DNA from: Streptomyces wedmorensis
GTDB lineage: Bacteria; Actinomycetota; Actinomycetes; Streptomycetales; Streptomycetaceae
Assembly: GCF_000716445.1 (NCBI RefSeq)
Contig: NZ_JNWK01000003.1
Location: 62,001 to 126,000, forward strand
Length of the DNA: 64,000 nt
Direction of reading: 5' to 3'
Positions 1 through 64,000 of the stretch are shown piece after piece. Position numbers and translations under genes: made by a program. Position 1 is the first letter of the stretch. The number at the start of each line of letters is the position of its first letter. The notes under the pieces were generated by a model. The model had not been told where the DNA came from. It made no database searches and saw only the letters and a list, made by a program, of their open reading frames with translations.

Positions 1-1407
1 GGTCGTCGGCAGTCCCGCCTCGGTGAAGACCGGGGAGCCGTTGGCGTCCGTCTGCGTGCCCGCGGCCATGATCGCGCCGTAGCCGTGGGTGTAGGTGAAG
101 TGGTCGTTGATCCAGTTCCGCTTCGGGATGCCCTTGATGTTGAGCTCGCGCAGGCCGACGACGGTGTCCTTGCCGTCGTAGCGGTCCACGTCCAGGGTGG
201 TCGGGAACTGGTAGTACTTCCGCTTCTGCTCCAGCTGCTGGAACGTCGGCGACACGATGTTCGGGTCGAGGATGCGGTAGGCGGCCGCCGTGTCGGCGTC
301 CGAGCGGAGCTGGTCCTTGGCCTTGACCGTCGACTTGCCCGAGTAGTTCTCGGGCTTCGTCGAGTCGATCGCGTACGCCTTCCGGGTCGCGTCGATGTTC
401 TTCTGGATGTACTCCGCTTCCTTGGCCTGCTCGTTCGGCTGGACCTGGAACTTCTGCACGATGGCCGGGTACAGGCCGCCGATCAGGATCGCGGAGAGCA
501 CCATCAGGCCGAAGCCGATCACCGGCAGCTGCCAGGTGCGGCGCCACAGCGTCGCGAAGAACAGCACGGCGCAGATCGCGGCGATGCAGAACAGGATCGT
601 CTTCGCCGGCAGGTACGCGTTGGCGTCGACGTACCGCAGGCCCGTCCAGTTGCCGGTCGCCTTGAAGTCGCTGGACTTCACGGCCAGGCCGTACCGGTCG
701 AGCCAGTACGCCACGGCCTTCAGCGACACGAAGACGCCGAGCAGCACCGAGAGGTGGCCGGTGGCGGCGGCGGTCGCGCGGGCACCGGGACTGGTGATCC
801 GCAGTCCGCCGTAGAGGTAGTGGGTGAGCGCGGCGGCGATCAGCGACAGGACGGCGGCGGAGAAGCCGAAGGCGAGCAGGAAGCGGTACCAGGGCAGGTC
901 GAACGCGTAGAACGCCACGTCGAGCCCGAACTGCGGGTCCTTCTGGCCGAACTTCACGCCGTTGACCCACATCAGCCAGGTCCGCCACTGCCCCGAGGCG
1001 GAGGCGCCGGCGATCAGCGCCACCAGGGTGGTGACCGCGAGCAGCACCCACTTCTTGAACGGGGCGAGACCCATCCGGTACCGGTCGAGGCTCTGCTGTT
1101 CCAGGGACATCGCGCTCAGCGGCGGCCGCAACCGGTACGCCAGCCAGATGTTCAGGCCGACGGTGATCCCCATCAGCAGGCCGAAGACCGCGAACAGGCC
1201 GATCTTGGTCCACAGCGTGGTCGTGAACACGGACGAGTACTTGACCGAGCGATACCAGAGCCAGTCCGTCCAGAACCCGGCGAACATCACGAACGCCATG
1301 GCCAGGACGGCCAGCACGCCGAGCGTCATGAGCAGGGTACGGGCCCGCCGGGACGGCCGGCCGACTCTCATCCTTGGCCCGGACGGGCTCCCGCCGCGGT
1401 CCGGCAT
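1..1407 (-). CDS. UPF0182 family polytopic membrane protein, 3' end missing
   Basis: The visible 469 codons read as the N-terminal half of a UPF0182 (COG1615) protein. A short basic N terminus is followed by hydrophobic spans near residues 25-47 and 65-85 and several more, a motif TDWLWYRSV between the first two spans, and then the start of the large extracytoplasmic part. The family is usually 900-1000 residues long, so the stop lies left of the window. I chose the ATG at 1405-1407; a second in-frame ATG at 1369-1371 is possible. The molecular function of the family is unknown. The homologue in Mycobacterium tuberculosis (Rv3193c) also sits beside the PDZ peptidase gene. Confidence 0.9.
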
Positions 1408-1542
1408 CTGGAAAGCCAACGTGCGCCCCTCGATGTTGATGCGTCTGAAAGCAGGCCCCGCGATCGTAGAGCCCACTGATTCAACTTACTGAGGCTTTAC
1501 CTAGTTCCCGTCTTCAGGGGAAGACGAGGCAGGATGTTGGTC

Positions 1543-2094
1543 ATGTCCAACGTTTCCCCCTCCGGCCCGGCTATGGCCGCGAGCCCCCTCACCCGCGCGG
1601 TGCTCGAGATCGACGAGTACGCGTCGGGCCTCGGCTGGGATCAGCCGGCCCGCCTCTTCGCCCTGGTCGACACCGCACGGCTGCGCGCCCAGGAACCCAA
1701 GCTCGCCACCCAGCTCGGCCTGGGCGACGACGCCACCGCCTACACCCCCATCGAGCAGGACAAGCTGCCGCGCGGAAAGCCGCTCGACGACTTCCTCGGC
1801 ACGATCGCCTGGCCCGACGCCGTCGTGGGCTGCGCCCTGACCGTGGAGCGGCTCATGCTGCCCCCGTCGGCGGAGGCCCAGGTACCGCAGGGCCTGAGCG
1901 AGAAGCAGCTCGCCAAGTGGGTGGCCGGCCACCCCGACCGCCAGGAGGTCCGGATGACCGTCGCGGTGCTGCGCGGCGGCGCCCGCGAGGCGGCGATCCG
2001 GCTGCGCGAGAAGGACACCGCGACCGAGGTCCTGACCGGCCCCGACCTGGTGCCCGGCCTCGCCGAGGCACTGGCGGCGACCTTCGAGTCCTGA
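1543..2094 (+). CDS. PPA1309-type conserved actinobacterial protein
   Basis: About 183 residues, soluble, with no signal peptide or membrane span. The sequence (TRAVLEIDEYASGLGWDQPARLFALVDT near the N terminus, then a GCALTVERLMLPP segment) resembles the PPA1309 family, which is widespread in actinobacteria and has no assigned function. An ATG at 1534 is also open, but the ATG at 1543 sits better behind the AGG at 1531-1533. It is transcribed away from the UPF0182 gene, so 1408-1542 should hold divergent promoters. It ends just before a strong hairpin. Confidence 0.8.
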   Translation: MSNVSPSGPAMAASPLTRAVLEIDEYASGLGWDQPARLFALVDTARLRAQEPKLATQLGLGDDATAYTPIEQDKLPRGKPLDDFLGTIAWPDAVVGCALTVERLMLPPSAEAQVPQGLSEKQLAKWVAGHPDRQEVRMTVAVLRGGAREAAIRLREKDTATEVLTGPDLVPGLAEALAATFES

Positions 2095-2105
2095 GCCGCC
2101 CGACA

Positions 2106-2148
2106 CGCCGAAGGGGCGCCCGTCCGTCGGACGGGCGCCCCTTCGGCG
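2106..2148. terminator. Bidirectional hairpin terminator
   Basis: A perfect 21-bp inverted repeat (2106-2126 pairs with 2128-2148) lies between the convergent PPA1309-type gene and the PDZ peptidase gene. There is no clear T-tract, as is usual for Streptomyces hairpin terminators. The convergent position supports a shared terminator. Confidence 0.8.
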
Positions 2149-2161
2149 TAACGCCTGGCCC

Positions 2162-3250
2162 TCAGCCCTTGGAGCAGCTCGGGAGGGACGCCGTGTCGCC
2201 CTTGCGGAGCTTCTCCAGCGACTTCGTGGCGTCGTCGATGGTGTTCACCTTGACGAGGGTGAGGCCCGCGGGCGTGTCGGAGGCGGCGGCCTCGCAGTTG
2301 TCGGCCGGGGTGAGGAAGTACTCGGCGCCCGCCTCGCGCGCGCCGACCAGCTTCATCTCGATGCCGCCGATCGGTCCGACCTCGCCCTTGTCGTCGATGG
2401 TGCCGGTGCCGGCGACGAAACGGCCGCCGGTGAGGCTCTCCGGGGTCAGCTTGTCGACGATGCCGAGGGCGAACATCAGGCCGGCACTCGGGCCGCCGAC
2501 GTCGGCGAGGTTGATGTCGATCGTGAACGGGAAGACGTGGTCGGTGCCGGCCTGGATGCCGACGACGGCCCGGTCGCCCTCCTCGGAGGTGGTGGTCGTG
2601 ATGACGACCTTCTGGGTGACCTTCGGCTCCCGGCGCGCCTTCTCCGCGGCGGCGGCCTCCTTGGCGGGGACGATGGTGAACTCGACGTCCTGGCCGGGCT
2701 TGCGCTTCGTCACCTGCTTGGCGACGTCGGTCTGCTCCTTGACCGGCACGCCGTCGACGGCCTTGATCACGTCACCGGCGTGCAGCTTGCCCTCGGCCGG
2801 CGAGTCCTTGACGACGGTGGCGACGACGACACGGGCGACCACCGGGATCCCCAGCTCCCCGAGCGCGGCCACCTTGGCGCTCTCCTGGGACTGGCTGAAC
2901 TCCTCGGCGTTCTCCTGGCTCGACTCCTCCTCCGTCTTCCCGTCGGGGTAGAGGGTGTCGTGCGGCACCACCACGTTGTCGTGGGCGAGCCATCCGTAGA
3001 CGGCCTCGACGGCGTTCATCTTGTAGTCCGCGCTGGTGACGCGGACCGTCGTCATGTTGAGGTGCCCGTCGGTCGGGTAGGTCTTGCGTCCCGAGATCTG
3101 GAGGACCGGCTCTCCCCTGGCCTCGCCGAGGGTGTTGACCGTGGGGCCCGGGCTCATCTCCGCGTACGGCACCGGGATCAGAACGCCCGCGATGAGCAGA
3201 CAGATCAGGACCAGGGTGGAGGCGAGCATCGTCGCGGTGCGGCGTGGCAT
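2162..3250 (-). CDS. Membrane-anchored PDZ domain / Lon-type serine peptidase
   Basis: A 362-residue protein with one N-terminal membrane span (about 9-28), a PDZ domain (about 130-200) and a C-terminal Lon (S16) protease fold. The catalytic serine is in GGPSAG (Ser255) and the partner lysine in GGIEMK (Lys300), the Ser-Lys dyad of the family. No ATPase domain is present, so this is the YlbL/Rv3194c type. It should act outside the membrane on exported or membrane proteins; the substrate is unknown. A candidate -10 box sits 6 bp before the ATG, so the mRNA may be leaderless. Confidence 0.9.
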   Translation of the reverse strand: MPRRTATMLASTLVLICLLIAGVLIPVPYAEMSPGPTVNTLGEARGEPVLQISGRKTYPTDGHLNMTTVRVTSADYKMNAVEAVYGWLAHDNVVVPHDTLYPDGKTEEESSQENAEEFSQSQESAKVAALGELGIPVVARVVVATVVKDSPAEGKLHAGDVIKAVDGVPVKEQTDVAKQVTKRKPGQDVEFTIVPAKEAAAAEKARREPKVTQKVVITTTTSEEGDRAVVGIQAGTDHVFPFTIDINLADVGGPSAGLMFALGIVDKLTPESLTGGRFVAGTGTIDDKGEVGPIGGIEMKLVGAREAGAEYFLTPADNCEAAASDTPAGLTLVKVNTIDDATKSLEKLRKGDTASLPSCSKG

Positions 3251-3256
3251 GGAACG

Positions 3257-3262
3257 ACAGTA
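3257..3262 (-). promoter_or_regulatory. Candidate -10 box of the PDZ peptidase gene, leaderless
   Basis: TACTGT on the minus strand lies 6 nt upstream of the ATG at 3248-3250, the spacing expected when transcription starts at the start codon. No good Shine-Dalgarno precedes that ATG, and no convincing -35 was found. Confidence 0.45.
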
Positions 3263-3316
3263 CGGGACTCGTCTGTGGGTGCACCCCTGGGGCGGGTCCG
3301 TACGAGGCGCCGGGCG

Positions 3317-3547
3317 TCAGCTCGACGGCGAGGTGCTGACACCACCGGCCGCGGCGGCCGGTTCGCGCTCTGCCGAAGCGGAAGCGGAGGTGGTGGGGTG
3401 GGCGCGTTCCATCGCGTCCCGGAAGCGTGCGTAGCCGGCGAGTTCGGCCACGTCACCTATGGTCTTGTTCCTCGAAGCCCAGCTTCCCCATATCGCCGCG
3501 CCGACGACTGCGAAAAGCGGAATCAGCAACCAGGCCAGCGCCGCCAT
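3317..3547 (-). CDS. Small single-span membrane protein
   Basis: Seventy-six residues: one N-terminal hydrophobic helix (about 3-21, ending in GSWASRNK), a short helical part with AELAGYARFRDAMERA, and a low-complexity Ala/Ser tail. It fits a small type of membrane protein conserved in Streptomyces; I do not know its function. It lies upstream of the PDZ peptidase gene on the same strand, 66 bp away, so the two could be cotranscribed, although the peptidase seems to have its own promoter. Confidence 0.65.
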   Translation of the reverse strand: MAALAWLLIPLFAVVGAAIWGSWASRNKTIGDVAELAGYARFRDAMERAHPTTSASASAEREPAAAAGGVSTSPSS

Positions 3548-3675
3548 CCCGTCCTCCCATCCCCAGTGAGTTGATCAGCAGACTGTCTCATCCGTGAGGT
3601 CAACGCTCGCGGCTGGGGGCCGGTTACGCAAATCGGGCGTTCGGCTACGCCCTGTCGGCGCGCCGCCTTGCCCGA

Positions 3676-4137
<462 letters not shown>

Positions 4138-4195
4138 GAGCCCATGGTGCCGTACGGCTCCGACATCCGGTAAGAGACCATTCGACCTGTGGACG

Positions 4196-4216
4196 GGACC
4201 CTCCGTAGGAGGGTCC
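4196..4216 (-). terminator. Terminator hairpin of the epimerase-like gene
   Basis: A perfect 9-bp stem (4196-4204 with 4208-4216) with a 3-nt loop begins at the stop codon of the minus-strand epimerase-like gene. It separates that gene from moaE on the same strand. Confidence 0.7.
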
Positions 4217-5325
4217 TACAAGCCGCGCCGCTTCCTCATCTGGCGGACCAGCGCCGCCGTGCCGAGCAGGGCCACCGTCGCACCGGCCGCGCCCGCCGCC
4301 GTGGCGTCCTTGCGGCCCAGCCTGCGGCCGGCGACCGTGTGACGGCCCTCGGCCTCGGCCAGGAGCGCGGCGAGGACCTCCTCGTTGGTCCACTTCGGCC
4401 GCCAGCCGGCGTCGTGCAGCCGTCCGACGCTGACCACCCACGGGTGCATGGTGTACGCGAGGTCGCCCGCCGGGGACGGGGTGAGGCCGATCCGGTGGAG
4501 GCGGGCCGCGGCGCCGAGGGCCACGGCGGAGGGGAGCTCCATGCGCCGGATGCCGGAGAGCTCCTCGACCTCCTCCTGTTCCAGCCAGCCCTCGCAGCCG
4601 ACGGCGAGCTCGCCGTCGACCTTCTCCAGGGCCGCGTACTCCAGGGCGCTCACCAGGTCCTCGACGTGGCAGAACTGCCAGGTCGGGCGGGATCCGGCGA
4701 CGACGAGCAGTCGGGGCGACTCGAAGTAGCGGGTCAGCGCCGTGTCCGTACCGCCGACGAGGACCGCGGGGCGGACGACGGTGACGTTGAGCCCGGGGTG
4801 CGCGCGGGGGGCGCGCCGGCCGAGGCGCTCGATCTCCAGCATGTCGCCGACGCCGGTGGCCTCGGCGGTGGCCCGGAGCTCGGCGTCCTCCGAGAGAGGG
4901 ATGTCGTTGTCGGGCAGGGCGCCGTAGACCATCGCGGAGGTGCACAGCACCACGCGGCGGACGCCGGCGGCCGCGGCGGCGGTGAGCACGGTCTGCGTGC
5001 CGCGCACGTTGTAGGCCGTTCGGGCGGCGGGGTCGGTCTCCAGGTCGAGGTCGACGGCCAGGTGTACGACGACGTCCGCGCCGCGCAGCTTCTCGGCGAT
5101 GGCCGGATCGCGCACGTCGAGGATGTGCCACTGCGCCTCGTCGACCTCGCCCCGGCGCTCGTCGATGGCGACGACCCGCTTGACCTCGCCGGAGGCGACG
5201 AGGCTCCTGATCAGCAGGTCACCGACGCCGGCGGCGGCGCCGGTGACCGCGACGACGGGGCCGCGCGCGGCGGACCGGGTTGAGTGGTTTCGCGCTCCGC
5301 GAACCTGAGGATCTGGGGAACTCAC
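4216..5325 (-). CDS. NAD-dependent epimerase/dehydratase (extended SDR)
   Basis: A 369-residue extended short-chain dehydrogenase/epimerase-like protein. The nucleotide-binding motif TGAAAGVG is at about 28-35, followed by the acidic turn (IDERRG) after the second strand and NVRGTQTVLTAA. The expected YxxxK region is not canonical, so catalysis is uncertain. A C-terminal hydrophobic segment (GAAGATVALLGTAALV) followed by RKRR suggests a membrane tether. The GTG at 5323-5325 was chosen because GGAG lies 7 nt upstream; the longer open frame lacks such a site. It is divergent from the zincin-2 gene. The substrate is unknown. Confidence 0.8.
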   Translation of the reverse strand: MSSPDPQVRGARNHSTRSAARGPVVAVTGAAAGVGDLLIRSLVASGEVKRVVAIDERRGEVDEAQWHILDVRDPAIAEKLRGADVVVHLAVDLDLETDPAARTAYNVRGTQTVLTAAAAAGVRRVVLCTSAMVYGALPDNDIPLSEDAELRATAEATGVGDMLEIERLGRRAPRAHPGLNVTVVRPAVLVGGTDTALTRYFESPRLLVVAGSRPTWQFCHVEDLVSALEYAALEKVDGELAVGCEGWLEQEEVEELSGIRRMELPSAVALGAAARLHRIGLTPSPAGDLAYTMHPWVVSVGRLHDAGWRPKWTNEEVLAALLAEAEGRHTVAGRRLGRKDATAAGAAGATVALLGTAALVRQMRKRRGL

Positions 5326-5537
5326 CGGGCGTCTCCAGCGGTTGTCTTCAGTACGTACGCCGCATGACGCGTACGGACCAGGTGGCGTCCATCCTGCCGC
5401 AGGGCACGGCCCGGCGGAGCACCGAGCCCATTTCCGGCCCGGATGTCTACGCTGGTGGTGTGCGGGTCTGTCTGACAGGCCTGGTCGGGCAGTCGCCGTC
5501 GGCAGGAGGCCGGCGGCCCTACGAGCCGAGGAAACCT

Positions 5538-6968
5538 GTGAGTGACACCCCATTCGGATTCGGCCTTCCGCCGGAGGAGCCGGAGAACGGCGACGAGGGC
5601 AAGAAGAAGGACCCCGCCGGAGGTGGCCAGGGGTCCGGCGGCCAGGGCGGCAACCCGTTCGGGGCGAACCCGTTCGGCTTCGGCGGACTGCCGGGCATGG
5701 GCGGCCCCGGTGGCGCCGACAACCCGTTCGCCGCGATGTTCGGCTCGCTGAACCCCAACGACCTGGGGGCGGCCTTCCAGCAGCTCGGTCAGATGCTGAG
5801 CTACGAGGGCGGTCCCGTGAACTGGGACATGGCCAAGCAGATCGCGCGCCAGGTGGTCGCCCAGGGCACCGCCGACGGCACCAAGGACGCCAGCGTGGGC
5901 CCGGCCGAGAAGTCCGCGGTCGAGGAGGCCGTGCGGCTGGCCGACCTGTGGCTCGACCAGGTCACCTCGCTGCCCTCCGGGGCGAACACGGCGGTGGCGT
6001 GGAGCCGCGCCGAATGGGTCGAGGCGACGCTGCCGGCGTGGCAGCAGCTGGTGGACCCGGTCGCCGAGCGCGTCGGCTCGGCGATGGGCGACGTCCTGCC
6101 GCAGGAGATGCAGGCCATGGCCGGCCCCCTGATCGGCATGATGCGCTCGATGGGCGGCGCCATGTTCGGCCAGCAGATCGGGCAGGCCGTCGGCGCGCTC
6201 GCCGGCGAGGTCGTCGGTTCGACCGACGTCGGCCTGCCGCTCGGCCCCGCCGGGCGCGCGGCGCTGCTGCCGCTGAACATCGAGGCCTTCGGCAAGGACC
6301 TGGGCGTGCCCTCGGACGAGGTGCGGCTCTACCTGGCCCTGCGCGAGGCCGCCCACCAGCGGCTCTTCGCGCACGTGCCGTGGCTGCGGGCGCACCTGTT
6401 CGGCGCGGTCGAGGGGTACGCGCGGGGGATCAAGGTCGACACCTCGAAGCTGGAGGAGGCGGTCGGGCAGCTCGACCCGACGCACCCGGAGCAGCTGCAG
6501 GAGGCACTCCAGCAGGGCATGTTCCAGCCGGAGGACACCCCGGAGCAGAAGGCGGCCCTGGCCCGGCTGGAGACGGCGCTCGCGCTGGTCGAGGGCTGGG
6601 TGGACGCGGTGGTCCACGAGGCCGCGAAGTCCCGGCTGACCTCGGCGGACGCGCTGCGCGAGACGCTGCGCCGGCGCCGGGCGTCGGGCGGTCCCGCCGA
6701 GCAGACGTTCGCGACCCTGATCGGTCTCGAGCTGCGGCCGCGGCGGCTGCGGGACGCGGCGCGCCTGTGGGCCTCGCTGACCGACGCGCGCGGGGTCGAC
6801 GGCCGGGACGGCCTGTGGGAGCACCCGGACATGCTGCCGACGGCGACGGACCTGGACGACCCCGACGGCTTCGTCCACCGCGAGCACCTCGACTTCTCGG
6901 AGCTGGACAAGATGCTCGGCGAGGCCGCCAAGGGTGAGCAGCCGGAGGACGGGGACGCCGAGAAGTGA
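5538..6968 (+). CDS. Zincin-2 (DUF2342) family putative metallo-hydrolase
   Basis: A 476-residue protein with a Gly/Asn/Pro-rich N terminus (about 1-65) and then the helical zincin-2 (DUF2342) domain. The region LREAAHQRLFAHVPWLR carries the histidine-containing helix of the family, but a standard HExxH is not obvious, so peptidase activity is not shown. The GTG at 5538 is preceded by GAGGAA at a good distance. It is homologous in position and type to Rv3195. It overlaps the Nudix gene by 4 bp, so the two are translationally coupled. Confidence 0.85.
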   Translation: MSDTPFGFGLPPEEPENGDEGKKKDPAGGGQGSGGQGGNPFGANPFGFGGLPGMGGPGGADNPFAAMFGSLNPNDLGAAFQQLGQMLSYEGGPVNWDMAKQIARQVVAQGTADGTKDASVGPAEKSAVEEAVRLADLWLDQVTSLPSGANTAVAWSRAEWVEATLPAWQQLVDPVAERVGSAMGDVLPQEMQAMAGPLIGMMRSMGGAMFGQQIGQAVGALAGEVVGSTDVGLPLGPAGRAALLPLNIEAFGKDLGVPSDEVRLYLALREAAHQRLFAHVPWLRAHLFGAVEGYARGIKVDTSKLEEAVGQLDPTHPEQLQEALQQGMFQPEDTPEQKAALARLETALALVEGWVDAVVHEAAKSRLTSADALRETLRRRRASGGPAEQTFATLIGLELRPRRLRDAARLWASLTDARGVDGRDGLWEHPDMLPTATDLDDPDGFVHREHLDFSELDKMLGEAAKGEQPEDGDAEK

Positions 6969-7489
6969 GCCTGTACGACGACGCGGTCCACGTCCTGAAG
7001 GGGTACGAGGGCCAGCGGGAACTGCGCGATGTCTATCTGGACCATCTCGCCGAGCACCCGGACGGCATGTACAAGCCCTGCGAGGCCGGGCATCTGACGT
7101 CCAGCGCGCTGGTGATCGACCCCTCGCGGGGCCGGGTGCTGCTCACCCTGCACAAGAAGCTGAACATGTGGCTGCAGATGGGCGGCCACTGCGAGCCGGG
7201 TGACGCGACGGTGGAGGCGGCCGCGCTGCGCGAGGCGGCGGAGGAGTCCGGGATCCCGGGCCTGACACTGCTGCCGGGCGGTCCGGTGCGGCTGGACCGC
7301 CATCCGATCCCGGCGCCCTGCAACTGGCACCTGGACGTGCAGTACGCGGCGCTCGCGGCGCCGGACGCGGTGGCGGAGATCAGCGACGAGTCGCTGGACC
7401 TGCGCTGGTTCGCGTACGACGAGGTGGCGGACGTGGCGGACACGTCGGTGGTCGAGCTGCTGAAGGGCACGCTGGCGCGGCTGGCGTAG
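6965..7489 (+). CDS. Nudix hydrolase
   Basis: A 174-residue Nudix protein. The core REAAEESG of the Nudix box is intact, preceded by GGHCEPGD; the spacing is of the type seen in Nudix proteins with GGHxExGD rather than the strict textbook box. Such enzymes split nucleoside diphosphates linked to another group; the substrate cannot be told from sequence. It starts at a GTG inside the stop region of the zincin-2 gene (GTGA overlap), so the pair forms an operon. A terminator follows directly. Confidence 0.9.
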   Translation: MSLYDDAVHVLKGYEGQRELRDVYLDHLAEHPDGMYKPCEAGHLTSSALVIDPSRGRVLLTLHKKLNMWLQMGGHCEPGDATVEAAALREAAEESGIPGLTLLPGGPVRLDRHPIPAPCNWHLDVQYAALAAPDAVAEISDESLDLRWFAYDEVADVADTSVVELLKGTLARLA

Positions 7490-7496
7490 GACGGGC

Positions 7497-7527
7497 GAGG
7501 GGCGGCCTCCGGTGGAGGCCGCCCCTC
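7497..7527. terminator. Bidirectional hairpin terminator
   Basis: A perfect 14-bp stem (7497-7510 with 7514-7527) with a 3-nt loop lies between the convergent Nudix and AIM24 genes. Confidence 0.8.
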
Positions 7528-7575
7528 GGCCGTGCGTGCTCGGTTCCGGTTGTCCTGGTCCGGAGCCGTGGGTGC

Positions 7576-8331
7576 TCAGTTCCAGGCGTTGTTCTGGTTC
7601 TGGGCGTGGGACCCGTGCTGTCCGGCGCCGAACTGGGCGGCGATGCCCTGCCCGATGCCGGCGTTCTGCGGGGGCATGACCTCGCTGGGCTGGACCAGGG
7701 CGAAGCCCTGGCCGAGGAAGCTGAGCTCCCAGCCCTCGCCGGTGTTGCCCCGGCGGCGCATGACGCTGGAGTTGGTCGTCTGGGCCTGCATCTGGACGCG
7801 CAGCCCGGTGGACCAGGCGACGATCGCGTCCGCGTCGACGCTGACGTACTTCTCGGGCGTGACCTGCATCATCAGCGGCTGCCCGGAGGTCATCAGGGCG
7901 ACCTTCCCGCGACCGGAGATGTTGAGCTGGTACTTGCCGGAACCGGAGATGCCGTACTGGCTGTCGACGGCGATGACCTCGGTGTGGAGGGTCGAGTCGA
8001 GCGCCAGGACGTAGGCGCTGTCGACGGTGAGGCCCTCCTGCTCGACCTCGACGATGTGGACGTACTGGGCGAGGTTGGCGAGGTAGACCGTGCCCTGGCC
8101 GGAGCAGCGCATCAGGTCGAGGCCCTCGCCGGTGCGGGCCTGGGCCCGGCGCTGGCCGGGGGTCTTGTACTCGCCGTCGAAGTCGACGAGTCCCTGGTAC
8201 GCGACCATGGCGCCCTTGCGGGCGAGGACGTCGTCCTGCCCGGTCAGGCTGACCCGCAGGAGCTGCGGGTTCTGGATGACGTACCGCTCCTGGCTCTGCT
8301 GTTCGGCGTGGTTGAAAAGCGGGCTCTGCAT
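7576..8331 (-). CDS. AIM24 family protein (third gene of cluster)
   Basis: A 251-residue AIM24 (TIGR00266-type) protein built of beta-strand repeats. Typical segments are LARKGAMVAYQG near the N terminus and GEGWELSFLGQGFALVQPSEV near the C terminus. The C-terminal tail is Gln/Asn/His-rich. The biochemical role of bacterial AIM24 proteins is unknown. It lies 19 bp downstream of the next AIM24 gene on the same strand, the last gene of a three-gene operon that starts with a TerD-AIM24 fusion. Confidence 0.85.
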   Translation of the reverse strand: MQSPLFNHAEQQSQERYVIQNPQLLRVSLTGQDDVLARKGAMVAYQGLVDFDGEYKTPGQRRAQARTGEGLDLMRCSGQGTVYLANLAQYVHIVEVEQEGLTVDSAYVLALDSTLHTEVIAVDSQYGISGSGKYQLNISGRGKVALMTSGQPLMMQVTPEKYVSVDADAIVAWSTGLRVQMQAQTTNSSVMRRRGNTGEGWELSFLGQGFALVQPSEVMPPQNAGIGQGIAAQFGAGQHGSHAQNQNNAWN

Positions 8332-8350
8332 GATGTGTTCTCGCTCCCCC

Positions 8351-9031
8351 TCAGCCCCGGACCCGAAGGCGGTCGGTGCTGTCCTCGCTCGGCTGTACGA
8401 CGACGATGCCCTGGCCCGAGAAGGCCATCTGCATGGCCTCGCCGCTGCCCCGCCCGATGAGGGAGGAGGCCTTGAAGCTGCGCTTGGCCTTGACCTTGAG
8501 CGCCGGCGACCAGGCGACGAGCGCGTCGGGGTCGACGTACGTCTCGTCCTCGCCGCGGCCGCAGTCGACCACGATCGGCGTGCCGCGCGAGGTGAGCGCG
8601 ACCCAGCCGGTGCCGGCGATCTCCACGTTGAACAGGCCCTGTCCGGCGAACTTGGCGAGGCCCTTGACCCGCTCGACGCCCCACTGGAGGTGGGCGTCGA
8701 AGGCGAGCAGGTTGGTGCCGTTGACCGAGATCGAGTCGTTCTGGAGGTTGATGACGACCACGTCGGCGCCGTAGTCGGCGAGGTAGAGCAGGCCGTCGCC
8801 GGAGCACTTCATGATCGGCGCACCCTCGCCGGTGGCCCACTCCCTGGCGACCTGGCGGGCGGCGGGCGGGTTGGGCTCGTAGGTGATGAAGCCCTCGTAG
8901 GCGACCATCGAGCCGGCTCGGGCGTACAGGTCCTGGCCGGAGGCCATCGCGACCTTCAGCATGGTGCGGCCGTGGTTCTCCATCCGGGCCGCGACGGGGG
9001 TCGGGGCGTAGCCCGCGAGTTGCTGGTTCAT
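8351..9031 (-). CDS. AIM24 family protein (second gene of cluster)
   Basis: A 226-residue AIM24 protein, paralogous to both neighbours. It has the same landmarks: YARAGSMVAYEGFI, then IMKCSGDGLLYLADYGADV, and the C-terminal AMQMAFSGQGIVVVQPSE. The start was placed at the ATG (9029-9031) because the family N terminus begins shortly before LKVAMASGQDLYARAG and because 14 bp separate it from the upstream stop. It belongs to the TerD-AIM24 operon. Confidence 0.85.
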   Translation of the reverse strand: MNQQLAGYAPTPVAARMENHGRTMLKVAMASGQDLYARAGSMVAYEGFITYEPNPPAARQVAREWATGEGAPIMKCSGDGLLYLADYGADVVVINLQNDSISVNGTNLLAFDAHLQWGVERVKGLAKFAGQGLFNVEIAGTGWVALTSRGTPIVVDCGRGEDETYVDPDALVAWSPALKVKAKRSFKASSLIGRGSGEAMQMAFSGQGIVVVQPSEDSTDRLRVRG

Positions 9032-9045
9032 GACTTCGGGCTCCC

Positions 9046-10695
9046 TCAGACCTCGTAGGGCTGGACGACGATGAAGTTGCCGGGGGCGCCCCGGAACTGG
9101 AGGTTCACGGTCTCGCCGCTGTGGCCGGGGTAGGCGTTGCGCCGGAGCCTGACCTGGCTGGAGAGGATGACCTGGGACGCGGACGACCAGGCGACGACCG
9201 CGTTGCAGTCGGCGAAGGTGGTCGGCGTGACCGGCAGGACGACGGGGACGCCGTGGGTCTTCACGACGACCGTGCCGGTGCCCTGGAACTGCATGGTGAA
9301 CAGCGCGCCGCCGGGGATGCCGTGGCCCTCGATGCGACGGACCTCGTACTGGAGGGACTCGTCGAACGCGAGAACGCTCTCGGCGGAGACGCAGATGCCG
9401 TCGCCCTGGAGCTCGATCGGGTGCAGATGCGCGCCCTGCTCGGCGAGGAAGACCTGGCCGCGGCCGGTGCACTTCATGAGCTGCATCTCCTGGCCAGTGG
9501 CGTTGCCGACGATCCGGCCGGCGAAGCCCGCGCTCTTGTAGGAGAAGTCGACCTTGCCCTGGTACATGACCATCGAGCCCTGCCGGGCGAGCACGGGCAC
9601 CCCGCCCATGGCCAGGTCGACCCGCATGAGTTGCTGGTTCTGCGGCGTCCAGCGGGCGCCGGTGGCGGTCTCCTTGTACGGCGCGAGCGCGGCGGCGAGT
9701 CCGGCGCCGGTCGCCGGCACGCCCTGCGGGACGCCGGCGGGCTGGCCGTACGCCGGGGGCTGCTGGCCGTAGGCAGGGGGCTGCTGCCCGTACGGGGCGG
9801 CCGGGGCCTGGCCGTACGGGGGCGCCTGGGGCGGCTGGCCCTGACCGGGGTACTGGCCGGGGGGCTGCCCCGGAACCTGACCCGGGTACTGCCCCGGAAC
9901 CTGGCCGTACTGCGGCTGCTGCGGAGGCTGCCCGTAGGGGGCGGGGGCCGGCGCGGGCGGCGGGACGGGGGCGGGCGCCACCGGCGCCACCATCGTCGGC
10001 GCCGTGTGGACCGGCGGCACGGGGGCGGGCGGCACGGGCGCCTGCGGCGCGCCGAACGCGGGCGCCGGAGCCTGCGCGGGGGCACCGAAGGCCGGGGGCG
10101 CCGCCGCCTGCGGCGGCGGGGCGAAACCGGGGGCCGCGGCCTGCTGCTGCGGGGCGGCGGGCTGGTCCTCGGCGACCTCGCCGCCGAAGTTCCGCAGGAG
10201 CGCGTCCAGGCCGCCGTCGAAGCCCTGGCCGACGGCGGCGAAGCGCCAGACGTCCTTCAGGTAGAAGTCGCCGAGCATCACGGCCCGCTCGGTGGAGAAC
10301 TCCGCGCCGGTGAACGCGTACCGGGCGACCTCCTCGCCGCCCGCCACGATCCGCAGGTGACCGGGGCCGACCTGGGACATCTGTCCCGCTCCGTCGATCG
10401 TCGCGGTGAACGACAGCTTGTGGATGTGCGCGGGGATGCGGTCGAGGGTGACGCGGAAGGACTCGGTGTCACCGGACTGCGCCCCGAGCAGCTGGACGGA
10501 CTCCTCGGGCGTCTTCGGCTGGTTGAAGAACACGAAGTAGCGGTCGTCCGACAGCCGCTCGTCGGCGTCGAGGCCGAAGCAGCTGATGTCGAAGGTCAAT
10601 CCGGGCGCCGCGATCTGCACGCCGACGTACAGATCGGTTCCCGCGGTCAGATCACTGATCTTGGCCTTGTGGCCGCGTTGGAATTCCCTGGCCAT
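9046..10695 (-). CDS. TerD domain - Pro/Gln linker - AIM24 fusion protein
   Basis: A 549-residue protein in three parts: a TerD-type calcium-binding domain (about 1-170; GLDADERLSDDRYFVFFNQ and the later GEEVARYAFTG are typical), a Pro/Gln/Ala/Tyr-rich linker (about 175-340, with repeated QPPAYG-like units), and a C-terminal AIM24 domain (about 345-549) ending in VVQPYEV. The ATG at 10693-10695 was chosen because MAREFQRGHK starts like stand-alone TerD proteins. TerD proteins belong to tellurite/chemical stress systems and Streptomyces differentiation. It is the first gene of the cluster. Confidence 0.88.
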   Translation of the reverse strand: MAREFQRGHKAKISDLTAGTDLYVGVQIAAPGLTFDISCFGLDADERLSDDRYFVFFNQPKTPEESVQLLGAQSGDTESFRVTLDRIPAHIHKLSFTATIDGAGQMSQVGPGHLRIVAGGEEVARYAFTGAEFSTERAVMLGDFYLKDVWRFAAVGQGFDGGLDALLRNFGGEVAEDQPAAPQQQAAAPGFAPPPQAAAPPAFGAPAQAPAPAFGAPQAPVPPAPVPPVHTAPTMVAPVAPAPVPPPAPAPAPYGQPPQQPQYGQVPGQYPGQVPGQPPGQYPGQGQPPQAPPYGQAPAAPYGQQPPAYGQQPPAYGQPAGVPQGVPATGAGLAAALAPYKETATGARWTPQNQQLMRVDLAMGGVPVLARQGSMVMYQGKVDFSYKSAGFAGRIVGNATGQEMQLMKCTGRGQVFLAEQGAHLHPIELQGDGICVSAESVLAFDESLQYEVRRIEGHGIPGGALFTMQFQGTGTVVVKTHGVPVVLPVTPTTFADCNAVVAWSSASQVILSSQVRLRRNAYPGHSGETVNLQFRGAPGNFIVVQPYEV

Positions 10696-10827
10696 GCGTA
10701 ACGACCGTCCCCCATCCCGAATGGCGAATGCTCGCGCCAGGCTAACGGCTGAGTGCGACATTGAGACAGGGCGGGTCGTTTTCGGTACGGAATCGGGAAA
10801 CACCCTCACGGATGCGTGCCGGTGCCG

Positions 10828-11403
10828 TCACTCCTCGCGGGTTGCCGGGAGCTGCGGCAGCCGCGCGGCGGCGACGACGCCCTCCAGATAGCCGCGCGCC
10901 CGCTCGGTCCTCGGGTACGCCTCGAGGAGCCGCCAGAACCGCGGGCCGTGACCGGGGACGAGCAGATGGGCCAGCTCGTGGAGGAGGACGTAGTCGACGA
11001 CGTACTCGGGCATGCCCTGGAGCCGGTGGGAGAGCCGGATGCTGCCCTCGGAGGGGGTGCAGGAGCCCCAGCGGGTGTTCTGGTTGGTCACCCAGCGGAC
11101 CGATCCGGGGCGGGCACGGCCCTCGAAGTACTGCTCCGACAGACGCAGCGCCCGCTCGGTCAGCTCGCGGTCGCCGAGGACGCTCCGGTTCTCCTGGGCG
11201 GCGAGCTTGTCGAGCATCACGCCGACCCAGCGCCGCTCCTCCGCCTCCGACATCCGAGCCGGGATGAGCACGATCGTCCGGTCGCCCTCCCGGTACGCCG
11301 ACACGGTTCTGCTCCGCCGCGGGCTTCTGCGGACCTCGACCGCGCTCGTCCCGGCACCGCGGGTCGGCTTGCTGGTCACGCTGCGCTGTGGGTCGGCGGG
11401 CAC
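10828..11403 (-). CDS. WLM/YgjP-type zinc metallopeptidase (M48-like)
   Basis: About 191 residues. The zinc-binding motif HELAHL (within VLLHELAHLLVPGHGPRFW) is the YgjP/DUF45 signature, and NQNTRWGSC is the usual upstream conserved segment. It is cytoplasmic with no membrane span. The start is uncertain: I used the GTG at 11401-11403, but no strong ribosome-binding site marks it. It is divergent from the ThiF-like gene; that intergenic stretch contains a palindrome (GGAACGTTCC, 11459-11468). The physiological substrate is unknown. Confidence 0.85.
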   Translation of the reverse strand: MPADPQRSVTSKPTRGAGTSAVEVRRSPRRSRTVSAYREGDRTIVLIPARMSEAEERRWVGVMLDKLAAQENRSVLGDRELTERALRLSEQYFEGRARPGSVRWVTNQNTRWGSCTPSEGSIRLSHRLQGMPEYVVDYVLLHELAHLLVPGHGPRFWRLLEAYPRTERARGYLEGVVAAARLPQLPATREE

Positions 11404-11613
11404 GGCCCCGACGTTACCCGCTGCCGCCCGGGGAAGTCCCGCCCCGGGAGTGGTTTCGGGAACGTTCCGACCCCACGGCGCACCATTTGAATGACTATTC
11501 CCCTGACCTGTGGACAACTTTCGGCGACCGTCACGGCGGCGGGGCATTCTCACCACGGGACGGCGAAAGGGCCGTTGTCGATCATGAATGCGATCACGGG
11601 CGGGGGCGGGGAA

Positions 11614-12777
11614 ATGCATCCGATGGTGAAGCCGGCACTGCGCCGGGCCTGGCGGAGTCTCCAGTGCGTGCAGTTCGGGGTCGCCCCCGCGCACGCGGTG
11701 GTCCTCGGCCCCGTCGACCAGGACACGGGAGCGGTGCTCGGGCTGCTCGACGGCACCCGCGGGACCGAGCTGCTCCGGGCCGAGGCGCGCGCCCTCGGCC
11801 TCCCGGACGGCCGTCTCGAAGCGCTGCTCGGCCGGCTGGAGGCGGCCGGGCTCCTGGCGGACGCCACCACCGGACGGCCCGGCCTGACCGGACCGTCCGC
11901 CGGTGCCGTGGACCACGCCCTCGACCCGCTCCGCGCCGACCTGGCCTCCCTCTCGGTGGTCCACCCCGAGCCCGAGCGGGCGGCACGGGCACTGGACGCC
12001 CGGCGGTCCCTGCGCGTCCAGGTCAGAGGGGCGGGCCGGGTGGGGACGACGGTGGCGGCCCTCCTCTCCGCCGCCGGCGTGGGCCGGGTCGAGGTACTGG
12101 ACTCCGGTCGCGTCGAACCCTGGGAGACGGCCCCCGGCGGCCTGCCCGCGGAAACGGTCGGCGAGCGCCGGGCGACGGCGGCCCGGCGCCTCGTCGGCCG
12201 CTGGGCCCGCGGTGCCCCCGGCCGACGGGGCGGGCCCGGCGGTTCCGACGGCCCGGGTGAGAGAGCCGGGGACGGCGGACTGTCACTCGTCGTGGTGACG
12301 CCGAGGGACGGCCTCGGGGCGTACGTCCCCGATCCGCTCCCCGCCGAGCAGTGGATCTCCACCGGCACCCCCCACCTGTACGCGGGGGTCCTGGAGGCGA
12401 CCGGGACGGTCGGGCCGCTCGTACTGCCGGGCGGCACGGCCTGCGCGCGGTGCCTCCAGGAGGAGCGGACCGACCGGGAGCCGGTCTGGCCCCGGCTGCT
12501 CGCCCAGTGGCGCTCCGGCGCCCCGCATCCGCTGCCCGCCTGCGACCTGGGCCTCGCGACGGCCGTGGCGGGTCTCGCCGCCGCGCACGCGCTCGCCTTC
12601 CTGGACGGCGATCTCCCGGCGAGCACGGGCACCCGCTGGGAGACCTCGCTGCCCCTGTTGGAGTGGCGGGCGGAGCGATTGCACCCCCATCCGGCCTGTC
12701 CGTGCGGGGCGGCGCGCGGCGAACGGGGGGAGTGCGTCTCGGCAGCCGGAGACACGCACGACACAATGGCGGGGTAA
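11614..12777 (+). CDS. ThiF/E1-like (cyclodehydratase-like) protein
   Basis: About 387 residues with a Rossmann fold of the ThiF/E1 superfamily: the strand and glycine loop VRGAGRVGTTVAALL (about residue 140), then VEVLDSGRVE. C-terminal cysteines (CARC and HPACPCG) could form the structural zinc site of this superfamily. The adenylation landmarks after the glycine loop are weak, so it may not adenylate anything. No sulfur-carrier, ubiquitin-like or RiPP precursor gene is adjacent. The ATG at 11614 was preferred; upstream ATGs at 11491 and 11584 are in frame. It probably corresponds to Rv3196 by position. Confidence 0.7.
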   Translation: MHPMVKPALRRAWRSLQCVQFGVAPAHAVVLGPVDQDTGAVLGLLDGTRGTELLRAEARALGLPDGRLEALLGRLEAAGLLADATTGRPGLTGPSAGAVDHALDPLRADLASLSVVHPEPERAARALDARRSLRVQVRGAGRVGTTVAALLSAAGVGRVEVLDSGRVEPWETAPGGLPAETVGERRATAARRLVGRWARGAPGRRGGPGGSDGPGERAGDGGLSLVVVTPRDGLGAYVPDPLPAEQWISTGTPHLYAGVLEATGTVGPLVLPGGTACARCLQEERTDREPVWPRLLAQWRSGAPHPLPACDLGLATAVAGLAAAHALAFLDGDLPASTGTRWETSLPLLEWRAERLHPHPACPCGAARGERGECVSAAGDTHDTMAG

Positions 12778-12818
12778 CGGCCCTGCGCGGCACGGCAGTC
12801 TGGGTTTTGGAGGGGCGT

Positions 12819-14162
12819 ATGTCTGATCTTCCCCGGAAGGCGGTCACCCGGACCGCCAAGTTGGCCGCGTTGCCCCTGGGCTTCGCGGGCCGGGCCACCT
12901 GGGGCCTGGGCAAGCGGATCGGCGGGAGATCGGCGGAGATCGTCGCCCGCGAGCTCCAGCAGCGCACGGCCGAGCAGTTGTTCAAGGTGCTCGGCGAGCT
13001 CAAGGGCGGGGCCATGAAGTTCGGGCAGGCGCTGTCCGTCTTCGAGTCGGCCCTCCCGGAAGAGGTGGCCGGGCCCTACCGCGCCGCGCTGACGAAGCTT
13101 CAGGACGCCGCGCCGCCCATGCCGACCCGCACAGTGCACGCCGTCCTGGAGGAGCGGCTCGGCGCGGAGTGGCGGGAGCTTTTCCTGGAGTTCGAGGACA
13201 AGCCGGCGGCGGCCGCCTCCATCGGCCAGGTGCACCGGGCCGTGTGGCACGACGGGCGCGAGGTCGCGGTCAAGGTCCAGTACCCGGGCGCCGGCGAGGC
13301 ACTGCTCTCGGACCTGGCGCAACTGAGCCGCTTCGCCCGGCTCCTCGGCCCGCTGGTCCCGGGGATGGACATCAAACCGCTCATCACGGAGATGCGGGAC
13401 CGGGTCTCCGAGGAGCTGGACTACGCCCTGGAGGCGGAGGCCCAGCAGAAGCACGCGGAGGAGTTCGCCGACGACCCCGACGTGGTGGTGCCCGCCGTGG
13501 TGCACCGGGCCGAGCAGATCCTCGTCACCGAATGGATGGACGGCATCCCGCTCGCCGAGGTGATCGCGGACGGCACGGAGGCCCAGCGGAACCGGGCCGG
13601 TCAGCTCCTCGCCCGCTTCCTCTTCTCCGGCCCCGCCCGCACCGGACTGCTGCACGCCGACCCCCACCCCGGGAACTTCCGGCTGCTGCCCGGCGCCGCA
13701 GAGGACGACGACCCGGAGACCTGGCGCCTCGGGGTCCTCGACTTCGGCACCGTCGACCGGTTGCCCGGCGGGCTCCCGGAGACGATCGGCACGTGTCTGC
13801 GGATGACACTCGCCGGTGACGCCGAGACGGTCTACGAGCTGCTGCGCGCGGAGGGCTTCGTCAAGGAGTCCGTCACCCTCGATCCGGACGCGGTCCTCGC
13901 CTACCTGCTGCCGATCATCGAGCCGGCCGAGGTGGAGGCGTTCGAGTTCAGCCGGGGCTGGATGCGGGCGCAGGCCGCGCGCGTCGCCGACCCTCGCTCC
14001 CCCGCCCACCAGCTCGGCAAGCAGCTCAACCTTCCGCCCTCCTACCTGCTGATACACCGTGTGACGCTGAGCACCATCGGGGTGCTGTGCCAGCTCAACG
14101 CGACGGTTCGGCTCCGCGACGAACTCCACCACTGGCTCCCCGGCTTCCAACCCCCCACCTAG
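12819..14162 (+). CDS. ABC1/UbiB-family atypical kinase-like protein
   Basis: A 447-residue ABC1 (AarF/UbiB/COQ8) protein. All hallmarks are present: KFGQ (67-70), the alanine-rich loop AAAASIGQVH (about 132), the lysine strand VAVKVQYPG, the catalytic-loop-like LLHADPHPGNF (about 278) and LDFGTV (about 307). The family binds ATP and supports isoprenoid-quinone metabolism or envelope lipid homeostasis. The start has a strong GGAGGGG site. Its position next to wblC matches Rv3197, which lies beside whiB7 in mycobacteria and has been linked to intrinsic antibiotic tolerance there. Confidence 0.92.
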   Translation: MSDLPRKAVTRTAKLAALPLGFAGRATWGLGKRIGGRSAEIVARELQQRTAEQLFKVLGELKGGAMKFGQALSVFESALPEEVAGPYRAALTKLQDAAPPMPTRTVHAVLEERLGAEWRELFLEFEDKPAAAASIGQVHRAVWHDGREVAVKVQYPGAGEALLSDLAQLSRFARLLGPLVPGMDIKPLITEMRDRVSEELDYALEAEAQQKHAEEFADDPDVVVPAVVHRAEQILVTEWMDGIPLAEVIADGTEAQRNRAGQLLARFLFSGPARTGLLHADPHPGNFRLLPGAAEDDDPETWRLGVLDFGTVDRLPGGLPETIGTCLRMTLAGDAETVYELLRAEGFVKESVTLDPDAVLAYLLPIIEPAEVEAFEFSRGWMRAQAARVADPRSPAHQLGKQLNLPPSYLLIHRVTLSTIGVLCQLNATVRLRDELHHWLPGFQPPT

Positions 14163-14330
14163 GGCCTCATCCGCCGGACAGGCCCCAACCCCCGCCTGCT
14201 CCTTGCGCCCGCTGCCGTGTGGCCTACGCCCGTGCGGACGTCGCTGCCCCCGCCGCGTGGGCCTGCGCCCGCCGCACCCCCGTGTGGGCCTTCGCCCCCG
14301 CCCCGTGCGGGCCCCCGCCCACCGCCCACC

Positions 14331-14378
14331 CCCGTGTGGGCAATCGTCCCGCTGGGGCGGGACGGGTGGGCACACGGG
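14331..14378 (-). repeat. Dispersed repeat copy A
   Basis: A 48-bp element with its own dyad (TCCCGC-CCC-GCGGGA type core) flanked by GTGCCCAC and GTGGGCA arms. It matches copy B in inverted orientation and shares its core with copies inside the adnB and adnA genes. Confidence 0.75.
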
Positions 14379-14491
14379 ACGGCGCCCTTGGCGGCGCCTC
14401 CGCCCCTGTTGCCCTGACCCGCACCGGTACGGCGTCGCGCAAAGGGCGCGGGTTCAGGCGCGGAAGCCTGGGCCCGGCACGGGGCGCCGTC

Positions 14492-14540
14492 CGTCGTGCC
14501 CACCCGTTCCGCCCCAGCGGAACGACTGCCCACAACGCGG
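14492..14540 (+). repeat. Dispersed repeat copy B
   Basis: It carries the arm CGTCGTGCCCACC, the core GTTCCGCCCCAGCGGAAC and the arm CTGCCCACAACG. It is nearly identical to copy A (reverse strand) and to copies C and D in the helicase genes. Confidence 0.75.
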
Positions 14541-14635
14541 GGGCGGGGCGCGGCCCACAACGCGAGGGGCGCGGGCCCGCGGCCGGGGCGGGCGCAGGCC
14601 CACAACGGAGGGGGCGCGGCGCGCGGTGGGGTGGG

Positions 14636-14818
14636 TTACCACCAGTTGGGGTTGAGGCGGGCTTCGATGGCGCGGAGGTTGTCACGGGCGCATTCATCGC
14701 AGATGTACTCGCGGCGACCGTTCTCGACGGAGCAGGTCCAGGTCACGGGGAGAGGATCGGCGGTCCTGCCACAGCGGGCACAGGAGACGGGCTCCTCGGG
14801 GACACGTGCGTCGTTCAC
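14636..14818 (-). CDS. Small zinc-ribbon protein
   Basis: Sixty residues with two CxxC pairs (CARC near residue 13 and CDEC near residue 40), which indicate a treble-clef or ribbon zinc site. The C-terminal half has ARDNLRAIEARLNPNWW. A GTG at 14816-14818 was chosen because the ribbon then begins close to the N terminus; a longer version starting at 14863 is open but basic and low in quality. It lies downstream of the wblC group on the same strand, 250 bp apart. Function unknown. Confidence 0.7.
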   Translation of the reverse strand: MNDARVPEEPVSCARCGRTADPLPVTWTCSVENGRREYICDECARDNLRAIEARLNPNWW

Positions 14819-14962
14819 CCGGCGACGATAGCCCGGCGCACGGCCGCCGTGCAGCCAACGCACCGCGTCGGCCGGGCGGGCCGGCCCGGGGCGGACCCAG
14901 CGGCAGCCCGGCCGGGGCCAGGAGCCGTGAGGGACGCGTCGGCCGGCGGGCCGGGAAGGAGG

Positions 14963-15083
14963 GAACGGCCGCCGGGACCGGCCCGGTTGAACGGCCGCGG
15001 GGACCGGCCCGGTTGGAACAGCCGTGGGGGCCGGTTCGGGGGAACGGCCGCGGGGGCCGGTCCGGTTGGATCGGCCCCCGCGG
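14963..15083. repeat. Four tandem GC-rich units ending in a hairpin
   Basis: About four degenerate 26-27 bp units, each with AACGGCCGCGGGG followed by CCGGNCCGGTT, run from 14963 to 15070. The last unit and the following bases form a perfect 12-bp stem (15049-15060 with 15072-15083). The hairpin follows the stop of the minus-strand gene at 15116 and could terminate the wblC transcript. Confidence 0.65.
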
Positions 15084-15115
15084 GGAGGTGAGGCGGGCTC
15101 ACCGGTACGGCACCG

Positions 15116-15439
15116 TCAGTGCATGACGGCCATGGCGAGCGCGCGACGGGCGCGGAGCGACACGCGCTCGGCGCGGCGCTGCATGCGCCGAGCGGCGACC
15201 AGGCGCACGGCCTGGCGTTCCGCGTCGGCCTCGCGATGGCGCTCGTGCATATGGGCACGGGCCAGGGCTTCTGGGATGAGTTGCATTTCACGGGTCCTGT
15301 TCTGACGCGCGGTGTGCGCGGCGGCGGGGGAGAAGACTGGGGTAGCGGAGCCGAACGGCTCACCTGCGGACGAGGTCATCGGGGCCTGCTTCTGGGGATC
15401 GTGCGTGAGAGGGCGGTCGATGGTTCCGGTGGCGCTCAT
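15116..15439 (-). CDS. Small Arg-rich protein coupled to wblC
   Basis: Up to 107 residues. The first half is low-complexity; the second half (from MQLIPEALARAHMHER) is a predicted Arg/Ala-rich helix. The ATG at 15437-15439 overlaps the wblC stop by 4 bp, so translation is probably coupled; an internal start at the MQLIPE methionine would give a product of about 56 residues. I recall similar small proteins next to wblC in other Streptomyces, but no function is known to me. The Arg-rich helix could bind nucleic acid, which is inference only. Confidence 0.6.
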   Translation of the reverse strand: MSATGTIDRPLTHDPQKQAPMTSSAGEPFGSATPVFSPAAAHTARQNRTREMQLIPEALARAHMHERHREADAERQAVRLVAARRMQRRAERVSLRARRALAMAVMH

Positions 15440-15804
15440 GCCGCGACCGGGTTCTTGCGCGGACGGCCACGGGGCCGCTTGCGGGCCACGACCACGCCCT
15501 GGACGAAGAGCTCGCCACCCCAGACGCCCCAGGGCTCGCGCCGCTCCTTGGCGCCGGCCAGGCAGGCGGCGACCAGCGGACAGGTCTGGCAGAGGGACTT
15601 CGCGTACTCGACGTCGGCCGGGGACTCCGCGAAGAAGACCTCGGGGTCATAGGCGCGACAGGGAACCGGTACGCCGAGGTTCTCGATGGCGTCGTCGAGC
15701 GCAGTGAGCGCGGTGAGGGGGGTCAAAGCGGGGTCCTCCGTGAGGCCGGGCAGGGGGATCGAATCGGAATTCGGTACGGACGGGGCGTGCGCTTCGAGTT
15801 GCAC
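15436..15804 (-). CDS. wblC: WblC (WhiB7-type) antibiotic-response regulator
   Basis: A 122-residue WhiB-like iron-sulfur protein. Four cysteines ligate the cluster (Cys49, Cys72, Cys75, Cys81; CxxCx5C pattern). The family turn GVWGG is at 93-97 and the AT-hook RGRPRK at 112-117 marks the WhiB7/WblC subclass, which binds the principal sigma factor and activates resistance genes after ribosome-targeting drugs. The GTG at 15802-15804 has GAGGAAAG upstream. A long leader with an upstream ORF and terminator precedes it. It lies between uvrD2 and the ABC1 gene, as whiB7 does in mycobacteria. Confidence 0.95.
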   Translation of the reverse strand: MQLEAHAPSVPNSDSIPLPGLTEDPALTPLTALTALDDAIENLGVPVPCRAYDPEVFFAESPADVEYAKSLCQTCPLVAACLAGAKERREPWGVWGGELFVQGVVVARKRPRGRPRKNPVAA

Positions 15805-15909
15805 GGTGGTCTTTCCTCGTCTGGTCGTTCCGGCCTGTTGGCCGGGTTTTCGGCTGGTACCGGGTGTTTCTGTCCCGAGGCCCCTTCGCTCCGTCATCCC
15901 CGTTCGGGG

Positions 15910-15952
15910 ACAAACAGAAGGGCCGCGGATCCCGGGTGGGGTTCCGCGGCCC
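15910..15952 (-). terminator. Intrinsic terminator (attenuator) in the wblC leader
   Basis: On the minus strand a perfect 10-bp GC-rich stem (15943-15952 with 15920-15929, 13-nt loop) is followed by the T-rich run TTCTGTTTGT. It sits after the upstream ORF and 106 nt before the wblC start codon. In whiB7/wblC genes a terminator in this place is known to stop transcription unless antibiotics disturb translation of the upstream ORF. Confidence 0.85.
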
Positions 15953-15963
15953 TGAAGGCGCCG

Positions 15964-15982
15964 GTCTGATGCTGGATCAGAC
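15964..15982 (-). promoter_or_regulatory. Hairpin over the stop codon of the wblC upstream ORF
   Basis: A perfect 6-bp stem (GTCTGA with TCAGAC) and 7-nt loop cover the upstream ORF stop codon (15977-15979), 12 nt before the terminator stem. A ribosome at the end of the ORF would disrupt it, so it may be part of the terminator/antiterminator switch. Confidence 0.5.
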
Positions 15983-16342
15983 TGGATCGCTCCAGGGTTC
16001 GAGCCCACGGAAGGCCCACATCGTGTGGTGGTGCATCGTCGTCTGCTGCTGCGTGCCGGCACCGGTCGCCGCAAAGCCATACGCCTTGGCCTTGCCTGCT
16101 GCTACTGCTCCCAGTGCCTTGGTCGGTCGCTCATTGCGCCGCTCGACGGCGACCATGCCGAGACCGGAAAGACCGGTGGCGGGCAGGGCGGCGACGGGCA
16201 GACCGGTGCCAATGAGAGCCGGGGTGGAGAAGCCGAGCGTGCAGGCGGAGACGACCGAGCGATCGGTCATTTTGGCCGTGCCGAAGATGGCGGCGGTGCT
16301 GACGAAGCTGGCGTTGCTGGTCTGAACGGTGCTGCTGATCAC
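15977..16342 (-). CDS. wblC leader upstream ORF (121 codons)
   Basis: A 121-codon frame starting at a GTG (16340-16342) with a strong GAGGAGG site 8 nt upstream. It ends 24 nt before the attenuator stem. The product is hydrophobic and Ala/Gly/Thr-rich in its first half and ends in HHHTMWAFRGLEPWSDPV. It has no known domain. By position it is the translated sensor of wblC induction; its translation should decide between terminator and read-through. A long upstream ORF instead of a very short one is notable. A product with a function of its own cannot be excluded. Confidence 0.7.
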   Translation of the reverse strand: MISSTVQTSNASFVSTAAIFGTAKMTDRSVVSACTLGFSTPALIGTGLPVAALPATGLSGLGMVAVERRNERPTKALGAVAAGKAKAYGFAATGAGTQQQTTMHHHTMWAFRGLEPWSDPV

Positions 16343-16461
16343 TGGAATCGCCTCCTCTCGGCGTCTCGGAGGGCTCGGGTGCGAGCCGGACCCTCGTATG
16401 TATTTGGACAAGTACAACACGAAGACAGGGCTTCGAAGAAGCCGCTGTTTCCGTGGTTAAG

Positions 16462-16501
16462 AACCTATGGGGCTTGACGGGGCAGGCGCAAACTATTTTT
16501 T
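16462..16501 (-). promoter_or_regulatory. wblC promoter with AT-rich WblC-type upstream element
   Basis: On the minus strand there is a TTGCGC -35 (16486-16491), an 18-bp spacer and a TAGGTT -10 (16462-16467). An A/T run (16494-16501) lies 2 bp upstream of the -35. An AT-rich element just before the -35 is the known signature of WhiB7/WblC-activated sigma70-type promoters, so autoactivation is likely. Confidence 0.7.
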
Positions 16502-16514
16502 CGACGAGTTTTCC

Positions 16515-18695
16515 TCAGAGCTCGTCGTCGCCCGCTCCTCCCTCCCCACCTGCGCAGATGGCCAGGACGTCGGCTCCGAAGCGGTCCAGCTTGCGGACGC
16601 CGACGCCGGAGATCGAGGAGAGCTCCCCGTCGGTGGTCGGGACCCGCTCGGCGATGGCCATGAGCGTCTTGTCGGTGAAGACGCAGTACGCGGGCTGGGC
16701 CAGCTCCCGCGCCTGCTCGGCGCGCCAGTCGCGCAGTCGCTCGTACAGCGCCTCGTCCATGTCCGAAGGGCAGTCCTCGCAGCGCATGAGCTTCATCGCG
16801 CCCGCTTCGGTGAGCGTCGCGCCGCAGACCCGGCAGAGCACGGGGCCGCGCACCTTGCGCCGGCCGCCAGGGCCGGCGCCCCGCTCGATGCCGCCGGTCC
16901 TGGCGGCCGACGAGGAGCCGAGCTGTCCCGAGCCGGGGCGCAGCCCCTTGAGGAAGTGGCTGGGGCGCCGGGAGGCGCGGCCGCCCGGGGAGCGGGAGAG
17001 CGCCCAGGAGAGCGTGAGGTGGAGCCGGGCGCGGGTGACGCCGACGTACAGCAGGCGGCGTTCCTCCTCGACCTGCTCGTCGGTCTTGGCGTAGGTGATC
17101 GGCATCATGCCCTCGGTGAGGCCGACGAGGAAGACGGCGTCCCATTCGAGGCCCTTCGCCGCGTGGAGCGAGGCGAGGGTGACGCCCTGGACGGTGGGGG
17201 CGTGCTGGGCGGCGGCCCGTTCGTCGAGCTCGGCGACCAGGTCGGAGAGGGTGGCGCCGGGCTTGGCGCGGGCGAAGTCCTCGGCGAGCCGGACGAGGGC
17301 GGCCAGCGACTCCCAGCGGTCGCGTGCGGCGCCGGAGCCCGCGGGCGGCTGGGTGGTCCAGCCCTTGGTGGACAGGACGGCCCTGACCTGGGCGGGCAGG
17401 TCCTCGGCGTCGTCGAGGAGGGGGTCGTTGCCCCCGGCGCGGGCCGCGCCGCGCAGGGCGACGCCCGCTTCCCGTACTTCCTGGCGCTCGAAGAAGCGCT
17501 CGGCGCCGCGGAGCTGGTAGGGCACTCCGGCGTCGGCGAGGGCCTGCTCGTACACCTCGGACTGGGCGTTGATCCGGTAGAGGACGGCGATCTCGCCGGC
17601 CGGTACGCCGGCGGCGATGAGGTCGCGGATGCGGCGGGCGGTGCCCTCGGCCTCGGCCGGCTCGTCGGCGTACTCCGTGTAGGCCGGCTCGGGGCCGGGG
17701 CCGCGCTGGGAGATCAGCTCCAGGCGGTGCTCGGCGGCCCGGCCGCGGGCCTGGCCGAGCAGGCCGTTGGCGAGGTGGACGACCTGGGGGGTGGAGCGGT
17801 AGTCGCGGACCAGTTTGACGACCGTGGCTCCCGGGTGGCGGGTGCGGAAGTTCAGCAGGTGGTCGGGGGTGGCGCCGGTGAAGGAGTAGATGGTCTGGCT
17901 GGCGTCGCCGACGACGCAGAGGTTGTCTCGGTCGCCGAGCCAGAGGTCGAGCAGGCGCTGCTGGAGCGGGGAGACGTCCTGGTACTCGTCGACGACGAAG
18001 TGCTGGTACTGGCGGCGGATCTGGTCGGCGATGTCGTGCCGGTCCTGGAGGATGCCGACGGTGAGCAGCAGCACGTCCTCGAAGTCGATCACCGAGCGGT
18101 CGCGCTTCAGCTGCTCGTACATGGCATAGATCTGGCCAATCTCGGCCGGGTCGCGGGGAGCGTCCCGGACGGATTTGGCGACGACGGCCGGGTAGTCGGC
18201 GGGGACCGTCTGGGTGACCTTGGCCCATTCGATCTCGCCGGTGACGTCCCTGAGCTCGTTCCTGTCGAGGCGGACGCGGCAGCGGGCCGCGGCCTCGGCG
18301 ACGAGCTGGACCTTCCGCTCCAGGAGCCGGGGCAGGTCGCCACCGACCGCTTTCGGCCAGAAGAACTGGAGCTGGCGGAGGGCCGCGGAGTGGAAGGTGC
18401 GGGCCTGGACGCCGCCGGCGCCGAGCTGCCGGAGCCGGCCGCGCATCTCGCCCGCGGCCCGGTTGGTGAACGTGACGGCCAGCACACTGGCGGGCTGGAG
18501 TATGCCCGCCCGCACCCCGTACGCGATCCGGTGCGTGATGGCCCGCGTCTTGCCCGTGCCGGCGCCCGCGAGGACGCACACCGGACCGTTCAGGGCCAGC
18601 GCGACCTCGCGCTGCTCGGGGTCGAGCCCGTCGAGCACCGCGTCGGCCGTCTCCGGGACCTGCGGGAAGAGAGTGGAGTGCGTTGCTGCTGTCAC
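16515..18695 (-). CDS. uvrD2: UvrD2-type ATP-dependent DNA helicase
   Basis: A 726-residue superfamily 1A 3'-5' helicase. Walker A is at 44-50 (GAGTGKT), DEYQD is motif II, and GDASQTIYSF and VTRARLHL are later motifs. The C terminus has CxxC-14-CxxC (VLCRVCG to MRCEDC) followed by an HRDC domain, the architecture that defines mycobacterial UvrD2. The GTG at 18693-18695 is the likely start. It is divergent from the mycoredoxin gene and lies directly upstream of the wblC leader on the same strand, so read-through into wblC is possible. It probably acts in DNA repair and replication. Confidence 0.93.
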   Translation of the reverse strand: MTAATHSTLFPQVPETADAVLDGLDPEQREVALALNGPVCVLAGAGTGKTRAITHRIAYGVRAGILQPASVLAVTFTNRAAGEMRGRLRQLGAGGVQARTFHSAALRQLQFFWPKAVGGDLPRLLERKVQLVAEAAARCRVRLDRNELRDVTGEIEWAKVTQTVPADYPAVVAKSVRDAPRDPAEIGQIYAMYEQLKRDRSVIDFEDVLLLTVGILQDRHDIADQIRRQYQHFVVDEYQDVSPLQQRLLDLWLGDRDNLCVVGDASQTIYSFTGATPDHLLNFRTRHPGATVVKLVRDYRSTPQVVHLANGLLGQARGRAAEHRLELISQRGPGPEPAYTEYADEPAEAEGTARRIRDLIAAGVPAGEIAVLYRINAQSEVYEQALADAGVPYQLRGAERFFERQEVREAGVALRGAARAGGNDPLLDDAEDLPAQVRAVLSTKGWTTQPPAGSGAARDRWESLAALVRLAEDFARAKPGATLSDLVAELDERAAAQHAPTVQGVTLASLHAAKGLEWDAVFLVGLTEGMMPITYAKTDEQVEEERRLLYVGVTRARLHLTLSWALSRSPGGRASRRPSHFLKGLRPGSGQLGSSSAARTGGIERGAGPGGRRKVRGPVLCRVCGATLTEAGAMKLMRCEDCPSDMDEALYERLRDWRAEQARELAQPAYCVFTDKTLMAIAERVPTTDGELSSISGVGVRKLDRFGADVLAICAGGEGGAGDDEL

Positions 18696-18773
18696 TCCGC
18701 CATGCTGCCAGGTTCGGCGGGGTCGGTGCGGAGCACTGTCCACAGGCGGGTGGCTCCGGTCATACGAATTCCG

Positions 18774-18799
18774 GGAATGGGGCGGTCGGGGCGTACGTT
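18774..18799 (+). promoter_or_regulatory. SigmaR-type promoter of the mycoredoxin gene
   Basis: GGAAT (18774-18778), exactly 18 bp, then GTT (18797-18799) matches the sigmaR (thiol-oxidative stress) consensus GGAAT-N18/19-GTT. It lies about 40 bp before the start codon of the redox gene it would serve. Confidence 0.8.
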
Positions 18800-18842
18800 C
18801 TCCTTCTCGGCACCCGTCAGCGAACAAGAGGAGCGCCTCGCC

Positions 18843-19085
18843 ATGCAGGGCACTGTGACGATGTACAGCACCGAGTGGTGCGGCTACTGCCGTCGGCTGA
18901 AGAGCCAGATGGACCGCGAGGGCATCGCGTACACCGAGATCAACATCGAGCTGGACCCTGACTCGGCCGCGTTCGTCGAGAAGGCCAACGGTGGCAACCA
19001 GACCGTCCCGACCGTCCTCTTCCCGGACGGCTCGACGCTGACGAACCCCTCGCTCGCGCAGGTCAAGCAGAAGATCGGCGCCTGA
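18843..19085 (+). CDS. mrx1: Mycoredoxin
   Basis: An 80-residue glutaredoxin-like protein with the active site WCGYC (Cys13, Cys16) and the cis-proline segment TVPTVLFPDG. Mycoredoxin reduces mycothiol-mixed disulfides in actinobacteria. The start has a GAGGAG site and is preceded by a sigmaR-type promoter, so induction by disulfide stress is expected. Position beside uvrD2 matches Rv3198A in M. tuberculosis. A strong hairpin follows the gene. Confidence 0.93.
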   Translation: MQGTVTMYSTEWCGYCRRLKSQMDREGIAYTEINIELDPDSAAFVEKANGGNQTVPTVLFPDGSTLTNPSLAQVKQKIGA

Positions 19086-19108
19086 GCACGGCTGCCCGCA
19101 GCGCATCC

Positions 19109-19144
19109 GAACCCCCGACCGGCGAACCGTCCGGCCGGGGGTTC
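19109..19144. terminator. Bidirectional hairpin terminator
   Basis: GAACCCCCG (19109-19117) pairs with CGGGGGTTC (19136-19144), and inner bases extend the stem. It lies between the convergent mycoredoxin and methyltransferase genes. Confidence 0.75.
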
Positions 19145-19196
19145 GTCGTCCCACGGCCCCGCGGCCCGGCATGGTCCGGAAGGCGGGGCCCGGCGG

Positions 19197-19967
19197 TCAG
19201 GGGGCGGTGACGACCACCAGGTCGTAGCGCTCGTCGACGGGGACCGGACCGGTGGCGAGTTCGCGGCGGGCGTCGGCCGCCAGGTGGTGCAGCCCGTCCT
19301 CGAACTCCTCGGGGGTGAGGTGGCCGAACTTGGACTGGGGGCGGGTGATCAGCCGCGCGTGGTAGGTCCGCAGGTCCTCGGCGACCGGGCGGGCGAAGGA
19401 CGTGACCTTCAGCACGGTGAAACCGGCGGCGGTGAAGTCCCCGAGGACGTCGTCCGCCGAGGGGAAGCGCTCCCGGTCGAGCTCGCGCAGCCGCGGCCAG
19501 TAGTCGTAGACCAGCGCGTCCAGGCGCTCCCGGAAGGTCGTACGGACGACCGCCGCTCCCCCGGGCCGCAGGACCCGGGCCAGTTCGCGGGCCGCACGGG
19601 GACGGTCGGGCAGGTGGTGGATCACCCGGGACAGCAGCGCGAGGTCGAAGGTGCCGGAGCGCACGGGCAGGGCCTCGGCGGCGCCGCGCACGTAGTGCAC
19701 CCGGGGGTGGGCGTGGTGGCGCGCGGCCTCGGCGAGCATCGCCGCGGAGGGGTCGACCCCGACGACGGACGAAGGCGCGAGCCAGCGGGCCGCCGCGGCG
19801 CAGAACATGCCGGTGCCCGCGCCGACCTCCACGATCGCGGGGGCCGGCCGGTCCGCGAAGGAGCCGACCAGCCGGGTCCAGTCACGGAGCGACTCCTCGG
19901 GCATCTCGTTGCCCCGCTGGTAGGCGCCCGCGAGCCGCTCGTCGTCGTGCGCCCTGTCCCGCGTCAT
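19197..19967 (-). CDS. SAM-dependent methyltransferase (class I)
   Basis: About 256 residues with the class I methyltransferase fold: motif I IVEVGAGTGMF (about 45-55), the acidic residue in VVGVDPSAAML, and LLSRVIHHLPDRPRAARELARVLRPGG as motifs post-II and III. This is a methyltransferase-11 type protein; no substrate can be inferred. The start could be the ATG at 19965-19967 or the one at 19974-19976. It lies 22 bp downstream of nudC on the same strand and is probably cotranscribed. Confidence 0.85.
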   Translation of the reverse strand: MTRDRAHDDERLAGAYQRGNEMPEESLRDWTRLVGSFADRPAPAIVEVGAGTGMFCAAAARWLAPSSVVGVDPSAAMLAEAARHHAHPRVHYVRGAAEALPVRSGTFDLALLSRVIHHLPDRPRAARELARVLRPGGAAVVRTTFRERLDALVYDYWPRLRELDRERFPSADDVLGDFTAAGFTVLKVTSFARPVAEDLRTYHARLITRPQSKFGHLTPEEFEDGLHHLAADARRELATGPVPVDERYDLVVVTAP

Positions 19968-19989
19968 GTCCGGCATCGTGCCAGAGCCG

Positions 19990-20937
19990 TCAGACCACGT
20001 CACCGGGCTTGGGCAGCGGCTTGCCGTACCAGCGCTCGACCAGTCGGGAGGCGATCGAGATGCCGTACGGGGGCACCACCTCGCCCGACTCGAAGGCGGC
20101 GGTCAGGTCGTCGCGGGAGAACCAGCGGGCCTCGTGTATCTCCTCGCCGTCCACGTCGATCTCCGAGGAGGTGGCGCGGGCGAAGAAGCCCAGCATGAGG
20201 CTGGACGGGAACGGCCAGGGCTGGCTGGCGATGTACTCGACCTCGCCGATCGTGACGCCGGCCTCCTCGAAGACCTCGCGGACGACCGCCTGCTCGATGG
20301 ACTCGCCGGGCTCGACGAAGCCGGCGAGGGTGGAGAAGCGCCCCTCGGGCCAGTGGACCTGGCGGCCGAGCAGGGCACGGTCCTGGTCGTCGGTGACGAG
20401 CATGATCACCGCGGGGTCGGTGCGCGGGTAGTGCTCGGCGCCGCAGGCCTGACAGCGGCGGACGTGCCCGGCGGCGGCGATGACCGTCCGCTCGCCGCAG
20501 CGCGAGCAGAAGCGGTGGAGGCGCTGCCAGTTCTCCAGGGCGACGGCGTGCACCATGAGGCCCGCGTCCCGGTCCGACAGCAGCAGCCCGGCCTCGCGCA
20601 GTCCGGCGGGGCGGGCCGACTGGTCCATGCGGCCCGGCAGGGAGTCCTTCTGGAGGGCGAAGTAGGAGACGCCGTCGGCGTCCGTGCCCAGGAAGTAGCG
20701 GTGGGTCTCGGTGACGGGCGCCTCGAACGCCGGGGTCATGACGAGCTCGGTCGTGCCGTCGGGCCGGTCGTCGATCAGCACCTGGCCGCCGGAGACCACG
20801 AAGACCCGGGTCGTCGGGTGGCTCCAGGCCGCCGCGAGCCATGCCTCGTCGAGGCGGTGGTGGGCGGCCCGGTCGATGCCGCTCGGGGCGGTGAGCGAGA
20901 TCGGGCGGTCCGCGGACGCGTTGTTCAAGGTGCTCAC
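19990..20937 (-). CDS. nudC: NAD(+)/NADH diphosphatase NudC
   Basis: A 315-residue NudC. A zinc ribbon (Cys144, Cys147, Cys162, Cys165) precedes the Nudix box (about 206-228, GFVEPGESIEQAVVREVFEEAG), followed by the diagnostic SQPWPFPSS (238-246). NudC splits NAD(H) into NMN(H) and AMP and can remove NAD caps from RNA. The GTG at 20935-20937 has GGAAG upstream. It lies 35 bp downstream of the M20 peptidase gene. Synteny with Rv3199c supports the call. Confidence 0.94.
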   Translation of the reverse strand: MSTLNNASADRPISLTAPSGIDRAAHHRLDEAWLAAAWSHPTTRVFVVSGGQVLIDDRPDGTTELVMTPAFEAPVTETHRYFLGTDADGVSYFALQKDSLPGRMDQSARPAGLREAGLLLSDRDAGLMVHAVALENWQRLHRFCSRCGERTVIAAAGHVRRCQACGAEHYPRTDPAVIMLVTDDQDRALLGRQVHWPEGRFSTLAGFVEPGESIEQAVVREVFEEAGVTIGEVEYIASQPWPFPSSLMLGFFARATSSEIDVDGEEIHEARWFSRDDLTAAFESGEVVPPYGISIASRLVERWYGKPLPKPGDVV

Positions 20938-20972
20938 AGGTGCTTCCAACTCCCCCGGATCGGTGTGTGGGT

Positions 20973-22388
20973 TCAGCGCTCGGCGACGAGGGCGGCGGGC
21001 AGGTCGCCCCACAGGTGCGCGGTCGTCTCGACGCCCTTCATGAGGAGATCGAGCTCGATCTTCTCGTTGGGGGCGTGCCAGCCGTCGGACGGGACGGAGA
21101 TGCCGAGGAACAGGACGGGTGCGTCCAGGACGTCCTGGAGGTCGGCGGCCGGTCCGGAGCCGCCCTCACGGGTGTAGCGGACCTCGGCGCCGTCGAAGGC
21201 CCGGCTCATGGCCCCGGCGACCGCCTTGAGCGCGGGGTGCCCGAGGGGGGTGAGGCAGGGTCGGGTCGGGGCGCCGAAGACGATCTCGTACCGGATGCCT
21301 GCCGGGACGAGTCCGGCGAGCCAGTCCCGTACGGTGAGCTCGATCTTGGCCGGGTCCTGGCCGGCGACCAGCCGGAACGACAGCTTGAGCTGGGCGGAGG
21401 CGGGGACGATCGTCTTGCCGCCGGGGCCCTGGTAGCCGCCTCCGATGCCGTTGACCTCGGCGGTGGGGCGGGCCCAGACGCGCTCCAGGGTGGAGAAGCC
21501 GGCCTCGCCGAGGGTGCCGTGGGACTTGGCGGTCCGCAGCCAGGCCGCCTCGTCGAAGGGCAGCTCGGCGACGAGGGCCCGCTCGGCGTCGGAGAGCTCG
21601 GTGACCCCGTCGTAGAAGCCGGGGATCGCCACGTGCTCGTGCTCGTCGTGGAGGGCGGCGACGATCCGGCCCGCGACGGTGGCCGGGTTCGGGACGGCGC
21701 CGCCGAAGGAACCGGAGTGGATGTCCTGGTCGGGGCCGTACAGCTCGATCTCGCAGTCGGCGACCCCGCGCATGCCGGTGCACACGGTGGGGGTCGTCTC
21801 GGACCACATGCCGGTGTCGGAGACGATCACGGCGTCGGCGGCGAGGCGTTCGGCCCGCTCCTCGACCAGGGCGCGGAAGTGCGGGGAGCCGGACTCCTCC
21901 TCGCCCTCGACGAGCAGCTTCAGGTTGACGGCGGGCGTCGTGCGGCCGGTGACGGCGAGGTGGGCGCGGACGCCGAGCGTGTGGAAGAACACCTGGCCCT
22001 TGTCGTCGGCCGCCCCGCGCGCGTACATCCGGCCGTCCACCACGGTCGGCTCGAAGGGGTCGGTGTGCCAGCCGTCCTCACGGGCCGCGGGCTGGACGTC
22101 GTGGTGGCCGTAGACGAGGACGGTCGGGGCGTCCGGGTCCTCGGAGGGCCACTCGGCGAAGACCGCCGGGGCGCCGTCCGTCTCCCACACCTCGACGGTG
22201 GTGAATCCGGTCTCGCCGAGCTTGGCGGCGAGCCACTCGGCGCTGCGCCGGACGTCACCGGCCCGGTTCGGCTGTGCCGACACCGACGGGATGCGCAGCC
22301 ACTCGGCGAGGTCGTCGAGGAAGGCGGCACGGTGCTGGTCGATGTACGTGCGTACGGCGTGGACGGCGCTGTCCGGGGTCTCGCTCAT
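20973..22388 (-). CDS. M20 family metallo-dipeptidase
   Basis: A 471-residue M20 peptidase. Metal-binding landmarks are VYGHHDVQP (about 90), GAADDKGQ (about 126) and EGEEESGSP (about 160), and the typical dimerisation domain lies in the middle. The sequence resembles cytosolic dipeptidases of the CNDP/Dug1 type (EWLRIPSVSA near the N terminus). It starts at an ATG 10 bp after the adnB stop, so it may share the adnAB transcript. Confidence 0.92.
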   Translation of the reverse strand: MSETPDSAVHAVRTYIDQHRAAFLDDLAEWLRIPSVSAQPNRAGDVRRSAEWLAAKLGETGFTTVEVWETDGAPAVFAEWPSEDPDAPTVLVYGHHDVQPAAREDGWHTDPFEPTVVDGRMYARGAADDKGQVFFHTLGVRAHLAVTGRTTPAVNLKLLVEGEEESGSPHFRALVEERAERLAADAVIVSDTGMWSETTPTVCTGMRGVADCEIELYGPDQDIHSGSFGGAVPNPATVAGRIVAALHDEHEHVAIPGFYDGVTELSDAERALVAELPFDEAAWLRTAKSHGTLGEAGFSTLERVWARPTAEVNGIGGGYQGPGGKTIVPASAQLKLSFRLVAGQDPAKIELTVRDWLAGLVPAGIRYEIVFGAPTRPCLTPLGHPALKAVAGAMSRAFDGAEVRYTREGGSGPAADLQDVLDAPVLFLGISVPSDGWHAPNEKIELDLLMKGVETTAHLWGDLPAALVAER

Positions 22389-22398
22389 GTCTCCGAGC

Positions 22399-25300
22399 CT
22401 ATCCGGCGTCCGGGGGTGCCCCACCCAGCAGGATGGCCTCCAGCTCGGCCCGGCCCGGCAGACGGGCGGGACGGGCCACCTCACCCGTACGGACGTACAC
22501 GAAGGCGGCGGCCACCTCCTCGGGCGGGAGGCCGTGCTGCTCGGCCCACGCGAGCCGGTACAGCGCGAGCTGCAGCGGGTCGGCGGTGCGGTGCCGGCTG
22601 GTCTTCCAGTCGACGATCTCGTACGCGCCGGTGTCCGGGTCCCGGTAGACGGCGTCGATCCTGCCCCGGACGACCCGGCCGCCGAGCGAGAGGTGCACGG
22701 GGACCTCGACGCGGTACGGGGTGCGGTGCCCGTACGGGGTACGGGCGAAGGCCTCCTTCAGCTCGTCGAGGTCCCGCTCGTCGAGGATCTCGGGCTCGCC
22801 CGCGAAGTCCTCGCCGCCGGGGAGGTCCTCCGGGCCGAGGAACGGCAGCGGCAGCTCCTCGAAGCGGGACTCCACCCACGCGTGGAAGCGGGTGCCCCGG
22901 CGCGCGGCCGGCTGCGGGGGCTTCGGCATCGGGCGTGCCAGTTCCTGGGCGAAGCCGTCCGGGTCCTCGGCGAGGCGGAGGACCTGGGAGGCGGAGAGGT
23001 ACGCCGGGAGGAGGACGTCGCGGGTGGTGGCGCGGGCGCGGCGGAGTTCGGTGGTGAGGGAGGTGAGGTCGCGGTCCCAGGAGGCGATGGTTCTGGCGTC
23101 CTCGGGGGTGAGTTCCGCGTACGGCTCCGGGGACGGGGCCTCCGGCTCCCTCGGGGCCGGGATCGCGTCCGCGTGGGTGTCCTCGGGGAGGGCCTCTTCG
23201 TCCCAGACGGGCTCCTCCTCGTCGGGCCAGGGGTCCTCCGGGTGCGGGTCCTGGGGGCCGGGTGCCGTGCGCGGGGGGTTGTGCCCGCCCGTTCCGTCCT
23301 GCGGAACGATGGCCCACAGCCGGGTCGTCACGGCCTTCGCCGCGTCCCTGCGCCTCCGCAGCGCCTCCTCGTCCAGCGGCAGCGGCCATGCCTGATCGCC
23401 GTCCGCGTCCGTGAGGGACGGGTTCTCGGCGTCCTTCTCCGGTTCGTCGGCCCAGGATTCGATGTCGCCGTTGCCGAGGGCGCAGTGGTCGTACAGGGCC
23501 TGGAGGAAGTCCGAGGGGCCGCGGGGCTTCTTCTGGGAGGGGCCCCACCAGTGGGCGGAGCCGAGGAGGAGGGAGCGGGGGCGGGTGAAGGTGACGTAGC
23601 CGAGGCGGAGCTCCTCGGTGTGCTGGTGGTCCCGCATCTCGTTCTTGAAGGCGGTGAGGGACTTGGCGTCCCAGGTGTCGATCCGCGGCAGCGTGGGGGC
23701 GTCGCCGCGCAGGGCGTGCGGGAGGACCTGGGGCTGGGAGGTCCAGGACTCGCGGGCGCGGGTGCTGGGGAACTGGCCGGTGACCAGGCCGGGGACGGCG
23801 ACGACGTCCCATTCGAGGCCCTTGGACTTGTGGGCGGTGAGGACCTTGACGGTGTTGTCGCCGCCGGGGAGTGCGCTGTCGAGGCCCTTCTCGAACTGGA
23901 CGGCGGTGCGCAGGAAGCCGAGGAAGGCGAGCAGGCTGGCCTCGCCGTCGAGGGAGGCGAAGCCGGCGGCGACGTCGAGGAACTGTCCGAGGGTCTCGCG
24001 GCGGCGGGCGGCCAGCGCGTGCGGGGAGGCGGACAGTTCGACCTCGAGGCCGGTGGCGGCGAGGACCCGGTGCAGGACGTCCATGAGGGGGTCGGCGAGC
24101 GATGTGCGCAGGGAGCGCAGCTCGGTGGCGAGGCGCGCGAAGCGGACCCGGGCCTCGGCGGAGAAGGCGAGGCCGTCGTCGTCGGCGCCGCCGGAGCCGA
24201 GGAAGGTGTCGAGGGCGTCGGCGAGGGAGACGACCTCGGCCGGGTCCACGCCTTCGACGGCGGCGGCGAGTCGCTGCTCGGCGTCGGGTTCGTCGCCGCC
24301 CCGGTGGACCAGGAGGCGGGCGCGGCGGCCGAGGAGGGCGAGGTCGCGGGGTCCGATGCGCCAGCGGGGGCCGGTGAGGAGGCGGACCAGGGCGGCGTTG
24401 GCCCCGGGGTCCTGGAGGACCTCGCAGACGGCGATGAGGTCGGCGATCTCGGGCAGGTGGAGGAGGCCGGAGAGGCCGACGACCTCGACGGGGACGTCGC
24501 GGGCGACGAGGGCCGCGTGGATGGCGGGGAAGTCGGTGGCCGTCCGGCACAGGACGGCGATCTCGCCGGGCTCGCGGCCGGTGCGGACGAGGTGGGCGAG
24601 GGAGTCGGCCAGCCAGTCGATCTCCTCGGCGTGGGTGGGGAGCAGCGCGATGCGCACGCTGCCGTCCCGCTCGGCTCCCGGTGCGGGCCGCAGTGCCTCC
24701 ACGCCCGCGTGCATGGCGCGCAGGGGTGCGGCGAGGCCGTTGGCGAGTGCGAGGAGGCGGCCGCCGCTGCGCCGGTTCTCGGAGAGGGAGTAGCGGTCGG
24801 CGGGGCGGCCGTCGGCGTGCGGGAAGTGCTCGGGGAAGTCGTCCAGGTTGGCGACGGAGGCGCCGCGCCAGCCGTAGATGGCCTGGCAGGGGTCGCCGAC
24901 GGCGGTGACGGCGTGCCCGGTGGGCCGGCCCGCGGCGCCCTGGCCGAAGAGTCCGGAGAGGAGGAGCCGCTGGGCGACGGAGGTGTCCTGGTACTCGTCG
25001 AGGAGGACGACCCGGAACTCCTCGCGCAGGATCTCGCCGACCTCGGGCCGGGTGGTGGCGAGCTCGGCGGAGCGGGCGATCTGGTCGCCGAAGTCGAGGA
25101 GGTCGCGGGAGCGCTTGGCGGCGCGGTAGCGGACGACGAGGTCGAGGAGCTCGCGGCGGGCGGCGGAGGCCTCGGGGATCTTGCGGAGCTCGGCGTTGCT
25201 GAGCCTGGCGCCGGCGAGGGCGGTGAGCAGCTCGGAGTCGTACGCGTGGAGCGTCTCGGGCCGTACGAGGTGCTCGGCGAGCTCGGCGTCGAGGGCGAGG

Positions 25301-25809
25301 AGGTCGGTGATGAGGGTCGGGAAGGACCGGGTGAGGGCGGGGTACGGGCCGGGGGCCTCGCGGAGCACGCGTGCGGCGAGCTGGTAGCGGGTGGCGTCGG
25401 CGAGGAGCCGGGAGGTGGGCTCGAGGCCGATGCGCAGGCCGTGGTCGGTGAGGAGCTGTCCGGCGAAGGCGTGGTACGTGGAGATGCGGGGTTCGCCCGG
25501 GGGGTCGTCGGGGTCGATGACGTCGGGGTCGGTGACGCCGGCGCGGACGAGGGCGGTGCGGACGCGCTCGGCGAGTTCGCCGGCGGCCTTGTTCGTGAAG
25601 GTGAGGCCGAGGACCTGCTCGGGGGCGACCTGGCCCGTGCCGACCAGCCATACCACCCGGGCGGCCATCACCGTCGTCTTGCCGGAGCCGGCTCCGGCCA
25701 CGACGACGTGCGGGGCGAGCGGCGCGGTGATGCAGGCCGTCTGCTCCGGGGTGAACGGGATGCCGAGGAGCTCCTTGAGCTGCTCGGGGTCGGTGATGCG
25801 TGCGGTCAT
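22399..25809 (-). CDS. adnB: AdnB, UvrD-like motor plus RecB-like nuclease subunit
   Basis: An 1136-residue protein with an N-terminal UvrD-type motor (Walker A GAGSGKT at 39-45, LLDEYQDT as motif II, AVGDPCQAIYGWRGAS, VTFTRPR) and a C-terminal RecB-type nuclease (VDWKTSR at about 1066, then QLALYR). AdnAB resects double-strand breaks in actinobacteria; AdnB is the lead motor. A 42-bp dispersed repeat is read in frame at about residue 830-845, in an acidic Pro-rich linker between motor and nuclease. Two unrelated paralogues lie between adnB and adnA, unlike in mycobacteria. Confidence 0.9.
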   Translation of the reverse strand: MTARITDPEQLKELLGIPFTPEQTACITAPLAPHVVVAGAGSGKTTVMAARVVWLVGTGQVAPEQVLGLTFTNKAAGELAERVRTALVRAGVTDPDVIDPDDPPGEPRISTYHAFAGQLLTDHGLRIGLEPTSRLLADATRYQLAARVLREAPGPYPALTRSFPTLITDLLALDAELAEHLVRPETLHAYDSELLTALAGARLSNAELRKIPEASAARRELLDLVVRYRAAKRSRDLLDFGDQIARSAELATTRPEVGEILREEFRVVLLDEYQDTSVAQRLLLSGLFGQGAAGRPTGHAVTAVGDPCQAIYGWRGASVANLDDFPEHFPHADGRPADRYSLSENRRSGGRLLALANGLAAPLRAMHAGVEALRPAPGAERDGSVRIALLPTHAEEIDWLADSLAHLVRTGREPGEIAVLCRTATDFPAIHAALVARDVPVEVVGLSGLLHLPEIADLIAVCEVLQDPGANAALVRLLTGPRWRIGPRDLALLGRRARLLVHRGGDEPDAEQRLAAAVEGVDPAEVVSLADALDTFLGSGGADDDGLAFSAEARVRFARLATELRSLRTSLADPLMDVLHRVLAATGLEVELSASPHALAARRRETLGQFLDVAAGFASLDGEASLLAFLGFLRTAVQFEKGLDSALPGGDNTVKVLTAHKSKGLEWDVVAVPGLVTGQFPSTRARESWTSQPQVLPHALRGDAPTLPRIDTWDAKSLTAFKNEMRDHQHTEELRLGYVTFTRPRSLLLGSAHWWGPSQKKPRGPSDFLQALYDHCALGNGDIESWADEPEKDAENPSLTDADGDQAWPLPLDEEALRRRRDAAKAVTTRLWAIVPQDGTGGHNPPRTAPGPQDPHPEDPWPDEEEPVWDEEALPEDTHADAIPAPREPEAPSPEPYAELTPEDARTIASWDRDLTSLTTELRRARATTRDVLLPAYLSASQVLRLAEDPDGFAQELARPMPKPPQPAARRGTRFHAWVESRFEELPLPFLGPEDLPGGEDFAGEPEILDERDLDELKEAFARTPYGHRTPYRVEVPVHLSLGGRVVRGRIDAVYRDPDTGAYEIVDWKTSRHRTADPLQLALYRLAWAEQHGLPPEEVAAAFVYVRTGEVARPARLPGRAELEAILLGGAPPDAG
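23278..23320 (+). repeat. Dispersed repeat copy C, inside adnB
   Basis: It contains TGTGCCCGCC, the core GTTCCGTCCTGCGGAAC and GGCCCACAG, matching the intergenic copies A and B. In adnB (minus strand) it is translated as LWAIVPQDGTGGHN. Confidence 0.7.
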
Positions 25810-25881
25810 CCCGAAGAGGCTAACGGGGCCGGCTGACATTCCGGCCCCGGACCGTTCCCACCTGGGGGTTCTCGCGGACGG

Positions 25882-26688
25882 TCAGGCGGACGTGCCCTGG
25901 TCGAGCCGCGACAGGTCCACCGTCTCGTCGGCGGGCGGGACCTTCACCTCGACCGGCTTGTCGTAGTCGGAGAGGACTACCGAGCCGGGTTCGTCGCCAC
26001 CCGTGCTGACCATCTTCCGGATGTACGGCTTGCCCTCCTGGGAGACGGACACGGTGGTGGTCTCGTCGCCCTCCTTCTTCACCAGGGTGGCGACGGGGGT
26101 GCCGTCGACCTCGGCGTCCGGTCCGCGGGTCAGTCCGCGGGGTTCCCCGTCGTCCTCGCCGAGGTCGGCGAGGAGCGACTTGAGGTCGCAGACGCCGCCG
26201 AGGTCGTCGCTGCCGGCCTGGCCGGGGGCGATCTTCAGCCAGCGGCCCTTGAGCAGTTCGATCGTGGCGTCGATCTGCGGTTCGGGCATGTCCTGGGAGG
26301 TCAGGGACGCCCGCCAGAAGGCCTCGTCGCCCTTCAGGTACGTGATGTCGTCGCTCTTGCGGAGTTCGGCGGTGCCGCCCTGGATCCGCATCCGGCCGGT
26401 GCACTGCTCCTGGTCGTCGACGGCGAAGTCGACGTCGACGGGCTGTCCGTCCGTGACGACCCGGCCGGTCATGCGGAGCGAGGTCGCGGACTGCGTCGCG
26501 GTGACGGCCCGGTCGCCGATCTCGTCGGCGGGGACTCCGGCGAAGGGGTCGGGCGAGGGGGCGACGGCGGCGGCGCTCGGCGGGCCGCCGGCGGTCGCCC
26601 AGGCCGCCGCCGGCGCGGGACCCGCGACGACGGCGACCGCGCAGACGACGGCCGCGGCGCGGAGCTTTCGGTGGGAGTGGGACGTCAT
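25882..26688 (-). CDS. Secreted LppX/LprG-like protein without lipobox
   Basis: A 268-residue protein with a signal peptide (about 1-30; basic start then an Ala/Val-rich core ending near AAAWATAG). The mature part resembles its upstream paralogue: DPFAGVPADEIGDRAV, YLKGDEAFWRASL, LLKGRWLKI and a C-terminal VPPADETVDLS. The fold probably resembles LppX/LprAFG lipid-binding lipoproteins. Unlike the paralogue it has no lipobox cysteine, so it should be released or held in another way. The start has a GAGGAGG site. It lies between the paralogue and adnB on the same strand. Confidence 0.75.
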   Translation of the reverse strand: MTSHSHRKLRAAAVVCAVAVVAGPAPAAAWATAGGPPSAAAVAPSPDPFAGVPADEIGDRAVTATQSATSLRMTGRVVTDGQPVDVDFAVDDQEQCTGRMRIQGGTAELRKSDDITYLKGDEAFWRASLTSQDMPEPQIDATIELLKGRWLKIAPGQAGSDDLGGVCDLKSLLADLGEDDGEPRGLTRGPDAEVDGTPVATLVKKEGDETTTVSVSQEGKPYIRKMVSTGGDEPGSVVLSDYDKPVEVKVPPADETVDLSRLDQGTSA

Positions 26689-26777
26689 GCGAGCCTCCTC
26701 GCTGATTCCCCCGGGCCGTCTCACCAGGGTCGCCCCGCGCTCGCGTGCCCGCTACTCCTGGGGTGCGGGCCGGTGCG

Positions 26778-27545
26778 TCAGGAGGCGCCCTTCATGAGCT
26801 CCGCCATGTCCACGGTCTGGTCGGCCGGCGGGACGGTGACGGTGACGGGCTTGTCGAAGTCGCCGAGGTCGACGGTGCCCGGGTCGTCGCCGCCGGTGGT
26901 CACGACGCGGAGGATGTACGGCTTGGCTGCGTCCTTGGCGACGTAGAAGGTCGTGGTCTCGGCCTTGTCCTTCTTGCTGAGCACGGCGGCGGGCTTGCCG
27001 TCGACGTCGGCGTCGGCCTCGCGGGTCATGCCCTTGCGCGGCGTCTCCTCGTCCATGTCCTTGACGATCTGCTTGAGGTCGCAGAACGCGCCGGCGCCGC
27101 CCTCGCCCGCGCCGCTCTCGTTCGGCATCTTCAGCCAGCGGCCCTTGAGGAGCGCGGACATGGAGTCGGACTCCTCAGCGGAGGCGCCCTCCTCGCCGCC
27201 GCTGGACTTCCAGAAGGCGTCGTCGCCCTTCATGTAGCTGGTGCCGCCGGTGCCGACGATCTCGGCGCTGCCGCCCTTGGGGGCCTTCATCGTGCCCTGG
27301 CAGTTGCCCTTGTCGTCGACGGAGAACTCGACGGTCATCTCCTCGCCGTCGGTCTTGCCGGTGCCGTGCATGCGGAAGGCGGTGGCGCCCTTGGTGGTCT
27401 CGACCGCCTTGTCGGCGATGGCGTCGGCGGTGAGTCCCGCGAACGGGTCGGCGGCCTTGTCCTCGCCCTTGGAACAGCCGGTGGCACCCGCGATCACGGC
27501 CACGCAGACCGTCGCCGCAGCCCAGAGCTTCCTGTTGGCCCTCAT
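26778..27545 (-). CDS. LppX/LprG-like lipoprotein
   Basis: A 255-residue lipoprotein. The lipobox ATGC at residues 21-24 (IAGATGCSKG) marks Cys24 for lipidation. The mature part has DPFAGLTADAIADKAVETTKGATAFRM, YMKGDDAFW, LLKGRWLKM and VPPADQTVDMAELMKG. This pattern suggests an LppX/LprAFG-like beta half-barrel that could carry a lipid or sense the envelope. The ATG has a GAGGAGAA site. It is paralogous to the next gene on the same strand (89 bp apart). The role beside adnAB is unknown. Confidence 0.8.
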   Translation of the reverse strand: MRANRKLWAAATVCVAVIAGATGCSKGEDKAADPFAGLTADAIADKAVETTKGATAFRMHGTGKTDGEEMTVEFSVDDKGNCQGTMKAPKGGSAEIVGTGGTSYMKGDDAFWKSSGGEEGASAEESDSMSALLKGRWLKMPNESGAGEGGAGAFCDLKQIVKDMDEETPRKGMTREADADVDGKPAAVLSKKDKAETTTFYVAKDAAKPYILRVVTTGGDDPGTVDLGDFDKPVTVTVPPADQTVDMAELMKGAS

Positions 27546-27698
27546 TGCGCGTTCTCCTCACAGCCGTCCCGGACGGCGGTTTTCACAGCTTGTCTTCACG
27601 ACGCCTTTACGCGGAGTCGCGAAGACATTGACGGGTGAGGCTGAACAATGGATGCACGGAGAGGAACGTGACGCTCCGCACAAAGCACCGGGAGGGTG

Positions 27699-30600
27699 TC
27701 AGTCGACGACCTGGCGGCCTTCCGGCCGGGCGCTGCACGAGGCCCGGAAGGCGCAGGTCGTGCAGTGCTGGCCGGTGCTCGGGGTGAACCGTTCGTCGAG
27801 GACCCGGCCGGCCGCGGTGGCGAGCAGCTCGCCGACCCACTCCCCCGCCAGGGGCTGCTGGGCCTGCACCTTCGGCAGGGCGTCCCCGCCCTCCTTCTGC
27901 GGGGCGCCCTGCCGCAGCTGGACGAGTTCGGCGCCGCCGGGTTCGGGGCGCCGCCCGTCGAAGACCTCGTCGAGGGCGCCTTCCCGGACCGCGAGCTGGT
28001 AGACGGCGAGCTGCGGGTGGTGGGCGACCTCGTCGCGGGTGGGGGCCGACTTGCCGGTCTTGAAGTCGACGACGTACGCGCGCCCGTGCTCGTCGGTCTC
28101 GACGCGGTCCATGGAGCCGCGGATGCGGACCTCGTACTCCCCCGCCTCCAGGGTGACGTCGAAGCCGTGCTCGGAGGCGGCGGGGGTGCGGCCGCCGCGG
28201 TCCATGACGTGCCAGCTCAGGAAGCGTTCGAGGGCCGCGCGCGCGTTGCCCTTCTCCTGCGCCGACTTCCAGGGCGCGTCGAAGGCGAGGGCGTCCCAGA
28301 CGGAGTCGAGGCGGGCCATGAGGACGTCGAGGTCGGCGGGGGTGCGGCCGGTGGCGACCTCGTCGGCGAGCACGTGGACGACGTTGCCGAAGCCCTGGGC
28401 GGCGGTGGCCGGCGCCGCGGCCTTGACCTCACGGCCCAGGAACCACTGGAGGGAGCAGGTGCCGACCAGGTTCTCCAGGGAGCTCGGCGAGAGCGCCACG
28501 GGCCGGTCGCGCTCGCGCAGCGGCTCGGGGCCGCGCGTCGGCTCGAACAGGCCCCACCAGCGGTCCGGGTGCGCGGCCGGGACGAGCGGCTGCCCCTCGT
28601 CGTCGGCGAGCGAGGCGAGGGAGGCGAGCCGCTGGGCCGCCGCGTCGCGGAGGGCGGGCGAGGCGTCCGGGTCGACGGTGGTGGCGCGCAGCTCGGCGAC
28701 CAGGGCGGAGACGGCGAGGGGGCGGCGGGGGCGGCCGGGGACGTCCTTCGGTTCGGCGCCGAGCTCGGCGAGGAAGCGGGACGGCTGGTCGCCGTCCTCG
28801 GCGGCGGCCTTCACCGCGGTGACGACGAGCCGGTCACGCGCGCGCGTGGCGGCCACGTAGAAGAGGCGGCGTTCCTCGGCGAGGAGGGCGCCAGGGGTGA
28901 GGGGTTCGGCGAGGCCGTCGCGGCCGATGCGGTCCGCCTCCAGGAGGGAGCCGCGCCTGCGCAGGTCCGGCCAGAGGCCGTCCTGCAGGCCGGCGACGAC
29001 GACGAGGCCCCATTCGAGGCCCTTGGAACGGTGGGCGGTCATGAGGCGGACGGCGTCCGGCCGGGTGTGGCGGCGGGTGAGGGTGTCCGCGGCGATGTCC
29101 TGGGCGTCGAGCTCCTCCAGGAAGTTGAGGACGCCGCGGCCGCCGACGCGTTCCTCGGCGCGGGCGGCCGTCTCGAAGAGGGCGCAGACGGCGTCGAGGT
29201 CACGGTCGGCGTTGCGCCCGGCGGGGCCGCCGCGGAGGGCGGCGCGCTCCAGGCGGCCGGGCCAGGGGGTGCCGTTCCAGAGCACCCAGAGGGCCTCCTC
29301 GGCGGTGCCGCCGGCGTCGAGCAGCGCACGGGTCTCCTGGAGCAGGTCGCCGAGCCGCTTGGCGCCGCGGGCGTAGGCCGGGTCGTGGGCGGCGAGGCGC
29401 TCGGGTTCGGCGAGGGCGCGGGCGAGGAGGACGTCGGAGGGGGGCGGGACCTTGTTGCCGGCGGCGCGTTCCTCGTCGCGGAGGGCACGGCCGAGCCTCC
29501 GCAGATCCGCCGGGTCGACACCCGCGAGGGGTGACGCGAGGAGTTCCAGGGCGGTCTCCACCGGGAGCCGGCCGGTGGCGTCGGCGCCGGGGGCGCCCGG
29601 GGTCCCCGCCTCGGCGGCGTCGGTTCCGGCGGGCGCCGGGCCCTCGGCGTCCTCGGCCGAGGCGTCCTGCGCGGGCGCGGCGTCCCGCGCGGGCACGGCG
29701 TCCCGCGGCTCGCCGTCCGGGGCGGGTGCGGCGCCGTCGTCGGTCGTGCCCACCCGTTCCGCCCCTGCGGAACGCATGCCCGCGCCCCGCTCGGAGGAGA
29801 CCGCGCGGAGGGCGAGGAGCAGCGGGGCGACGGCGGGCTCGTGGCGGAGGGGGGTGTCGGCGGTGTCGGTCTCGACGGGGACGCCGGCGGAGGTGAGGGC
29901 GCGGCGGAGGGAGGGGAGGGCGACGGCGGCGCGGGTGAGGACGGCCATGTCCTGCCAGGGGACGCCGTCCTCGAGGTGGGCGCGGCGGAGGAGGTCGGCG
30001 ATGTTCTCGGCCTCCGCGGAGGCGGTGGGGTAGGTGTACGCCTCCGCCCGGCCGCCGTCCCGGACGGGTGCGAGGTCGCGGTGGGCGCGGACCTTGTCGG
30101 CGGGGAGCCGGGGCATCGGCATCCGCTGGGCGAGCTGCCGGGTCGCGTCGAGGAGCCGGGCGCCGGAGCGGCGGGAGGTGCGGAGGACGCGGACGGGGGC
30201 GCCGCCGAAGGCGGCGGGGAAGTCGAGGATGCCGTTCACGTCGGCACCGCGGAAGGCGTAGATGGACTGGTCGGGGTCGCCGAAGGCGACGACGTCGCCG
30301 CGGCCGCCGCCCGCGAGCGCGTGCAGGAGGCGGACCTGCGCCGGGTCGGTGTCCTGGTATTCGTCGACGTACACGGCGTCGTAGGCGGGCAGGGTGACGC
30401 TCGCGGCGAGCGGGACGGCCCGGTGGACGAGCTCCGTGTAGTCGAGGACGCCCTGGAGGTCGAGGACGTCGAGGTACTCGGCGAGGAAGCCCGCGGCTGC
30501 CTTCCAGTCGGGGCGGCCGACCCGGTCCGCGAAGCGGGCGAGGGCGTCGGGGCCGAGGCCGAGTTCGCGGGAGCGTGCGAGGACGGCCCGCACCTCGTCG

Positions 30601-31169
30601 GCGAAGCCGCGGGTGGTGAGGCAGGCGCGCAGTTCGTCGGGCCAGCGGACCCGCCCGAGGCCGGTCTTCTCCAGGTCGATCTGGCCGGCGAGCAGCTCGC
30701 GGACGGCGAGGTCCTGCTCGGGGCCGGAGAGCAGCCGGAGGGGTTCGGCGAAGAGTTCGGCGTCCTGGTGGGCGCGGATCAGCGCGTAACAGTAGGAGTG
30801 GAAGGTGGTCGCCTGGGGCGGGCGACGGCCGCCGAGCCGGGCGGCCATGCGGTCGCGGAGTTCGACGGCGGCCTTGCGGCTGAAGGTGAGGACGAGGAGG
30901 CGTTCGGGGTCGGCGCCGGCTTCCATGCGGGCGGCGACGGCCTCGACCAACGTCGTCGTCTTGCCGGTGCCGGGTCCGGCGAGGACGAGAAGCGGTCCGC
31001 CGCGGTGGTCAACCACGTGCCGCTGGGCTGCGTCCAGCTGAGGGGGATCCTGCGGGGCCGGCGTGGTGCGCACCAGTCGGTACGCGCCCGGGGTCCGCTG
31101 CCGGCCCGAACCCGGGTACGGCTGTCCCTGGTGCGGCGGCGTACGCCGGGTGGTGGAGGAGGTGCTCAC
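27699..31169 (-). CDS. adnA: AdnA, UvrD-like plus AddB/RecB-like nuclease subunit
   Basis: A 1156-residue partner of AdnB. The N-terminal motor has Walker A GPGTGKTT (about 65-72), VYVDEYQDTDPAQ, AFGDPDQSIYAFRGAD and AATRARDRL. The C-terminal nuclease has VVDFKTGK and HPQLAVYQL, with cysteines in LVGTCSLQWFLG and CTTCAFRASC placed as in iron-sulfur nucleases of the AddB/Cas4 kind. A dispersed repeat is read in frame near residue 468 within an Ala/Pro/Asp-rich linker of about 80 residues. The GTG at 31167-31169 is the likely start; no strong ribosome-binding site was seen. Confidence 0.88.
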   Translation of the reverse strand: MSTSSTTRRTPPHQGQPYPGSGRQRTPGAYRLVRTTPAPQDPPQLDAAQRHVVDHRGGPLLVLAGPGTGKTTTLVEAVAARMEAGADPERLLVLTFSRKAAVELRDRMAARLGGRRPPQATTFHSYCYALIRAHQDAELFAEPLRLLSGPEQDLAVRELLAGQIDLEKTGLGRVRWPDELRACLTTRGFADEVRAVLARSRELGLGPDALARFADRVGRPDWKAAAGFLAEYLDVLDLQGVLDYTELVHRAVPLAASVTLPAYDAVYVDEYQDTDPAQVRLLHALAGGGRGDVVAFGDPDQSIYAFRGADVNGILDFPAAFGGAPVRVLRTSRRSGARLLDATRQLAQRMPMPRLPADKVRAHRDLAPVRDGGRAEAYTYPTASAEAENIADLLRRAHLEDGVPWQDMAVLTRAAVALPSLRRALTSAGVPVETDTADTPLRHEPAVAPLLLALRAVSSERGAGMRSAGAERVGTTDDGAAPAPDGEPRDAVPARDAAPAQDASAEDAEGPAPAGTDAAEAGTPGAPGADATGRLPVETALELLASPLAGVDPADLRRLGRALRDEERAAGNKVPPPSDVLLARALAEPERLAAHDPAYARGAKRLGDLLQETRALLDAGGTAEEALWVLWNGTPWPGRLERAALRGGPAGRNADRDLDAVCALFETAARAEERVGGRGVLNFLEELDAQDIAADTLTRRHTRPDAVRLMTAHRSKGLEWGLVVVAGLQDGLWPDLRRRGSLLEADRIGRDGLAEPLTPGALLAEERRLFYVAATRARDRLVVTAVKAAAEDGDQPSRFLAELGAEPKDVPGRPRRPLAVSALVAELRATTVDPDASPALRDAAAQRLASLASLADDEGQPLVPAAHPDRWWGLFEPTRGPEPLRERDRPVALSPSSLENLVGTCSLQWFLGREVKAAAPATAAQGFGNVVHVLADEVATGRTPADLDVLMARLDSVWDALAFDAPWKSAQEKGNARAALERFLSWHVMDRGGRTPAASEHGFDVTLEAGEYEVRIRGSMDRVETDEHGRAYVVDFKTGKSAPTRDEVAHHPQLAVYQLAVREGALDEVFDGRRPEPGGAELVQLRQGAPQKEGGDALPKVQAQQPLAGEWVGELLATAAGRVLDERFTPSTGQHCTTCAFRASCSARPEGRQVVD
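29743..29783 (+). repeat. Dispersed repeat copy D, inside adnA
   Basis: It contains GTCGTGCCCACCC, the core GTTCCGCCCCTGCGGAAC and CATGCCCGC. In adnA (minus strand) it is translated as AGMRSAGAERVGTT, a different reading frame of the element from that used in adnB. Confidence 0.7.
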
Positions 31170-31417
31170 GTGGATCGCCGGTCCTGGTGGGTGTGGTGGT
31201 GCGGGTGAGGCGGCCGTGTGCCGTGGCCACCGCCTCGGGGGGCGCCTCGGACGCCGGCCGGCAGGCCGCCCCACGAGTCGTCCCGGGAGTCGGCCGTGCG
31301 GCCGCCCCGCGAGTCGCGCACGTCGACGTTACGCGAAGCGGACCGCCCGCGAGCCGTACTCCCGACGGCGTCCACCCCTGCGGGGCCGTCCCGCCCGTGC
31401 CTTCCGGGGCCGCGCCC

Positions 31418-31825
31418 TCAGGTGTGAGTTCCGGCACCCCCGCCGGTCTCCGGGTCGGCACCCGGTGCGGGATCCGGGCTGCCGTCCCAGCGGGCCCGTC
31501 GCATGTCGATCCGGGGTACGTGTCCCTCGGCAGCGGGGCCGGCCGCGCGCAGCGGGGTGCCCTCGTCGCGGTAGTGGCCGAGGGCCCGCAGCTCGTGACC
31601 GGGGAGGAGGGCGCCGTCCGCACGGACGACCCGCCACCACGGTGCGGAACCTCCGTAGAGGGCCATCACCCGGCCCACCTGTCGCGGCCCGCCCTCGCCC
31701 AGCCACTCGGCCACGTCGCCGTAGGTCATGACCCGGCCGGGCGGGATCCCGTCGGCGACGTCGAGCACCCGCTCCGCGTACTCGGGCAGTTCTCCGGTCT
31801 CCCCCACGGGTTCCTCCATGCTCAT
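31418..31825 (-). CDS. Alkyltransferase-like (ATL) DNA-binding protein, no catalytic Cys
   Basis: About 135 residues of the O6-alkylguanine-DNA alkyltransferase-like fold: PPGRVMTYGDVAEWLG, then RQVGRVMALYGGSAPWWRVVRADG. In true methyltransferases the recognition segment reads PCHRV; here the cysteine position is a tryptophan (PWWRVV), so it should bind alkylated DNA and flag it for excision repair rather than repair it. The C-terminal tail is Pro/Gly/Asp-rich. Start choices at 31819, 31825 and 31834 are all in frame. Rv3204 is the syntenic counterpart. Confidence 0.88.
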   Translation of the reverse strand: MSMEEPVGETGELPEYAERVLDVADGIPPGRVMTYGDVAEWLGEGGPRQVGRVMALYGGSAPWWRVVRADGALLPGHELRALGHYRDEGTPLRAAGPAAEGHVPRIDMRRARWDGSPDPAPGADPETGGGAGTHT

Positions 31826-31990
31826 CCGCCCCATCCTGCCTCACCCCACCGACATGGCCCTGATGCCTCCGCGTGGCGGCTCTTCGTGCCACCATCGTCC
31901 GGGCGGTGACTGGTGATACGAGATCAAGAGCGACAAGTACAAGAAAAAGAACGTGATCGACGAGAAGCGCACGAAGAGACGGACAGGGTG

Positions 31991-34627
31991 ATGGGGCAGG
32001 ACAGGCAGCCTCCTGAGGAGGGCGAGGCCGACGTGCCCGAGCGGGTGTCCGGGGACGAGCCGCTGCTCGCCGCCCGCGTCCACCGGCCCTCCGATCTGAT
32101 GCGGCTGCTCGTCGGGCTGCTCGCCATCGGGCTCGTCATCGCCATCGCGGCGTTCGCCCACGCCACGACCTCCGGCCTGGAACAGGACATCAACAAGGGC
32201 GCCGTCGGCGCTCCCGACGTCTTCGTCAAGATCGCCGGTCTCGTCTCCTCTATCGCCGTCCTGCTCGTCCCGGTCGCCTTCGCCATCGAGCGGCTGATCA
32301 AGCGCGACGGGCTGCGCATCGCGGACGGCGTCCTCGCCGCCGTCCTCGCCCACGGCGTCACCCTCGCCACCGACCTCTGGGTCGCCCAGGCCGCGCCCGG
32401 CACCATCCAGGACGCGCTGACCCAGCCGCAGTCCGGCGGCGGCCTCACCGACCCGGTGCACAACTACCTCGCGCCCGTCATCGCGTACATGACCGCCGTC
32501 GGCATGGCCCGCAGGCCGCGCTGGCGGGTGTCGCTGTGGGTGGTGCTGCTGCTCGACGCGTTCACGATGCTGGTGGCCGGCTACACCACCGCCCTGTCGA
32601 TCATCCTGACCGTCCTGATCGGCTGGACGGTGGCCTACGGCACGCTGTACGCGGTCGGCTGCCCCAACGTCAGGCCCACCGGGCAGACGCTCCTCGCCGG
32701 CCTTCGCCGGGTCGGCTTCCGGCCGGTGACGGCGCTGCGCGCGGAGGGCGTGCCGGACTCGGCCGACAGCGGGGACCGCGGACGCCGGTACATCGTGACG
32801 CTGGAGGACGGGCCGCCGCTGGACGTCACCGTCGTCGACCGGGAGCAGCAGGCGCACGGCTTCTTCTACCGGGCGTGGCGGCGGATCACCCTGCGGACGA
32901 TCACCACCCGCCGGTCGATCGTGTCGCTGCGCCAGGCTCTGGAGCAGGAGGCGCTCCTCGCGTACGCGGCGATCGCCGCCGGGGCGAACGCGCCGAAGCT
33001 GATCGCGACCTCGGAGCTCGGTCCGGACGCGGTGATGCTCGTGTACGAGCACATCGGCGGCCGGAGCCTGGACTCGCTGGACGACGACGAGATCACCGAC
33101 GAGCTGGTCAGCAGCGCCTGGCGGCAGGTACGGGCGCTGCAGTCGCGCCGGATCGCGCACCGCAGGCTGACGGGCGACGCGATATTGGTGGATCGTTCCG
33201 GCAAGGTGATCCTCACCGATCTGCGCGGCGGCGAGATCGCGGCGGGCGATCTGATCCTGCGGATGGACATCGCCCAGCTGCTCACCACCCTCGGCCTGCG
33301 TGTCGGTGCCGAGCGGGCGGTCACCGCGGCCGTCGGCGTCCTCGGCCCTGACACCGTCGCCGACTGTCTGCCGCTGCTCCAGCCGATCGCGCTGAGCCGC
33401 TCCACGCGCGCGACGCTGCGGAAGCTGGCGCGCGAGCGGTCGGGCCGCGAGCGGGAGGCCGTGCTCGCGGCCTCCGAGGCGGCCAAGCACGAGCGGGAGC
33501 TCGCCAAGGCGGCCGCGGCGGACCAGAAGGACGTGCGGGCCGAGACGAAGGCCGAGAAGAAGGCGGACAAGAAGGCCGAGAAGCGGGCCCTCGACACGGC
33601 GCTCGACGAGGCCCGCGAAGAGGACCTGCTCGCCCAGATCCGGCAGCAGGTGCTGCTGATCCGCCCGCAGGCCCCGGTGGAGCCGGTCCGTCTGGAGCGG
33701 ATCAAGCCGCGGACCCTGGTCAGCCTCATCGCGGGCGCGGTCGCCGCGTACTTCCTGCTCTCGCAGATCGCCCGGACGCCGCTGTCGACGATCAGCGAGG
33801 CGGACTGGCGCTGGGTGGCGGCCGCCGTGCTGTTCTCGGCGGTCAGCTATGTGGCGGCGGCGATGAGCCTGCTCGGCTTCGTGCCCGAGCGGGTCGGCTT
33901 CTGGCGGACGGTGGTGGCGCAGGTCGCCGGCTCGTTCGTGAAGATCGTCGCCCCGGCGGCGGTCGGCGGTGTCGCCCTGAACACCCGCTTCCTCCAGCGC
34001 GCGGGCGTACGCCCGGGGCTCGCGGTGGCGAGCGTCGGCGCCTCGCAGCTGTTCGGGCTCGGGGCGCACATCCTGCTCCTGCTGTCCTTCGGCTATCTGA
34101 CGGGCACGGAGAAGTCGCAGTCCTTCACCCCGTCGAGGACGGTCATCGCCGGACTCCTGACGGTCGCGGTGCTCGTCCTGGTGGTGACGGCGATCCCGTT
34201 CATGCGCAAGTTCGTGTCGACGCGGCTGCGCTCGCTCTTCGCCGGTGTGGTGCCGCGCATGCTGGACGTGCTCCAGCGGCCCATGAAGCTGGCGACGGGC
34301 ATCGGCGGGATGCTGCTCCTGACCATCGTGTTCGTCCTCTGTCTGGACGCCTCGATCCGGGCGTTCAGCCACGGGAACCAGACGATCAGCTACGCGACCG
34401 TGGCCGTCGTCTTCCTCGCGGGCAACGCGCTCGGTTCGGCGGCGCCCACCCCGGGCGGTGTCGGCGCGGTCGAGGGCGCGCTCACCTTCGGTCTGGTCAC
34501 CGTCGGCGGCCTGCCGCTGGAGGTCGCCACCCCGGCGGTGCTGCTGTACCGCCTGCTCACCCTGTGGATCCCGGTCCTGCCGGGCTGGCTCTGCTTCAAC
34601 TGGCTGACGAAGCGCGAGGCGCTCTAG
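31991..34627 (+). CDS. Large membrane protein: kinase-like domain plus LPG-synthase/flippase region
   Basis: About 878 residues. Order: an N-terminal set of membrane helices (about 35-200), a cytoplasmic kinase-like domain (about 290-470; LVYEHIGG hinge, HRRLTGDAILVDRSGKVILTDLRGGEIA where a kinase has its catalytic loop and DFG), a Lys/Glu-rich coiled segment (about 490-535), and a C-terminal lysylphosphatidylglycerol-synthase-type transmembrane region (about 565-870, with GSAAPTPGGVGAVEGAL). The catalytic Asp and Asn of kinases are missing, so the middle is probably a pseudokinase. The protein may move or modify a lipid. The GTG at 31913 would extend it by 26 residues. Confidence 0.85.
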   Translation: MGQDRQPPEEGEADVPERVSGDEPLLAARVHRPSDLMRLLVGLLAIGLVIAIAAFAHATTSGLEQDINKGAVGAPDVFVKIAGLVSSIAVLLVPVAFAIERLIKRDGLRIADGVLAAVLAHGVTLATDLWVAQAAPGTIQDALTQPQSGGGLTDPVHNYLAPVIAYMTAVGMARRPRWRVSLWVVLLLDAFTMLVAGYTTALSIILTVLIGWTVAYGTLYAVGCPNVRPTGQTLLAGLRRVGFRPVTALRAEGVPDSADSGDRGRRYIVTLEDGPPLDVTVVDREQQAHGFFYRAWRRITLRTITTRRSIVSLRQALEQEALLAYAAIAAGANAPKLIATSELGPDAVMLVYEHIGGRSLDSLDDDEITDELVSSAWRQVRALQSRRIAHRRLTGDAILVDRSGKVILTDLRGGEIAAGDLILRMDIAQLLTTLGLRVGAERAVTAAVGVLGPDTVADCLPLLQPIALSRSTRATLRKLARERSGREREAVLAASEAAKHERELAKAAAADQKDVRAETKAEKKADKKAEKRALDTALDEAREEDLLAQIRQQVLLIRPQAPVEPVRLERIKPRTLVSLIAGAVAAYFLLSQIARTPLSTISEADWRWVAAAVLFSAVSYVAAAMSLLGFVPERVGFWRTVVAQVAGSFVKIVAPAAVGGVALNTRFLQRAGVRPGLAVASVGASQLFGLGAHILLLLSFGYLTGTEKSQSFTPSRTVIAGLLTVAVLVLVVTAIPFMRKFVSTRLRSLFAGVVPRMLDVLQRPMKLATGIGGMLLLTIVFVLCLDASIRAFSHGNQTISYATVAVVFLAGNALGSAAPTPGGVGAVEGALTFGLVTVGGLPLEVATPAVLLYRLLTLWIPVLPGWLCFNWLTKREAL

Positions 34628-34698
34628 GAAGCCTGCCGGGGCACCCGGTTGGACCTCCGTCCCGCGCGGGCGGGCGGGCGGCGGCCCACGATGGGCGT

Positions 34699-36270
34699 AT
34701 GCCGATCTCCGCCGCCCAGCGCGCCGCTCTGCTCACCGCCGCCACCGTGCTGCTCGCCGCCGGGTGCTCGGACGGGGGCGACGGGGCGGCGGACGCGACG
34801 AAGCCGAGCGGCTCCGGGGTCTCGGCGCTGACGTCGCAGAAGCTGTCCTGGGCGCCCTGCCCGCCGCCGTCGGCCGCCGAGGGCGGCGGGGCGGCGCCCT
34901 CCCCGCTCCCGGGCAACACTGCCTGGGAGTGCTCCTTCCTCCAGACGCCCCTCGACTGGTCGGTGCCGGAGGGCGAGACCATCGAGCTCGCCCTCATCCG
35001 GGCCAGGGCCAAGGACTCCTCCCGCCGGATCGGCTCGCTCATCTTCAACTTCGGCGGGCCCGGCGGTTCCGGGGTCACGGCCCTGCCGGGCTTCGCCGGC
35101 GACTACGAGACCCTGCGGGGCCGCTACGACCTGGTGTCGTTCGATCCGCGCGGGGTGGGCCGCAGCGATCCGGTCGAGTGCGCCACGGACAAGGAGCTCG
35201 ACGCGTACTACGCCCTGGACTTCACGCCCGACGACGAGGCCGAGGAGCGGACCCTCTCGGACGCGCAGAAGAGGTACGCGACCGGGTGCGAGAAGGACGC
35301 GGGCACGGCGCTGCCGCACGTCGGGACCGAGAACGCGGCCCGGGACATGGACCTGATGCGGCAGGTGCTCGGCGACGAGAAGCTCCACTACTTCGGCATC
35401 TCGTACGGCACCGAGCTCGGCGGCGTGTACGCCCACCTGTTCCCGTCGAACGTCGGCCGGGCCGTCTTCGACGCGGTCGTCGACCCGGACGCGGGTGTCG
35501 AGGACGGCGCCCTCGGCCAGGCGAAGGGCTTCCAGCTCGCCCTGGACAACTTCGCCCAGGACTGCGTCGACCGCGGCGACGAGTGCACCCTGCCGGGCTC
35601 CACGGTCGCCGAGATCGAGTCCTTCGTCACCGACCTCCTGGCTGAGCTGGACAAGCAGCCGATCCCGGGCATCGGCAACCGGAAGCTCACCCAGACTCAG
35701 GCCACCAACGGCATCGCGCAGGCGCTGTACTCGAAGGAGTACTGGACGTATCTGGAGCAGGGCCTCGACGCGGCGGACGGCGGCGACGGCGCACTGCTCC
35801 TGAGCCTGTCCGACTCGATGAACGGGCGGAGCGAGAACGGCTCCTACAGCAACATCCAGGCCGCGAACGCCGCCATCAACTGCGTCGACTTCAAGGAGCG
35901 CTACACCCTCGGCCAGGCGAAGGAGCGGCTCCCGCAGTTCCGCGAGGCCTCCCCCGTCTTCGGCGACTTCATGGGATGGGCGCTCGCGAGCTGCTCGCAG
36001 TGGCCGGTGCCCGGACTCTGGGAGCACCCGGACGTGTCCGCGTCCGGCTCGGCGCCGATCCTGGTGGTCGGCAACACCGGCGACCCGGCGACGCCGTACG
36101 AGGGCGCCCGGTCGATGGTCAACGCGCTCGGCAAGGGCGTCGGCGTGGAGCTGACGTACGAGGGCGAGGGCCACGGCGCCTACAACAGCGGCGACAAGTG
36201 CGTGAAGAAGGCGGTGGACGGCTACCTCCTGGACGGCAAGGTGCCGGCCTCCGGAACCGTCTGCAAGTAG
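34699..36270 (+). CDS. Secreted tripeptidyl aminopeptidase-like lipoprotein (alpha/beta hydrolase)
   Basis: A 523-residue alpha/beta hydrolase of the Streptomyces Tap/SlpD/SlpE type. A signal peptide ends in the lipobox LLAAGC. Strand FNFGGPGGSGV gives the oxyanion region, the nucleophile is in GISYGTELGG (Ser near 235), the acid in GNTGDPATPYEG (Asp near 461) and the histidine in GEGHGAYN (near 491). It should cut short N-terminal peptides from exported substrates. It lies 72 bp after the LPG-type gene and 114 bp before a paralogue, all on the same strand. Confidence 0.9.
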   Translation: MPISAAQRAALLTAATVLLAAGCSDGGDGAADATKPSGSGVSALTSQKLSWAPCPPPSAAEGGGAAPSPLPGNTAWECSFLQTPLDWSVPEGETIELALIRARAKDSSRRIGSLIFNFGGPGGSGVTALPGFAGDYETLRGRYDLVSFDPRGVGRSDPVECATDKELDAYYALDFTPDDEAEERTLSDAQKRYATGCEKDAGTALPHVGTENAARDMDLMRQVLGDEKLHYFGISYGTELGGVYAHLFPSNVGRAVFDAVVDPDAGVEDGALGQAKGFQLALDNFAQDCVDRGDECTLPGSTVAEIESFVTDLLAELDKQPIPGIGNRKLTQTQATNGIAQALYSKEYWTYLEQGLDAADGGDGALLLSLSDSMNGRSENGSYSNIQAANAAINCVDFKERYTLGQAKERLPQFREASPVFGDFMGWALASCSQWPVPGLWEHPDVSASGSAPILVVGNTGDPATPYEGARSMVNALGKGVGVELTYEGEGHGAYNSGDKCVKKAVDGYLLDGKVPASGTVCK

Positions 36271-36273
36271 GGC

Positions 36274-36320
36274 GGCCGCCGCCGGGACCGTCTGCACGGA
36301 GGGCCGCCGCCGGGACCGTC
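36274..36320 (+). repeat. Direct repeat after the first peptidase gene
   Basis: A 19-bp unit beginning GGCCGCCGCCGGGACC occurs at 36274-36292 and 36302-36320. It also resembles the last codons of the preceding gene (GGAACCGTCTGCAAG), as if the gene end had been duplicated and had drifted. Confidence 0.5.
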
Positions 36321-36383
36321 CGCGGGTGGGGCCCCGGAGCGGGCCCCCTAGGATGGCCGCCTTGCCGGATCCTGGGGGAACAC

Positions 36384-37937
36384 ATGTCCATACGTGTACG
36401 CATGACCGTGCTGGCCGTGACGGGGATGCTGGTCGCGGGATGCACGGGCGCGGAGGGCGGCGCGACCGGCCCGACGACGGCCCCGCCGACCACCGCCGAC
36501 GCCGGGACCCCGGCCCCGGCCACCGCCTCCGCGACCCCCGCGCTGCCCGCCGCCCTCACCGGCCAGCGCCCCGACTGGAAGTCCTGCGAGGCACCGGAGG
36601 GCGGGCCGCGCCCCGGTGCGGAGTGGCGCTGCGCCACGGTGAAGGTGCCGCTCGACCACGCGAAGCCCGGCGGGGAGACGATCCCGGTCGCGCTGATCCG
36701 CAAGGAGGCCCGGCGGAAGGGCGAGCGCATCGGGTCGCTGCTCTTCGACTTCGGCGGGCCCGGCGCCTCCGGGGTCGACATCCTGCCGCGGGCGGCGGAG
36801 GAGTACGGGAGCCTGAACGAGCGCTACGATCTGGTCGGCTTCGACCCGCGGGGCGTGGGCCGCAGCGCGGGGGTGGTCTGCCGGGACGACGCCGAACTGG
36901 CAGCCGCCGAGGCGTCGGTCGACCTCGTCCCGGACACGGCCGCCGAAGAGGCCGCCTATCTGGAGGACGGCGCCGCCTTCGCCGCCGGCTGCGCCCGCCG
37001 CTCCGGGAAGGTCCTGCCGTTCACCACGACCAGCGCCACCGCCCGCGACATGGACCTGATCCGGCAGGTCCTGGGGGACGACAGGCTCCACTACTTCGGC
37101 ATCTCGTACGGGACTCAGCTCGGCGGCACGTACGCGCACCTGTTCCCCGCGCGCGTGGGCCGGATCGTCCTCGACGCGGTCGTCGACCCGACGGCCGACT
37201 CCACCGGGCACGCCCGCAACCAGACGATCGGTTTCCAGCGGGCCCTGGACAACTACCTGAAGAGCACCGGCCAGGAACCCGGGGCGGGGACCGAGCGGAT
37301 CGCGCGCCTGCTGCGGAAGCTGGACCGTGAGCCGCTGCCCGTCGGCGGGCGCCGGCTCACCGAGGGCCTGGCCCTCACGGGCATCGCGGTCACGCTGTAC
37401 GGCAAGGCCAACTGGCCGCTGCTGACCCAGGCGCTCGACGAGGCCGAGCGCGGTGACGGCGGCGCCCTGCTCGACCTCGCCGACTACTACAACGACCGTG
37501 ACGCGCAGGGTCGTTACGCCACCCAGTCGCACTCCCAGCGCGCGATCTCCTGCGCGGACTCCAGCGAGCGGCCGACCGCGGCGCAGGCGAAGGCGCTGCT
37601 GCCGGAGTTCCGCCGGCTCTCCCCCGTCTTCGGCGCGTTCCTCGCCTGGGACACGGCGGGCTGGTGCGCGAAGTGGCCGGTGGCGGGCGAGCGGCGGACG
37701 CCGGAGGCGAGCGCCCCGGGCGCGGCCCCGATCCTGGTCGTCGGCACGACGGGCGACCCGGCGACTCCGTACGAGGGCGCGGAGAAGATGGCGAAGGAGC
37801 TCGGGGACGGCGTCGGGATCCTGGTCACGAACAAGGGCGAGGGCCACGGTGCCTACGGCACCTCGTCGTGCGTGACGCGCAAGGTCGACGCGTACCTCCT
37901 GGACGGCAAGGTCCCGGCGTACGGCACGACCTGCTAG
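36384..37937 (+). CDS. Second tripeptidyl aminopeptidase-like lipoprotein
   Basis: A 517-residue paralogue of the previous gene. It has a signal peptide with lipobox LVAGC, the nucleophile elbow GISYGTQLGG (Ser near 238), the acid GTTGDPATPYEG (near 456) and the histidine GEGHGAYG (near 487). The mature N terminus is a Thr/Ala/Pro linker. The ATG at 36384 has GGGGGAA upstream. The two genes form a tandem duplication; the second ends before a strong terminator. Confidence 0.9.
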   Translation: MSIRVRMTVLAVTGMLVAGCTGAEGGATGPTTAPPTTADAGTPAPATASATPALPAALTGQRPDWKSCEAPEGGPRPGAEWRCATVKVPLDHAKPGGETIPVALIRKEARRKGERIGSLLFDFGGPGASGVDILPRAAEEYGSLNERYDLVGFDPRGVGRSAGVVCRDDAELAAAEASVDLVPDTAAEEAAYLEDGAAFAAGCARRSGKVLPFTTTSATARDMDLIRQVLGDDRLHYFGISYGTQLGGTYAHLFPARVGRIVLDAVVDPTADSTGHARNQTIGFQRALDNYLKSTGQEPGAGTERIARLLRKLDREPLPVGGRRLTEGLALTGIAVTLYGKANWPLLTQALDEAERGDGGALLDLADYYNDRDAQGRYATQSHSQRAISCADSSERPTAAQAKALLPEFRRLSPVFGAFLAWDTAGWCAKWPVAGERRTPEASAPGAAPILVVGTTGDPATPYEGAEKMAKELGDGVGILVTNKGEGHGAYGTSSCVTRKVDAYLLDGKVPAYGTTC

Positions 37938-37956
37938 CGAGTGTGGCACCGGACGG

Positions 37957-37999
37957 CCGGAAGGGCCCGGACCTCGTGGTGAGGTCCGGGCCCTTCCGG
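37957..37999. terminator. Bidirectional hairpin terminator
   Basis: A perfect 19-bp stem (37957-37975 with 37981-37999) and 5-nt loop lie between the convergent peptidase and moeZ genes. Confidence 0.85.
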
Positions 38000-38025
38000 A
38001 TGTCGTGGGCCGGGGGGCCCGGTGA

Positions 38026-39204
38026 CTAGTAGACCGGCTTCTCGGGCTCGATCTGGTGGACCCAGCCGATCACGCCGCCGCCGACGTGGACCGCGTCCGC
38101 GAAGCCCGCGGACTTGAGCACCGCGAGGACCTCGGCGCTGCGGACACCCGTCTTGCAGTGCAGGACGATCCGCTTGTCCTGCGGGAGGTCCTGGAGGGCG
38201 GTGCCCATCAGGAACTCGTTCTTCGGGATCAGACGCGCGCCCGGGATCGAGACGATCTCGTACTCGTTCGGCTCGCGGACGTCGATGATGTCGATGTTCT
38301 CGCCCTCGTCGATCCACTCCTTGAGCTGCTTGGGAGTGATCGTCGAGCCGAGCGCCGCCTCCTGGGCCTCCTCGGACACGACGCCACAGAAGGCCTCGTA
38401 GTCGATGAGCTCGGTGACGGTCGGGTTCTCGCCGCAGACCGCGCAGTTGGGGTCCTTGCGGACCTTGACCTGGCGGTACTGCATCTCCAGGGCGTCGTAG
38501 ATCATCAGGCGGCCGACCAGCGGGTCGCCCACGCCGGCCAGGACCTTGATGGCCTCGGTGACCTGGATGGAGCCGATGGACGCGCACAGCACGCCCAGGA
38601 CGCCGCCCTCGGCGCAGGACGGGACCATGCCCGGCGGCGGGGGCTCCGGGTAGAGGCAGCGGTAGCAGGGGCCGTACTCGGACCAGAAGACCGAGGCCTG
38701 GCCGTCGAAGCGGTAGATCGAGCCCCAGACGTACGGCTTGTTCAGCAGCACGCAGGCGTCGTTCACCAGGTAGCGCGTGGCGAAGTTGTCCGTGCCGTCG
38801 ACGATCAGGTCGTACTGGCTGAAGATGTCCATCACGTTCTCGGCTTCGAGCCGCTCTTCGTGGAGGATCACGTTCACGTACGGGTTGATGCCGAGCACGC
38901 TGTCGCGCGCCGACGCGGCCTTCGAGCGGCCGATGTCGGCCTGGCTGTGGATGATCTGGCGCTGGAGGTTCGACTCGTCGACCTCGTCGAACTCCACGAT
39001 GCCGAGCGTGCCCACGCCGGCGGCGGCCAGGTACATCAGCGCCGGCGAGCCGAGGCCACCGGCGCCGACACAGAGCACCTTGGCGTTCTTCAGCCGCTTC
39101 TGCCCGTCCATCCCGACGTCCGGGATGATCAGGTGGCGGGAGTACCTGCGGACCTCGTCTACGGTGAGCTCGGCAGCCGGCTCGACCAGGGGTGGCAGCG
39201 ACAC
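38026..39204 (-). CDS. moeZ: MoeZ adenylyltransferase/sulfurtransferase
   Basis: A 392-residue two-domain protein. The N-terminal MoeB/ThiF domain has GAGGLG (47-52), the conserved SNLQRQ segment after DEVDE, and two zinc CxxC pairs (CYRC and CAVC). The C-terminal rhodanese domain has LHCKTGVRS with the sulfur-carrying Cys near 350. MoeZ adenylates and thiocarboxylates sulfur-carrier proteins (MoaD, ThiS, CysO type), so it links to moaE at 3.7 kb. The GTG at 39202-39204 has GGAG 5 nt upstream. Syntenic with Rv3206c. Confidence 0.95.
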   Translation of the reverse strand: MSLPPLVEPAAELTVDEVRRYSRHLIIPDVGMDGQKRLKNAKVLCVGAGGLGSPALMYLAAAGVGTLGIVEFDEVDESNLQRQIIHSQADIGRSKAASARDSVLGINPYVNVILHEERLEAENVMDIFSQYDLIVDGTDNFATRYLVNDACVLLNKPYVWGSIYRFDGQASVFWSEYGPCYRCLYPEPPPPGMVPSCAEGGVLGVLCASIGSIQVTEAIKVLAGVGDPLVGRLMIYDALEMQYRQVKVRKDPNCAVCGENPTVTELIDYEAFCGVVSEEAQEAALGSTITPKQLKEWIDEGENIDIIDVREPNEYEIVSIPGARLIPKNEFLMGTALQDLPQDKRIVLHCKTGVRSAEVLAVLKSAGFADAVHVGGGVIGWVHQIEPEKPVY

Positions 39205-39267
39205 GGGGACTCCGGTTGTCGGTATGTCAGTACGGTTGTTCTCCCCGTAACACTGCCACGCCCCTTC

Positions 39268-40011
39268 TCATTCCGAGACACCCGGTCCGATCCGCGAGAC
39301 GATTTCGTCCCAGTAGCCGGGCAGCGTGTGAAATTGGTCGCTTTGTCCCGGGCGGCCGGGGCGGTCCGTGAAGAAGATCGTTCCCGCCCCCTGCCAGCGC
39401 GCGATCCGCAGGGCCTCGTCCAGGTGCGTGCGCGGGACCCCGTGCACGAGGTGGACGAACTTCGCCTCCGCGTGGTCGGCGGTCCACTCGGCCACCTGCG
39501 ACCAGCGGTAGTCCACCCAGGAGCCGGAGAAGGTCACCAGCTGGTCGGCGACCTCGGCGTACCCCGGGTGCGGGTGGGTGCCGTGGCCGAGGACGAGATG
39601 GGCCTCGCCGCCGAGGACCGCCTCCAGGGTCGCCGTGACCCGCCTCGTCCCGGCCAGGTCGGCCCGGTCCGCGGGGGCGCGGTCCAGGTAGAAGCCGTCC
39701 ACCTTGTACCAGTCGAGGAAGCGGTGGGCGTCCGAGACGATCTCGCCGAACGGCCGGCGGCCGTGGTCGGCGTCCAGGTGCCCGAGGACCCTGACCCCGG
39801 CGTTGCGGAGCTTTCCCGCCGCCTCCAGACAGTGCGGGTCGGGCCGGCTCCCCGGGCCCTCCGCCACGTTGAGCACCGCCCAGTGCACCGGGGTCCCGGG
39901 CCGCGTCAGCTCGGCCCACTCGACCGGGGCGAGCAGCGGGTGGGCGTAACCGGGGACGCCCACGCCGAGCGCCTGCACGGCCCCCGTGGCCGTGGTCGTC
40001 AGATGCGACAC
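39268..40011 (-). CDS. Spherulin-4 family (GH135-like) glycosidase
   Basis: A 247-residue TIM-barrel protein of the spherulation-specific family 4. Landmarks are VPGYAHPL, HWAVLNVAEGPG (about 43-54) and WYKVDGFYLD (101-110), in which Asp110 takes the place of the catalytic acid of GH135 Sph3; the following residue, often Glu, is Arg here. No signal peptide is seen, so an intracellular or unusual export route is implied. The GTG start overlaps the epimerase stop by 13 bp behind GGAGG. It is the last gene of the exopolysaccharide-like operon. Sph3 enzymes cut galactosaminogalactan. Confidence 0.8.
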   Translation of the reverse strand: MSHLTTTATGAVQALGVGVPGYAHPLLAPVEWAELTRPGTPVHWAVLNVAEGPGSRPDPHCLEAAGKLRNAGVRVLGHLDADHGRRPFGEIVSDAHRFLDWYKVDGFYLDRAPADRADLAGTRRVTATLEAVLGGEAHLVLGHGTHPHPGYAEVADQLVTFSGSWVDYRWSQVAEWTADHAEAKFVHLVHGVPRTHLDEALRIARWQGAGTIFFTDRPGRPGQSDQFHTLPGYWDEIVSRIGPGVSE

Positions 40012-40970
40012 GCCGCCTCCATCCAGATGTCGGCGAGCGACTCCTCCAGATTGATCCGGGGCCGCCAGCCGAGCCGGTCGCGGGCGGTGCGGACGTCGGC
40101 CTGCTGCCAGGGGCCGCAGCCGTCGGGGTACGGGTAGGGCGCGGCGGCCAGTTGGTCGGCGATGGTCCCCTCGGTGCGGGGGGCGCCGATCATCGGGCGC
40201 TGCGCCAGACCGTGCGGGGCGTCCAGCTCGTGCAGGTTGCCGGAGTAGCCCGCGACCCGGGCGAGGACGGCGGCCGCGTCCCGCAGCCGGACCGCGCGGC
40301 CGGTGCCGATGTTGACGACGCCCTGGGCGGCGGAGAGCGAGGCCGCGTGCACGGCCCGGGCCACGTCCCGTACGTCGACGAAGTCCCGCTGCACGCCGAG
40401 GCCGCTGAGCTTGAGCTCGCCGTCCCCGGCCTGCATCGCCCGGCGCATCGCCTCGGCGAGCCGGCCGAGCGGGGAGCCCGCGGGCGTGCCGGGGCCGACG
40501 GGCGAGAACACCCGCAGGACGACGGCGTCGAGTCCCGAGCCGAGGACGAGTTCGGTGGCGGCCAGCTTCGACACCCCGTACGGGCCGCCGGGGCGGGGCA
40601 CGGCGTCCTCGGCGGTGGAGGAACCGGGCTGGCTCGGCCCGTACTCCGACGCGCAGCCGACCTGGACGAGGCGGGCGCCGCAGCCGCTGCGCCGCAGTGC
40701 CTCGCAGACGGTGGCGACGGCGACCGTGTTGTGCCGGGTGAGATCGCGCGCGCCGCCGCGGGTGGCGCCCGCGCAGTTGACGACGACCCCGGGGTGGACG
40801 GCGTCCAGGAAGCGGGTCAGCGCACCGGGGCTGCCGGACGCGAGGTCGAAGCGGACGTCGGCGTCGTCGCCCCGGCCGAGGGCGGTGAGGTGGACGGCCG
40901 GGTCGGCGAGCAGCCGGTCGGCGACGAAGCGTCCGATGAAGCCGTTGGCTCCGAGCAGTAGCACCCTCAT
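39999..40970 (-). CDS. NAD-dependent sugar-nucleotide epimerase/dehydratase
   Basis: A 323-residue extended SDR of the GalE/WcaG type. The nucleotide motif GANGFIG is at 7-13, the catalytic tyrosine-lysine pair in GPYGVSKLAATE (near 147-151), and RDFVDVRDVARAV is a typical later segment. It probably interconverts UDP-sugars. The ATG overlaps the stop of a 17-codon ORF (ATGA), so its translation is likely coupled. It lies between the polytopic membrane gene and the spherulin-4 gene, suggesting that it supplies the operon's sugar donor, for example by C4 epimerisation (inference). Confidence 0.85.
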   Translation of the reverse strand: MRVLLLGANGFIGRFVADRLLADPAVHLTALGRGDDADVRFDLASGSPGALTRFLDAVHPGVVVNCAGATRGGARDLTRHNTVAVATVCEALRRSGCGARLVQVGCASEYGPSQPGSSTAEDAVPRPGGPYGVSKLAATELVLGSGLDAVVLRVFSPVGPGTPAGSPLGRLAEAMRRAMQAGDGELKLSGLGVQRDFVDVRDVARAVHAASLSAAQGVVNIGTGRAVRLRDAAAVLARVAGYSGNLHELDAPHGLAQRPMIGAPRTEGTIADQLAAAPYPYPDGCGPWQQADVRTARDRLGWRPRINLEESLADIWMEAACRI

Positions 40971-41020
40971 CGTGCGGCCCCTTCGTGCCGACCGGCCGGT
41001 CCTTGGGATCGAGGGGTCAT
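40967..41020 (-). CDS. 17-codon leader ORF coupled to the epimerase gene
   Basis: A 17-codon frame (ATG at 41018-41020) with a strong AAGGAGAA site 8 nt upstream. Its stop overlaps the epimerase ATG (ATGA). The peptide is basic and polar (starts MTPRSQGPAGRH). The epimerase itself has no other good ribosome-binding site, so the short ORF may deliver ribosomes to it. A function for the peptide is not suggested. Confidence 0.55.
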   Translation of the reverse strand: MTPRSQGPAGRHEGAAR

Positions 41021-41178
41021 GGTCTTCGTTCTCCTTGCCAGGTGATGAGAGAGGTGACGGGGGGCGCCCGCGGCGTCGGCTCCGCGGGTGCCGGGGGTGG
41101 GTCGGCGGAAGTGTCCGAGGGGTGCCCGCCGCCGCGGTGGTCGCCAGGCGTGCGCGCGGGCGGCCCGCGGCGGGGGTC

Positions 41179-42651
41179 TCACGGGGTGGCGTGGGCCGAG
41201 GCCCGGGCGAGGGCGCCGGTCGCGTGGGCCAGCAGGCCGAGCGCGGCGGCACCGCAGACGAGGGTGGGTACGGCCCCGGCGCCCCAGGCCCCGACGAGGG
41301 CGCGCACCGGGGTGGCGAGTCCGTCGAAGCCGGGCAGCGGGACGCGGGCGGCGAGGACGCTCGCGAGGGCGAGGGCCTCGGCGGCGCAGGCGGCGGCGAG
41401 TGCCGAGGAGGCGGTCTCGGCGAAGCCGTGCACGGTGAGCAGTCGGGCGAGCAGCAGCAGCGCGCCGAGGGCCAGGGCGCCCGGGCTGAACGCGGTGGCG
41501 GCGAGCAGTGCGGTGAGGGCGAGCAGTTGGAGGGTCACGGTGCCGAGGAGCAGCGGCCGGGTCGCGGCGGCGAAGTCGGCCAGGCCCCGGCTGTCGGCGA
41601 TGCGGCGGCGCGCGCGGCGTGCGAAGAGGTGTGCGCACCAGGCGGCGGGGGCCACGGCGAGGGCGAGCCCGAGGAGGGGGCCGGGCGTGAGGTCCCAGGC
41701 ACCGTCCGGGCCGCCGCTGAGCACCTGCGTGAGCAGTCCGTCGCCGCCGAGCGCGTACGCGAGGAGCCACAGCGTCCAGAGCCGGGCGGCGGGTACGGCT
41801 CCGCCGTCGGGCACCCGGAACGGCCCCTGCCGGACGGCGAGGACCAGCGCCGCGCCGAGCGCGAGGACCGCGGTCGCCCCGACGGCGACCCGTGCCGCCC
41901 CGTACGCGAACGTCAGTCCCAGTCCCGCGAGTCCGGCGACGGCCCCGGGGGCGAGCACGGCGAGTGCCCAGGGGGCGGGGTCCCGCTCCGGGTCCGCCGC
42001 GGGCGCGGCCTTCTCGTGTCCGCGCGGCACGCGCGCGTACAGCTCCTCGGCGAGCGAGAAGACGTCCCGGTGCCGGAACCGCGCTGCGGTCCGGTCCGTG
42101 AACCCCTGCGCCTCCAGGCCGGCGGCGATCTCCAGTGGGTCCACGGCCCGCTCGCAGAGCTCCCGGTGGCGGTGCATCAGCACCTTGACGGGGTCGGCGT
42201 TGCCGCGCCGGGGGCGGGGGGCCGCGGCGCGTCCGCCCGGGGCCTCGGCGCCCGCCGCCCGCCCCCGCCACGCGACTCCCGGCAGCGGGGCGCCGGGCCG
42301 GTCGGCCGGTGGGGCGGTGAGCCGGTCGGGGCCACGCTCCGGGAGCGGTGTGACGGCCGCTTCCGGGGCGGCGGCTATCCCGGACGGCGCGGGGCCTTCG
42401 GGGGCCGGCGGACCGGCGGGGCCGGCCGGGTGGGCGGGTTCCGTCCGGTCCTCGTGGTCCGTGGGGCCGGCGTCGTCCCCGTGGTACGGGTCCGTCGGGG
42501 GCGGGGGTGCCGGGCTCTCGGGGGCGCGCAGGTCGAGGCCTGGCGGCGGGGTCGGGGCGGGCGTGCCGAGGAGGGCCTCGGAGCGGGCGTCCCAGGCTCC
42601 GGGGCTCGTCGGGGCGGCGGGGCCGCGCATGGGGGTGTCTCCTTCAGGCAT
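41179..42651 (-). CDS. Polytopic membrane protein of the exopolysaccharide-like operon
   Basis: A 490-residue protein. The first 140 residues are Pro/Ala-rich and unstructured; a short conserved cytoplasmic part follows (DPVKVLMHRHRELCERAVDPLEIAAGLEAQGFTDRTAARFRHRDVFSLAEELY, about 150-205); then about eight membrane helices run to the C terminus. The ATG at 42649-42651 has AGGAGG and overlaps the glycosyltransferase stop by 8 bp; an ATG at 42630 has its own GAAGGAG. By context it may export or polymerise the polymer, but I see no clear match to PelG or Wzx. Confidence 0.75.
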   Translation of the reverse strand: MPEGDTPMRGPAAPTSPGAWDARSEALLGTPAPTPPPGLDLRAPESPAPPPPTDPYHGDDAGPTDHEDRTEPAHPAGPAGPPAPEGPAPSGIAAAPEAAVTPLPERGPDRLTAPPADRPGAPLPGVAWRGRAAGAEAPGGRAAAPRPRRGNADPVKVLMHRHRELCERAVDPLEIAAGLEAQGFTDRTAARFRHRDVFSLAEELYARVPRGHEKAAPAADPERDPAPWALAVLAPGAVAGLAGLGLTFAYGAARVAVGATAVLALGAALVLAVRQGPFRVPDGGAVPAARLWTLWLLAYALGGDGLLTQVLSGGPDGAWDLTPGPLLGLALAVAPAAWCAHLFARRARRRIADSRGLADFAAATRPLLLGTVTLQLLALTALLAATAFSPGALALGALLLLARLLTVHGFAETASSALAAACAAEALALASVLAARVPLPGFDGLATPVRALVGAWGAGAVPTLVCGAAALGLLAHATGALARASAHATP

Positions 42652-44401
42652 CGGGACCTCCTGAGCCCGCGGTCACGGCCTTGTGCGTCCAGCTGCCCGG
42701 CACATGGGCCTCGGCCGGATGGGCGAAGGGCACGCCGTCCCCGGGGCGGTGGCGCACCGGCGCGTGGGAGAGGAGTTCGAGGTAGATGCCGCGGAACGCG
42801 GCGAGGTTCTGTTCGACGGTGAAGAGTTCGAGCGCGCGGGCGCGGGCGGCGGCGCCGAGCCGGTGGCGGCGCTCGGGGTCGCGGAGCAGCGCGAGGCAGG
42901 CGTCGGCGAGCGCCCGGGGGTTGCGCGGGGGGACGACGAGGCCGGTGCCGCCGATGATCTCGACGACCGCGCCGACGTCGGTGGAGACGGTGGCCCGCGC
43001 GCAGAACATGGCCTCGACGAGGCTGGCGGGGAAGCCCTCGACGACGCTGGAGAGGACGACGACGGCGCCGGAGGCGTAGGTGTCCTCCAGGGTGGGCGCC
43101 TCGGGGCCGCCGAGTTCCTCGAAGGTGACGGGGTTCTCGCCGACGGCGTGCGCGCCCGCGGCCTCGTCGGGGAAGAGCTGGGCGGCGAGCCCCTTGCAGT
43201 GCGCCAGGTACGCGCCGCCGCCGGGCTCGCGCACGGGCACGGCGACGATCCGCAGCCGTGCGTCGGGCTGCCGGGCCCGGATCTCCGCGAAGGCGTGGAG
43301 GAGGGCGATGAGGTCCTTGGCGGGCTCGACGCGGCCGACCCAGACCAGGGTGGCCGGGTCGCCGCTCTCCTCGTCCTCGCCGACCTCGGCGAAGCGGCCG
43401 GCGGCCATGCCGGGGTGGACGGTGCGGATGCGGTCCCGGTCGGCGCCGCACTTCTCCTGCCAGCGGCGGGCGTGGGCGTTGCCCGGGGTGAGGAGGGCGG
43501 CCTGCCGGTACGTCTCCGAGGCGAGGCGGCCGTGGAGCGCGGCGAGCAGGGCCCGCAGGGGTGCGGAGCGTTCGGCGCCGGCGGTCGAGAGGTAGTGGGA
43601 GCGGAGCCGGACGCCGTACTCGGTGACGAGGAGCGGGGTGCCGAAGAAGCGTTTGGCCAGCAGGCCGGGCAGCGCGGTGGTGCCGCCGGCGGCGGCGTGG
43701 CAGAGGTCGGCCGCGCCGAGTGCGTCCTCGGTGTACCAGTCGAGCGAGAGGGGGCGCAGGGCCCGCTCCAGGTGGTCGGCGAAGGCGAGGTGGTCGCGGA
43801 GTCCGGCGGCGGCCGCGCCCCGGCGCGCGCCCGGCGCGCGGCAGGCGGTCTCGAGGGTGCGGACGGCGTCGTCGGAGCGGAGCGCGCCGGGCAGTCCGCC
43901 CCGCTCGCGGGCGAGTTCGGCGAGCGCGTAGAGCCCGTCGGCGAAGGAGGCCGCGGCCGGATCGGCCGTGAGCGTCCGCGGCGCGGAGACGGACGAGGAC
44001 GCGGATCCGGGCGCGGACGTCGACGCGCTTTCGGCAGCGACTGCGGCAGCGACTGCGGAGCCGGCCTCCTGGCAGAGGCCGGTGGCGAGGGCGTGGAAGG
44101 CCTCGGTGAAGCGGCGCCGCTCGCGCCGGCCATAGGCGCGGCGGATGGTGCGGCCGTCGCCGAAGGCGGCTCTGTCGAGGCGGCTCTTCGGCGTGCGGTC
44201 CCCGTCGGGGCCCTCCAGGTCGGCGGTGCGCACGACGCGGGCGTTCGGGGGGAGCGGCAGCGGGGTGCCGGGGCGGCCGAGGGCGTAGAGGTCGAACTCG
44301 TGCCGGCCGAGCCCGCGCACGAGCCGGTCGCACCAGGGTCCGGACTCACCGGTGGCGTACGGGTAGCCACCCTCCGTCAGCAATCCGATCCGCACGAGCA
44401 C
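42644..44401 (-). CDS. PelF-like GT4 glycosyltransferase
   Basis: A 585-residue retaining glycosyltransferase. The N-terminal RIGLLTEGGYPYATGESGPW is the start of the PelF N-terminal domain (DUF3492). The GT4 C-terminal domain has WVGRVEPAKDLIALLHAF and SSVVEGFPASLVEAMFC, with donor-site Glu, then TDVGAVVEIIGGTGLVVPP. PelF builds the GalNAc-rich Pel polymer from UDP-sugars in other bacteria. Start at GTG 44399-44401 (another at 44395) behind GGGAG. It is first in an overlapping four-gene operon. Confidence 0.85.
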   Translation of the reverse strand: MLVRIGLLTEGGYPYATGESGPWCDRLVRGLGRHEFDLYALGRPGTPLPLPPNARVVRTADLEGPDGDRTPKSRLDRAAFGDGRTIRRAYGRRERRRFTEAFHALATGLCQEAGSAVAAAVAAESASTSAPGSASSSVSAPRTLTADPAAASFADGLYALAELARERGGLPGALRSDDAVRTLETACRAPGARRGAAAAGLRDHLAFADHLERALRPLSLDWYTEDALGAADLCHAAAGGTTALPGLLAKRFFGTPLLVTEYGVRLRSHYLSTAGAERSAPLRALLAALHGRLASETYRQAALLTPGNAHARRWQEKCGADRDRIRTVHPGMAAGRFAEVGEDEESGDPATLVWVGRVEPAKDLIALLHAFAEIRARQPDARLRIVAVPVREPGGGAYLAHCKGLAAQLFPDEAAGAHAVGENPVTFEELGGPEAPTLEDTYASGAVVVLSSVVEGFPASLVEAMFCARATVSTDVGAVVEIIGGTGLVVPPRNPRALADACLALLRDPERRHRLGAAARARALELFTVEQNLAAFRGIYLELLSHAPVRHRPGDGVPFAHPAEAHVPGSWTHKAVTAGSGGPDA

Positions 44402-44473
44402 ACCCCCGATCTCCCTTGACGGCGGCCACCGTTGGTCCGGCGACTCGCAGCGGGAAGAACGTAAGCGGAGAGA

Positions 44474-44511
44474 CCGGTGGCGCGACGGACGGTTGTCCGT
44501 CGCACCACCGG
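44474..44511. promoter_or_regulatory. Long inverted repeat upstream of the PelF-like gene
   Basis: A 17-bp stem with one mismatch (44474-44490 with 44495-44511) and a 4-nt loop lies 73 bp before the glycosyltransferase start. It could be an operator, an mRNA leader hairpin, or a terminator shielding the operon. The ABC ATPase gene ends on its far side, on the same strand but upstream in map terms. Confidence 0.5.
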
Positions 44512-44670
44512 AAGGGGTGAATGCACGTAACTTTCCCACCCCGGTCGCGTTCTGTCGCGCTACGCGGCGGAACGGTCACGGAGGGTCAGGCAGCGGCCTC
44601 TTCTGTGCGCGGGCGACGCCACTCCCGCTCAGCGGTCGGACGGCCCGGGCGCCGCTCCCGCTCGCCCCGC

Positions 44671-46395
44671 TCAGGCGGCGGCCGGCTCCCGGCGCCTTCC
44701 CCGGCGCTCCGCCGCGAGGACCGGGTCGAGCGACGGGACGGCGGCGAGCAGCTGCCGGGTGTACGGGTCCTGGGGCGCGCCGTACACCTCGTCGACCGTG
44801 CCCTGCTCGACGATCCGGCCGTCGCGCATGACGGCGACCCGGTCGCTGACCTGCCGGACGACCGCGAGGTCGTGGGCGATGAAGACGAGCCCGAGGCCGA
44901 GTTCCGCCTGGAGCTCGGCGAGCAGGGCGGTGACCTGTGCCTGGGTGGTGACGTCGAGCGCGGAGACGGGTTCGTCGCAGACGATCAGCCGGGGTTCGGC
45001 GGCGAGCGCGCGGGCGATGCCGACGCGCTGGCGCTGGCCGCCGCTGAACTCGTGCGGATAGGCCTCGTAGCGGTCGGGGTCGAGGCCCACGCGGTCGAGC
45101 AGCTCCCGCACCCGCCGCCGTATCCGGGTCTCGTCGCGCTCCCCCGCCACCCGCAGCGGGTCGGCGATCGACTCGCCGACGGAGCGGCGCGGGTTGAGGG
45201 AGGCGACCGGGTCCTGGAAGACCATCTGGAGCTCGCGGCGGCAGGAGCGCAGTTCCCGCTCCGAGAGTGCGCCGATCTCCGCGCCCCGGTAGCGGAGCCG
45301 GCCGCCCGTCGGGTCGAGGAGCCGCACCAGCATGCGGCCGAGGGTGGTCTTGCCGCTGCCGGACTCCCCGACGACGCCCAACGTCTCGCCCGCGCGGACG
45401 GTGAGGGACACTCCGTCGACGGCGGTCACGGCGGCCTTGCCCCGGCCGAACTCCCGTCGCAGTTCGACGGCTTCGAGCAGCGGCTCGTCCGCGACGCCCG
45501 CGAGGAGCCCGCCGCGATCATGCGCGAAGTCCGCGTCGGCCGCGTCGACCGTGCCGAGGCCGTGCGCGCGGGCGGTCCGCGCCGGGCCGTCGAGCCGGGG
45601 CACGGCGGCGAGCAGCGCGCGGGTGTACGACTCCGCGGGGGCGCCCAGCACCGCCGTCACCGGGCCTCGTTCGACCTCGCGTCCACCCCGCATGACGAGG
45701 ACGTCGTCGACGCTCTCGGCGGCCACGCCCACGTCGTGGGTGACCAGGAGCAGCGCGGTGCCCGTCTCGCGCCGCAACTCGTGCAGCAGGTCGAGGATCT
45801 GGGCCTGCACGGTGACGTCGAGGGCTGTGGTGGGTTCGTCGGCGACGAGCAGCCGGGGCTCGCAGGCGAGGGCCATCGCGAGGAGGGCGCGCTGTCGCAT
45901 GCCGCCGCTGAACTCGTGCGGACGGGAGCGGGAGCGGCGTACCGCGTCGGGGATGCCGACCCGGTCGAGGACCTCCACGGCCCGCGCGCGGGCGGCCTTC
46001 CGCGGTCCGGGGTGGTGGACGCGGTACACCTCGGCGATCTGGTCGCCGACGGCGTAGTAGGGGTCGAGGGCGGACAGCGGGTCCTGGAAGACCATGGCGG
46101 CGACGCCTCCGCGCAGCCGGCGCAGTTCGTCCGGTCCGGCGGCGCCGACGTCGATCCCGCCGACCCGTACGGTGCCGCCGGTCCTGGCGCCCGTGCCCCG
46201 GTGGAGACCGAGGAGGGCGCCGGCGACGGTGGACTTGCCGCTGCCGGACTCGCCGACGAGGGCCAGGGCGCGGCCGGCCTCCAGGGTGAAGGAGAGGTCG
46301 TCGACGGCCCGCACCCCGCCGCCGAACTCGACGGTGAGGCGGTCGACTTCCACGAGCGGGGCCTTGGTGCCGGGGCCGGGGTTCGGGAGCGTCAT
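44671..46395 (-). CDS. Dual ABC ATPase of a peptide/nickel-type importer (DppD-DppF fusion)
   Basis: A 574-residue protein with two complete ABC domains. Domain 1: Walker [10 protein letters not shown] (about 48-56), signature FSGGMRQR, Walker [13 protein letters not shown]. Domain 2: GESGSGKTT (about 335), [20 protein letters not shown]. Each ends with the oligopeptide-type tail ([23 protein letters not shown]). It powers the two permeases encoded just upstream. The ATG overlaps the DppB-like stop by 4 bp. It is the last gene of the operon. Confidence 0.94.
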
Positions 46396-47381
46396 GTCAG
46401 GGCGACCCTTCGGTCGGCGAGGGCGTACAGGAGGTCGGCGACGACGTTCGCGAGGACCACGGCGACCCCGGTGAGGAGCACGATGCCGACGACGACCGGC
46501 AGGTCGACGTGGCGGACGCCGTCGATGAGCGTCTTGCCGAGCCCGGGGATGCCGAAGAGCGACTCGGTCAGCACGGCCCCGCCGAACATGGTGCCGAGGT
46601 CGATGGCGCTGAGCGCGATGACCGGCGGCACGGCGCCGCGCAGTGCGTGCCGGGTGACGACGGACCGCTCCCCCACCCCGTAGGCGCGGAAGGTGCGGAT
46701 GTGGTCCTCGGCGAGCGTCTCCAGGGTGGAACTGCGGGTGAGCCGCGCGTACTTGGCGGATTCGAAGAAGCCGAGGGTGAGCCAGGGCAGCAGCATGTTC
46801 CAGGCCCACTGCTCGGGGTCCTCGCCGAGCGGCACGTAGGTCGGGAAGGGCAGCCACTGGAGGTAGGCGCAGACCGCCATGAGCAGCAGCAGGCCCAGGA
46901 TGAAGACGGGGGTGCCGGTGCCGGCGAGGGTGAGGACGGTGAGAGTCCGCTCGGTGAGGCCGCCGCGGCGGAGGGCGGAGAGCAGTCCGGTGCCGATGCC
47001 GACGACGAGCCAGATCACCATGGCGCCGAGGGCGAGCGAGGCGGTGGCGCCGAGCCGTTCCAGGACGAGTTCGGTGACCTGCTGGTCGTTCTGGTACGAG
47101 AGGCCGAGGCAGGGTGCCTCGCAGTGCAGGACGCCGGTGCCGGTGGAGTAGTCGCGGCCGGCGAAGACGCCTTGGAGGAAGTGCAGGAACTGGGTGAACA
47201 CGCTCTCGTTCAAGCCGAGTTGTTCGCGGACCTGGGCGATCTGCTCCGGGTTGCAGCGTTCGCCGCAGGCGAGCCGGGCGGGGTCGCCGGGGGCGATGTA
47301 GAACAGCGCGTAGACGAGGACGGACAGCGCGAGGAGGACGAGGGCGGCGCCCGCGAGCCGCTTCAGGACGTAGCGGGTCAT
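46392..47381 (-). CDS. DppB-type ABC permease
   Basis: A 329-residue inner-membrane permease with an N-terminal helix (VLKRLAGAALVLLALSVLVYALFYIAPGDP), a periplasm-side loop with four cysteines (LACGERCNP and LHCEAPCLG) and the EAA-type loop before the C-terminal helices. The extra cysteines in the external loop could form disulfides. The ATG overlaps the DppC-like stop by 4 bp, and its own stop overlaps the ATPase start by 4 bp. Confidence 0.93.
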   Translation of the reverse strand: MTRYVLKRLAGAALVLLALSVLVYALFYIAPGDPARLACGERCNPEQIAQVREQLGLNESVFTQFLHFLQGVFAGRDYSTGTGVLHCEAPCLGLSYQNDQQVTELVLERLGATASLALGAMVIWLVVGIGTGLLSALRRGGLTERTLTVLTLAGTGTPVFILGLLLLMAVCAYLQWLPFPTYVPLGEDPEQWAWNMLLPWLTLGFFESAKYARLTRSSTLETLAEDHIRTFRAYGVGERSVVTRHALRGAVPPVIALSAIDLGTMFGGAVLTESLFGIPGLGKTLIDGVRHVDLPVVVGIVLLTGVAVVLANVVADLLYALADRRVALT

Positions 47382-48355
47382 CGGGAGGTCTCCTTTCGCG
47401 TGCCCACCCCGAGCCGGCCGGCCTCGCGCGGGTCGAGGGCGGTGCGGACGGCGTCGCCGAGCACGGTGAAGGCGAGCACGGTCGTGAAGAGCAGTCCCGC
47501 CGGGAGCAGCACGTACGCCGGGTCGGCCCGGAACCAGGTCTGCGCGGTGGACAGCATCTGCCCCCAGGAGGGGGTGGGCGGGGTGACGCCCACGCCGAGG
47601 AAGGAGAGCGAGGCCTCGACGACGATGTTGGTGGGGACGAGGATCGCCGCGTAGGTGATGACGGGCGCGGCGAGCGAGGGCAGCAGCTCGCGCCGGGCGG
47701 TGCGCCACCGCCCCGAGCCGGCGAGCCGTGAGGCGGCGACGAAGTCGAGGCCCTTCAGGGTGAGGGTCTGGGCTCGGACGATCCTGGAGGTGCCGGCCCA
47801 GCCGAGGAGTCCGATGACCAGGATGAGCAGCAGCGGGCGCGGGAAGTCGCGGGGGACGACGGCGGTGAGCGCGATGGCGAGGACGAGGAAGGGCAGGGCG
47901 AGGAAGACGTCGGTGATCCGGCCGAGGGTGGCGTCGATCCAGCGGTTGCCGAGTCCGGCGGCGAGTCCGACGAGCAGTCCGAGCAGGACCTGGACGACGG
48001 TGGCGCCGACGGCGACGAGCAGCGAGATCCGGGCCCCGTAGAGGAGGCGGACGAACAGGTCGCGTCCGGTGCCGGGTTCGACGCCGAGCCAGTGGTCGGT
48101 GCTCGCCCCGCCGAAGGCGCCGTACGGGACGCCGCCGCGGGCCGAGTCGACGAGGTCGTCGTGGTACGTGTTCGGGTCCTGGCCCGCGAGGGCTGCGAGC
48201 AGCGGGGCGGCGAGGGCGAGCGCGACGAGCAGCAGGAGGACGGCGGCGGAGGCGAGCGCGGCCGGGCGGGTGCGCAGCCGCCGCCAGGCCTGCCGGGCCG
48301 GGCCCGTGGCGGGGGTGCCCGCCACGGGCGCCGGCGTGTCGGTCAGCGTGGTCAC
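47378..48355 (-). CDS. DppC-type ABC permease
   Basis: A 325-residue permease. A cytoplasmic N terminus (about 1-30) precedes the first helix; HWLGVEPGTGRDLFVRLLYGARISLLVA is the family signature before the core helices, and SFLGVGVTPPTPSWGQML is the conserved external loop. The GTG at 48353-48355 overlaps the stop of the binding-protein gene (GTGA), so all four importer genes are coupled by 4-bp overlaps. Confidence 0.94.
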   Translation of the reverse strand: MTTLTDTPAPVAGTPATGPARQAWRRLRTRPAALASAAVLLLLVALALAAPLLAALAGQDPNTYHDDLVDSARGGVPYGAFGGASTDHWLGVEPGTGRDLFVRLLYGARISLLVAVGATVVQVLLGLLVGLAAGLGNRWIDATLGRITDVFLALPFLVLAIALTAVVPRDFPRPLLLILVIGLLGWAGTSRIVRAQTLTLKGLDFVAASRLAGSGRWRTARRELLPSLAAPVITYAAILVPTNIVVEASLSFLGVGVTPPTPSWGQMLSTAQTWFRADPAYVLLPAGLLFTTVLAFTVLGDAVRTALDPREAGRLGVGTRKETSR

Positions 48356-50079
48356 TTGACCGCGACCTGCGAGATGTCGAGGACGCCGGTCCAGTCGCTG
48401 ATGACGACGTTCTTGATGTCCTTGCCGACGAGCCGCTTGTAGACCGGGTGGAAGAGGGGTACGTCGAGCGCCTGCTCGCCGATCCTGCTGTCGAGGGCGC
48501 CCCAGCGGGCGGCGGCGGCCTTGAGGTCGGTCAGCTTGTTGATCTCGTCGATCTCCTTGTTGACCGACGGGTCGTTCAGCTGGGCGTGGTTGTAGTTGGA
48601 GCCGTCGGTGACGATCTGGCGGCCGTCGAAGATCGGCGCGAGGAACGGGCCGCCGGCGGGCCAGTCGGCGCCCCAGCGGGAGAGGAAGAAGCCCGGGGCG
48701 TCCTTGACGCTCCAGCGCTTCTCGTTGAAGGAGTTGGGCTCCTGGCCGTCGAGCTTGACGGTGATGCCGGCCTTGCCGAGGGCCTCCTGGACGGCGGTGG
48801 CGATCTCGGGGCTGGTGGCGCGGTTCTGGGCGGTGGAGTGCAGCAGGGTGACGGTCAGCCCGTTCGGGTAGCCGGCTTCCTTGAGCAGCTCCTTGGCCTT
48901 CGCCGGGTCGCCGGTCTTCCCGGCCGGGAAGTGGTCGTACGGCGTGAAGCCGAAGGCCTTCTGCTCGGGCAGGAAGGTGGTGGCGGGCTCGGCGAGGGCG
49001 GAGCCGCCGGCCGCGTTGACGACGCTGGTGCGGTTGACCGCGTACGAGATGGCCTGGCGGACCTTCGGGTTGTCGAAGGGCTTCACCTTGGGGTTGAAGG
49101 CGAGGTAGTTGGTGAAGCCGAAGTGGCCGGTGCCGACGCGGGCGGCGAGCGCCTTGTCGGAGCCGATCTGGGCGAGTTCGGCCGGGCCGAGGTTGGTGTC
49201 GGTGGTGACGGCGGCGGAGTCGGCGCCGGAGGAGGTGGCGAGCCTCTGGTTGATGACGGCCTCGTCGAGCCCGGACCTGACGTCGACCCGGTCGGGGTAG
49301 GCCTTGCGCTCCTCGTCGGTCTTCGGGTCCCAGTGCTCGTTGCGCTCCAGGACGAGGCGCTCGCCGTCGTTCTTGTTCTCGACGACCTTGTACGGGCCGG
49401 AGGAGACGGGGTGCTCCTCGTACTTGGCGCCGGTGTCCTTGGCCTTCGGGACGGGCGCGAACTGGGTCTGGGTGGCGACGAAGGGGAACTCGCCCTCGGC
49501 CTTCTTCAGCTTGAAGACGATGGTCCTGGCGTCGGGGGTGACGATCGACGCGAGGCCCTTGGGGTCCTTGTACGGCCCCTGGTACGTGTCGCCGCCGATC
49601 AGCCAGTCCCGCAGGTAGGGGGCGCCGCCGGAGAGCTCGGCCGCGAAGGACCGCTCGATGCCGTACTTGACGTCGGCGCTGGTGATGGGCGTGCCGTCCT
49701 CGAACTTCAGGCCCTCCTTCAGCGTGTACGTCCACTCCGTGGCGTCCTTGTTGGGGCGGCCGGTGTCGGTGGCGAGGTCGGGGACGACCTGGGTGCCGGC
49801 GGCGCCCGCCTCGCGGTTGCGGGTGGTGAGCGTGCGGAAGACGAGCGAGGGGACGTTGCCGCCGCCGGAGGTGTAGAGGCGGGCCGGGTCGAAGTCGCTC
49901 TGGGCCTCGCTGTTGAGGACGGTCAGCGTGCCGCCCTTCTGCGGGGCGCCGTCGGCCTTGCCGGAGGCGCCTCCCTTGGCGCCCGCGTCCTCGGGACCGC
50001 AGGCGACGGCGCCCGAGGCCAGGACGACACTGACGGCGGCCGCTGCCACGCGGCGCGAAACGAGGGACGGTTGACGCAT
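48352..50079 (-). CDS. ABC substrate-binding lipoprotein, oligopeptide type (SBP family 5)
   Basis: A 575-residue solute-binding lipoprotein. The signal peptide ends in the lipobox AVAC (Cys27), followed by a Gly/Lys/Ala linker. The body has KEGLKFEDGTPITSADVKYGIERSF and NPKVRQAISYAVNR, the conserved segments of family 5 peptide/nickel binding proteins. It delivers the ligand, probably a peptide, to the two permeases. It is the first gene of the operon and lies 190 bp downstream of a leaderless short ORF and hairpin. Confidence 0.94.
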   Translation of the reverse strand: MRQPSLVSRRVAAAAVSVVLASGAVACGPEDAGAKGGASGKADGAPQKGGTLTVLNSEAQSDFDPARLYTSGGGNVPSLVFRTLTTRNREAGAAGTQVVPDLATDTGRPNKDATEWTYTLKEGLKFEDGTPITSADVKYGIERSFAAELSGGAPYLRDWLIGGDTYQGPYKDPKGLASIVTPDARTIVFKLKKAEGEFPFVATQTQFAPVPKAKDTGAKYEEHPVSSGPYKVVENKNDGERLVLERNEHWDPKTDEERKAYPDRVDVRSGLDEAVINQRLATSSGADSAAVTTDTNLGPAELAQIGSDKALAARVGTGHFGFTNYLAFNPKVKPFDNPKVRQAISYAVNRTSVVNAAGGSALAEPATTFLPEQKAFGFTPYDHFPAGKTGDPAKAKELLKEAGYPNGLTVTLLHSTAQNRATSPEIATAVQEALGKAGITVKLDGQEPNSFNEKRWSVKDAPGFFLSRWGADWPAGGPFLAPIFDGRQIVTDGSNYNHAQLNDPSVNKEIDEINKLTDLKAAAARWGALDSRIGEQALDVPLFHPVYKRLVGKDIKNVVISDWTGVLDISQVAVK

Positions 50080-50241
50080 CGGAGAAGACCTCTCGGAGAA
50101 CTGCGGGAAGGGAAAGGGGAATTCCACGCAGGCAGCGGCGAGCGGAGTCGTCCGGGAAAGTCACTCGGAGATGGCGAAATCCGCGCCTGCGGGGAGGGAA
50201 CACCCGGGCGCGGTGAATCGTCGGCACATGGGGGAAATGCA

Positions 50242-50270
50242 GAAATCCGACGAACGCTCGGGCGGATTTC
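50242..50270 (-). promoter_or_regulatory. Hairpin at the end of the 31-codon leader ORF
   Basis: A perfect 8-bp stem (GAAATCCG with CGGATTTC) starts inside the leader ORF stop codon on the minus strand. An inner CGA/TCG pairing may extend it. A ribosome stalled near the ORF end would block its folding, so it is a candidate control element for the importer operon. Confidence 0.5.
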
Positions 50271-50364
50271 AGCTACAGAGAATGTCGGACACGGTGTGTG
50301 CGGTCACGCCGATGAGCGCCAGCTCGATGGCGGCGCGATCGGATACGACGTGACGGTGCGACAT
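50269..50364 (-). CDS. 31-codon leader peptide ORF of the importer operon
   Basis: Thirty-one codons starting at ATG 50362-50364 (MSHRHVVSDRAAIEL...) and ending in DILCS. It has no ribosome-binding site, but a near-perfect sigma70-type promoter lies 7 bp upstream, so it would be translated from a leaderless mRNA. It ends in a hairpin, 190 bp before the binding-protein gene. Leaderless short ORFs that sense amino-acid supply are known in actinobacteria; here the His-x-His start and penultimate Cys are the only hints of what might be sensed. Confidence 0.6.
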   Translation of the reverse strand: MSHRHVVSDRAAIELALIGVTAHTVSDILCS

Positions 50365-50371
50365 GCCGAGA

Positions 50372-50400
50372 AATATGGACGAACACGCGAGCGATGTCAA
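50372..50400 (-). promoter_or_regulatory. Consensus-like vegetative promoter of the importer operon
   Basis: TTGACA (50395-50400), a 17-bp spacer and CATATT (50372-50377) on the minus strand. This is the best sigma70/HrdB-type match I found in the window. The start point would fall at or next to the ATG of the 31-codon ORF. Confidence 0.75.
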
Positions 50401-50465
50401 CGCGGCCGGCGGCCGCGGTGAGACGACGGTCTCGGAATGTGATCATCCCGCCATCGGACGGAACG

Positions 50466-51917
50466 TCAACTTCCGGGATGTACCCACGGGTTGGGGCGGC
50501 ACGGGATCCCGTCCACGTTCAGGGACTTCGTCTGCTGCTGCATCACGGGGGCGAGCGACCCGGCCGTACGGCAGCTCACATGACTGTGCCCGAGCCGGTG
50601 GCCGACCTCGTGGTTGATGAGCATCTGGCGATAGGCGTACATGGCCTTCGGTCCGAAGGTCTCCGATCCCTGCGCCCAGCGGAACGCGTTGATCATCACG
50701 CGTTCGGTGGAGGCGGAGTCGCAGGAGACGTTGTCGACCGTGGTGTCGAGACCGGACTTCCTGCACCACGCGCCGGTGGTGCCGGGACTGGCGAGCGTGA
50801 TGACGAACTCGGGTTCCCCACTGGAAATCCGCTCGAACTTCATCTCGCCGTTGCCGGCCCAGCTCCGCTTGTCGTTGAGGGTCTTCTGCACGGCGTCGGC
50901 GAAGAGCTTCGCGTCGAGGCCGATGCCCTTCTCCACGTCGATCCGATAGCGGATCAGACGCCCCTTGCCGGGCGCCTTGTCGAAGCCCGGCACCGCGGCG
51001 AAGGAACCCGAGCCCTTCAGCTTCGGGTCGATCGGGAACTGCCGGGTCATCAGCTGCTCGTACGTCGCCGGGGTGACCGCGGGAGCCGGGACCGTCGGGA
51101 CGACCCGGTCGTCGGAGCGGGAGGCGGAGGTGTCGTCCGTGGGCCGCTCGGCCGGGCCGTCGGCCGCGTGTGTGACGGGCGGGTTCGTCTCCCGCTCGGC
51201 GACCTGGCCCGCGACGACGACGGCGAGGACGGTCGCGACACCGGCCGCGGCGACGCCGGTGAGGGTTCGGCCGAGGCCGCCCCGGCCCGCCGGGCCCTCC
51301 GCGTCCGGGGCGTCGACGACGACCTCGCGGCGGGGCGTGGGGATGAACGGCGCCTGGGCGTCGGCCCGTTCGGCGGCCCGGCCCCGGTGTGCCCCGCGCC
51401 GGCCCGGGTGCGTGCCGGGCGGCGGGGCCGAGCTCTCGTCGTGCTCCGGGTGGCCGCCCCGCACCGGGGTCCGGTAGGCGGGGATGCCGTGCGCCGGCGT
51501 GCCGGGCGTCCCGTGCGCCGGGGTGTCGTAGGCCCCGCCGGTGTAGGTGCCGCTGCCGTAGGTGACGCCGCCGCCACCGCTCGTGCCGCCCGCACCCGGC
51601 CCGTACGCGCCACTGCCGTACGCGCCGCTCCCGCCTGCGCCGCCCCCGCCCGGGCCGCCTCCGCGGGGAGCGCCGGAGTACGAGCCGTAGCCGAACGTCG
51701 GGGTGCCGTGGGCCGGTGTGCCGTACGCGGGGGTGCCGTGGGCCGGCGTGCCGGCGGCTTCCTGGGTGCTGCCCGGGGCCTTGCGCCGGCGGCCCGTGCC
51801 CGGTGCCTGGGCCGGCGCCTGGGCCTGCGCCTGGGCCTGTGCCTGCACCTGCGCGGCCGCCGGAGGGGCGGGGGGTGCGGCGGGCGGCGGGCTGCCCTTG
51901 CGGCTGTGTCGTCCCAC
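50466..51917 (-). CDS. DUF3152 membrane-anchored zinc metallopeptidase-like protein
   Basis: A 483-residue protein: a long low-complexity cytoplasmic N terminus (about 1-190) rich in Pro/Gln/Ala and in repeated AHGTPAYGTP and GSGAYGSG units, one membrane span (about 212-235) and an external DUF3152 domain. That domain holds HEVGHRLGH (about 436-444), a metzincin-like zinc motif, near the C terminus. The GTG start lies 10 bp after the lipase stop on the same strand. Rv3207c is the syntenic counterpart. The natural substrate is unknown. Confidence 0.88.
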   Translation of the reverse strand: MGRHSRKGSPPPAAPPAPPAAAQVQAQAQAQAQAPAQAPGTGRRRKAPGSTQEAAGTPAHGTPAYGTPAHGTPTFGYGSYSGAPRGGGPGGGGAGGSGAYGSGAYGPGAGGTSGGGGVTYGSGTYTGGAYDTPAHGTPGTPAHGIPAYRTPVRGGHPEHDESSAPPPGTHPGRRGAHRGRAAERADAQAPFIPTPRREVVVDAPDAEGPAGRGGLGRTLTGVAAAGVATVLAVVVAGQVAERETNPPVTHAADGPAERPTDDTSASRSDDRVVPTVPAPAVTPATYEQLMTRQFPIDPKLKGSGSFAAVPGFDKAPGKGRLIRYRIDVEKGIGLDAKLFADAVQKTLNDKRSWAGNGEMKFERISSGEPEFVITLASPGTTGAWCRKSGLDTTVDNVSCDSASTERVMINAFRWAQGSETFGPKAMYAYRQMLINHEVGHRLGHSHVSCRTAGSLAPVMQQQTKSLNVDGIPCRPNPWVHPGS

Positions 51918-51926
51918 GGTCCCGGA

Positions 51927-52892
51927 TCAGCTCCCGCCGTGGTCGGCGATCAGTTCCCGCGCGGCCTGGGCGACCGTCTCGGGATACTCCATCATCGCCA
52001 CGTGCCCCGCTTCGGGAAGGGTCAGCAGGCGCGAGCCGCGGAAGGCGGCGGCCGCCCTGCGGGCCATCCGGTACGAGACGAGCCGGTCGCGGCCGCCGTA
52101 GACGAGGAGGGTCGGGGCGAGGACCCGTTCGGCCTGCCGCCACAGCCCGTGCTGCCCGCCGAGCGTGTACGCGTCGACGATGCCGCGCGAGGAGCGGGCC
52201 ATGGCGTCCCAGAAGTACGGAAGCTCCAGGCGCCGCTCCATCTCCTCGACGGCGTGCAGGAAGCCCTCGTCGGTGACCCGGCCGGGGTCCCCGTAACAGA
52301 GCGCGAGGACGCCGCGGACACGCTGCTCGGGCGTCCAGTCCCGGGAGAGCTTCGCGAAGAGCGGGGCGACGCCCGGCACCGCGAGCAGCACGGTGGGCCA
52401 GGCGGTGCGCTGGGCCCGCAGCTCGGGCAGGGCCGGGGAGATCAGGCTCAGGGTCCGGACCAGGTCGGGCCGGGCCGCGGCGACGCGGGTGGCGACCGCG
52501 CCGCCCAGCGAGTTGCCGAAGAGGTGGACGGGCCCGCGGCCGCCGGCGTCCAGGAACCGGATGACCGCCCGGGCGTGTGCCGTGACCGAGTAGTTGCCGT
52601 CGTCGGGCGGCGGGGAGTCGCCGAAGCCCGGCAGGTCGACCGCCTCGCCGTCCACCTGGTCCGCGAGCAGCGGCATCAGGGCGGACCAGTTCTGCGAGGA
52701 GCCGCCGAGGCCGTGCACGTACAGCGCGGGCGGCAGGCCGGGCCGGTCGCCCGGCCGGGAGCGCACACTGAGGGTGAGGCCGGGCAGTTCGACGGAGCGG
52801 AGCTCCTCGCCGTCGGCGACCCGTACGGCGCGGGTCCGCGACGCGGGTGGTGCGGCGGCGGTCCGTTTTTCCGGCAGCTCGGTCGAGGACAT
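51927..52892 (-). CDS. Alpha/beta hydrolase (LipV-like)
   Basis: A 321-residue cytoplasmic hydrolase with the HG oxyanion motif YVHGLGG (about 58-64), the nucleophile elbow GNSLGG (Ser128), YGGRDRLV for the acid and EAGHVAMME for the histidine. It is likely an esterase or lipase. The ATG is preceded by a TAATAT box at leaderless distance. It is followed after 9 bp by the DUF3152 gene, so the two probably form an operon. LipV (Rv3203) lies in the equivalent region of M. tuberculosis, though not in the same place. Confidence 0.88.
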   Translation of the reverse strand: MSSTELPEKRTAAAPPASRTRAVRVADGEELRSVELPGLTLSVRSRPGDRPGLPPALYVHGLGGSSQNWSALMPLLADQVDGEAVDLPGFGDSPPPDDGNYSVTAHARAVIRFLDAGGRGPVHLFGNSLGGAVATRVAAARPDLVRTLSLISPALPELRAQRTAWPTVLLAVPGVAPLFAKLSRDWTPEQRVRGVLALCYGDPGRVTDEGFLHAVEEMERRLELPYFWDAMARSSRGIVDAYTLGGQHGLWRQAERVLAPTLLVYGGRDRLVSYRMARRAAAAFRGSRLLTLPEAGHVAMMEYPETVAQAARELIADHGGS

Positions 52893-52899
52893 GCGCGCA

Positions 52900-52905
52900 A
52901 TATTA
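52900..52905 (-). promoter_or_regulatory. Candidate -10 box of the LipV-like gene, leaderless
   Basis: TAATAT on the minus strand ends 7 nt before the ATG at 52890-52892. No Shine-Dalgarno lies in between. The -35 region is weak. Confidence 0.5.
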
Positions 52906-53032
52906 CGAGACGATCACGCGGCTCCGTGTGTGGGCGCGGTCACAGGTGCGTGTGCGGCGGGGCGCGTGTGCTCCTACGCTCGAAGAGAGGGCCATCGGAG
53001 AGGACCGCGACCCGCATGCCGGAAGGAACCGC

Positions 53033-53248
53033 ATGACTGTCGATCCGACCGAGCCGGACACATTCACCGAGGAAGAGGTCGTCTTGCTGGAGCAGGAAAT
53101 CCCGGAGGCCGACGCCGCCGAGCAGCACACCGAAGTGCAGCAGCGCGAGGACGAACACCCCACCCATATCGAGCACGAGTCCGCGAACGAGGCCGACGCG
53201 TCCGAACAGGCGCGTGTGGTCGCCCTCGACGAAGACGACTACCGCTGA
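53033..53248 (+). CDS. Small acidic protein
   Basis: Seventy-one residues, strongly acidic (many Glu/Asp), beginning MTVDPTEPDTFTEEEVVLLEQEIPEAD and ending in ALDEDDYR, with no domain recognised. The ATG has GGAAGGAAC upstream. It is divergent from the LipV-like gene and 146 bp upstream of the TetR gene. Codon use is typical of the window, so it is probably a real gene. Function unknown. Confidence 0.65.
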   Translation: MTVDPTEPDTFTEEEVVLLEQEIPEADAAEQHTEVQQREDEHPTHIEHESANEADASEQARVVALDEDDYR

Positions 53249-53269
53249 TTTGTTCGGTTTAATCTTGAA

Positions 53270-53293
53270 TCGACTGTCGACCCGGACGTCCGG
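53270..53293. promoter_or_regulatory. Paired palindromes before the tetR gene
   Basis: TCGACTGTCGA (53270-53280) and CCGGACGTCCGG (53282-53293) are two perfect palindromes 1 bp apart. They lie about 50 bp upstream of a TACGAT -10-like box (53342-53347), which itself is about 50 bp before the tetR start. They could be an autoregulatory operator. Confidence 0.4.
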
Positions 53294-53394
53294 TCCGTGA
53301 AATTCTGCGTTCGCACCGCGCACAGCCGGGTTACCCAAAAGTACGATGGCGGCGCGGCGCGACAGCGCGCATGGATCGATTCTTGGGAGGCCGC

Positions 53395-54054
53395 GTGAGC
53401 GCCATCGAGCAGACAGAGGCAGCACGCCCTCGGGGCACGCGCCTGCCGCGACGTGCCCGACGGAACCAGCTGCTCGGCGCGGCCCAGGAGGTCTTCGTCG
53501 CCCAGGGGTACCACTCCGCCGCCATGGACGACATCGCCGAGCGGGCCGGTGTCAGCAAGCCGGTGCTCTACCAGCACTTCCCCGGGAAGCTCGAGCTGTA
53601 CCTGGCCCTGCTCGACCAGCACTGCGAGTCCCTGCTCCTCGCGGTGCGCACCGCCCTCGCCTCCACCACGGACAACAAGCTCCGCGTCGCGGCGACGATG
53701 GACGCGTACTTCGCCTACGTCGAGGACGAGGGCGGCGCCTTCCGTCTGGTCTTCGAGTCCGACCTGACCAACGAGCCCGCCGTGCGCGAGCGCGTGGACC
53801 GGGTGAGCCTGCAGTGCGCCGAGGCGATCTCCGACGTCATCGCCGAGGACACCGGCCTGTCCAAGGACGAGTCGATGCTGCTCGCCGTGGGTCTCGGCGG
53901 AGTCTCGCAGGTCGTCGCCCGCTACTGGCTGTCGAGCGAGTCCAAGATCCCCCGCGACAAGGCGGTCGCCCTGCTCACCTCGCTCGCCTGGCGCGGCATC
54001 GCCGGCTTCCCGCTGCACCCGGTGGACGGCCTGCTGAGCGCCGAGGGCCACTGA
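53395..54054 (+). CDS. TetR family transcriptional regulator
   Basis: A 219-residue TetR protein. The helix-turn-helix is at about 20-66 (LLGAAQEVFVAQGYHSAAMDDIAERAGVSKPVLYQHF), followed by the all-helical ligand domain. The GTG at 53395 is chosen for its GGGAGG site; an upstream ATG at 53371 lacks one. Rv3208 is the syntenic homologue. The two palindromes upstream suggest autoregulation. The ligand is unknown. Confidence 0.92.
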   Translation: MSAIEQTEAARPRGTRLPRRARRNQLLGAAQEVFVAQGYHSAAMDDIAERAGVSKPVLYQHFPGKLELYLALLDQHCESLLLAVRTALASTTDNKLRVAATMDAYFAYVEDEGGAFRLVFESDLTNEPAVRERVDRVSLQCAEAISDVIAEDTGLSKDESMLLAVGLGGVSQVVARYWLSSESKIPRDKAVALLTSLAWRGIAGFPLHPVDGLLSAEGH

Positions 54055-54182
54055 CGCATTCCCGCGCGCTGTTCGCTCCTGGCGTGCTGCGGCTGCGCCG
54101 TGCGCGTCCCCTCACCGGGCTAATGTGTGCAGCGTACGGCGCAAACAATCGCGCAACGCTGACCGTTCGGAGGGACATAGCC

Positions 54183-54410
54183 GTGGAGGTCAAGATCGGC
54201 GTGCAGCACGCACCCCGGGAGATCGTTCTGGAGAGCGGGCAGTCCGCCGAGGAGGTGGAGCGCGCGGTGGCCGACGCACTGGCCGGCACGTCGCAGCTGC
54301 TCAGCCTCTCGGACGAAAAGGGTCGCAAGGTCCTCGTTCCCGCCGAGAAGATCGCGTACGTGGAGCTCGGCGAGCCCGCCGTCCGCCGCGTGGGTTTCGG
54401 CGCGCTCTGA
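54183..54410 (+). CDS. DUF3107 (TB9.4-type) small protein
   Basis: A 75-residue protein of the DUF3107 family: VKIGVQHAPREIVLES, then AVADALAGTSQLLSLSDEKGRKVLVPAEKIAYVELG. The GTG has GGAGGG upstream. Rv3208A (TB9.4) is the syntenic counterpart and also follows a TetR gene. The function is unknown. A strong terminator follows. Confidence 0.88.
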   Translation: MEVKIGVQHAPREIVLESGQSAEEVERAVADALAGTSQLLSLSDEKGRKVLVPAEKIAYVELGEPAVRRVGFGAL

Positions 54411-54422
54411 GCCCAGGATCGA

Positions 54423-54465
54423 GCGAAAGGCCCGGTGGACCGTCTCGGTCCACCGGGCCTTTCGC
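54423..54465 (+). terminator. Hairpin terminator after the DUF3107 gene
   Basis: A perfect 19-bp stem (54423-54441 with 54447-54465) with a 5-nt loop begins 13 bp after the stop codon. Confidence 0.85.
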
Positions 54466-54664
54466 ATGTCCCGCCGTGCGTCCCGGCGCTCGTCCCGCCC
54501 TTCGGCTGGTGCCCCTCCGGGCCTCCCGCCGTACGTCGCGCCGGGCCGCTCGCGTGCCCGTATGGCCACGTCAGGGGGTACGGAAGGATTGCGTTCCGGC
54601 CCTCGGGGGTAGGAGGACCCCGACCGCACCACCCGCCCCGCAGCACCCCGCGAGGTGATCCGCC

Positions 54665-54934
54665 GTGTTCCTGGAAGCCCTCGGTTCCGCCCTGCTCGGT
54701 TTCGCCCTGGCCTGGGTCGCCGTGCAGCGGCTCACCGACCGCCTCCCCGCCCGGGGGAGGGTCCTCGCCACCGGCACGCTCGGCGGGGTGTTCGGCGCGC
54801 TCGTCACCCACGGGGCCCTGGGCCCCGGCCACTTCCTCGCCACGCTGATCGGCGCGGTGGCCGTGGCGGCGGTACTGCTCTCGCTGCTCGTCCGGCCGGC
54901 CACGCGCCGGCTGCGCCGATCAGCGGCTGCGTGA
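54665..54934 (+). CDS. Small membrane protein
   Basis: Eighty-nine residues with about three hydrophobic segments (LEALGSALLGFALAWVAVQ, GTLGGVFGALVTHGAL and LIGAVAVAAVLLSLLV) and a basic C terminus (TRRLRRSAAA). The GTG at 54665 has GAGGTGATC nearby. It has good codon bias but no domain that I recognise. It stands alone between two transcription units. Confidence 0.65.
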   Translation: MFLEALGSALLGFALAWVAVQRLTDRLPARGRVLATGTLGGVFGALVTHGALGPGHFLATLIGAVAVAAVLLSLLVRPATRRLRRSAAA

Positions 54935-55061
54935 GGAGCGCGGCCGACCCGCCGACACCCGGCCTCGGGCGCCCGGCCCGCCCGCGGACGGACGTCCGGA
55001 GCGGGGGCCTCGGGCGCCCGGTTCCTCGGCGCCCGAGAGCGGCGCGTACCGCCCGGCGTGG

Positions 55062-55784
55062 TTACGCGGCGAGGCCGAGGGCGGCCATGCGCTTGGTGTG
55101 GGCCTCGGTGATGCGGGAGAACATGCGGCCGACCTCCGCGAGGTCGAAGCCGTCCGCCACGCCGCCGACCAGCATCGTCGAGAGCGCGTCGCGCTCCGCG
55201 ACCACGCGCTGCGCCTGCGAGAGCGCCTCGCCCATGAGCCGGCGCGCCCAGAGCGCGAGGCGGCCGCCGACGCGGGGGTCGGCGTCGATGGCGGCGCGGA
55301 CCTTCTCCACGGCGAAGTTGCCGTGGCCGGTGTCGTCGAGCACGGAGAGGACGAGCCCGCGCGTGTCGGAGTCGAGCCGGGCCGCGACCTCCCGGTAGAA
55401 GTCGCTGGCGATGGAGTCGCCCACGTAAGCCTTGACCAGGCCCTCCAGCCAGTCCGACGGCGCCGTCAGGCGGTGGAAGTCGTCGAGCGCCTTGGCGAAG
55501 GGCTCCATGGCGGTGGCCGGGTCGGCGTCGACGGCCGCGAGGCGGTCCCGGAGCTGCTCGAAGTGGTGGAACTCGGCCGAGGCCATCTTCGCCAGCTCCG
55601 CCTTGTCCGTGAGGGTGGGCGCCAGCTTGGCGTCCTCGGCGAGCCGCTCGAAGGCCGCCAGCTCTCCGTAGGCGAGGGCGCCGAGGAGGTCGATCACGGC
55701 GGCGCGGTACTGCGGCTCGGCGGAAGCGGTGGCCCAGTCCTCGGCGGCGATCCCGGTGGGTGTGGCGTTGTCAGGCGTCTCCAT
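55062..55784 (-). CDS. Ferritin-like fold protein (MiaE-like)
   Basis: A 240-residue helical protein. Helix 1 has LLGALAYGELAAFERLAEDA and helix 2 MASAEFHHFEQLRDRL, placing Glu and His residues as in ferritin-like diiron proteins; later helices have GDSIASDFYREVA and LDDTGHGNFAVEKVR. The nearest named type is the MiaE-like tRNA hydroxylase group, but the activity is not proven. Rv3210c is the syntenic homologue. It is divergent from rhlE. Confidence 0.85.
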   Translation of the reverse strand: METPDNATPTGIAAEDWATASAEPQYRAAVIDLLGALAYGELAAFERLAEDAKLAPTLTDKAELAKMASAEFHHFEQLRDRLAAVDADPATAMEPFAKALDDFHRLTAPSDWLEGLVKAYVGDSIASDFYREVAARLDSDTRGLVLSVLDDTGHGNFAVEKVRAAIDADPRVGGRLALWARRLMGEALSQAQRVVAERDALSTMLVGGVADGFDLAEVGRMFSRITEAHTKRMAALGLAA

Positions 55785-55888
55785 GGAGCGCACAATAGCC
55801 CGCTCGCGGTCCCCGGGAAGGCCCTGGTCAGTCAGTGTGACCGTGCCCTCATCACGTTTTCTCCCAACACACATGCGCGAATCCGGGG

Positions 55889-56177
55889 TACAGTGATAAA
55901 GCGCCTGCTGAGTATGCGGACCTGCTTTCGCACGTTCGGACGTACCCCGTGGGCCGACTCATGAATGAGGATGCCCGGTCGGTGGCCCGATCGGCTCCGG
56001 CCCGACAGCCCTTCCGGCGGACCCGCGGAAGGGTCACCCTCAGCGGTACGACGCTCGAGCGACGGCAGTGGTCCCGTGCCACCCGGCAGCGATCTCAACG
56101 ATCCGGCCGGAAGGATTCCGGCACGGTACGACCCCCTTCGTTCGCCTCACGCCGCGTCTCACAGAAGAGGCAGCACC
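55889..56177 (+). promoter_or_regulatory. rhlE promoter and long structured leader
   Basis: A TACAGT -10-like box (55889-55894) would start an mRNA with a leader of about 280 nt. The leader has a perfect 8-bp stem, CCCTTCCG (56009-56016) with CGGAAGGG (56026-56033), and no convincing ORF. Long leaders with cold or helicase feedback control are common for RNA helicase genes; that role here is inference. The rest of 55785-55888 holds only the divergent promoter region. Confidence 0.4.
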
Positions 56178-59123
56178 CTGACTACGACTTTCCGAGAGCT
56201 CGGAATCCTCCCTGAGACGGCCGAGGCCCTTGAGGCCGTCGGCATCGTCAACCCCTTCCCCATCCAGGAGATGACCCTTCCGGTCGCCCTCACCGGCACC
56301 GACGTCATCGGCCAGGCCAAGACCGGCACGGGCAAGACCCTCGGTTTCGGTCTGCCGATCCTGGAGCGCGTCACCGTCCCCATGGACGTCGAGGTCGGCC
56401 GGGCGAAGCCCGAGCAGCTGACCGACGCCCCGCAGGCGCTCGTCGTCGTCCCGACCCGCGAGCTGTGCCAGCAGGTCACCAACGACCTCCTCACCGCCGG
56501 CAAGGTGCGCAACGTCCGCGTGCTCGCCATCTACGGCGGCCGGGCGTACGAGCCCCAGGTCGAGGCGCTGAACAAGGGCGTCGACGTCGTCGTCGGCACC
56601 CCCGGCCGTCTGCTCGACCTGGCCGGCCAGCGCAAGCTCGACCTGTCGCACGTGAAGGTCCTCGTCCTCGACGAGGCCGACGAGATGCTCGACCTGGGCT
56701 TCCTGCCCGACGTCGAGAAGATCATGAACATGCTTCCGGCGAAGCGCCAGACGATGCTGTTCTCGGCCACCATGCCGGGCGCGGTCATCGGTCTGGCCCG
56801 CCGCTACATGTCGCAGCCGACGCACATCCGCGCCACCTCGCCCGACGGCGAGGGCGTCACCGTCGCCAACATCAAGCAGCACGTCTACCGCGCGCACTCG
56901 ATGGACAAGCCGGAGATGGTCTCCCGCATCCTGCAGGCCAACGGCCGCGGACTCGCGATGATCTTCTGCCGCACCAAGCGCACGGCGGCCGACATCGCCG
57001 AGCAGCTGGAGCGGCGCGGCTTCGCCTCCGGCGCCGTCCACGGCGACCTCGGCCAGGGCGCCCGCGAGCAGGCGCTGCGCGCCTTCCGCAACGGCAAGGT
57101 CGACGTGCTCGTCTGCACCGACGTCGCCGCCCGCGGCATCGACGTCGAGGGCGTCACCCACGTCATCAACTACCAGTCGCCGGAGGACGAGAAGACGTTC
57201 CTCCACCGCGTCGGCCGCACCGGCCGCGCCGGTGCCAAGGGCACCGCCGTGACGCTGGTCGACTGGGACGACATCCCGCGCTGGCAGCTCATCAACAAGG
57301 CGCTCGGCCTGGACTTCCACGAGCCGGTCGAGACGTACTCCAGCTCCCCGCACCTCTTCGAGGAGCTGGACATCCCGGCGGGCACCAAGGGCATCCTGCC
57401 CCGCGCCGAGCGGACCCGCGCGGGTCTGGGCGCGGAGGAGCTCGAGGACCTGGGCGAGCCCGGCGGACGCCGTGGGCGCGGCCCCAAGGCCGCCGAGCGG
57501 ACCGAGGAGCGCCCGGAGCGCACGCGGACCCCGCGTCAGCGCCGGCGCACCCGCGGCGGCGCCGAGGGCGAGGCCCCGGTGTCGGCGGCCCCGGCCGTCG
57601 AGACCGACGCTCCCGCGGCCCCCGCGGCGGAGGAGACCCGGACCGAGTCCGGCCCCCGCACCCCGCGCCGTCGCCGTCGCACCCGCGTCGGCGCCCCGGG
57701 CTCCGCGCCGGTGACCCACGCCGCTCCGGCGGCTCCGGCCGCCGAGGCCGCTCCGGTCAAGGCCGCGTCGACCCGGGTCGCCGAGGCCGCTCCGGTGAAG
57801 GCCGTGTCGGCGCCGGTCGCCCAGGCCGCTCCCGTCGAGGCCCCGTCGGCCCCCGCCGCCGCTCCGGCGGAGGAGCCGAAGGCCCCCCGTCGCCGTAGCC
57901 GTACTCCCCGCCAGGAGCCCGTGACGGCCGCGCCGGCCGCCCAGGCCCCGGTGGCCCAGGAGCCGGCTCCGGCCCCGCGCCGCCGCCGTCCGCGGGTGAT
58001 CCGCCCGGTCGAGGACACCGGTTCCTTCCAGACCGTCGAGACCGCCGCGGCCGCCCTGCGCGCCGCCGCTCCCGCCGTCGTCGAGGCGCCCGTCGTCGAG
58101 AAGCCTGCCGTGGAGGAGCCGCGGAAGGCTCCGCGCCGCCGCGCGACGCGGAAAGCCACCGGGTCCCCGGTGACCGAGCAGGTCGTCCAGCAGGCCGCCG
58201 CCCCGGCCGTCGAGGCCCCGGCGGCCGCGACCTCCGAGGTCACGGCCGAGGTCCCGGCTCCGCGCCGCCGCCGCGCGGTCCGCGCCGCGACCAACGCGCC
58301 GGTGGCCGAGGCCCCCGTGGCCGAGGCCCCCGTCGCGGAGCCCGTCGCCGCGCCGGTCGTCGAGGAGGCCCCCAAGGCTCCCCGCGCCCGCCGCACCGCC
58401 CGCCGGCCCGCCGGCCCCCCGGTGACCACCGAGGCGCCCGCCGCCGAGGTCCCCGCCGCCGAGCCGGTCGCCGAGCCCGTCGTCGAGGAGGCCCCCAAGG
58501 CTCCGCGCGGTCGTCGCACCGCCCGCCGGCCCGCCGGCTCCCCGGTGACCACCGAGGCGCCCGCGGTCGAGGCTCCGGTCGCCGTCGAGGTGCCCGCTGT
58601 CGAGGCGCCGGTCGTCGAGGAAGCCCCCAAGGCCCCTCGCGCCCGCCGCACCGCCCGCAAGGCCACCGGCTCCCCGGCCACCACCGAGGCACCGGCCGCC
58701 GAGCCCGTCGCCGCGACGGTCGTCGAAGAGGCCCCCAAGGCCCCTCGCGCCCGCCGCACCGCCCGCAAGGCCACCGGCTCCCCGGCCACCACCGAGGCGC
58801 CCGCCGCCAAGGAACCGGCCGCCGAGCCCGTCGCGGAGGAGGCCCCCAAGGCCGCCCCGCGTCGCCGTACGGCCAAGAAGGCGGCCGTCGCGGAGGCCGT
58901 CGCCGAGGCGCCGGTGACCGAGGAAGCCCCGAAGGCTCCCCGTCGCCGCGTGACGAAGAAGGCGGTCGTCGCCGAGGCTCCCGACGCCTCCGAGCCGAAG
59001 ACGCCGACCCGTCGTCGTACGACGAAGAAGGCCGCGGCGGCCGAGGCACTCGCGGCCGAGGAGGCCCCCAAGGCTCCTCGCCGTCGCACCACCAAGAAGG
59101 CGGCGGCCCAGCCCGAGGGCTGA
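56178..59123 (+). CDS. rhlE: DEAD-box ATP-dependent RNA helicase with repetitive basic tail
   Basis: About 981 residues. The helicase core (1-420) has the Q motif (PFPIQEMTLP), Walker A AKTGTGKT (47-54), LDEADEMLDLGF (about 165), SAT, IFCRTKR and HRVGRTGRAG. From about 430 to the end runs a low-complexity Ala/Pro/Glu tail with repeated basic blocks (RRRTTKKA, ARRTARKATG). The best start is a CTG (56178-56180) with AGAGG 7 nt upstream, since the conserved protein begins with TTTFRELGI; upstream in-frame ATGs give no conserved sequence. It probably remodels structured RNA or ribosomes. Rv3211 is the syntenic homologue. Confidence 0.9.
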   Translation: MTTTFRELGILPETAEALEAVGIVNPFPIQEMTLPVALTGTDVIGQAKTGTGKTLGFGLPILERVTVPMDVEVGRAKPEQLTDAPQALVVVPTRELCQQVTNDLLTAGKVRNVRVLAIYGGRAYEPQVEALNKGVDVVVGTPGRLLDLAGQRKLDLSHVKVLVLDEADEMLDLGFLPDVEKIMNMLPAKRQTMLFSATMPGAVIGLARRYMSQPTHIRATSPDGEGVTVANIKQHVYRAHSMDKPEMVSRILQANGRGLAMIFCRTKRTAADIAEQLERRGFASGAVHGDLGQGAREQALRAFRNGKVDVLVCTDVAARGIDVEGVTHVINYQSPEDEKTFLHRVGRTGRAGAKGTAVTLVDWDDIPRWQLINKALGLDFHEPVETYSSSPHLFEELDIPAGTKGILPRAERTRAGLGAEELEDLGEPGGRRGRGPKAAERTEERPERTRTPRQRRRTRGGAEGEAPVSAAPAVETDAPAAPAAEETRTESGPRTPRRRRRTRVGAPGSAPVTHAAPAAPAAEAAPVKAASTRVAEAAPVKAVSAPVAQAAPVEAPSAPAAAPAEEPKAPRRRSRTPRQEPVTAAPAAQAPVAQEPAPAPRRRRPRVIRPVEDTGSFQTVETAAAALRAAAPAVVEAPVVEKPAVEEPRKAPRRRATRKATGSPVTEQVVQQAAAPAVEAPAAATSEVTAEVPAPRRRRAVRAATNAPVAEAPVAEAPVAEPVAAPVVEEAPKAPRARRTARRPAGPPVTTEAPAAEVPAAEPVAEPVVEEAPKAPRGRRTARRPAGSPVTTEAPAVEAPVAVEVPAVEAPVVEEAPKAPRARRTARKATGSPATTEAPAAEPVAATVVEEAPKAPRARRTARKATGSPATTEAPAAKEPAAEPVAEEAPKAAPRRRTAKKAAVAEAVAEAPVTEEAPKAPRRRVTKKAVVAEAPDASEPKTPTRRRTTKKAAAAEALAAEEAPKAPRRRTTKKAAAQPEG
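58623..58798 (+). repeat. 108-bp period repeats in the rhlE tail
   Basis: Bases 58623-58690 recur exactly at 58731-58798, an offset of 108 bp (36 codons). Similar but diverged units lie before and after, each coding for an EEAPKAPR(A/G)RRTAR block. Confidence 0.8.
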
Positions 59124-59144
59124 TCCCGCCCCACCCCGCTCCAC

Positions 59145-59183
59145 CCGTGCGGCCCGGCCCCCCGAAGGGGCCGGGCCGCACGG
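59145..59183. terminator. Hairpin terminator after rhlE
   Basis: A 17-bp stem (59145-59161 with 59167-59183) lies 22 bp after the rhlE stop. Confidence 0.75.
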
Positions 59184-59377
59184 CCTTTCCGGGCTCCGTC
59201 ACCGCACACGGGCCTCACCGGCGTACGACGCGGCCGGACCGGCACCCGCACGATCGCCCCGGAAACCGTGCGGTCGCCCCGAGGGACCGGCCCCATGGAC
59301 CCGGCCGACCGGGCGGGCGGTCCAGGCCCGCGCCGGCCCGGTCGGCCCCCCGACGCCCGCGCCGTTACAGTCCAGAT

Positions 59378-60283
59378 ATGAGCAAGCCGCTTTCACTCGT
59401 CCTGCCGCCCCGTACCCGCGCACGGCGGTTGGTGACCGCGCGGGGCGAGTTCGCCGTGCTGGACGCGGCGCCCGTGGGCGAGCGCCGGGGGACGGTGCTG
59501 CTGCTGCCGGGGTACACGGGCAGCAAGGAGGACTTCCTGGCGCTGCTCGAGCCGCTGGGCGAGGCCGGGTACCGGGCCGTGGCCGTGGACGGGCGGGGGC
59601 AGCACGAGACGCCGGGGCCGCGGGGCCGGAGGGCGTACCGGCGCAGGGCGCTCGCGCTGGACGCGGTGGCACAGGCGGCGGCGCTCGGCGACGGGCCCGT
59701 CCATCTGGTCGGCCACTCCTTCGGAGGGCTCGTGGCACGGGCCGCGGCGGCGCTGGCCCCTGACGCGTTCCGCTCCCTGACGCTGCTGTCCTCGGGTCCG
59801 GGCCCGGTCGCCAGGCCGCAGCGGATCCGGGTGCGGGTGCTGCGCGGCGCGCTGGCGCTGCTCCCGAAGGAGCGCGTGTGGCAGGCGATGTGCCGGTTGG
59901 ACAGCCGTGGCGAGGAGCCGGGCGTGGCGGACGCGCCGGAGGTCACGGAGTTCCTGCGGCGCCGCTGGACGGGCACCCGGATCGCCCAACTCGCGGGAGC
60001 GGGGCGGCTTCTGGTGAACCGTCAGGACGGCACGGAGGAACTGGCCGGACTCCGGATGCCGCTGCACATCGCGTACGGGGCGGACGAGGGCGTCTGGTCC
60101 CCGGCGGACCTGTCGGCGACGGCGGCCCGCACCGGCGCGCACCACACGGTGGTGGCGGGCGCCGGCCACTCCCCCAACGTGTCGCACCCGCGGGAGCTGA
60201 CCGACCGCCTCGCCGCCTTCTGGGAGCGGGCGGACGCTCCCGCCGGCGACGGCGCCGCCGCCGAGGTCAGTACTGCGCCTTGA
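59378..60283 (+). CDS. Alpha/beta hydrolase
   Basis: A 301-residue hydrolase: LLLPGYTGSKEDF near 41-54, VDGRGQHETPG, nucleophile elbow GHSFGG (Ser114), acid in AYGADEGVW and histidine in GAGHSPNVSHP. Substrate unknown. A TACAGT box (59366-59371) lies 6 bp before the ATG, so the mRNA is probably leaderless. Its last 17 bp overlap, tail to tail, the end of the NYN-domain gene. Confidence 0.88.
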   Translation: MSKPLSLVLPPRTRARRLVTARGEFAVLDAAPVGERRGTVLLLPGYTGSKEDFLALLEPLGEAGYRAVAVDGRGQHETPGPRGRRAYRRRALALDAVAQAAALGDGPVHLVGHSFGGLVARAAAALAPDAFRSLTLLSSGPGPVARPQRIRVRVLRGALALLPKERVWQAMCRLDSRGEEPGVADAPEVTEFLRRRWTGTRIAQLAGAGRLLVNRQDGTEELAGLRMPLHIAYGADEGVWSPADLSATAARTGAHHTVVAGAGHSPNVSHPRELTDRLAAFWERADAPAGDGAAAEVSTAP

Positions 60284-61196
60284 GGTGCTGCCAGAAGCCG
60301 TCCCGCAGGGCGCGCCGGAGCGAGGCGTGTCCGCGCAGGGAGCGGCTGAGCAGGCGTTCCGCCTCGACGAGCAGGTCCTGGTCGACGGGTCCCGGCAGGT
60401 AGGGCGCGCTGGGCAGGAGTTCGGCGAGCCGGTCGCGGCCGCGCTCGGCGAGCCAGGTCGCGGCGATCTGGGCGCCGACGAACCGGACCTCCTCGCGGGA
60501 GGGCGGCGGCTCGCCCTCGTTCTCGTACGTGGTGACGGGGCGGCGGGTGACGTACGGGCGGCAGAAGTCCAGCTCGAAGGTGCGCTGGCTGTCGACCTCC
60601 CAGAGGAGGGCCTCGGCCTGGTTGCGCCCCTCGGCGGCCTCGATGCCCCAGAGGTGGACGCGGGCGCCGTAGCCCTGGGCGGCCTCGACGGCCGAGACGA
60701 GGTCCTCGTCGCCGCCGACCAGGGCGGCGTCGCTGATGGCGCGGTGGCGGGCGAGGGACTCCAGGTCCGTGCGGATGAGGGAGTCGACGCCCTTCTGCTG
60801 GTTGTTGGCGTTGAGGTTGCCGAGCCGGACCTTGACGTCGGGGAGTTCGGCGATGGCCTGCTGCTCGGGCGTGTGGATGCGGCGTCTGGCCCCGTCGTAC
60901 CAGTAGACGCGGAGCAGCCGGCTGTCCGCGAAGATCGTGCGGGCCTTGTCGATGAAGGCCTCGATGAGGCCCTCCGCGTCGAGGTCGAAGGAGCGTCGGT
61001 CCTCGGTGCCCGCCACAAGCAACCCGGCCGCAGCATGGACGTAACCCGCGTCGACGAAGATGGCGTGTGTGGAGGGGGTCTTGGCCACCTCGGCCAGCAT
61101 CCGCTGAAGCAGCTCGTTGGTGCGCTCCAGGCGTGCGTCGAGGTCGCGCATGCGGGCGTCGGTCTCGGTGACCTGAGTGGTCTGTGCGTCGTTCAT
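60267..61196 (-). CDS. NYN (PIN-like) domain ribonuclease-like protein
   Basis: A 309-residue protein with an N-terminal coiled coil (about 10-40) and an NYN domain. The metal-binding acidic residues are in AIFVDAGYV (Asp49), KGVDSLIRTDL (about 136-145) and LVGGDEDLVSAVEAA (about 158-162), as in LabA/Limkain-type RNases. The C terminus (about 225-309) is helical. The start ATG is at 61194-61196. It converges on the hydrolase with a 17-bp overlap. The RNA target is unknown. Confidence 0.88.
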   Translation of the reverse strand: MNDAQTTQVTETDARMRDLDARLERTNELLQRMLAEVAKTPSTHAIFVDAGYVHAAAGLLVAGTEDRRSFDLDAEGLIEAFIDKARTIFADSRLLRVYWYDGARRRIHTPEQQAIAELPDVKVRLGNLNANNQQKGVDSLIRTDLESLARHRAISDAALVGGDEDLVSAVEAAQGYGARVHLWGIEAAEGRNQAEALLWEVDSQRTFELDFCRPYVTRRPVTTYENEGEPPPSREEVRFVGAQIAATWLAERGRDRLAELLPSAPYLPGPVDQDLLVEAERLLSRSLRGHASLRRALRDGFWQHLKAQY

Positions 61197-61271
61197 ACGG
61201 GGCTCATTGTCCGCCGGTCGGGGCGTCGCCGCCACACCCCCTACCCATCAGTAGTTAGCAATCCGAAAATT

Positions 61272-61288
61272 TTCCTTAGCGTAAGGAA
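61272..61288. promoter_or_regulatory. AT-rich palindrome upstream of the 50-residue protein gene
   Basis: TTCCTTA-GCG-TAAGGAA, a perfect 7-bp dyad with a 3-bp centre, lies in a markedly AT-rich part of the divergent region between the NYN gene and the small gene. Its form suggests an operator. The regulator is unknown. Confidence 0.45.
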
Positions 61289-61370
61289 TGTTTGCAGAGC
61301 GCACCACGTTGGACCCCTGTGTAACGCAGTTCTCCATCAGGAGGATCAACTCAGACGAAGGGAGAAGCCC

Positions 61371-61523
61371 ATGCGCTTCGAAATCCTGCGACTCGACGAC
61401 ATCGACGGCACGCCCGTCGACCGGACCGTCGTGGACGCCTCCTCCGTCAACCGGATCGTGCAGCAGGCCGCCGCGATCGGCCAGCGCATCTGGATCCGCC
61501 CCGCCGAGACCTCGGCCTCGTAA
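61371..61523 (+). CDS. Conserved 50-residue small protein
   Basis: Fifty residues (MRFEILRLDD start, VNRIVQQAAAIGQRIWIRPAET end) with a predicted beta-alpha-beta layout. The ATG is preceded by AAGGGAGAAG. I recall near-identical small proteins across Streptomyces but no function. The upstream region has an AT-rich palindrome and a run of A/T bases unusual in this genome. A hairpin follows. Confidence 0.75.
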   Translation: MRFEILRLDDIDGTPVDRTVVDASSVNRIVQQAAAIGQRIWIRPAETSAS

Positions 61524-61548
61524 CAGGTCGGGTCCACCCCACGCACCG

Positions 61549-61592
61549 CGCCCCCGCATGGACTCCGCGACAGCGGAATCCGTACGGGGGCG
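61549..61592. terminator. Hairpin terminator
   Basis: A stem of about 20 bp with a few mismatches (CGCCCCCG at 61549-61556 pairs with CGGGGGCG at 61585-61592, and inner bases ACTCCGC/GCGGAAT extend it) lies between the convergent small gene and marC. Confidence 0.65.
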
Positions 61593-61624
61593 CAGTGGCG
61601 TCCGGGGGCAGTGCCCCGTGGGAC

Positions 61625-62230
61625 TCAGGCGTTCTGGATCACCTGGGTGACGCCGTTGATGATCTGCTGCACCGCGATGGCGGACAGCATCATGCCCGCG
61701 AGCCGCGTCACCAGGACGACGCCGCCGTCCTTGATGACCCGGATGATCACCAGCGAGTAGCGCATGGTCAGCCACAGCACGACGTGCATGGCGGCGATCG
61801 CGGTCCAGACGGAGACCTGGGAGGCCACGCTGTCGGCGTGCTGCACGGCCAGGATGACCGAGACGATGGCACCGGGGCCGGCGAGCAGCGGCATGCCGAG
61901 CGGCACCAGGGCGACGTTCACGTCCTTGGTCTGCTTCGGCTCGTCGGTCTTGCCGGTGAGCAGGTCGAGCGCGATGAGCAGCAGCAGGAGACCGCCCGCG
62001 ATCATCAGCGCGGGGACGGAGACGTGCAGGTAGTCCAGGATCTGCTGCCCCAGCAGGCCGAAGACGGTGATGACGCCGAACGCGACGGCGACGGCCTGCC
62101 AGGCCATCCGGCGCTGCACCTTGACCGGACGGCCGGAGGTGAGGGCGAGGAAGATCGGGGTGATCCCGGGGGGATCCATGATCACGAAGAGGGTCAGGAA
62201 CAGCGAGCCGAAGACGGCGACGTCGAACAC
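61625..62230 (-). CDS. MarC family integral membrane protein
   Basis: A 201-residue MarC/UPF0056 protein with six hydrophobic segments. MDPPGITPIFLALTSG (about 18-33) and the later PLLAGPGAIVSVIL are the paired family motifs. The biological role of the family is not established (the old link to multiple antibiotic resistance has not held up). The GTG at 62228-62230 is the likely start. The 240 bp up to the PHP gene hold no gene. Confidence 0.9.
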   Translation of the reverse strand: MFDVAVFGSLFLTLFVIMDPPGITPIFLALTSGRPVKVQRRMAWQAVAVAFGVITVFGLLGQQILDYLHVSVPALMIAGGLLLLLIALDLLTGKTDEPKQTKDVNVALVPLGMPLLAGPGAIVSVILAVQHADSVASQVSVWTAIAAMHVVLWLTMRYSLVIIRVIKDGGVVLVTRLAGMMLSAIAVQQIINGVTQVIQNA

Positions 62231-62468
62231 GGTGGGGTGCCTTGCGGGAGAGGTCGAACAGTGGGGTGTCCCCGCCTGGCGGAACGTGGGATTCCGGAAG
62301 CAGGGCAGGAGAAGCGCCACCGGAGCACGGCACAGAGCCGTACGGCGGCGCGAAACGGAGTCGGGGCGCGCGCACCCGCCCGGGAGGCGGCGGGCGCGAC
62401 GGCCGGCCGCCGTCACGAGGGAGCGGCGGAAGGGGGGCCGGGAACGGCCCCGGGGGCGTACGGCCCTC

Positions 62469-63329
62469 TTAGCGGGATCCGCCCGCGCCGGGGACCGGGA
62501 AGGCTCCCGCGGCACGGCGGGTGATCTCGCCGTAGATCTCGGGGTCGGTGGTGTACTCGCCGAGGCGACAGGTCTTGCGACTGCCGTGGTAGTCGCTGGA
62601 GCCCGTGGTCAGCAGCCCGAGCTCCTTCGCGAGCCCGCGCAGCCGCGCGCGCGTCGCCTCGTCGTGGTCCATGTGGTCGACCTCGATGCCGTCGAGTCCG
62701 GCCTCGGCGAGCCGGGCTATCGAGGCCTCGGGCAGCACCTGGCCGCGCTTGACGGCGAGCGGGTGGGCGAAGACGGTGACACCGCCGGCCGCCTTCACCA
62801 GGCGGATCGCGTCGACCGGGTCGAGCTCGTGCTTCCCGACGTACGCCCGGCCGCCGTCGGCGAGCCACTCGGGCGTGAACGCCCCCGACACGTCCGGTAC
62901 GACTCCGAGCTCGACCAGCGCCTCGGCGACGTGCGGGCGGCCCACGGAGCCGTCGCCGGCGATCCGGGCCACCTGCTCCCAGGTGACGGGGACGCCGAGC
63001 TCCTGGAGCTTCCCGACCATGGCGCGGGCGCGCGGCACCCGGTCGTCCCGGACCAGCTCGCGCTCGGCGAGGAGCGCCGGCTCCGTCGGGTCGAAGAGGT
63101 ACGCCAGCATGTGCAGGCTGATGCCGTCGATCCGGCACGACAGTTCGGCGCCGGTGACCAGGGTCAGCCCCTCGGGCAGTGCCTCGATCGCCTCGGCGTG
63201 GCCCCGGGTGGTGTCGTGGTCCGTCAGCGCGACGACGTCGAGCCCGGCCGCGGCCGCGTTCCGTACGAGCTCCGCCGGCGAGTCCGTGCCGTCGGAAGCC
63301 GTGGAGTGGGTGTGCAGATCGATGCGCAC
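62469..63329 (-). CDS. PHP domain phosphoesterase (YciV/RNase AM-like)
   Basis: A 286-residue PHP protein. Metal ligands are in DLHTHSTASDGT (His6, His8, Asp13), LTDHDTTRG (about 37-41), GAELSC, FAHPLAV and SSDYHG. The resemblance is to bacterial 3',5'-nucleotide phosphatases/5'-3' exonucleases of the YciV type, which clear short RNA or 3'-phosphoadenosine compounds. The GTG at 63327-63329 starts it. It lies 115 bp downstream of the DUF6758-type gene on the same strand. Confidence 0.9.
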   Translation of the reverse strand: MRIDLHTHSTASDGTDSPAELVRNAAAAGLDVVALTDHDTTRGHAEAIEALPEGLTLVTGAELSCRIDGISLHMLAYLFDPTEPALLAERELVRDDRVPRARAMVGKLQELGVPVTWEQVARIAGDGSVGRPHVAEALVELGVVPDVSGAFTPEWLADGGRAYVGKHELDPVDAIRLVKAAGGVTVFAHPLAVKRGQVLPEASIARLAEAGLDGIEVDHMDHDEATRARLRGLAKELGLLTTGSSDYHGSRKTCRLGEYTTDPEIYGEITRRAAGAFPVPGAGGSR

Positions 63330-63444
63330 GACGCGGTACTCCGGGGGCTCGGCACGGACGAGGGACGCTCCAGCATAACGGGCGAATCGAACACAGCCGT
63401 ACGGATCGTCAGACGGTCCCCGCCGGACAGGGCCTGGGAACCGC

Positions 63445-64000
63445 TCAGCCCAGCAGCCTCGGCGTGAGCGCTCCGCAGGGGAGGAGTTCGACTTCGGCGC
63501 CGGCGTCGCGGAGGTCCGTCAGGACGAGCTCGTCGTACATGAGGAGCCCGGACTGCTCGGGCCAGACGATCGCCCACAGCCACATGCCGCACGCCTCGCC
63601 CGCGAAGACCGCGCGGTCCTGAGGGGGGCCGTTGACGTGCCAGAGCGGGGTGGGGCGGCCGGCCGCGAGCACCTTGGTCTGGGGCGGCTTGTCGATGGAC
63701 ATGCCGGGGCCGGGGTCCGGGCCGTCGATGCCGGCGTACCGCGCGCCGAGGCCGACGCCCAGCTCCTCGGCGACCAGGACCAGCTCGCCGATCCCGCCGA
63801 GCGGTCCGGGACCCGAGCACGCGACGGCCGTCGCCCGACCGCCGCTGCGGTCGTCTCCCGCGTACGCGACCCCGGTGAAGAGCCAGCCGACGGGCAGGGG
63901 CCACGGCATCCACACCGGCACCTGGGACCGGTTCACCACGACACCGAGCGCCTCGACGCTGGGGGGGATCACGGGCTGGAGCGGGTACACCGAGCCGTGT
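63445..64000 (-). CDS. DUF6758-type protein, 5' end missing
   Basis: The frame stays open to the right edge; the last codons before the edge read HGSVYPLQPVIPPS, which is internal in related proteins whose N terminus holds a CxxC zinc ribbon, so the start lies beyond the window. The visible 184 residues have WMPWPLPVGWLFTGVAYAGDDRSGGRATAVACSGPGPLGG and LWAIVWPEQSGLLMYDELVLTDLRDAG. This is a Streptomyces-conserved protein of unknown function. A GTG inside the visible part should not be taken as its start. Confidence 0.8.
   Translation of the reverse strand, partial: HGSVYPLQPVIPPSVEALGVVVNRSQVPVWMPWPLPVGWLFTGVAYAGDDRSGGRATAVACSGPGPLGGIGELVLVAEELGVGLGARYAGIDGPDPGPGMSIDKPPQTKVLAAGRPTPLWHVNGPPQDRAVFAGEACGMWLWAIVWPEQSGLLMYDELVLTDLRDAGAEVELLPCGALTPRLLG

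Follow-up and report, generated by a model that had tools for sequence, protein, structure and literature searches.

The operon on the minus strand at positions 39268-44401 of the window (the whole 64-kb stretch of Streptomyces wedmorensis DNA analysed here) is best read, tentatively and with a little less than even confidence, as a paralogue of a galactosaminogalactan (GAG)/Pel-like synthase cluster, inherited vertically throughout the Streptomycetaceae, whose parts have been remodelled into another glycan system that probably does not polymerise and that contains a non-cutting spherulin. Sequence comparisons indicate that the operon is a diverged, family-wide paralogue of such a cluster and that class-wide changes have occurred at the canonical sites of all four of its proteins. 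Because the usual residues and helices have been lost or changed, the operon probably does something other than produce a sticky galactosamine-type polymer, and no described function for it was found in the literature searched.

The operon comprises genes for a GT4 glycosyltransferase with a DUF3492 domain (42644-44401; 585 residues from a GTG start; PelF-like, below the PelF cut-off), a 490-residue membrane protein (41179-42651) with a disordered start, a conserved helical N-domain and eight membrane-length helices, an NAD-dependent sugar-nucleotide SDR of the epimerase/reductase family (39999-40970; 323 residues) and a spherulin-4 (GH135-family) protein (39268-40011; 247 residues) without an evident signal sequence, all on the minus strand. 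A preliminary description of this DNA had presented these as four overlapping genes; the four genes stand, and overlaps occur between the glycosyltransferase and membrane protein genes (8 bp) and between the SDR and spherulin genes (13 bp), but the membrane protein and SDR genes are separated by a 208 bp gap. This gap contains a 17-residue leader ORF (40967-41020, minus strand) with its own AAGGAG site, upstream of which lies an inverted repeat, CCCGCGGAGCCGACGCCGCGGG (41067-41088, minus strand), whose core with a GCCGAC loop was found in 55 of 89 orthologs. The TGA of the leader ORF overlaps the SDR start codon (ATGA), and codon 2 of the SDR is AGG or AGA in 89/89 loci, whereas these codons make up 89 of the 2484 Arg codons elsewhere in the gene; the uniform presence of these rare codons at this position speaks well for selection on the ATGA overlap. 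An Rfam search of the gap returned only a sub-threshold dauA match on the other strand (26.3 bits; gathering threshold 45).

Downstream, moeZ (adenylyltransferase/sulfurtransferase; 38026-39204, minus strand) always adjoins the operon. It was considered as a fifth operon member and rejected on account of a promoter, GGAAT-N18-GTT (39249-39274, minus strand), that overlaps the last spherulin codons and that we take to match the SigR consensus; moeZ is therefore judged to be a separate transcription unit. The promoter was found with a spacing of 18 in 80/80 loci (the best 80 of at least 532 relatives) and in 14/14 further loci; the same loose pattern has eight matches in the whole 64-kb window, both strands counted. 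The S. coelicolor ortholog of moeZ is presumably SCO5178. PMC4340878 places SCO5178 (moeB) among the NdgR targets.

Conservation was surveyed in named Streptomyces using the best 80 of at least 532 relatives, a sample that consequently represents those nearest to the query. The order glycosyltransferase-membrane protein-SDR-spherulin-moeZ was complete in 69/80 of these loci, which goes beyond coincidence, the contig ending inside the operon in the remaining 11, so that the operon was present in every named locus with enough DNA (69, among the best 80 of at least 532) and the four genes do stay together in related Streptomyces. A further family sample of 14 loci comprised 11 from eight other Streptomycetaceae genera and three from Streptomyces (L230-L232), two of the latter having been included for having escaped the spherulin search. 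Across the family, 241 out of 249 genomes contain the SDR, which is represented in 15 of 17 genera. Of 295 Streptomyces genomes, 280 have a spherulin match at E ≤ 1e-10, a count that includes second-locus copies. Gene order kept within one genus is weak evidence of shared function, and an independent second locus is better evidence.

Such a paralogous second locus is located on another contig of the same genome (G000:C60, L054), where it encodes an Agd3-like deacetylase, a PelF-type glycosyltransferase, a flippase that is MOP-like by fold, a spherulin-4 protein with both catalytic acids and, following the spherulin, a GH114 protein (296.2 bits) that is the only GH114 match in the genome. In a survey of 30 second loci, a spherulin match was present in 29 (absent in L063), and a glycosyltransferase and a deacetylase homologue in 28 each. 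The deacetylase of locus L060 scored just under the cut-off of the Pfam Agd3_CE profile (3.1e-6, 26.9 bits; cut-off 27.6) and a PDB search with it gave no match to Agd3; the same profile gave no match in the S. wedmorensis genome at E 0.001, where the control was equally silent. The S. wedmorensis protein is called Agd3-like because of its homology to the L060 protein, and when used as a query it had no match within the window. Two second-locus glycosyltransferases that were tested exceeded the PelF cut-off of 100 bits (165.3 and 157.2). One second-locus type additionally carries a LegB-like 4,6-dehydratase, a nucleotidyltransferase and an SDR, in comparison to a simpler type without its own SDR; no SDR was seen at the S. 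wedmorensis second locus. Solved structures searched with a LegB-type reference yielded no match at E 1e-40. Trees separated the two classes by one branch each, for the spherulins (25 window-class and 29 second-locus rows; support 100/100) and, in a quick tree, for the glycosyltransferases (24 and 28 rows; support 100); the tool warned that long branches meet. In its parts, the second locus resembles the actinobacterial Agd3 operons described in PMC7229062.

The spherulin of the window operon differs from that of this relative. The protein exceeds the Pfam Spherulin4 cut-off (5.5e-24, 85.4 bits; cut-off 30.2) and matches Aspergillus Sph3 (PDB 5c5g) across 218 residues with an E value of 3.9e-6, which bears out its earlier assignment as spherulin-4/GH135-like. 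In Sph3, one Asp together with Glu222 has been held responsible for catalysis, and Glu167 has been mentioned as well; the catalytic Asp is printed as Asp166 in PMC10485009 and Asp196 in PMC12054363. When mapped by the 5c5g alignment, with an inferred numbering offset of 50, the Asp, Glu167 and Glu222 sites correspond to Asp110, Arg111 and Ser162 of the window protein. Asp110 was kept in 79/80 loci (best 80 of at least 532), and position 162 of these same best 80 of at least 532 was Ser in 57, Ala in 6, Thr in 6, Arg in 6, Cys in 4 and Asn in 1, with the acid/base Glu in 0/80. Both acids were kept in 29/29 second-locus spherulins. Among the 14 further family loci, eight had a spherulin, of which one (L227) carried Glu and the other seven A, C, L, N, S, A and S, while the remaining six lacked the gene and had the SDR directly followed by moeZ. 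On this alignment, the GH135 catalytic pair (Asp166 and Glu222) appears incomplete in window-class spherulins. The absence of an evident signal peptide, which had been noted as odd, was confirmed in that the N-terminus has no hydrophobic stretch (best 15-residue hydropathy 1.09, in comparison to 2.6 for the second-locus deacetylase used as control); the oddness was not, since the second-locus spherulin likewise lacks a hydrophobic start, and with neither class having one (hydropathy of one protein each) a cytoplasmic spherulin seems normal in this lineage.

The glycosyltransferase combines DUF3492 (1.4e-20, 74.6 bits; cut-off 23.3) with a GT4 domain containing the EX7E motif (Glyco_trans_1_4, 78.3 bits; cut-off 27). 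The DUF3492 part of its earlier description as a PelF-type GT4 enzyme was upheld, but its score against the NCBIfam PelF model (NF038011) was 85.6 bits, below the curated cut-off of 100. Its donor loop reads TGESGPW (Glu19) and is accompanied by Tyr262, as opposed to Gly and His in PelF of second loci and pel loci; PelF from three PelG-bearing actinobacterial loci and the second-locus glycosyltransferases have GGVS in the loop, followed later in the sequence by EHG. We take the loop position to hold the donor diphosphate and the His to contact the donor sugar, as in GT4 structures. In 68 window-class glycosyltransferases the second loop Gly was replaced by Glu (46), Asp (17) or Gln (3), with two unresolved, and Tyr stood in place of His in 67, in comparison to the second-locus class with the loop Gly in 27/28 (one unresolved) and His in 28/28. 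The EX7E Glu pair and Lys were kept in 68/68 and the Arg in 66/68 (Glu455, Glu463, Lys362 and Arg357 in the window protein). The 13 glycosyltransferases from the further family loci had Glu (6), Asp (5), Arg (1) or Gly (1) at the loop residue and Tyr (11) or His (2) at the His site; in one of the 14 loci no glycosyltransferase was found.

Neither Pfam nor NCBIfam matched the 490-residue membrane protein at E up to 1. Its AlphaFold2 model contains eight membrane-length helices, in agreement with the number first estimated, in comparison to 12 in the second-locus homologue, and the protein is related to the MOP-like flippase of the second locus but lacks most of the N-lobe. As modelled, it looks like a MOP flippase shortened from 12 helices to eight, and the two six-helix lobes that are the MOP hallmark are not found among its eight long helices. 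Foldseek by itself gave no match at E ≤ 0.001 for the model of this protein; the second-locus model gave one match at this threshold, to MATE (7.0e-4), and none in a viral structure library. PelG kinship of the second-locus membrane proteins was considered and rejected, as a profile comparison of 21 proteins with five actinobacterial PelG gave a probability of 0.1%, and the second-locus flippase is for this reason named MOP-like by fold and not PelG.

The SDR had been called a sugar-nucleotide epimerase, and it does belong to the Pfam Epimerase family (4.4e-37), but it scored only 34.4 bits against GalE (TIGR01179), far under the curated cut-off of 262.3, and is closer to 4-keto-hexulose reductases than to GalE-type epimerases. 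In a profile search of solved structures, an RMD-type reductase ranked first (88.6 bits) and UDP-Glc 4-epimerase scored 50.2, the nearest solved relative being GDP-6-deoxy-D-lyxo-4-hexulose reductase (PDB 2pk3; profile E 4.5e-24). A profile of three second-locus SDRs gave the same ranking (117.8 for the reductase vs 77.9 for the epimerase). Tyr131 and Lys135 were kept in 94/94 sequences, and residue 106, four before Tyr110 and presumably the catalytic Ser site as judged from GalE, was Cys in 93/94 (Ser in L227), in comparison to Ser at the equivalent site of 14/14 second-locus SDRs. The presence of LegB-like and nucleotidyltransferase neighbours in one type of second locus would point to a 6-deoxy(amino)sugar and away from plain UDP-GalNAc.

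The SDR was also the best conserved of the four proteins, with a median identity of 90.1% in comparison to 65.0, 57.9 and 74.5% for its neighbours. Median dN/dS values against the window genes were 0.38 for the glycosyltransferase (68 loci), 0.47 for the membrane protein (69 loci with dS under 1, of 71) and, each in 80 loci (best 80 of at least 532), 0.12 for the SDR, 0.26 for the spherulin and 0.11 for moeZ, values that should be taken as relative because codon bias lowers dS here. These coding-sequence comparisons indicate that all four operon proteins are under purifying selection, and the low dN/dS of the altered spherulin argues that it is maintained and is not a pseudogene.

Comparison with known systems places the operon beside Pel/GAG machinery, in keeping with the kinship first proposed: it has a DUF3492 glycosyltransferase, a spherulin-4 family protein, an NDP-sugar enzyme and a membrane protein in a stable operon. 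It shares with Agd3/GAG clusters (gtb3, agd3, ega3, sph3 and uge3 in the fungal GAG cluster) a cytoplasmic glycosyltransferase, a multi-spanning membrane protein, a spherulin-4 family protein and an NDP-sugar SDR. In contrast to these clusters, the operon has neither an Agd3-type deacetylase nor a GH114 gene (the sole GH114 of the genome being at the second locus), its spherulin lacks the acid/base Glu, its membrane protein is reduced, and its glycosyltransferase and SDR sites are changed. The window operon is homologous to the second locus, which is of the kind described in PMC7229062, namely actinobacterial operons in which Agd3 (CE18) occurs together with GH114 and spherulin-4. With the Gram-positive pel operon pelDEADAFG (PMC7112168) the window operon shares a DUF3492 GT4 enzyme related to PelF, but its enzyme falls below the PelF cut-off, no PelA-type deacetylase adjoins it, and the PelG profile PF16933 had no match in the genome at E 0.001 (control positive in Thermotoga), which substantiates the reported absence of PelG. 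The PelD profile PF16963 had no match in the genome and its control was equally silent. At the level of single proteins, the spherulin shares the family match and the nucleophile Asp with Sph3 (PDB 5c5g, 5d6t) but has Glu222 replaced, Glu167 changed to Arg and no obvious sequence for secretion or membrane anchoring; the membrane protein has eight helices and lacks most of the N-lobe of MOP flippases (MurJ, WzxE, MATE); and the SDR has Cys for Ser relative to 2pk3, with a similarity too low for naming the substrate.

Under the preferred reading, the SDR would supply an NDP-sugar, for which a 6-deoxy(amino)sugar reduced at the 4-keto position is likelier than UDP-GalNAc, and the glycosyltransferase, having kept its Glu, Arg and Lys residues with an altered donor loop and His, would transfer it to a limited acceptor located at the membrane. 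The eight-helix half-flippase may serve as the membrane platform of the glycosyltransferase without polymer extrusion, and the cytoplasmic spherulin may bind, but not cut, the glycan or an intermediate. The downstream gene moeZ is taken to form a unit of its own.

Alternatively, the glycosyltransferase, half-flippase and spherulin could form a non-catalytic regulatory complex that senses or holds a glycan or nucleotide sugar and controls another system, such as the second locus or wall sugar supply, with the SDR as the sole enzyme. We consider this unlikely though worth retaining: genus-wide changes at canonical glycosyltransferase and spherulin sites and loss of the flippase N-lobe under continued purifying selection are consistent with it, as is the far stronger conservation of the SDR, but the EX7E Glu pair and Lys are intact in all 68 glycosyltransferases and Pfam detected no known sensor domain at E up to 1. 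More improbable is the model of the preliminary description, in which an active operon synthesises a GalNAc-type polymer, moves it out and trims it, using components that differ from those of known pel clusters. The DUF3492 and Spherulin4 scores, the kept gene order and the homology to Agd3-type clusters would fit this model, but the spherulin acid/base Glu is missing from all 80 loci (best 80 of at least 532), no deacetylase or GH114 adjoins, the SDR is not GalE-like, the glycosyltransferase donor site is changed and the flippase has lost most of its N-lobe; the same picture fits the second locus better than the window operon. Least probable is a decaying polymer machine in which only the SDR and leader ORF remain necessary, possibly as a supplier to the second locus (which shows no SDR in this genome), as the absence of the spherulin from 6 of 14 further loci (two chosen for missing a spherulin match), in one of which no glycosyltransferase was found, is set against dN/dS values well below 1 for all genes, the spherulin match in 280/295 Streptomyces genomes (second-locus copies included) and substitutions that are class-specific and not scattered.

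In summary, a single genome holds a matched pair, a second locus closer to the canonical kind and a modified core copy, which allows one to ask what role a GH135 protein, a PelF-type glycosyltransferase and a flippase lobe play once their usual chemistry is gone. The core copy should not be annotated as Pel/GAG synthesis from domain names alone. It is possible, if on balance doubtful, that a complete exopolysaccharide machine has been converted into a pseudo-enzyme complex at the cytoplasmic face or to new chemistry, with canonical active-site or transport features altered in concert in all four proteins and a non-cutting glycoside hydrolase acting as the glycan-binding subunit. If true, this would represent an entire machine repurposed inside a core operon of a bacterial family that ranks among the best studied.

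Short sequence features of the window operon recur in the surveyed loci. A leader ORF of 17 aa (40967-41020, minus strand) precedes the SDR gene and overlaps its start codon by ATGA, an arrangement present in all 89 loci scored, and translation of the SDR is predicted to be coupled to that of the leader. Upstream of this ORF lies a conserved inverted repeat (41067-41088, minus strand), whose core with a GCCGAC loop was found in 55 of the 89 loci; an Rfam search of the leader ORF and inverted-repeat region returned no family on the minus strand. At the downstream end of the operon, a SigR-like candidate promoter of moeZ (39249-39274, minus strand) overlaps the spherulin-4 stop codon, as it does in 80/80 Streptomyces and 14/14 further family loci, and the last spherulin codons are constrained by it.

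The same genome carries a fuller GAG-like cluster (L054; G000:C60:64000-83000) encoding an Agd3-like deacetylase, PelF-type GT, MOP-fold protein, spherulin-4 and GH114, and no SDR was found among its genes. Outside the Streptomycetaceae, two families of the same class also carry homologues resembling the spherulin, the membrane protein and the deacetylase of the second locus (G308, G311; loci L188, L189). In one second-locus type (L056, L059, L185-L187, L192, L194, L196, L198, L201, L203, L204), genes for a LegB-like 4,6-dehydratase, a nucleotidyltransferase and an RMD-like SDR precede spherulin, and the polymer made may consist of a 6-deoxy(amino)sugar instead of GalNAc. Partial PelG-family matches (L206-L213; profile 322-445) occurred in 22 of 101 Streptomyces genomes, eight exceeding the cut-off; they probably represent another MOP protein.

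A window-type operon in another genus (L227; G1059:C7:173000-189000) retained both the spherulin acid/base Glu and the expected catalytic Ser of the SDR, and provides a natural comparison for the altered copies.
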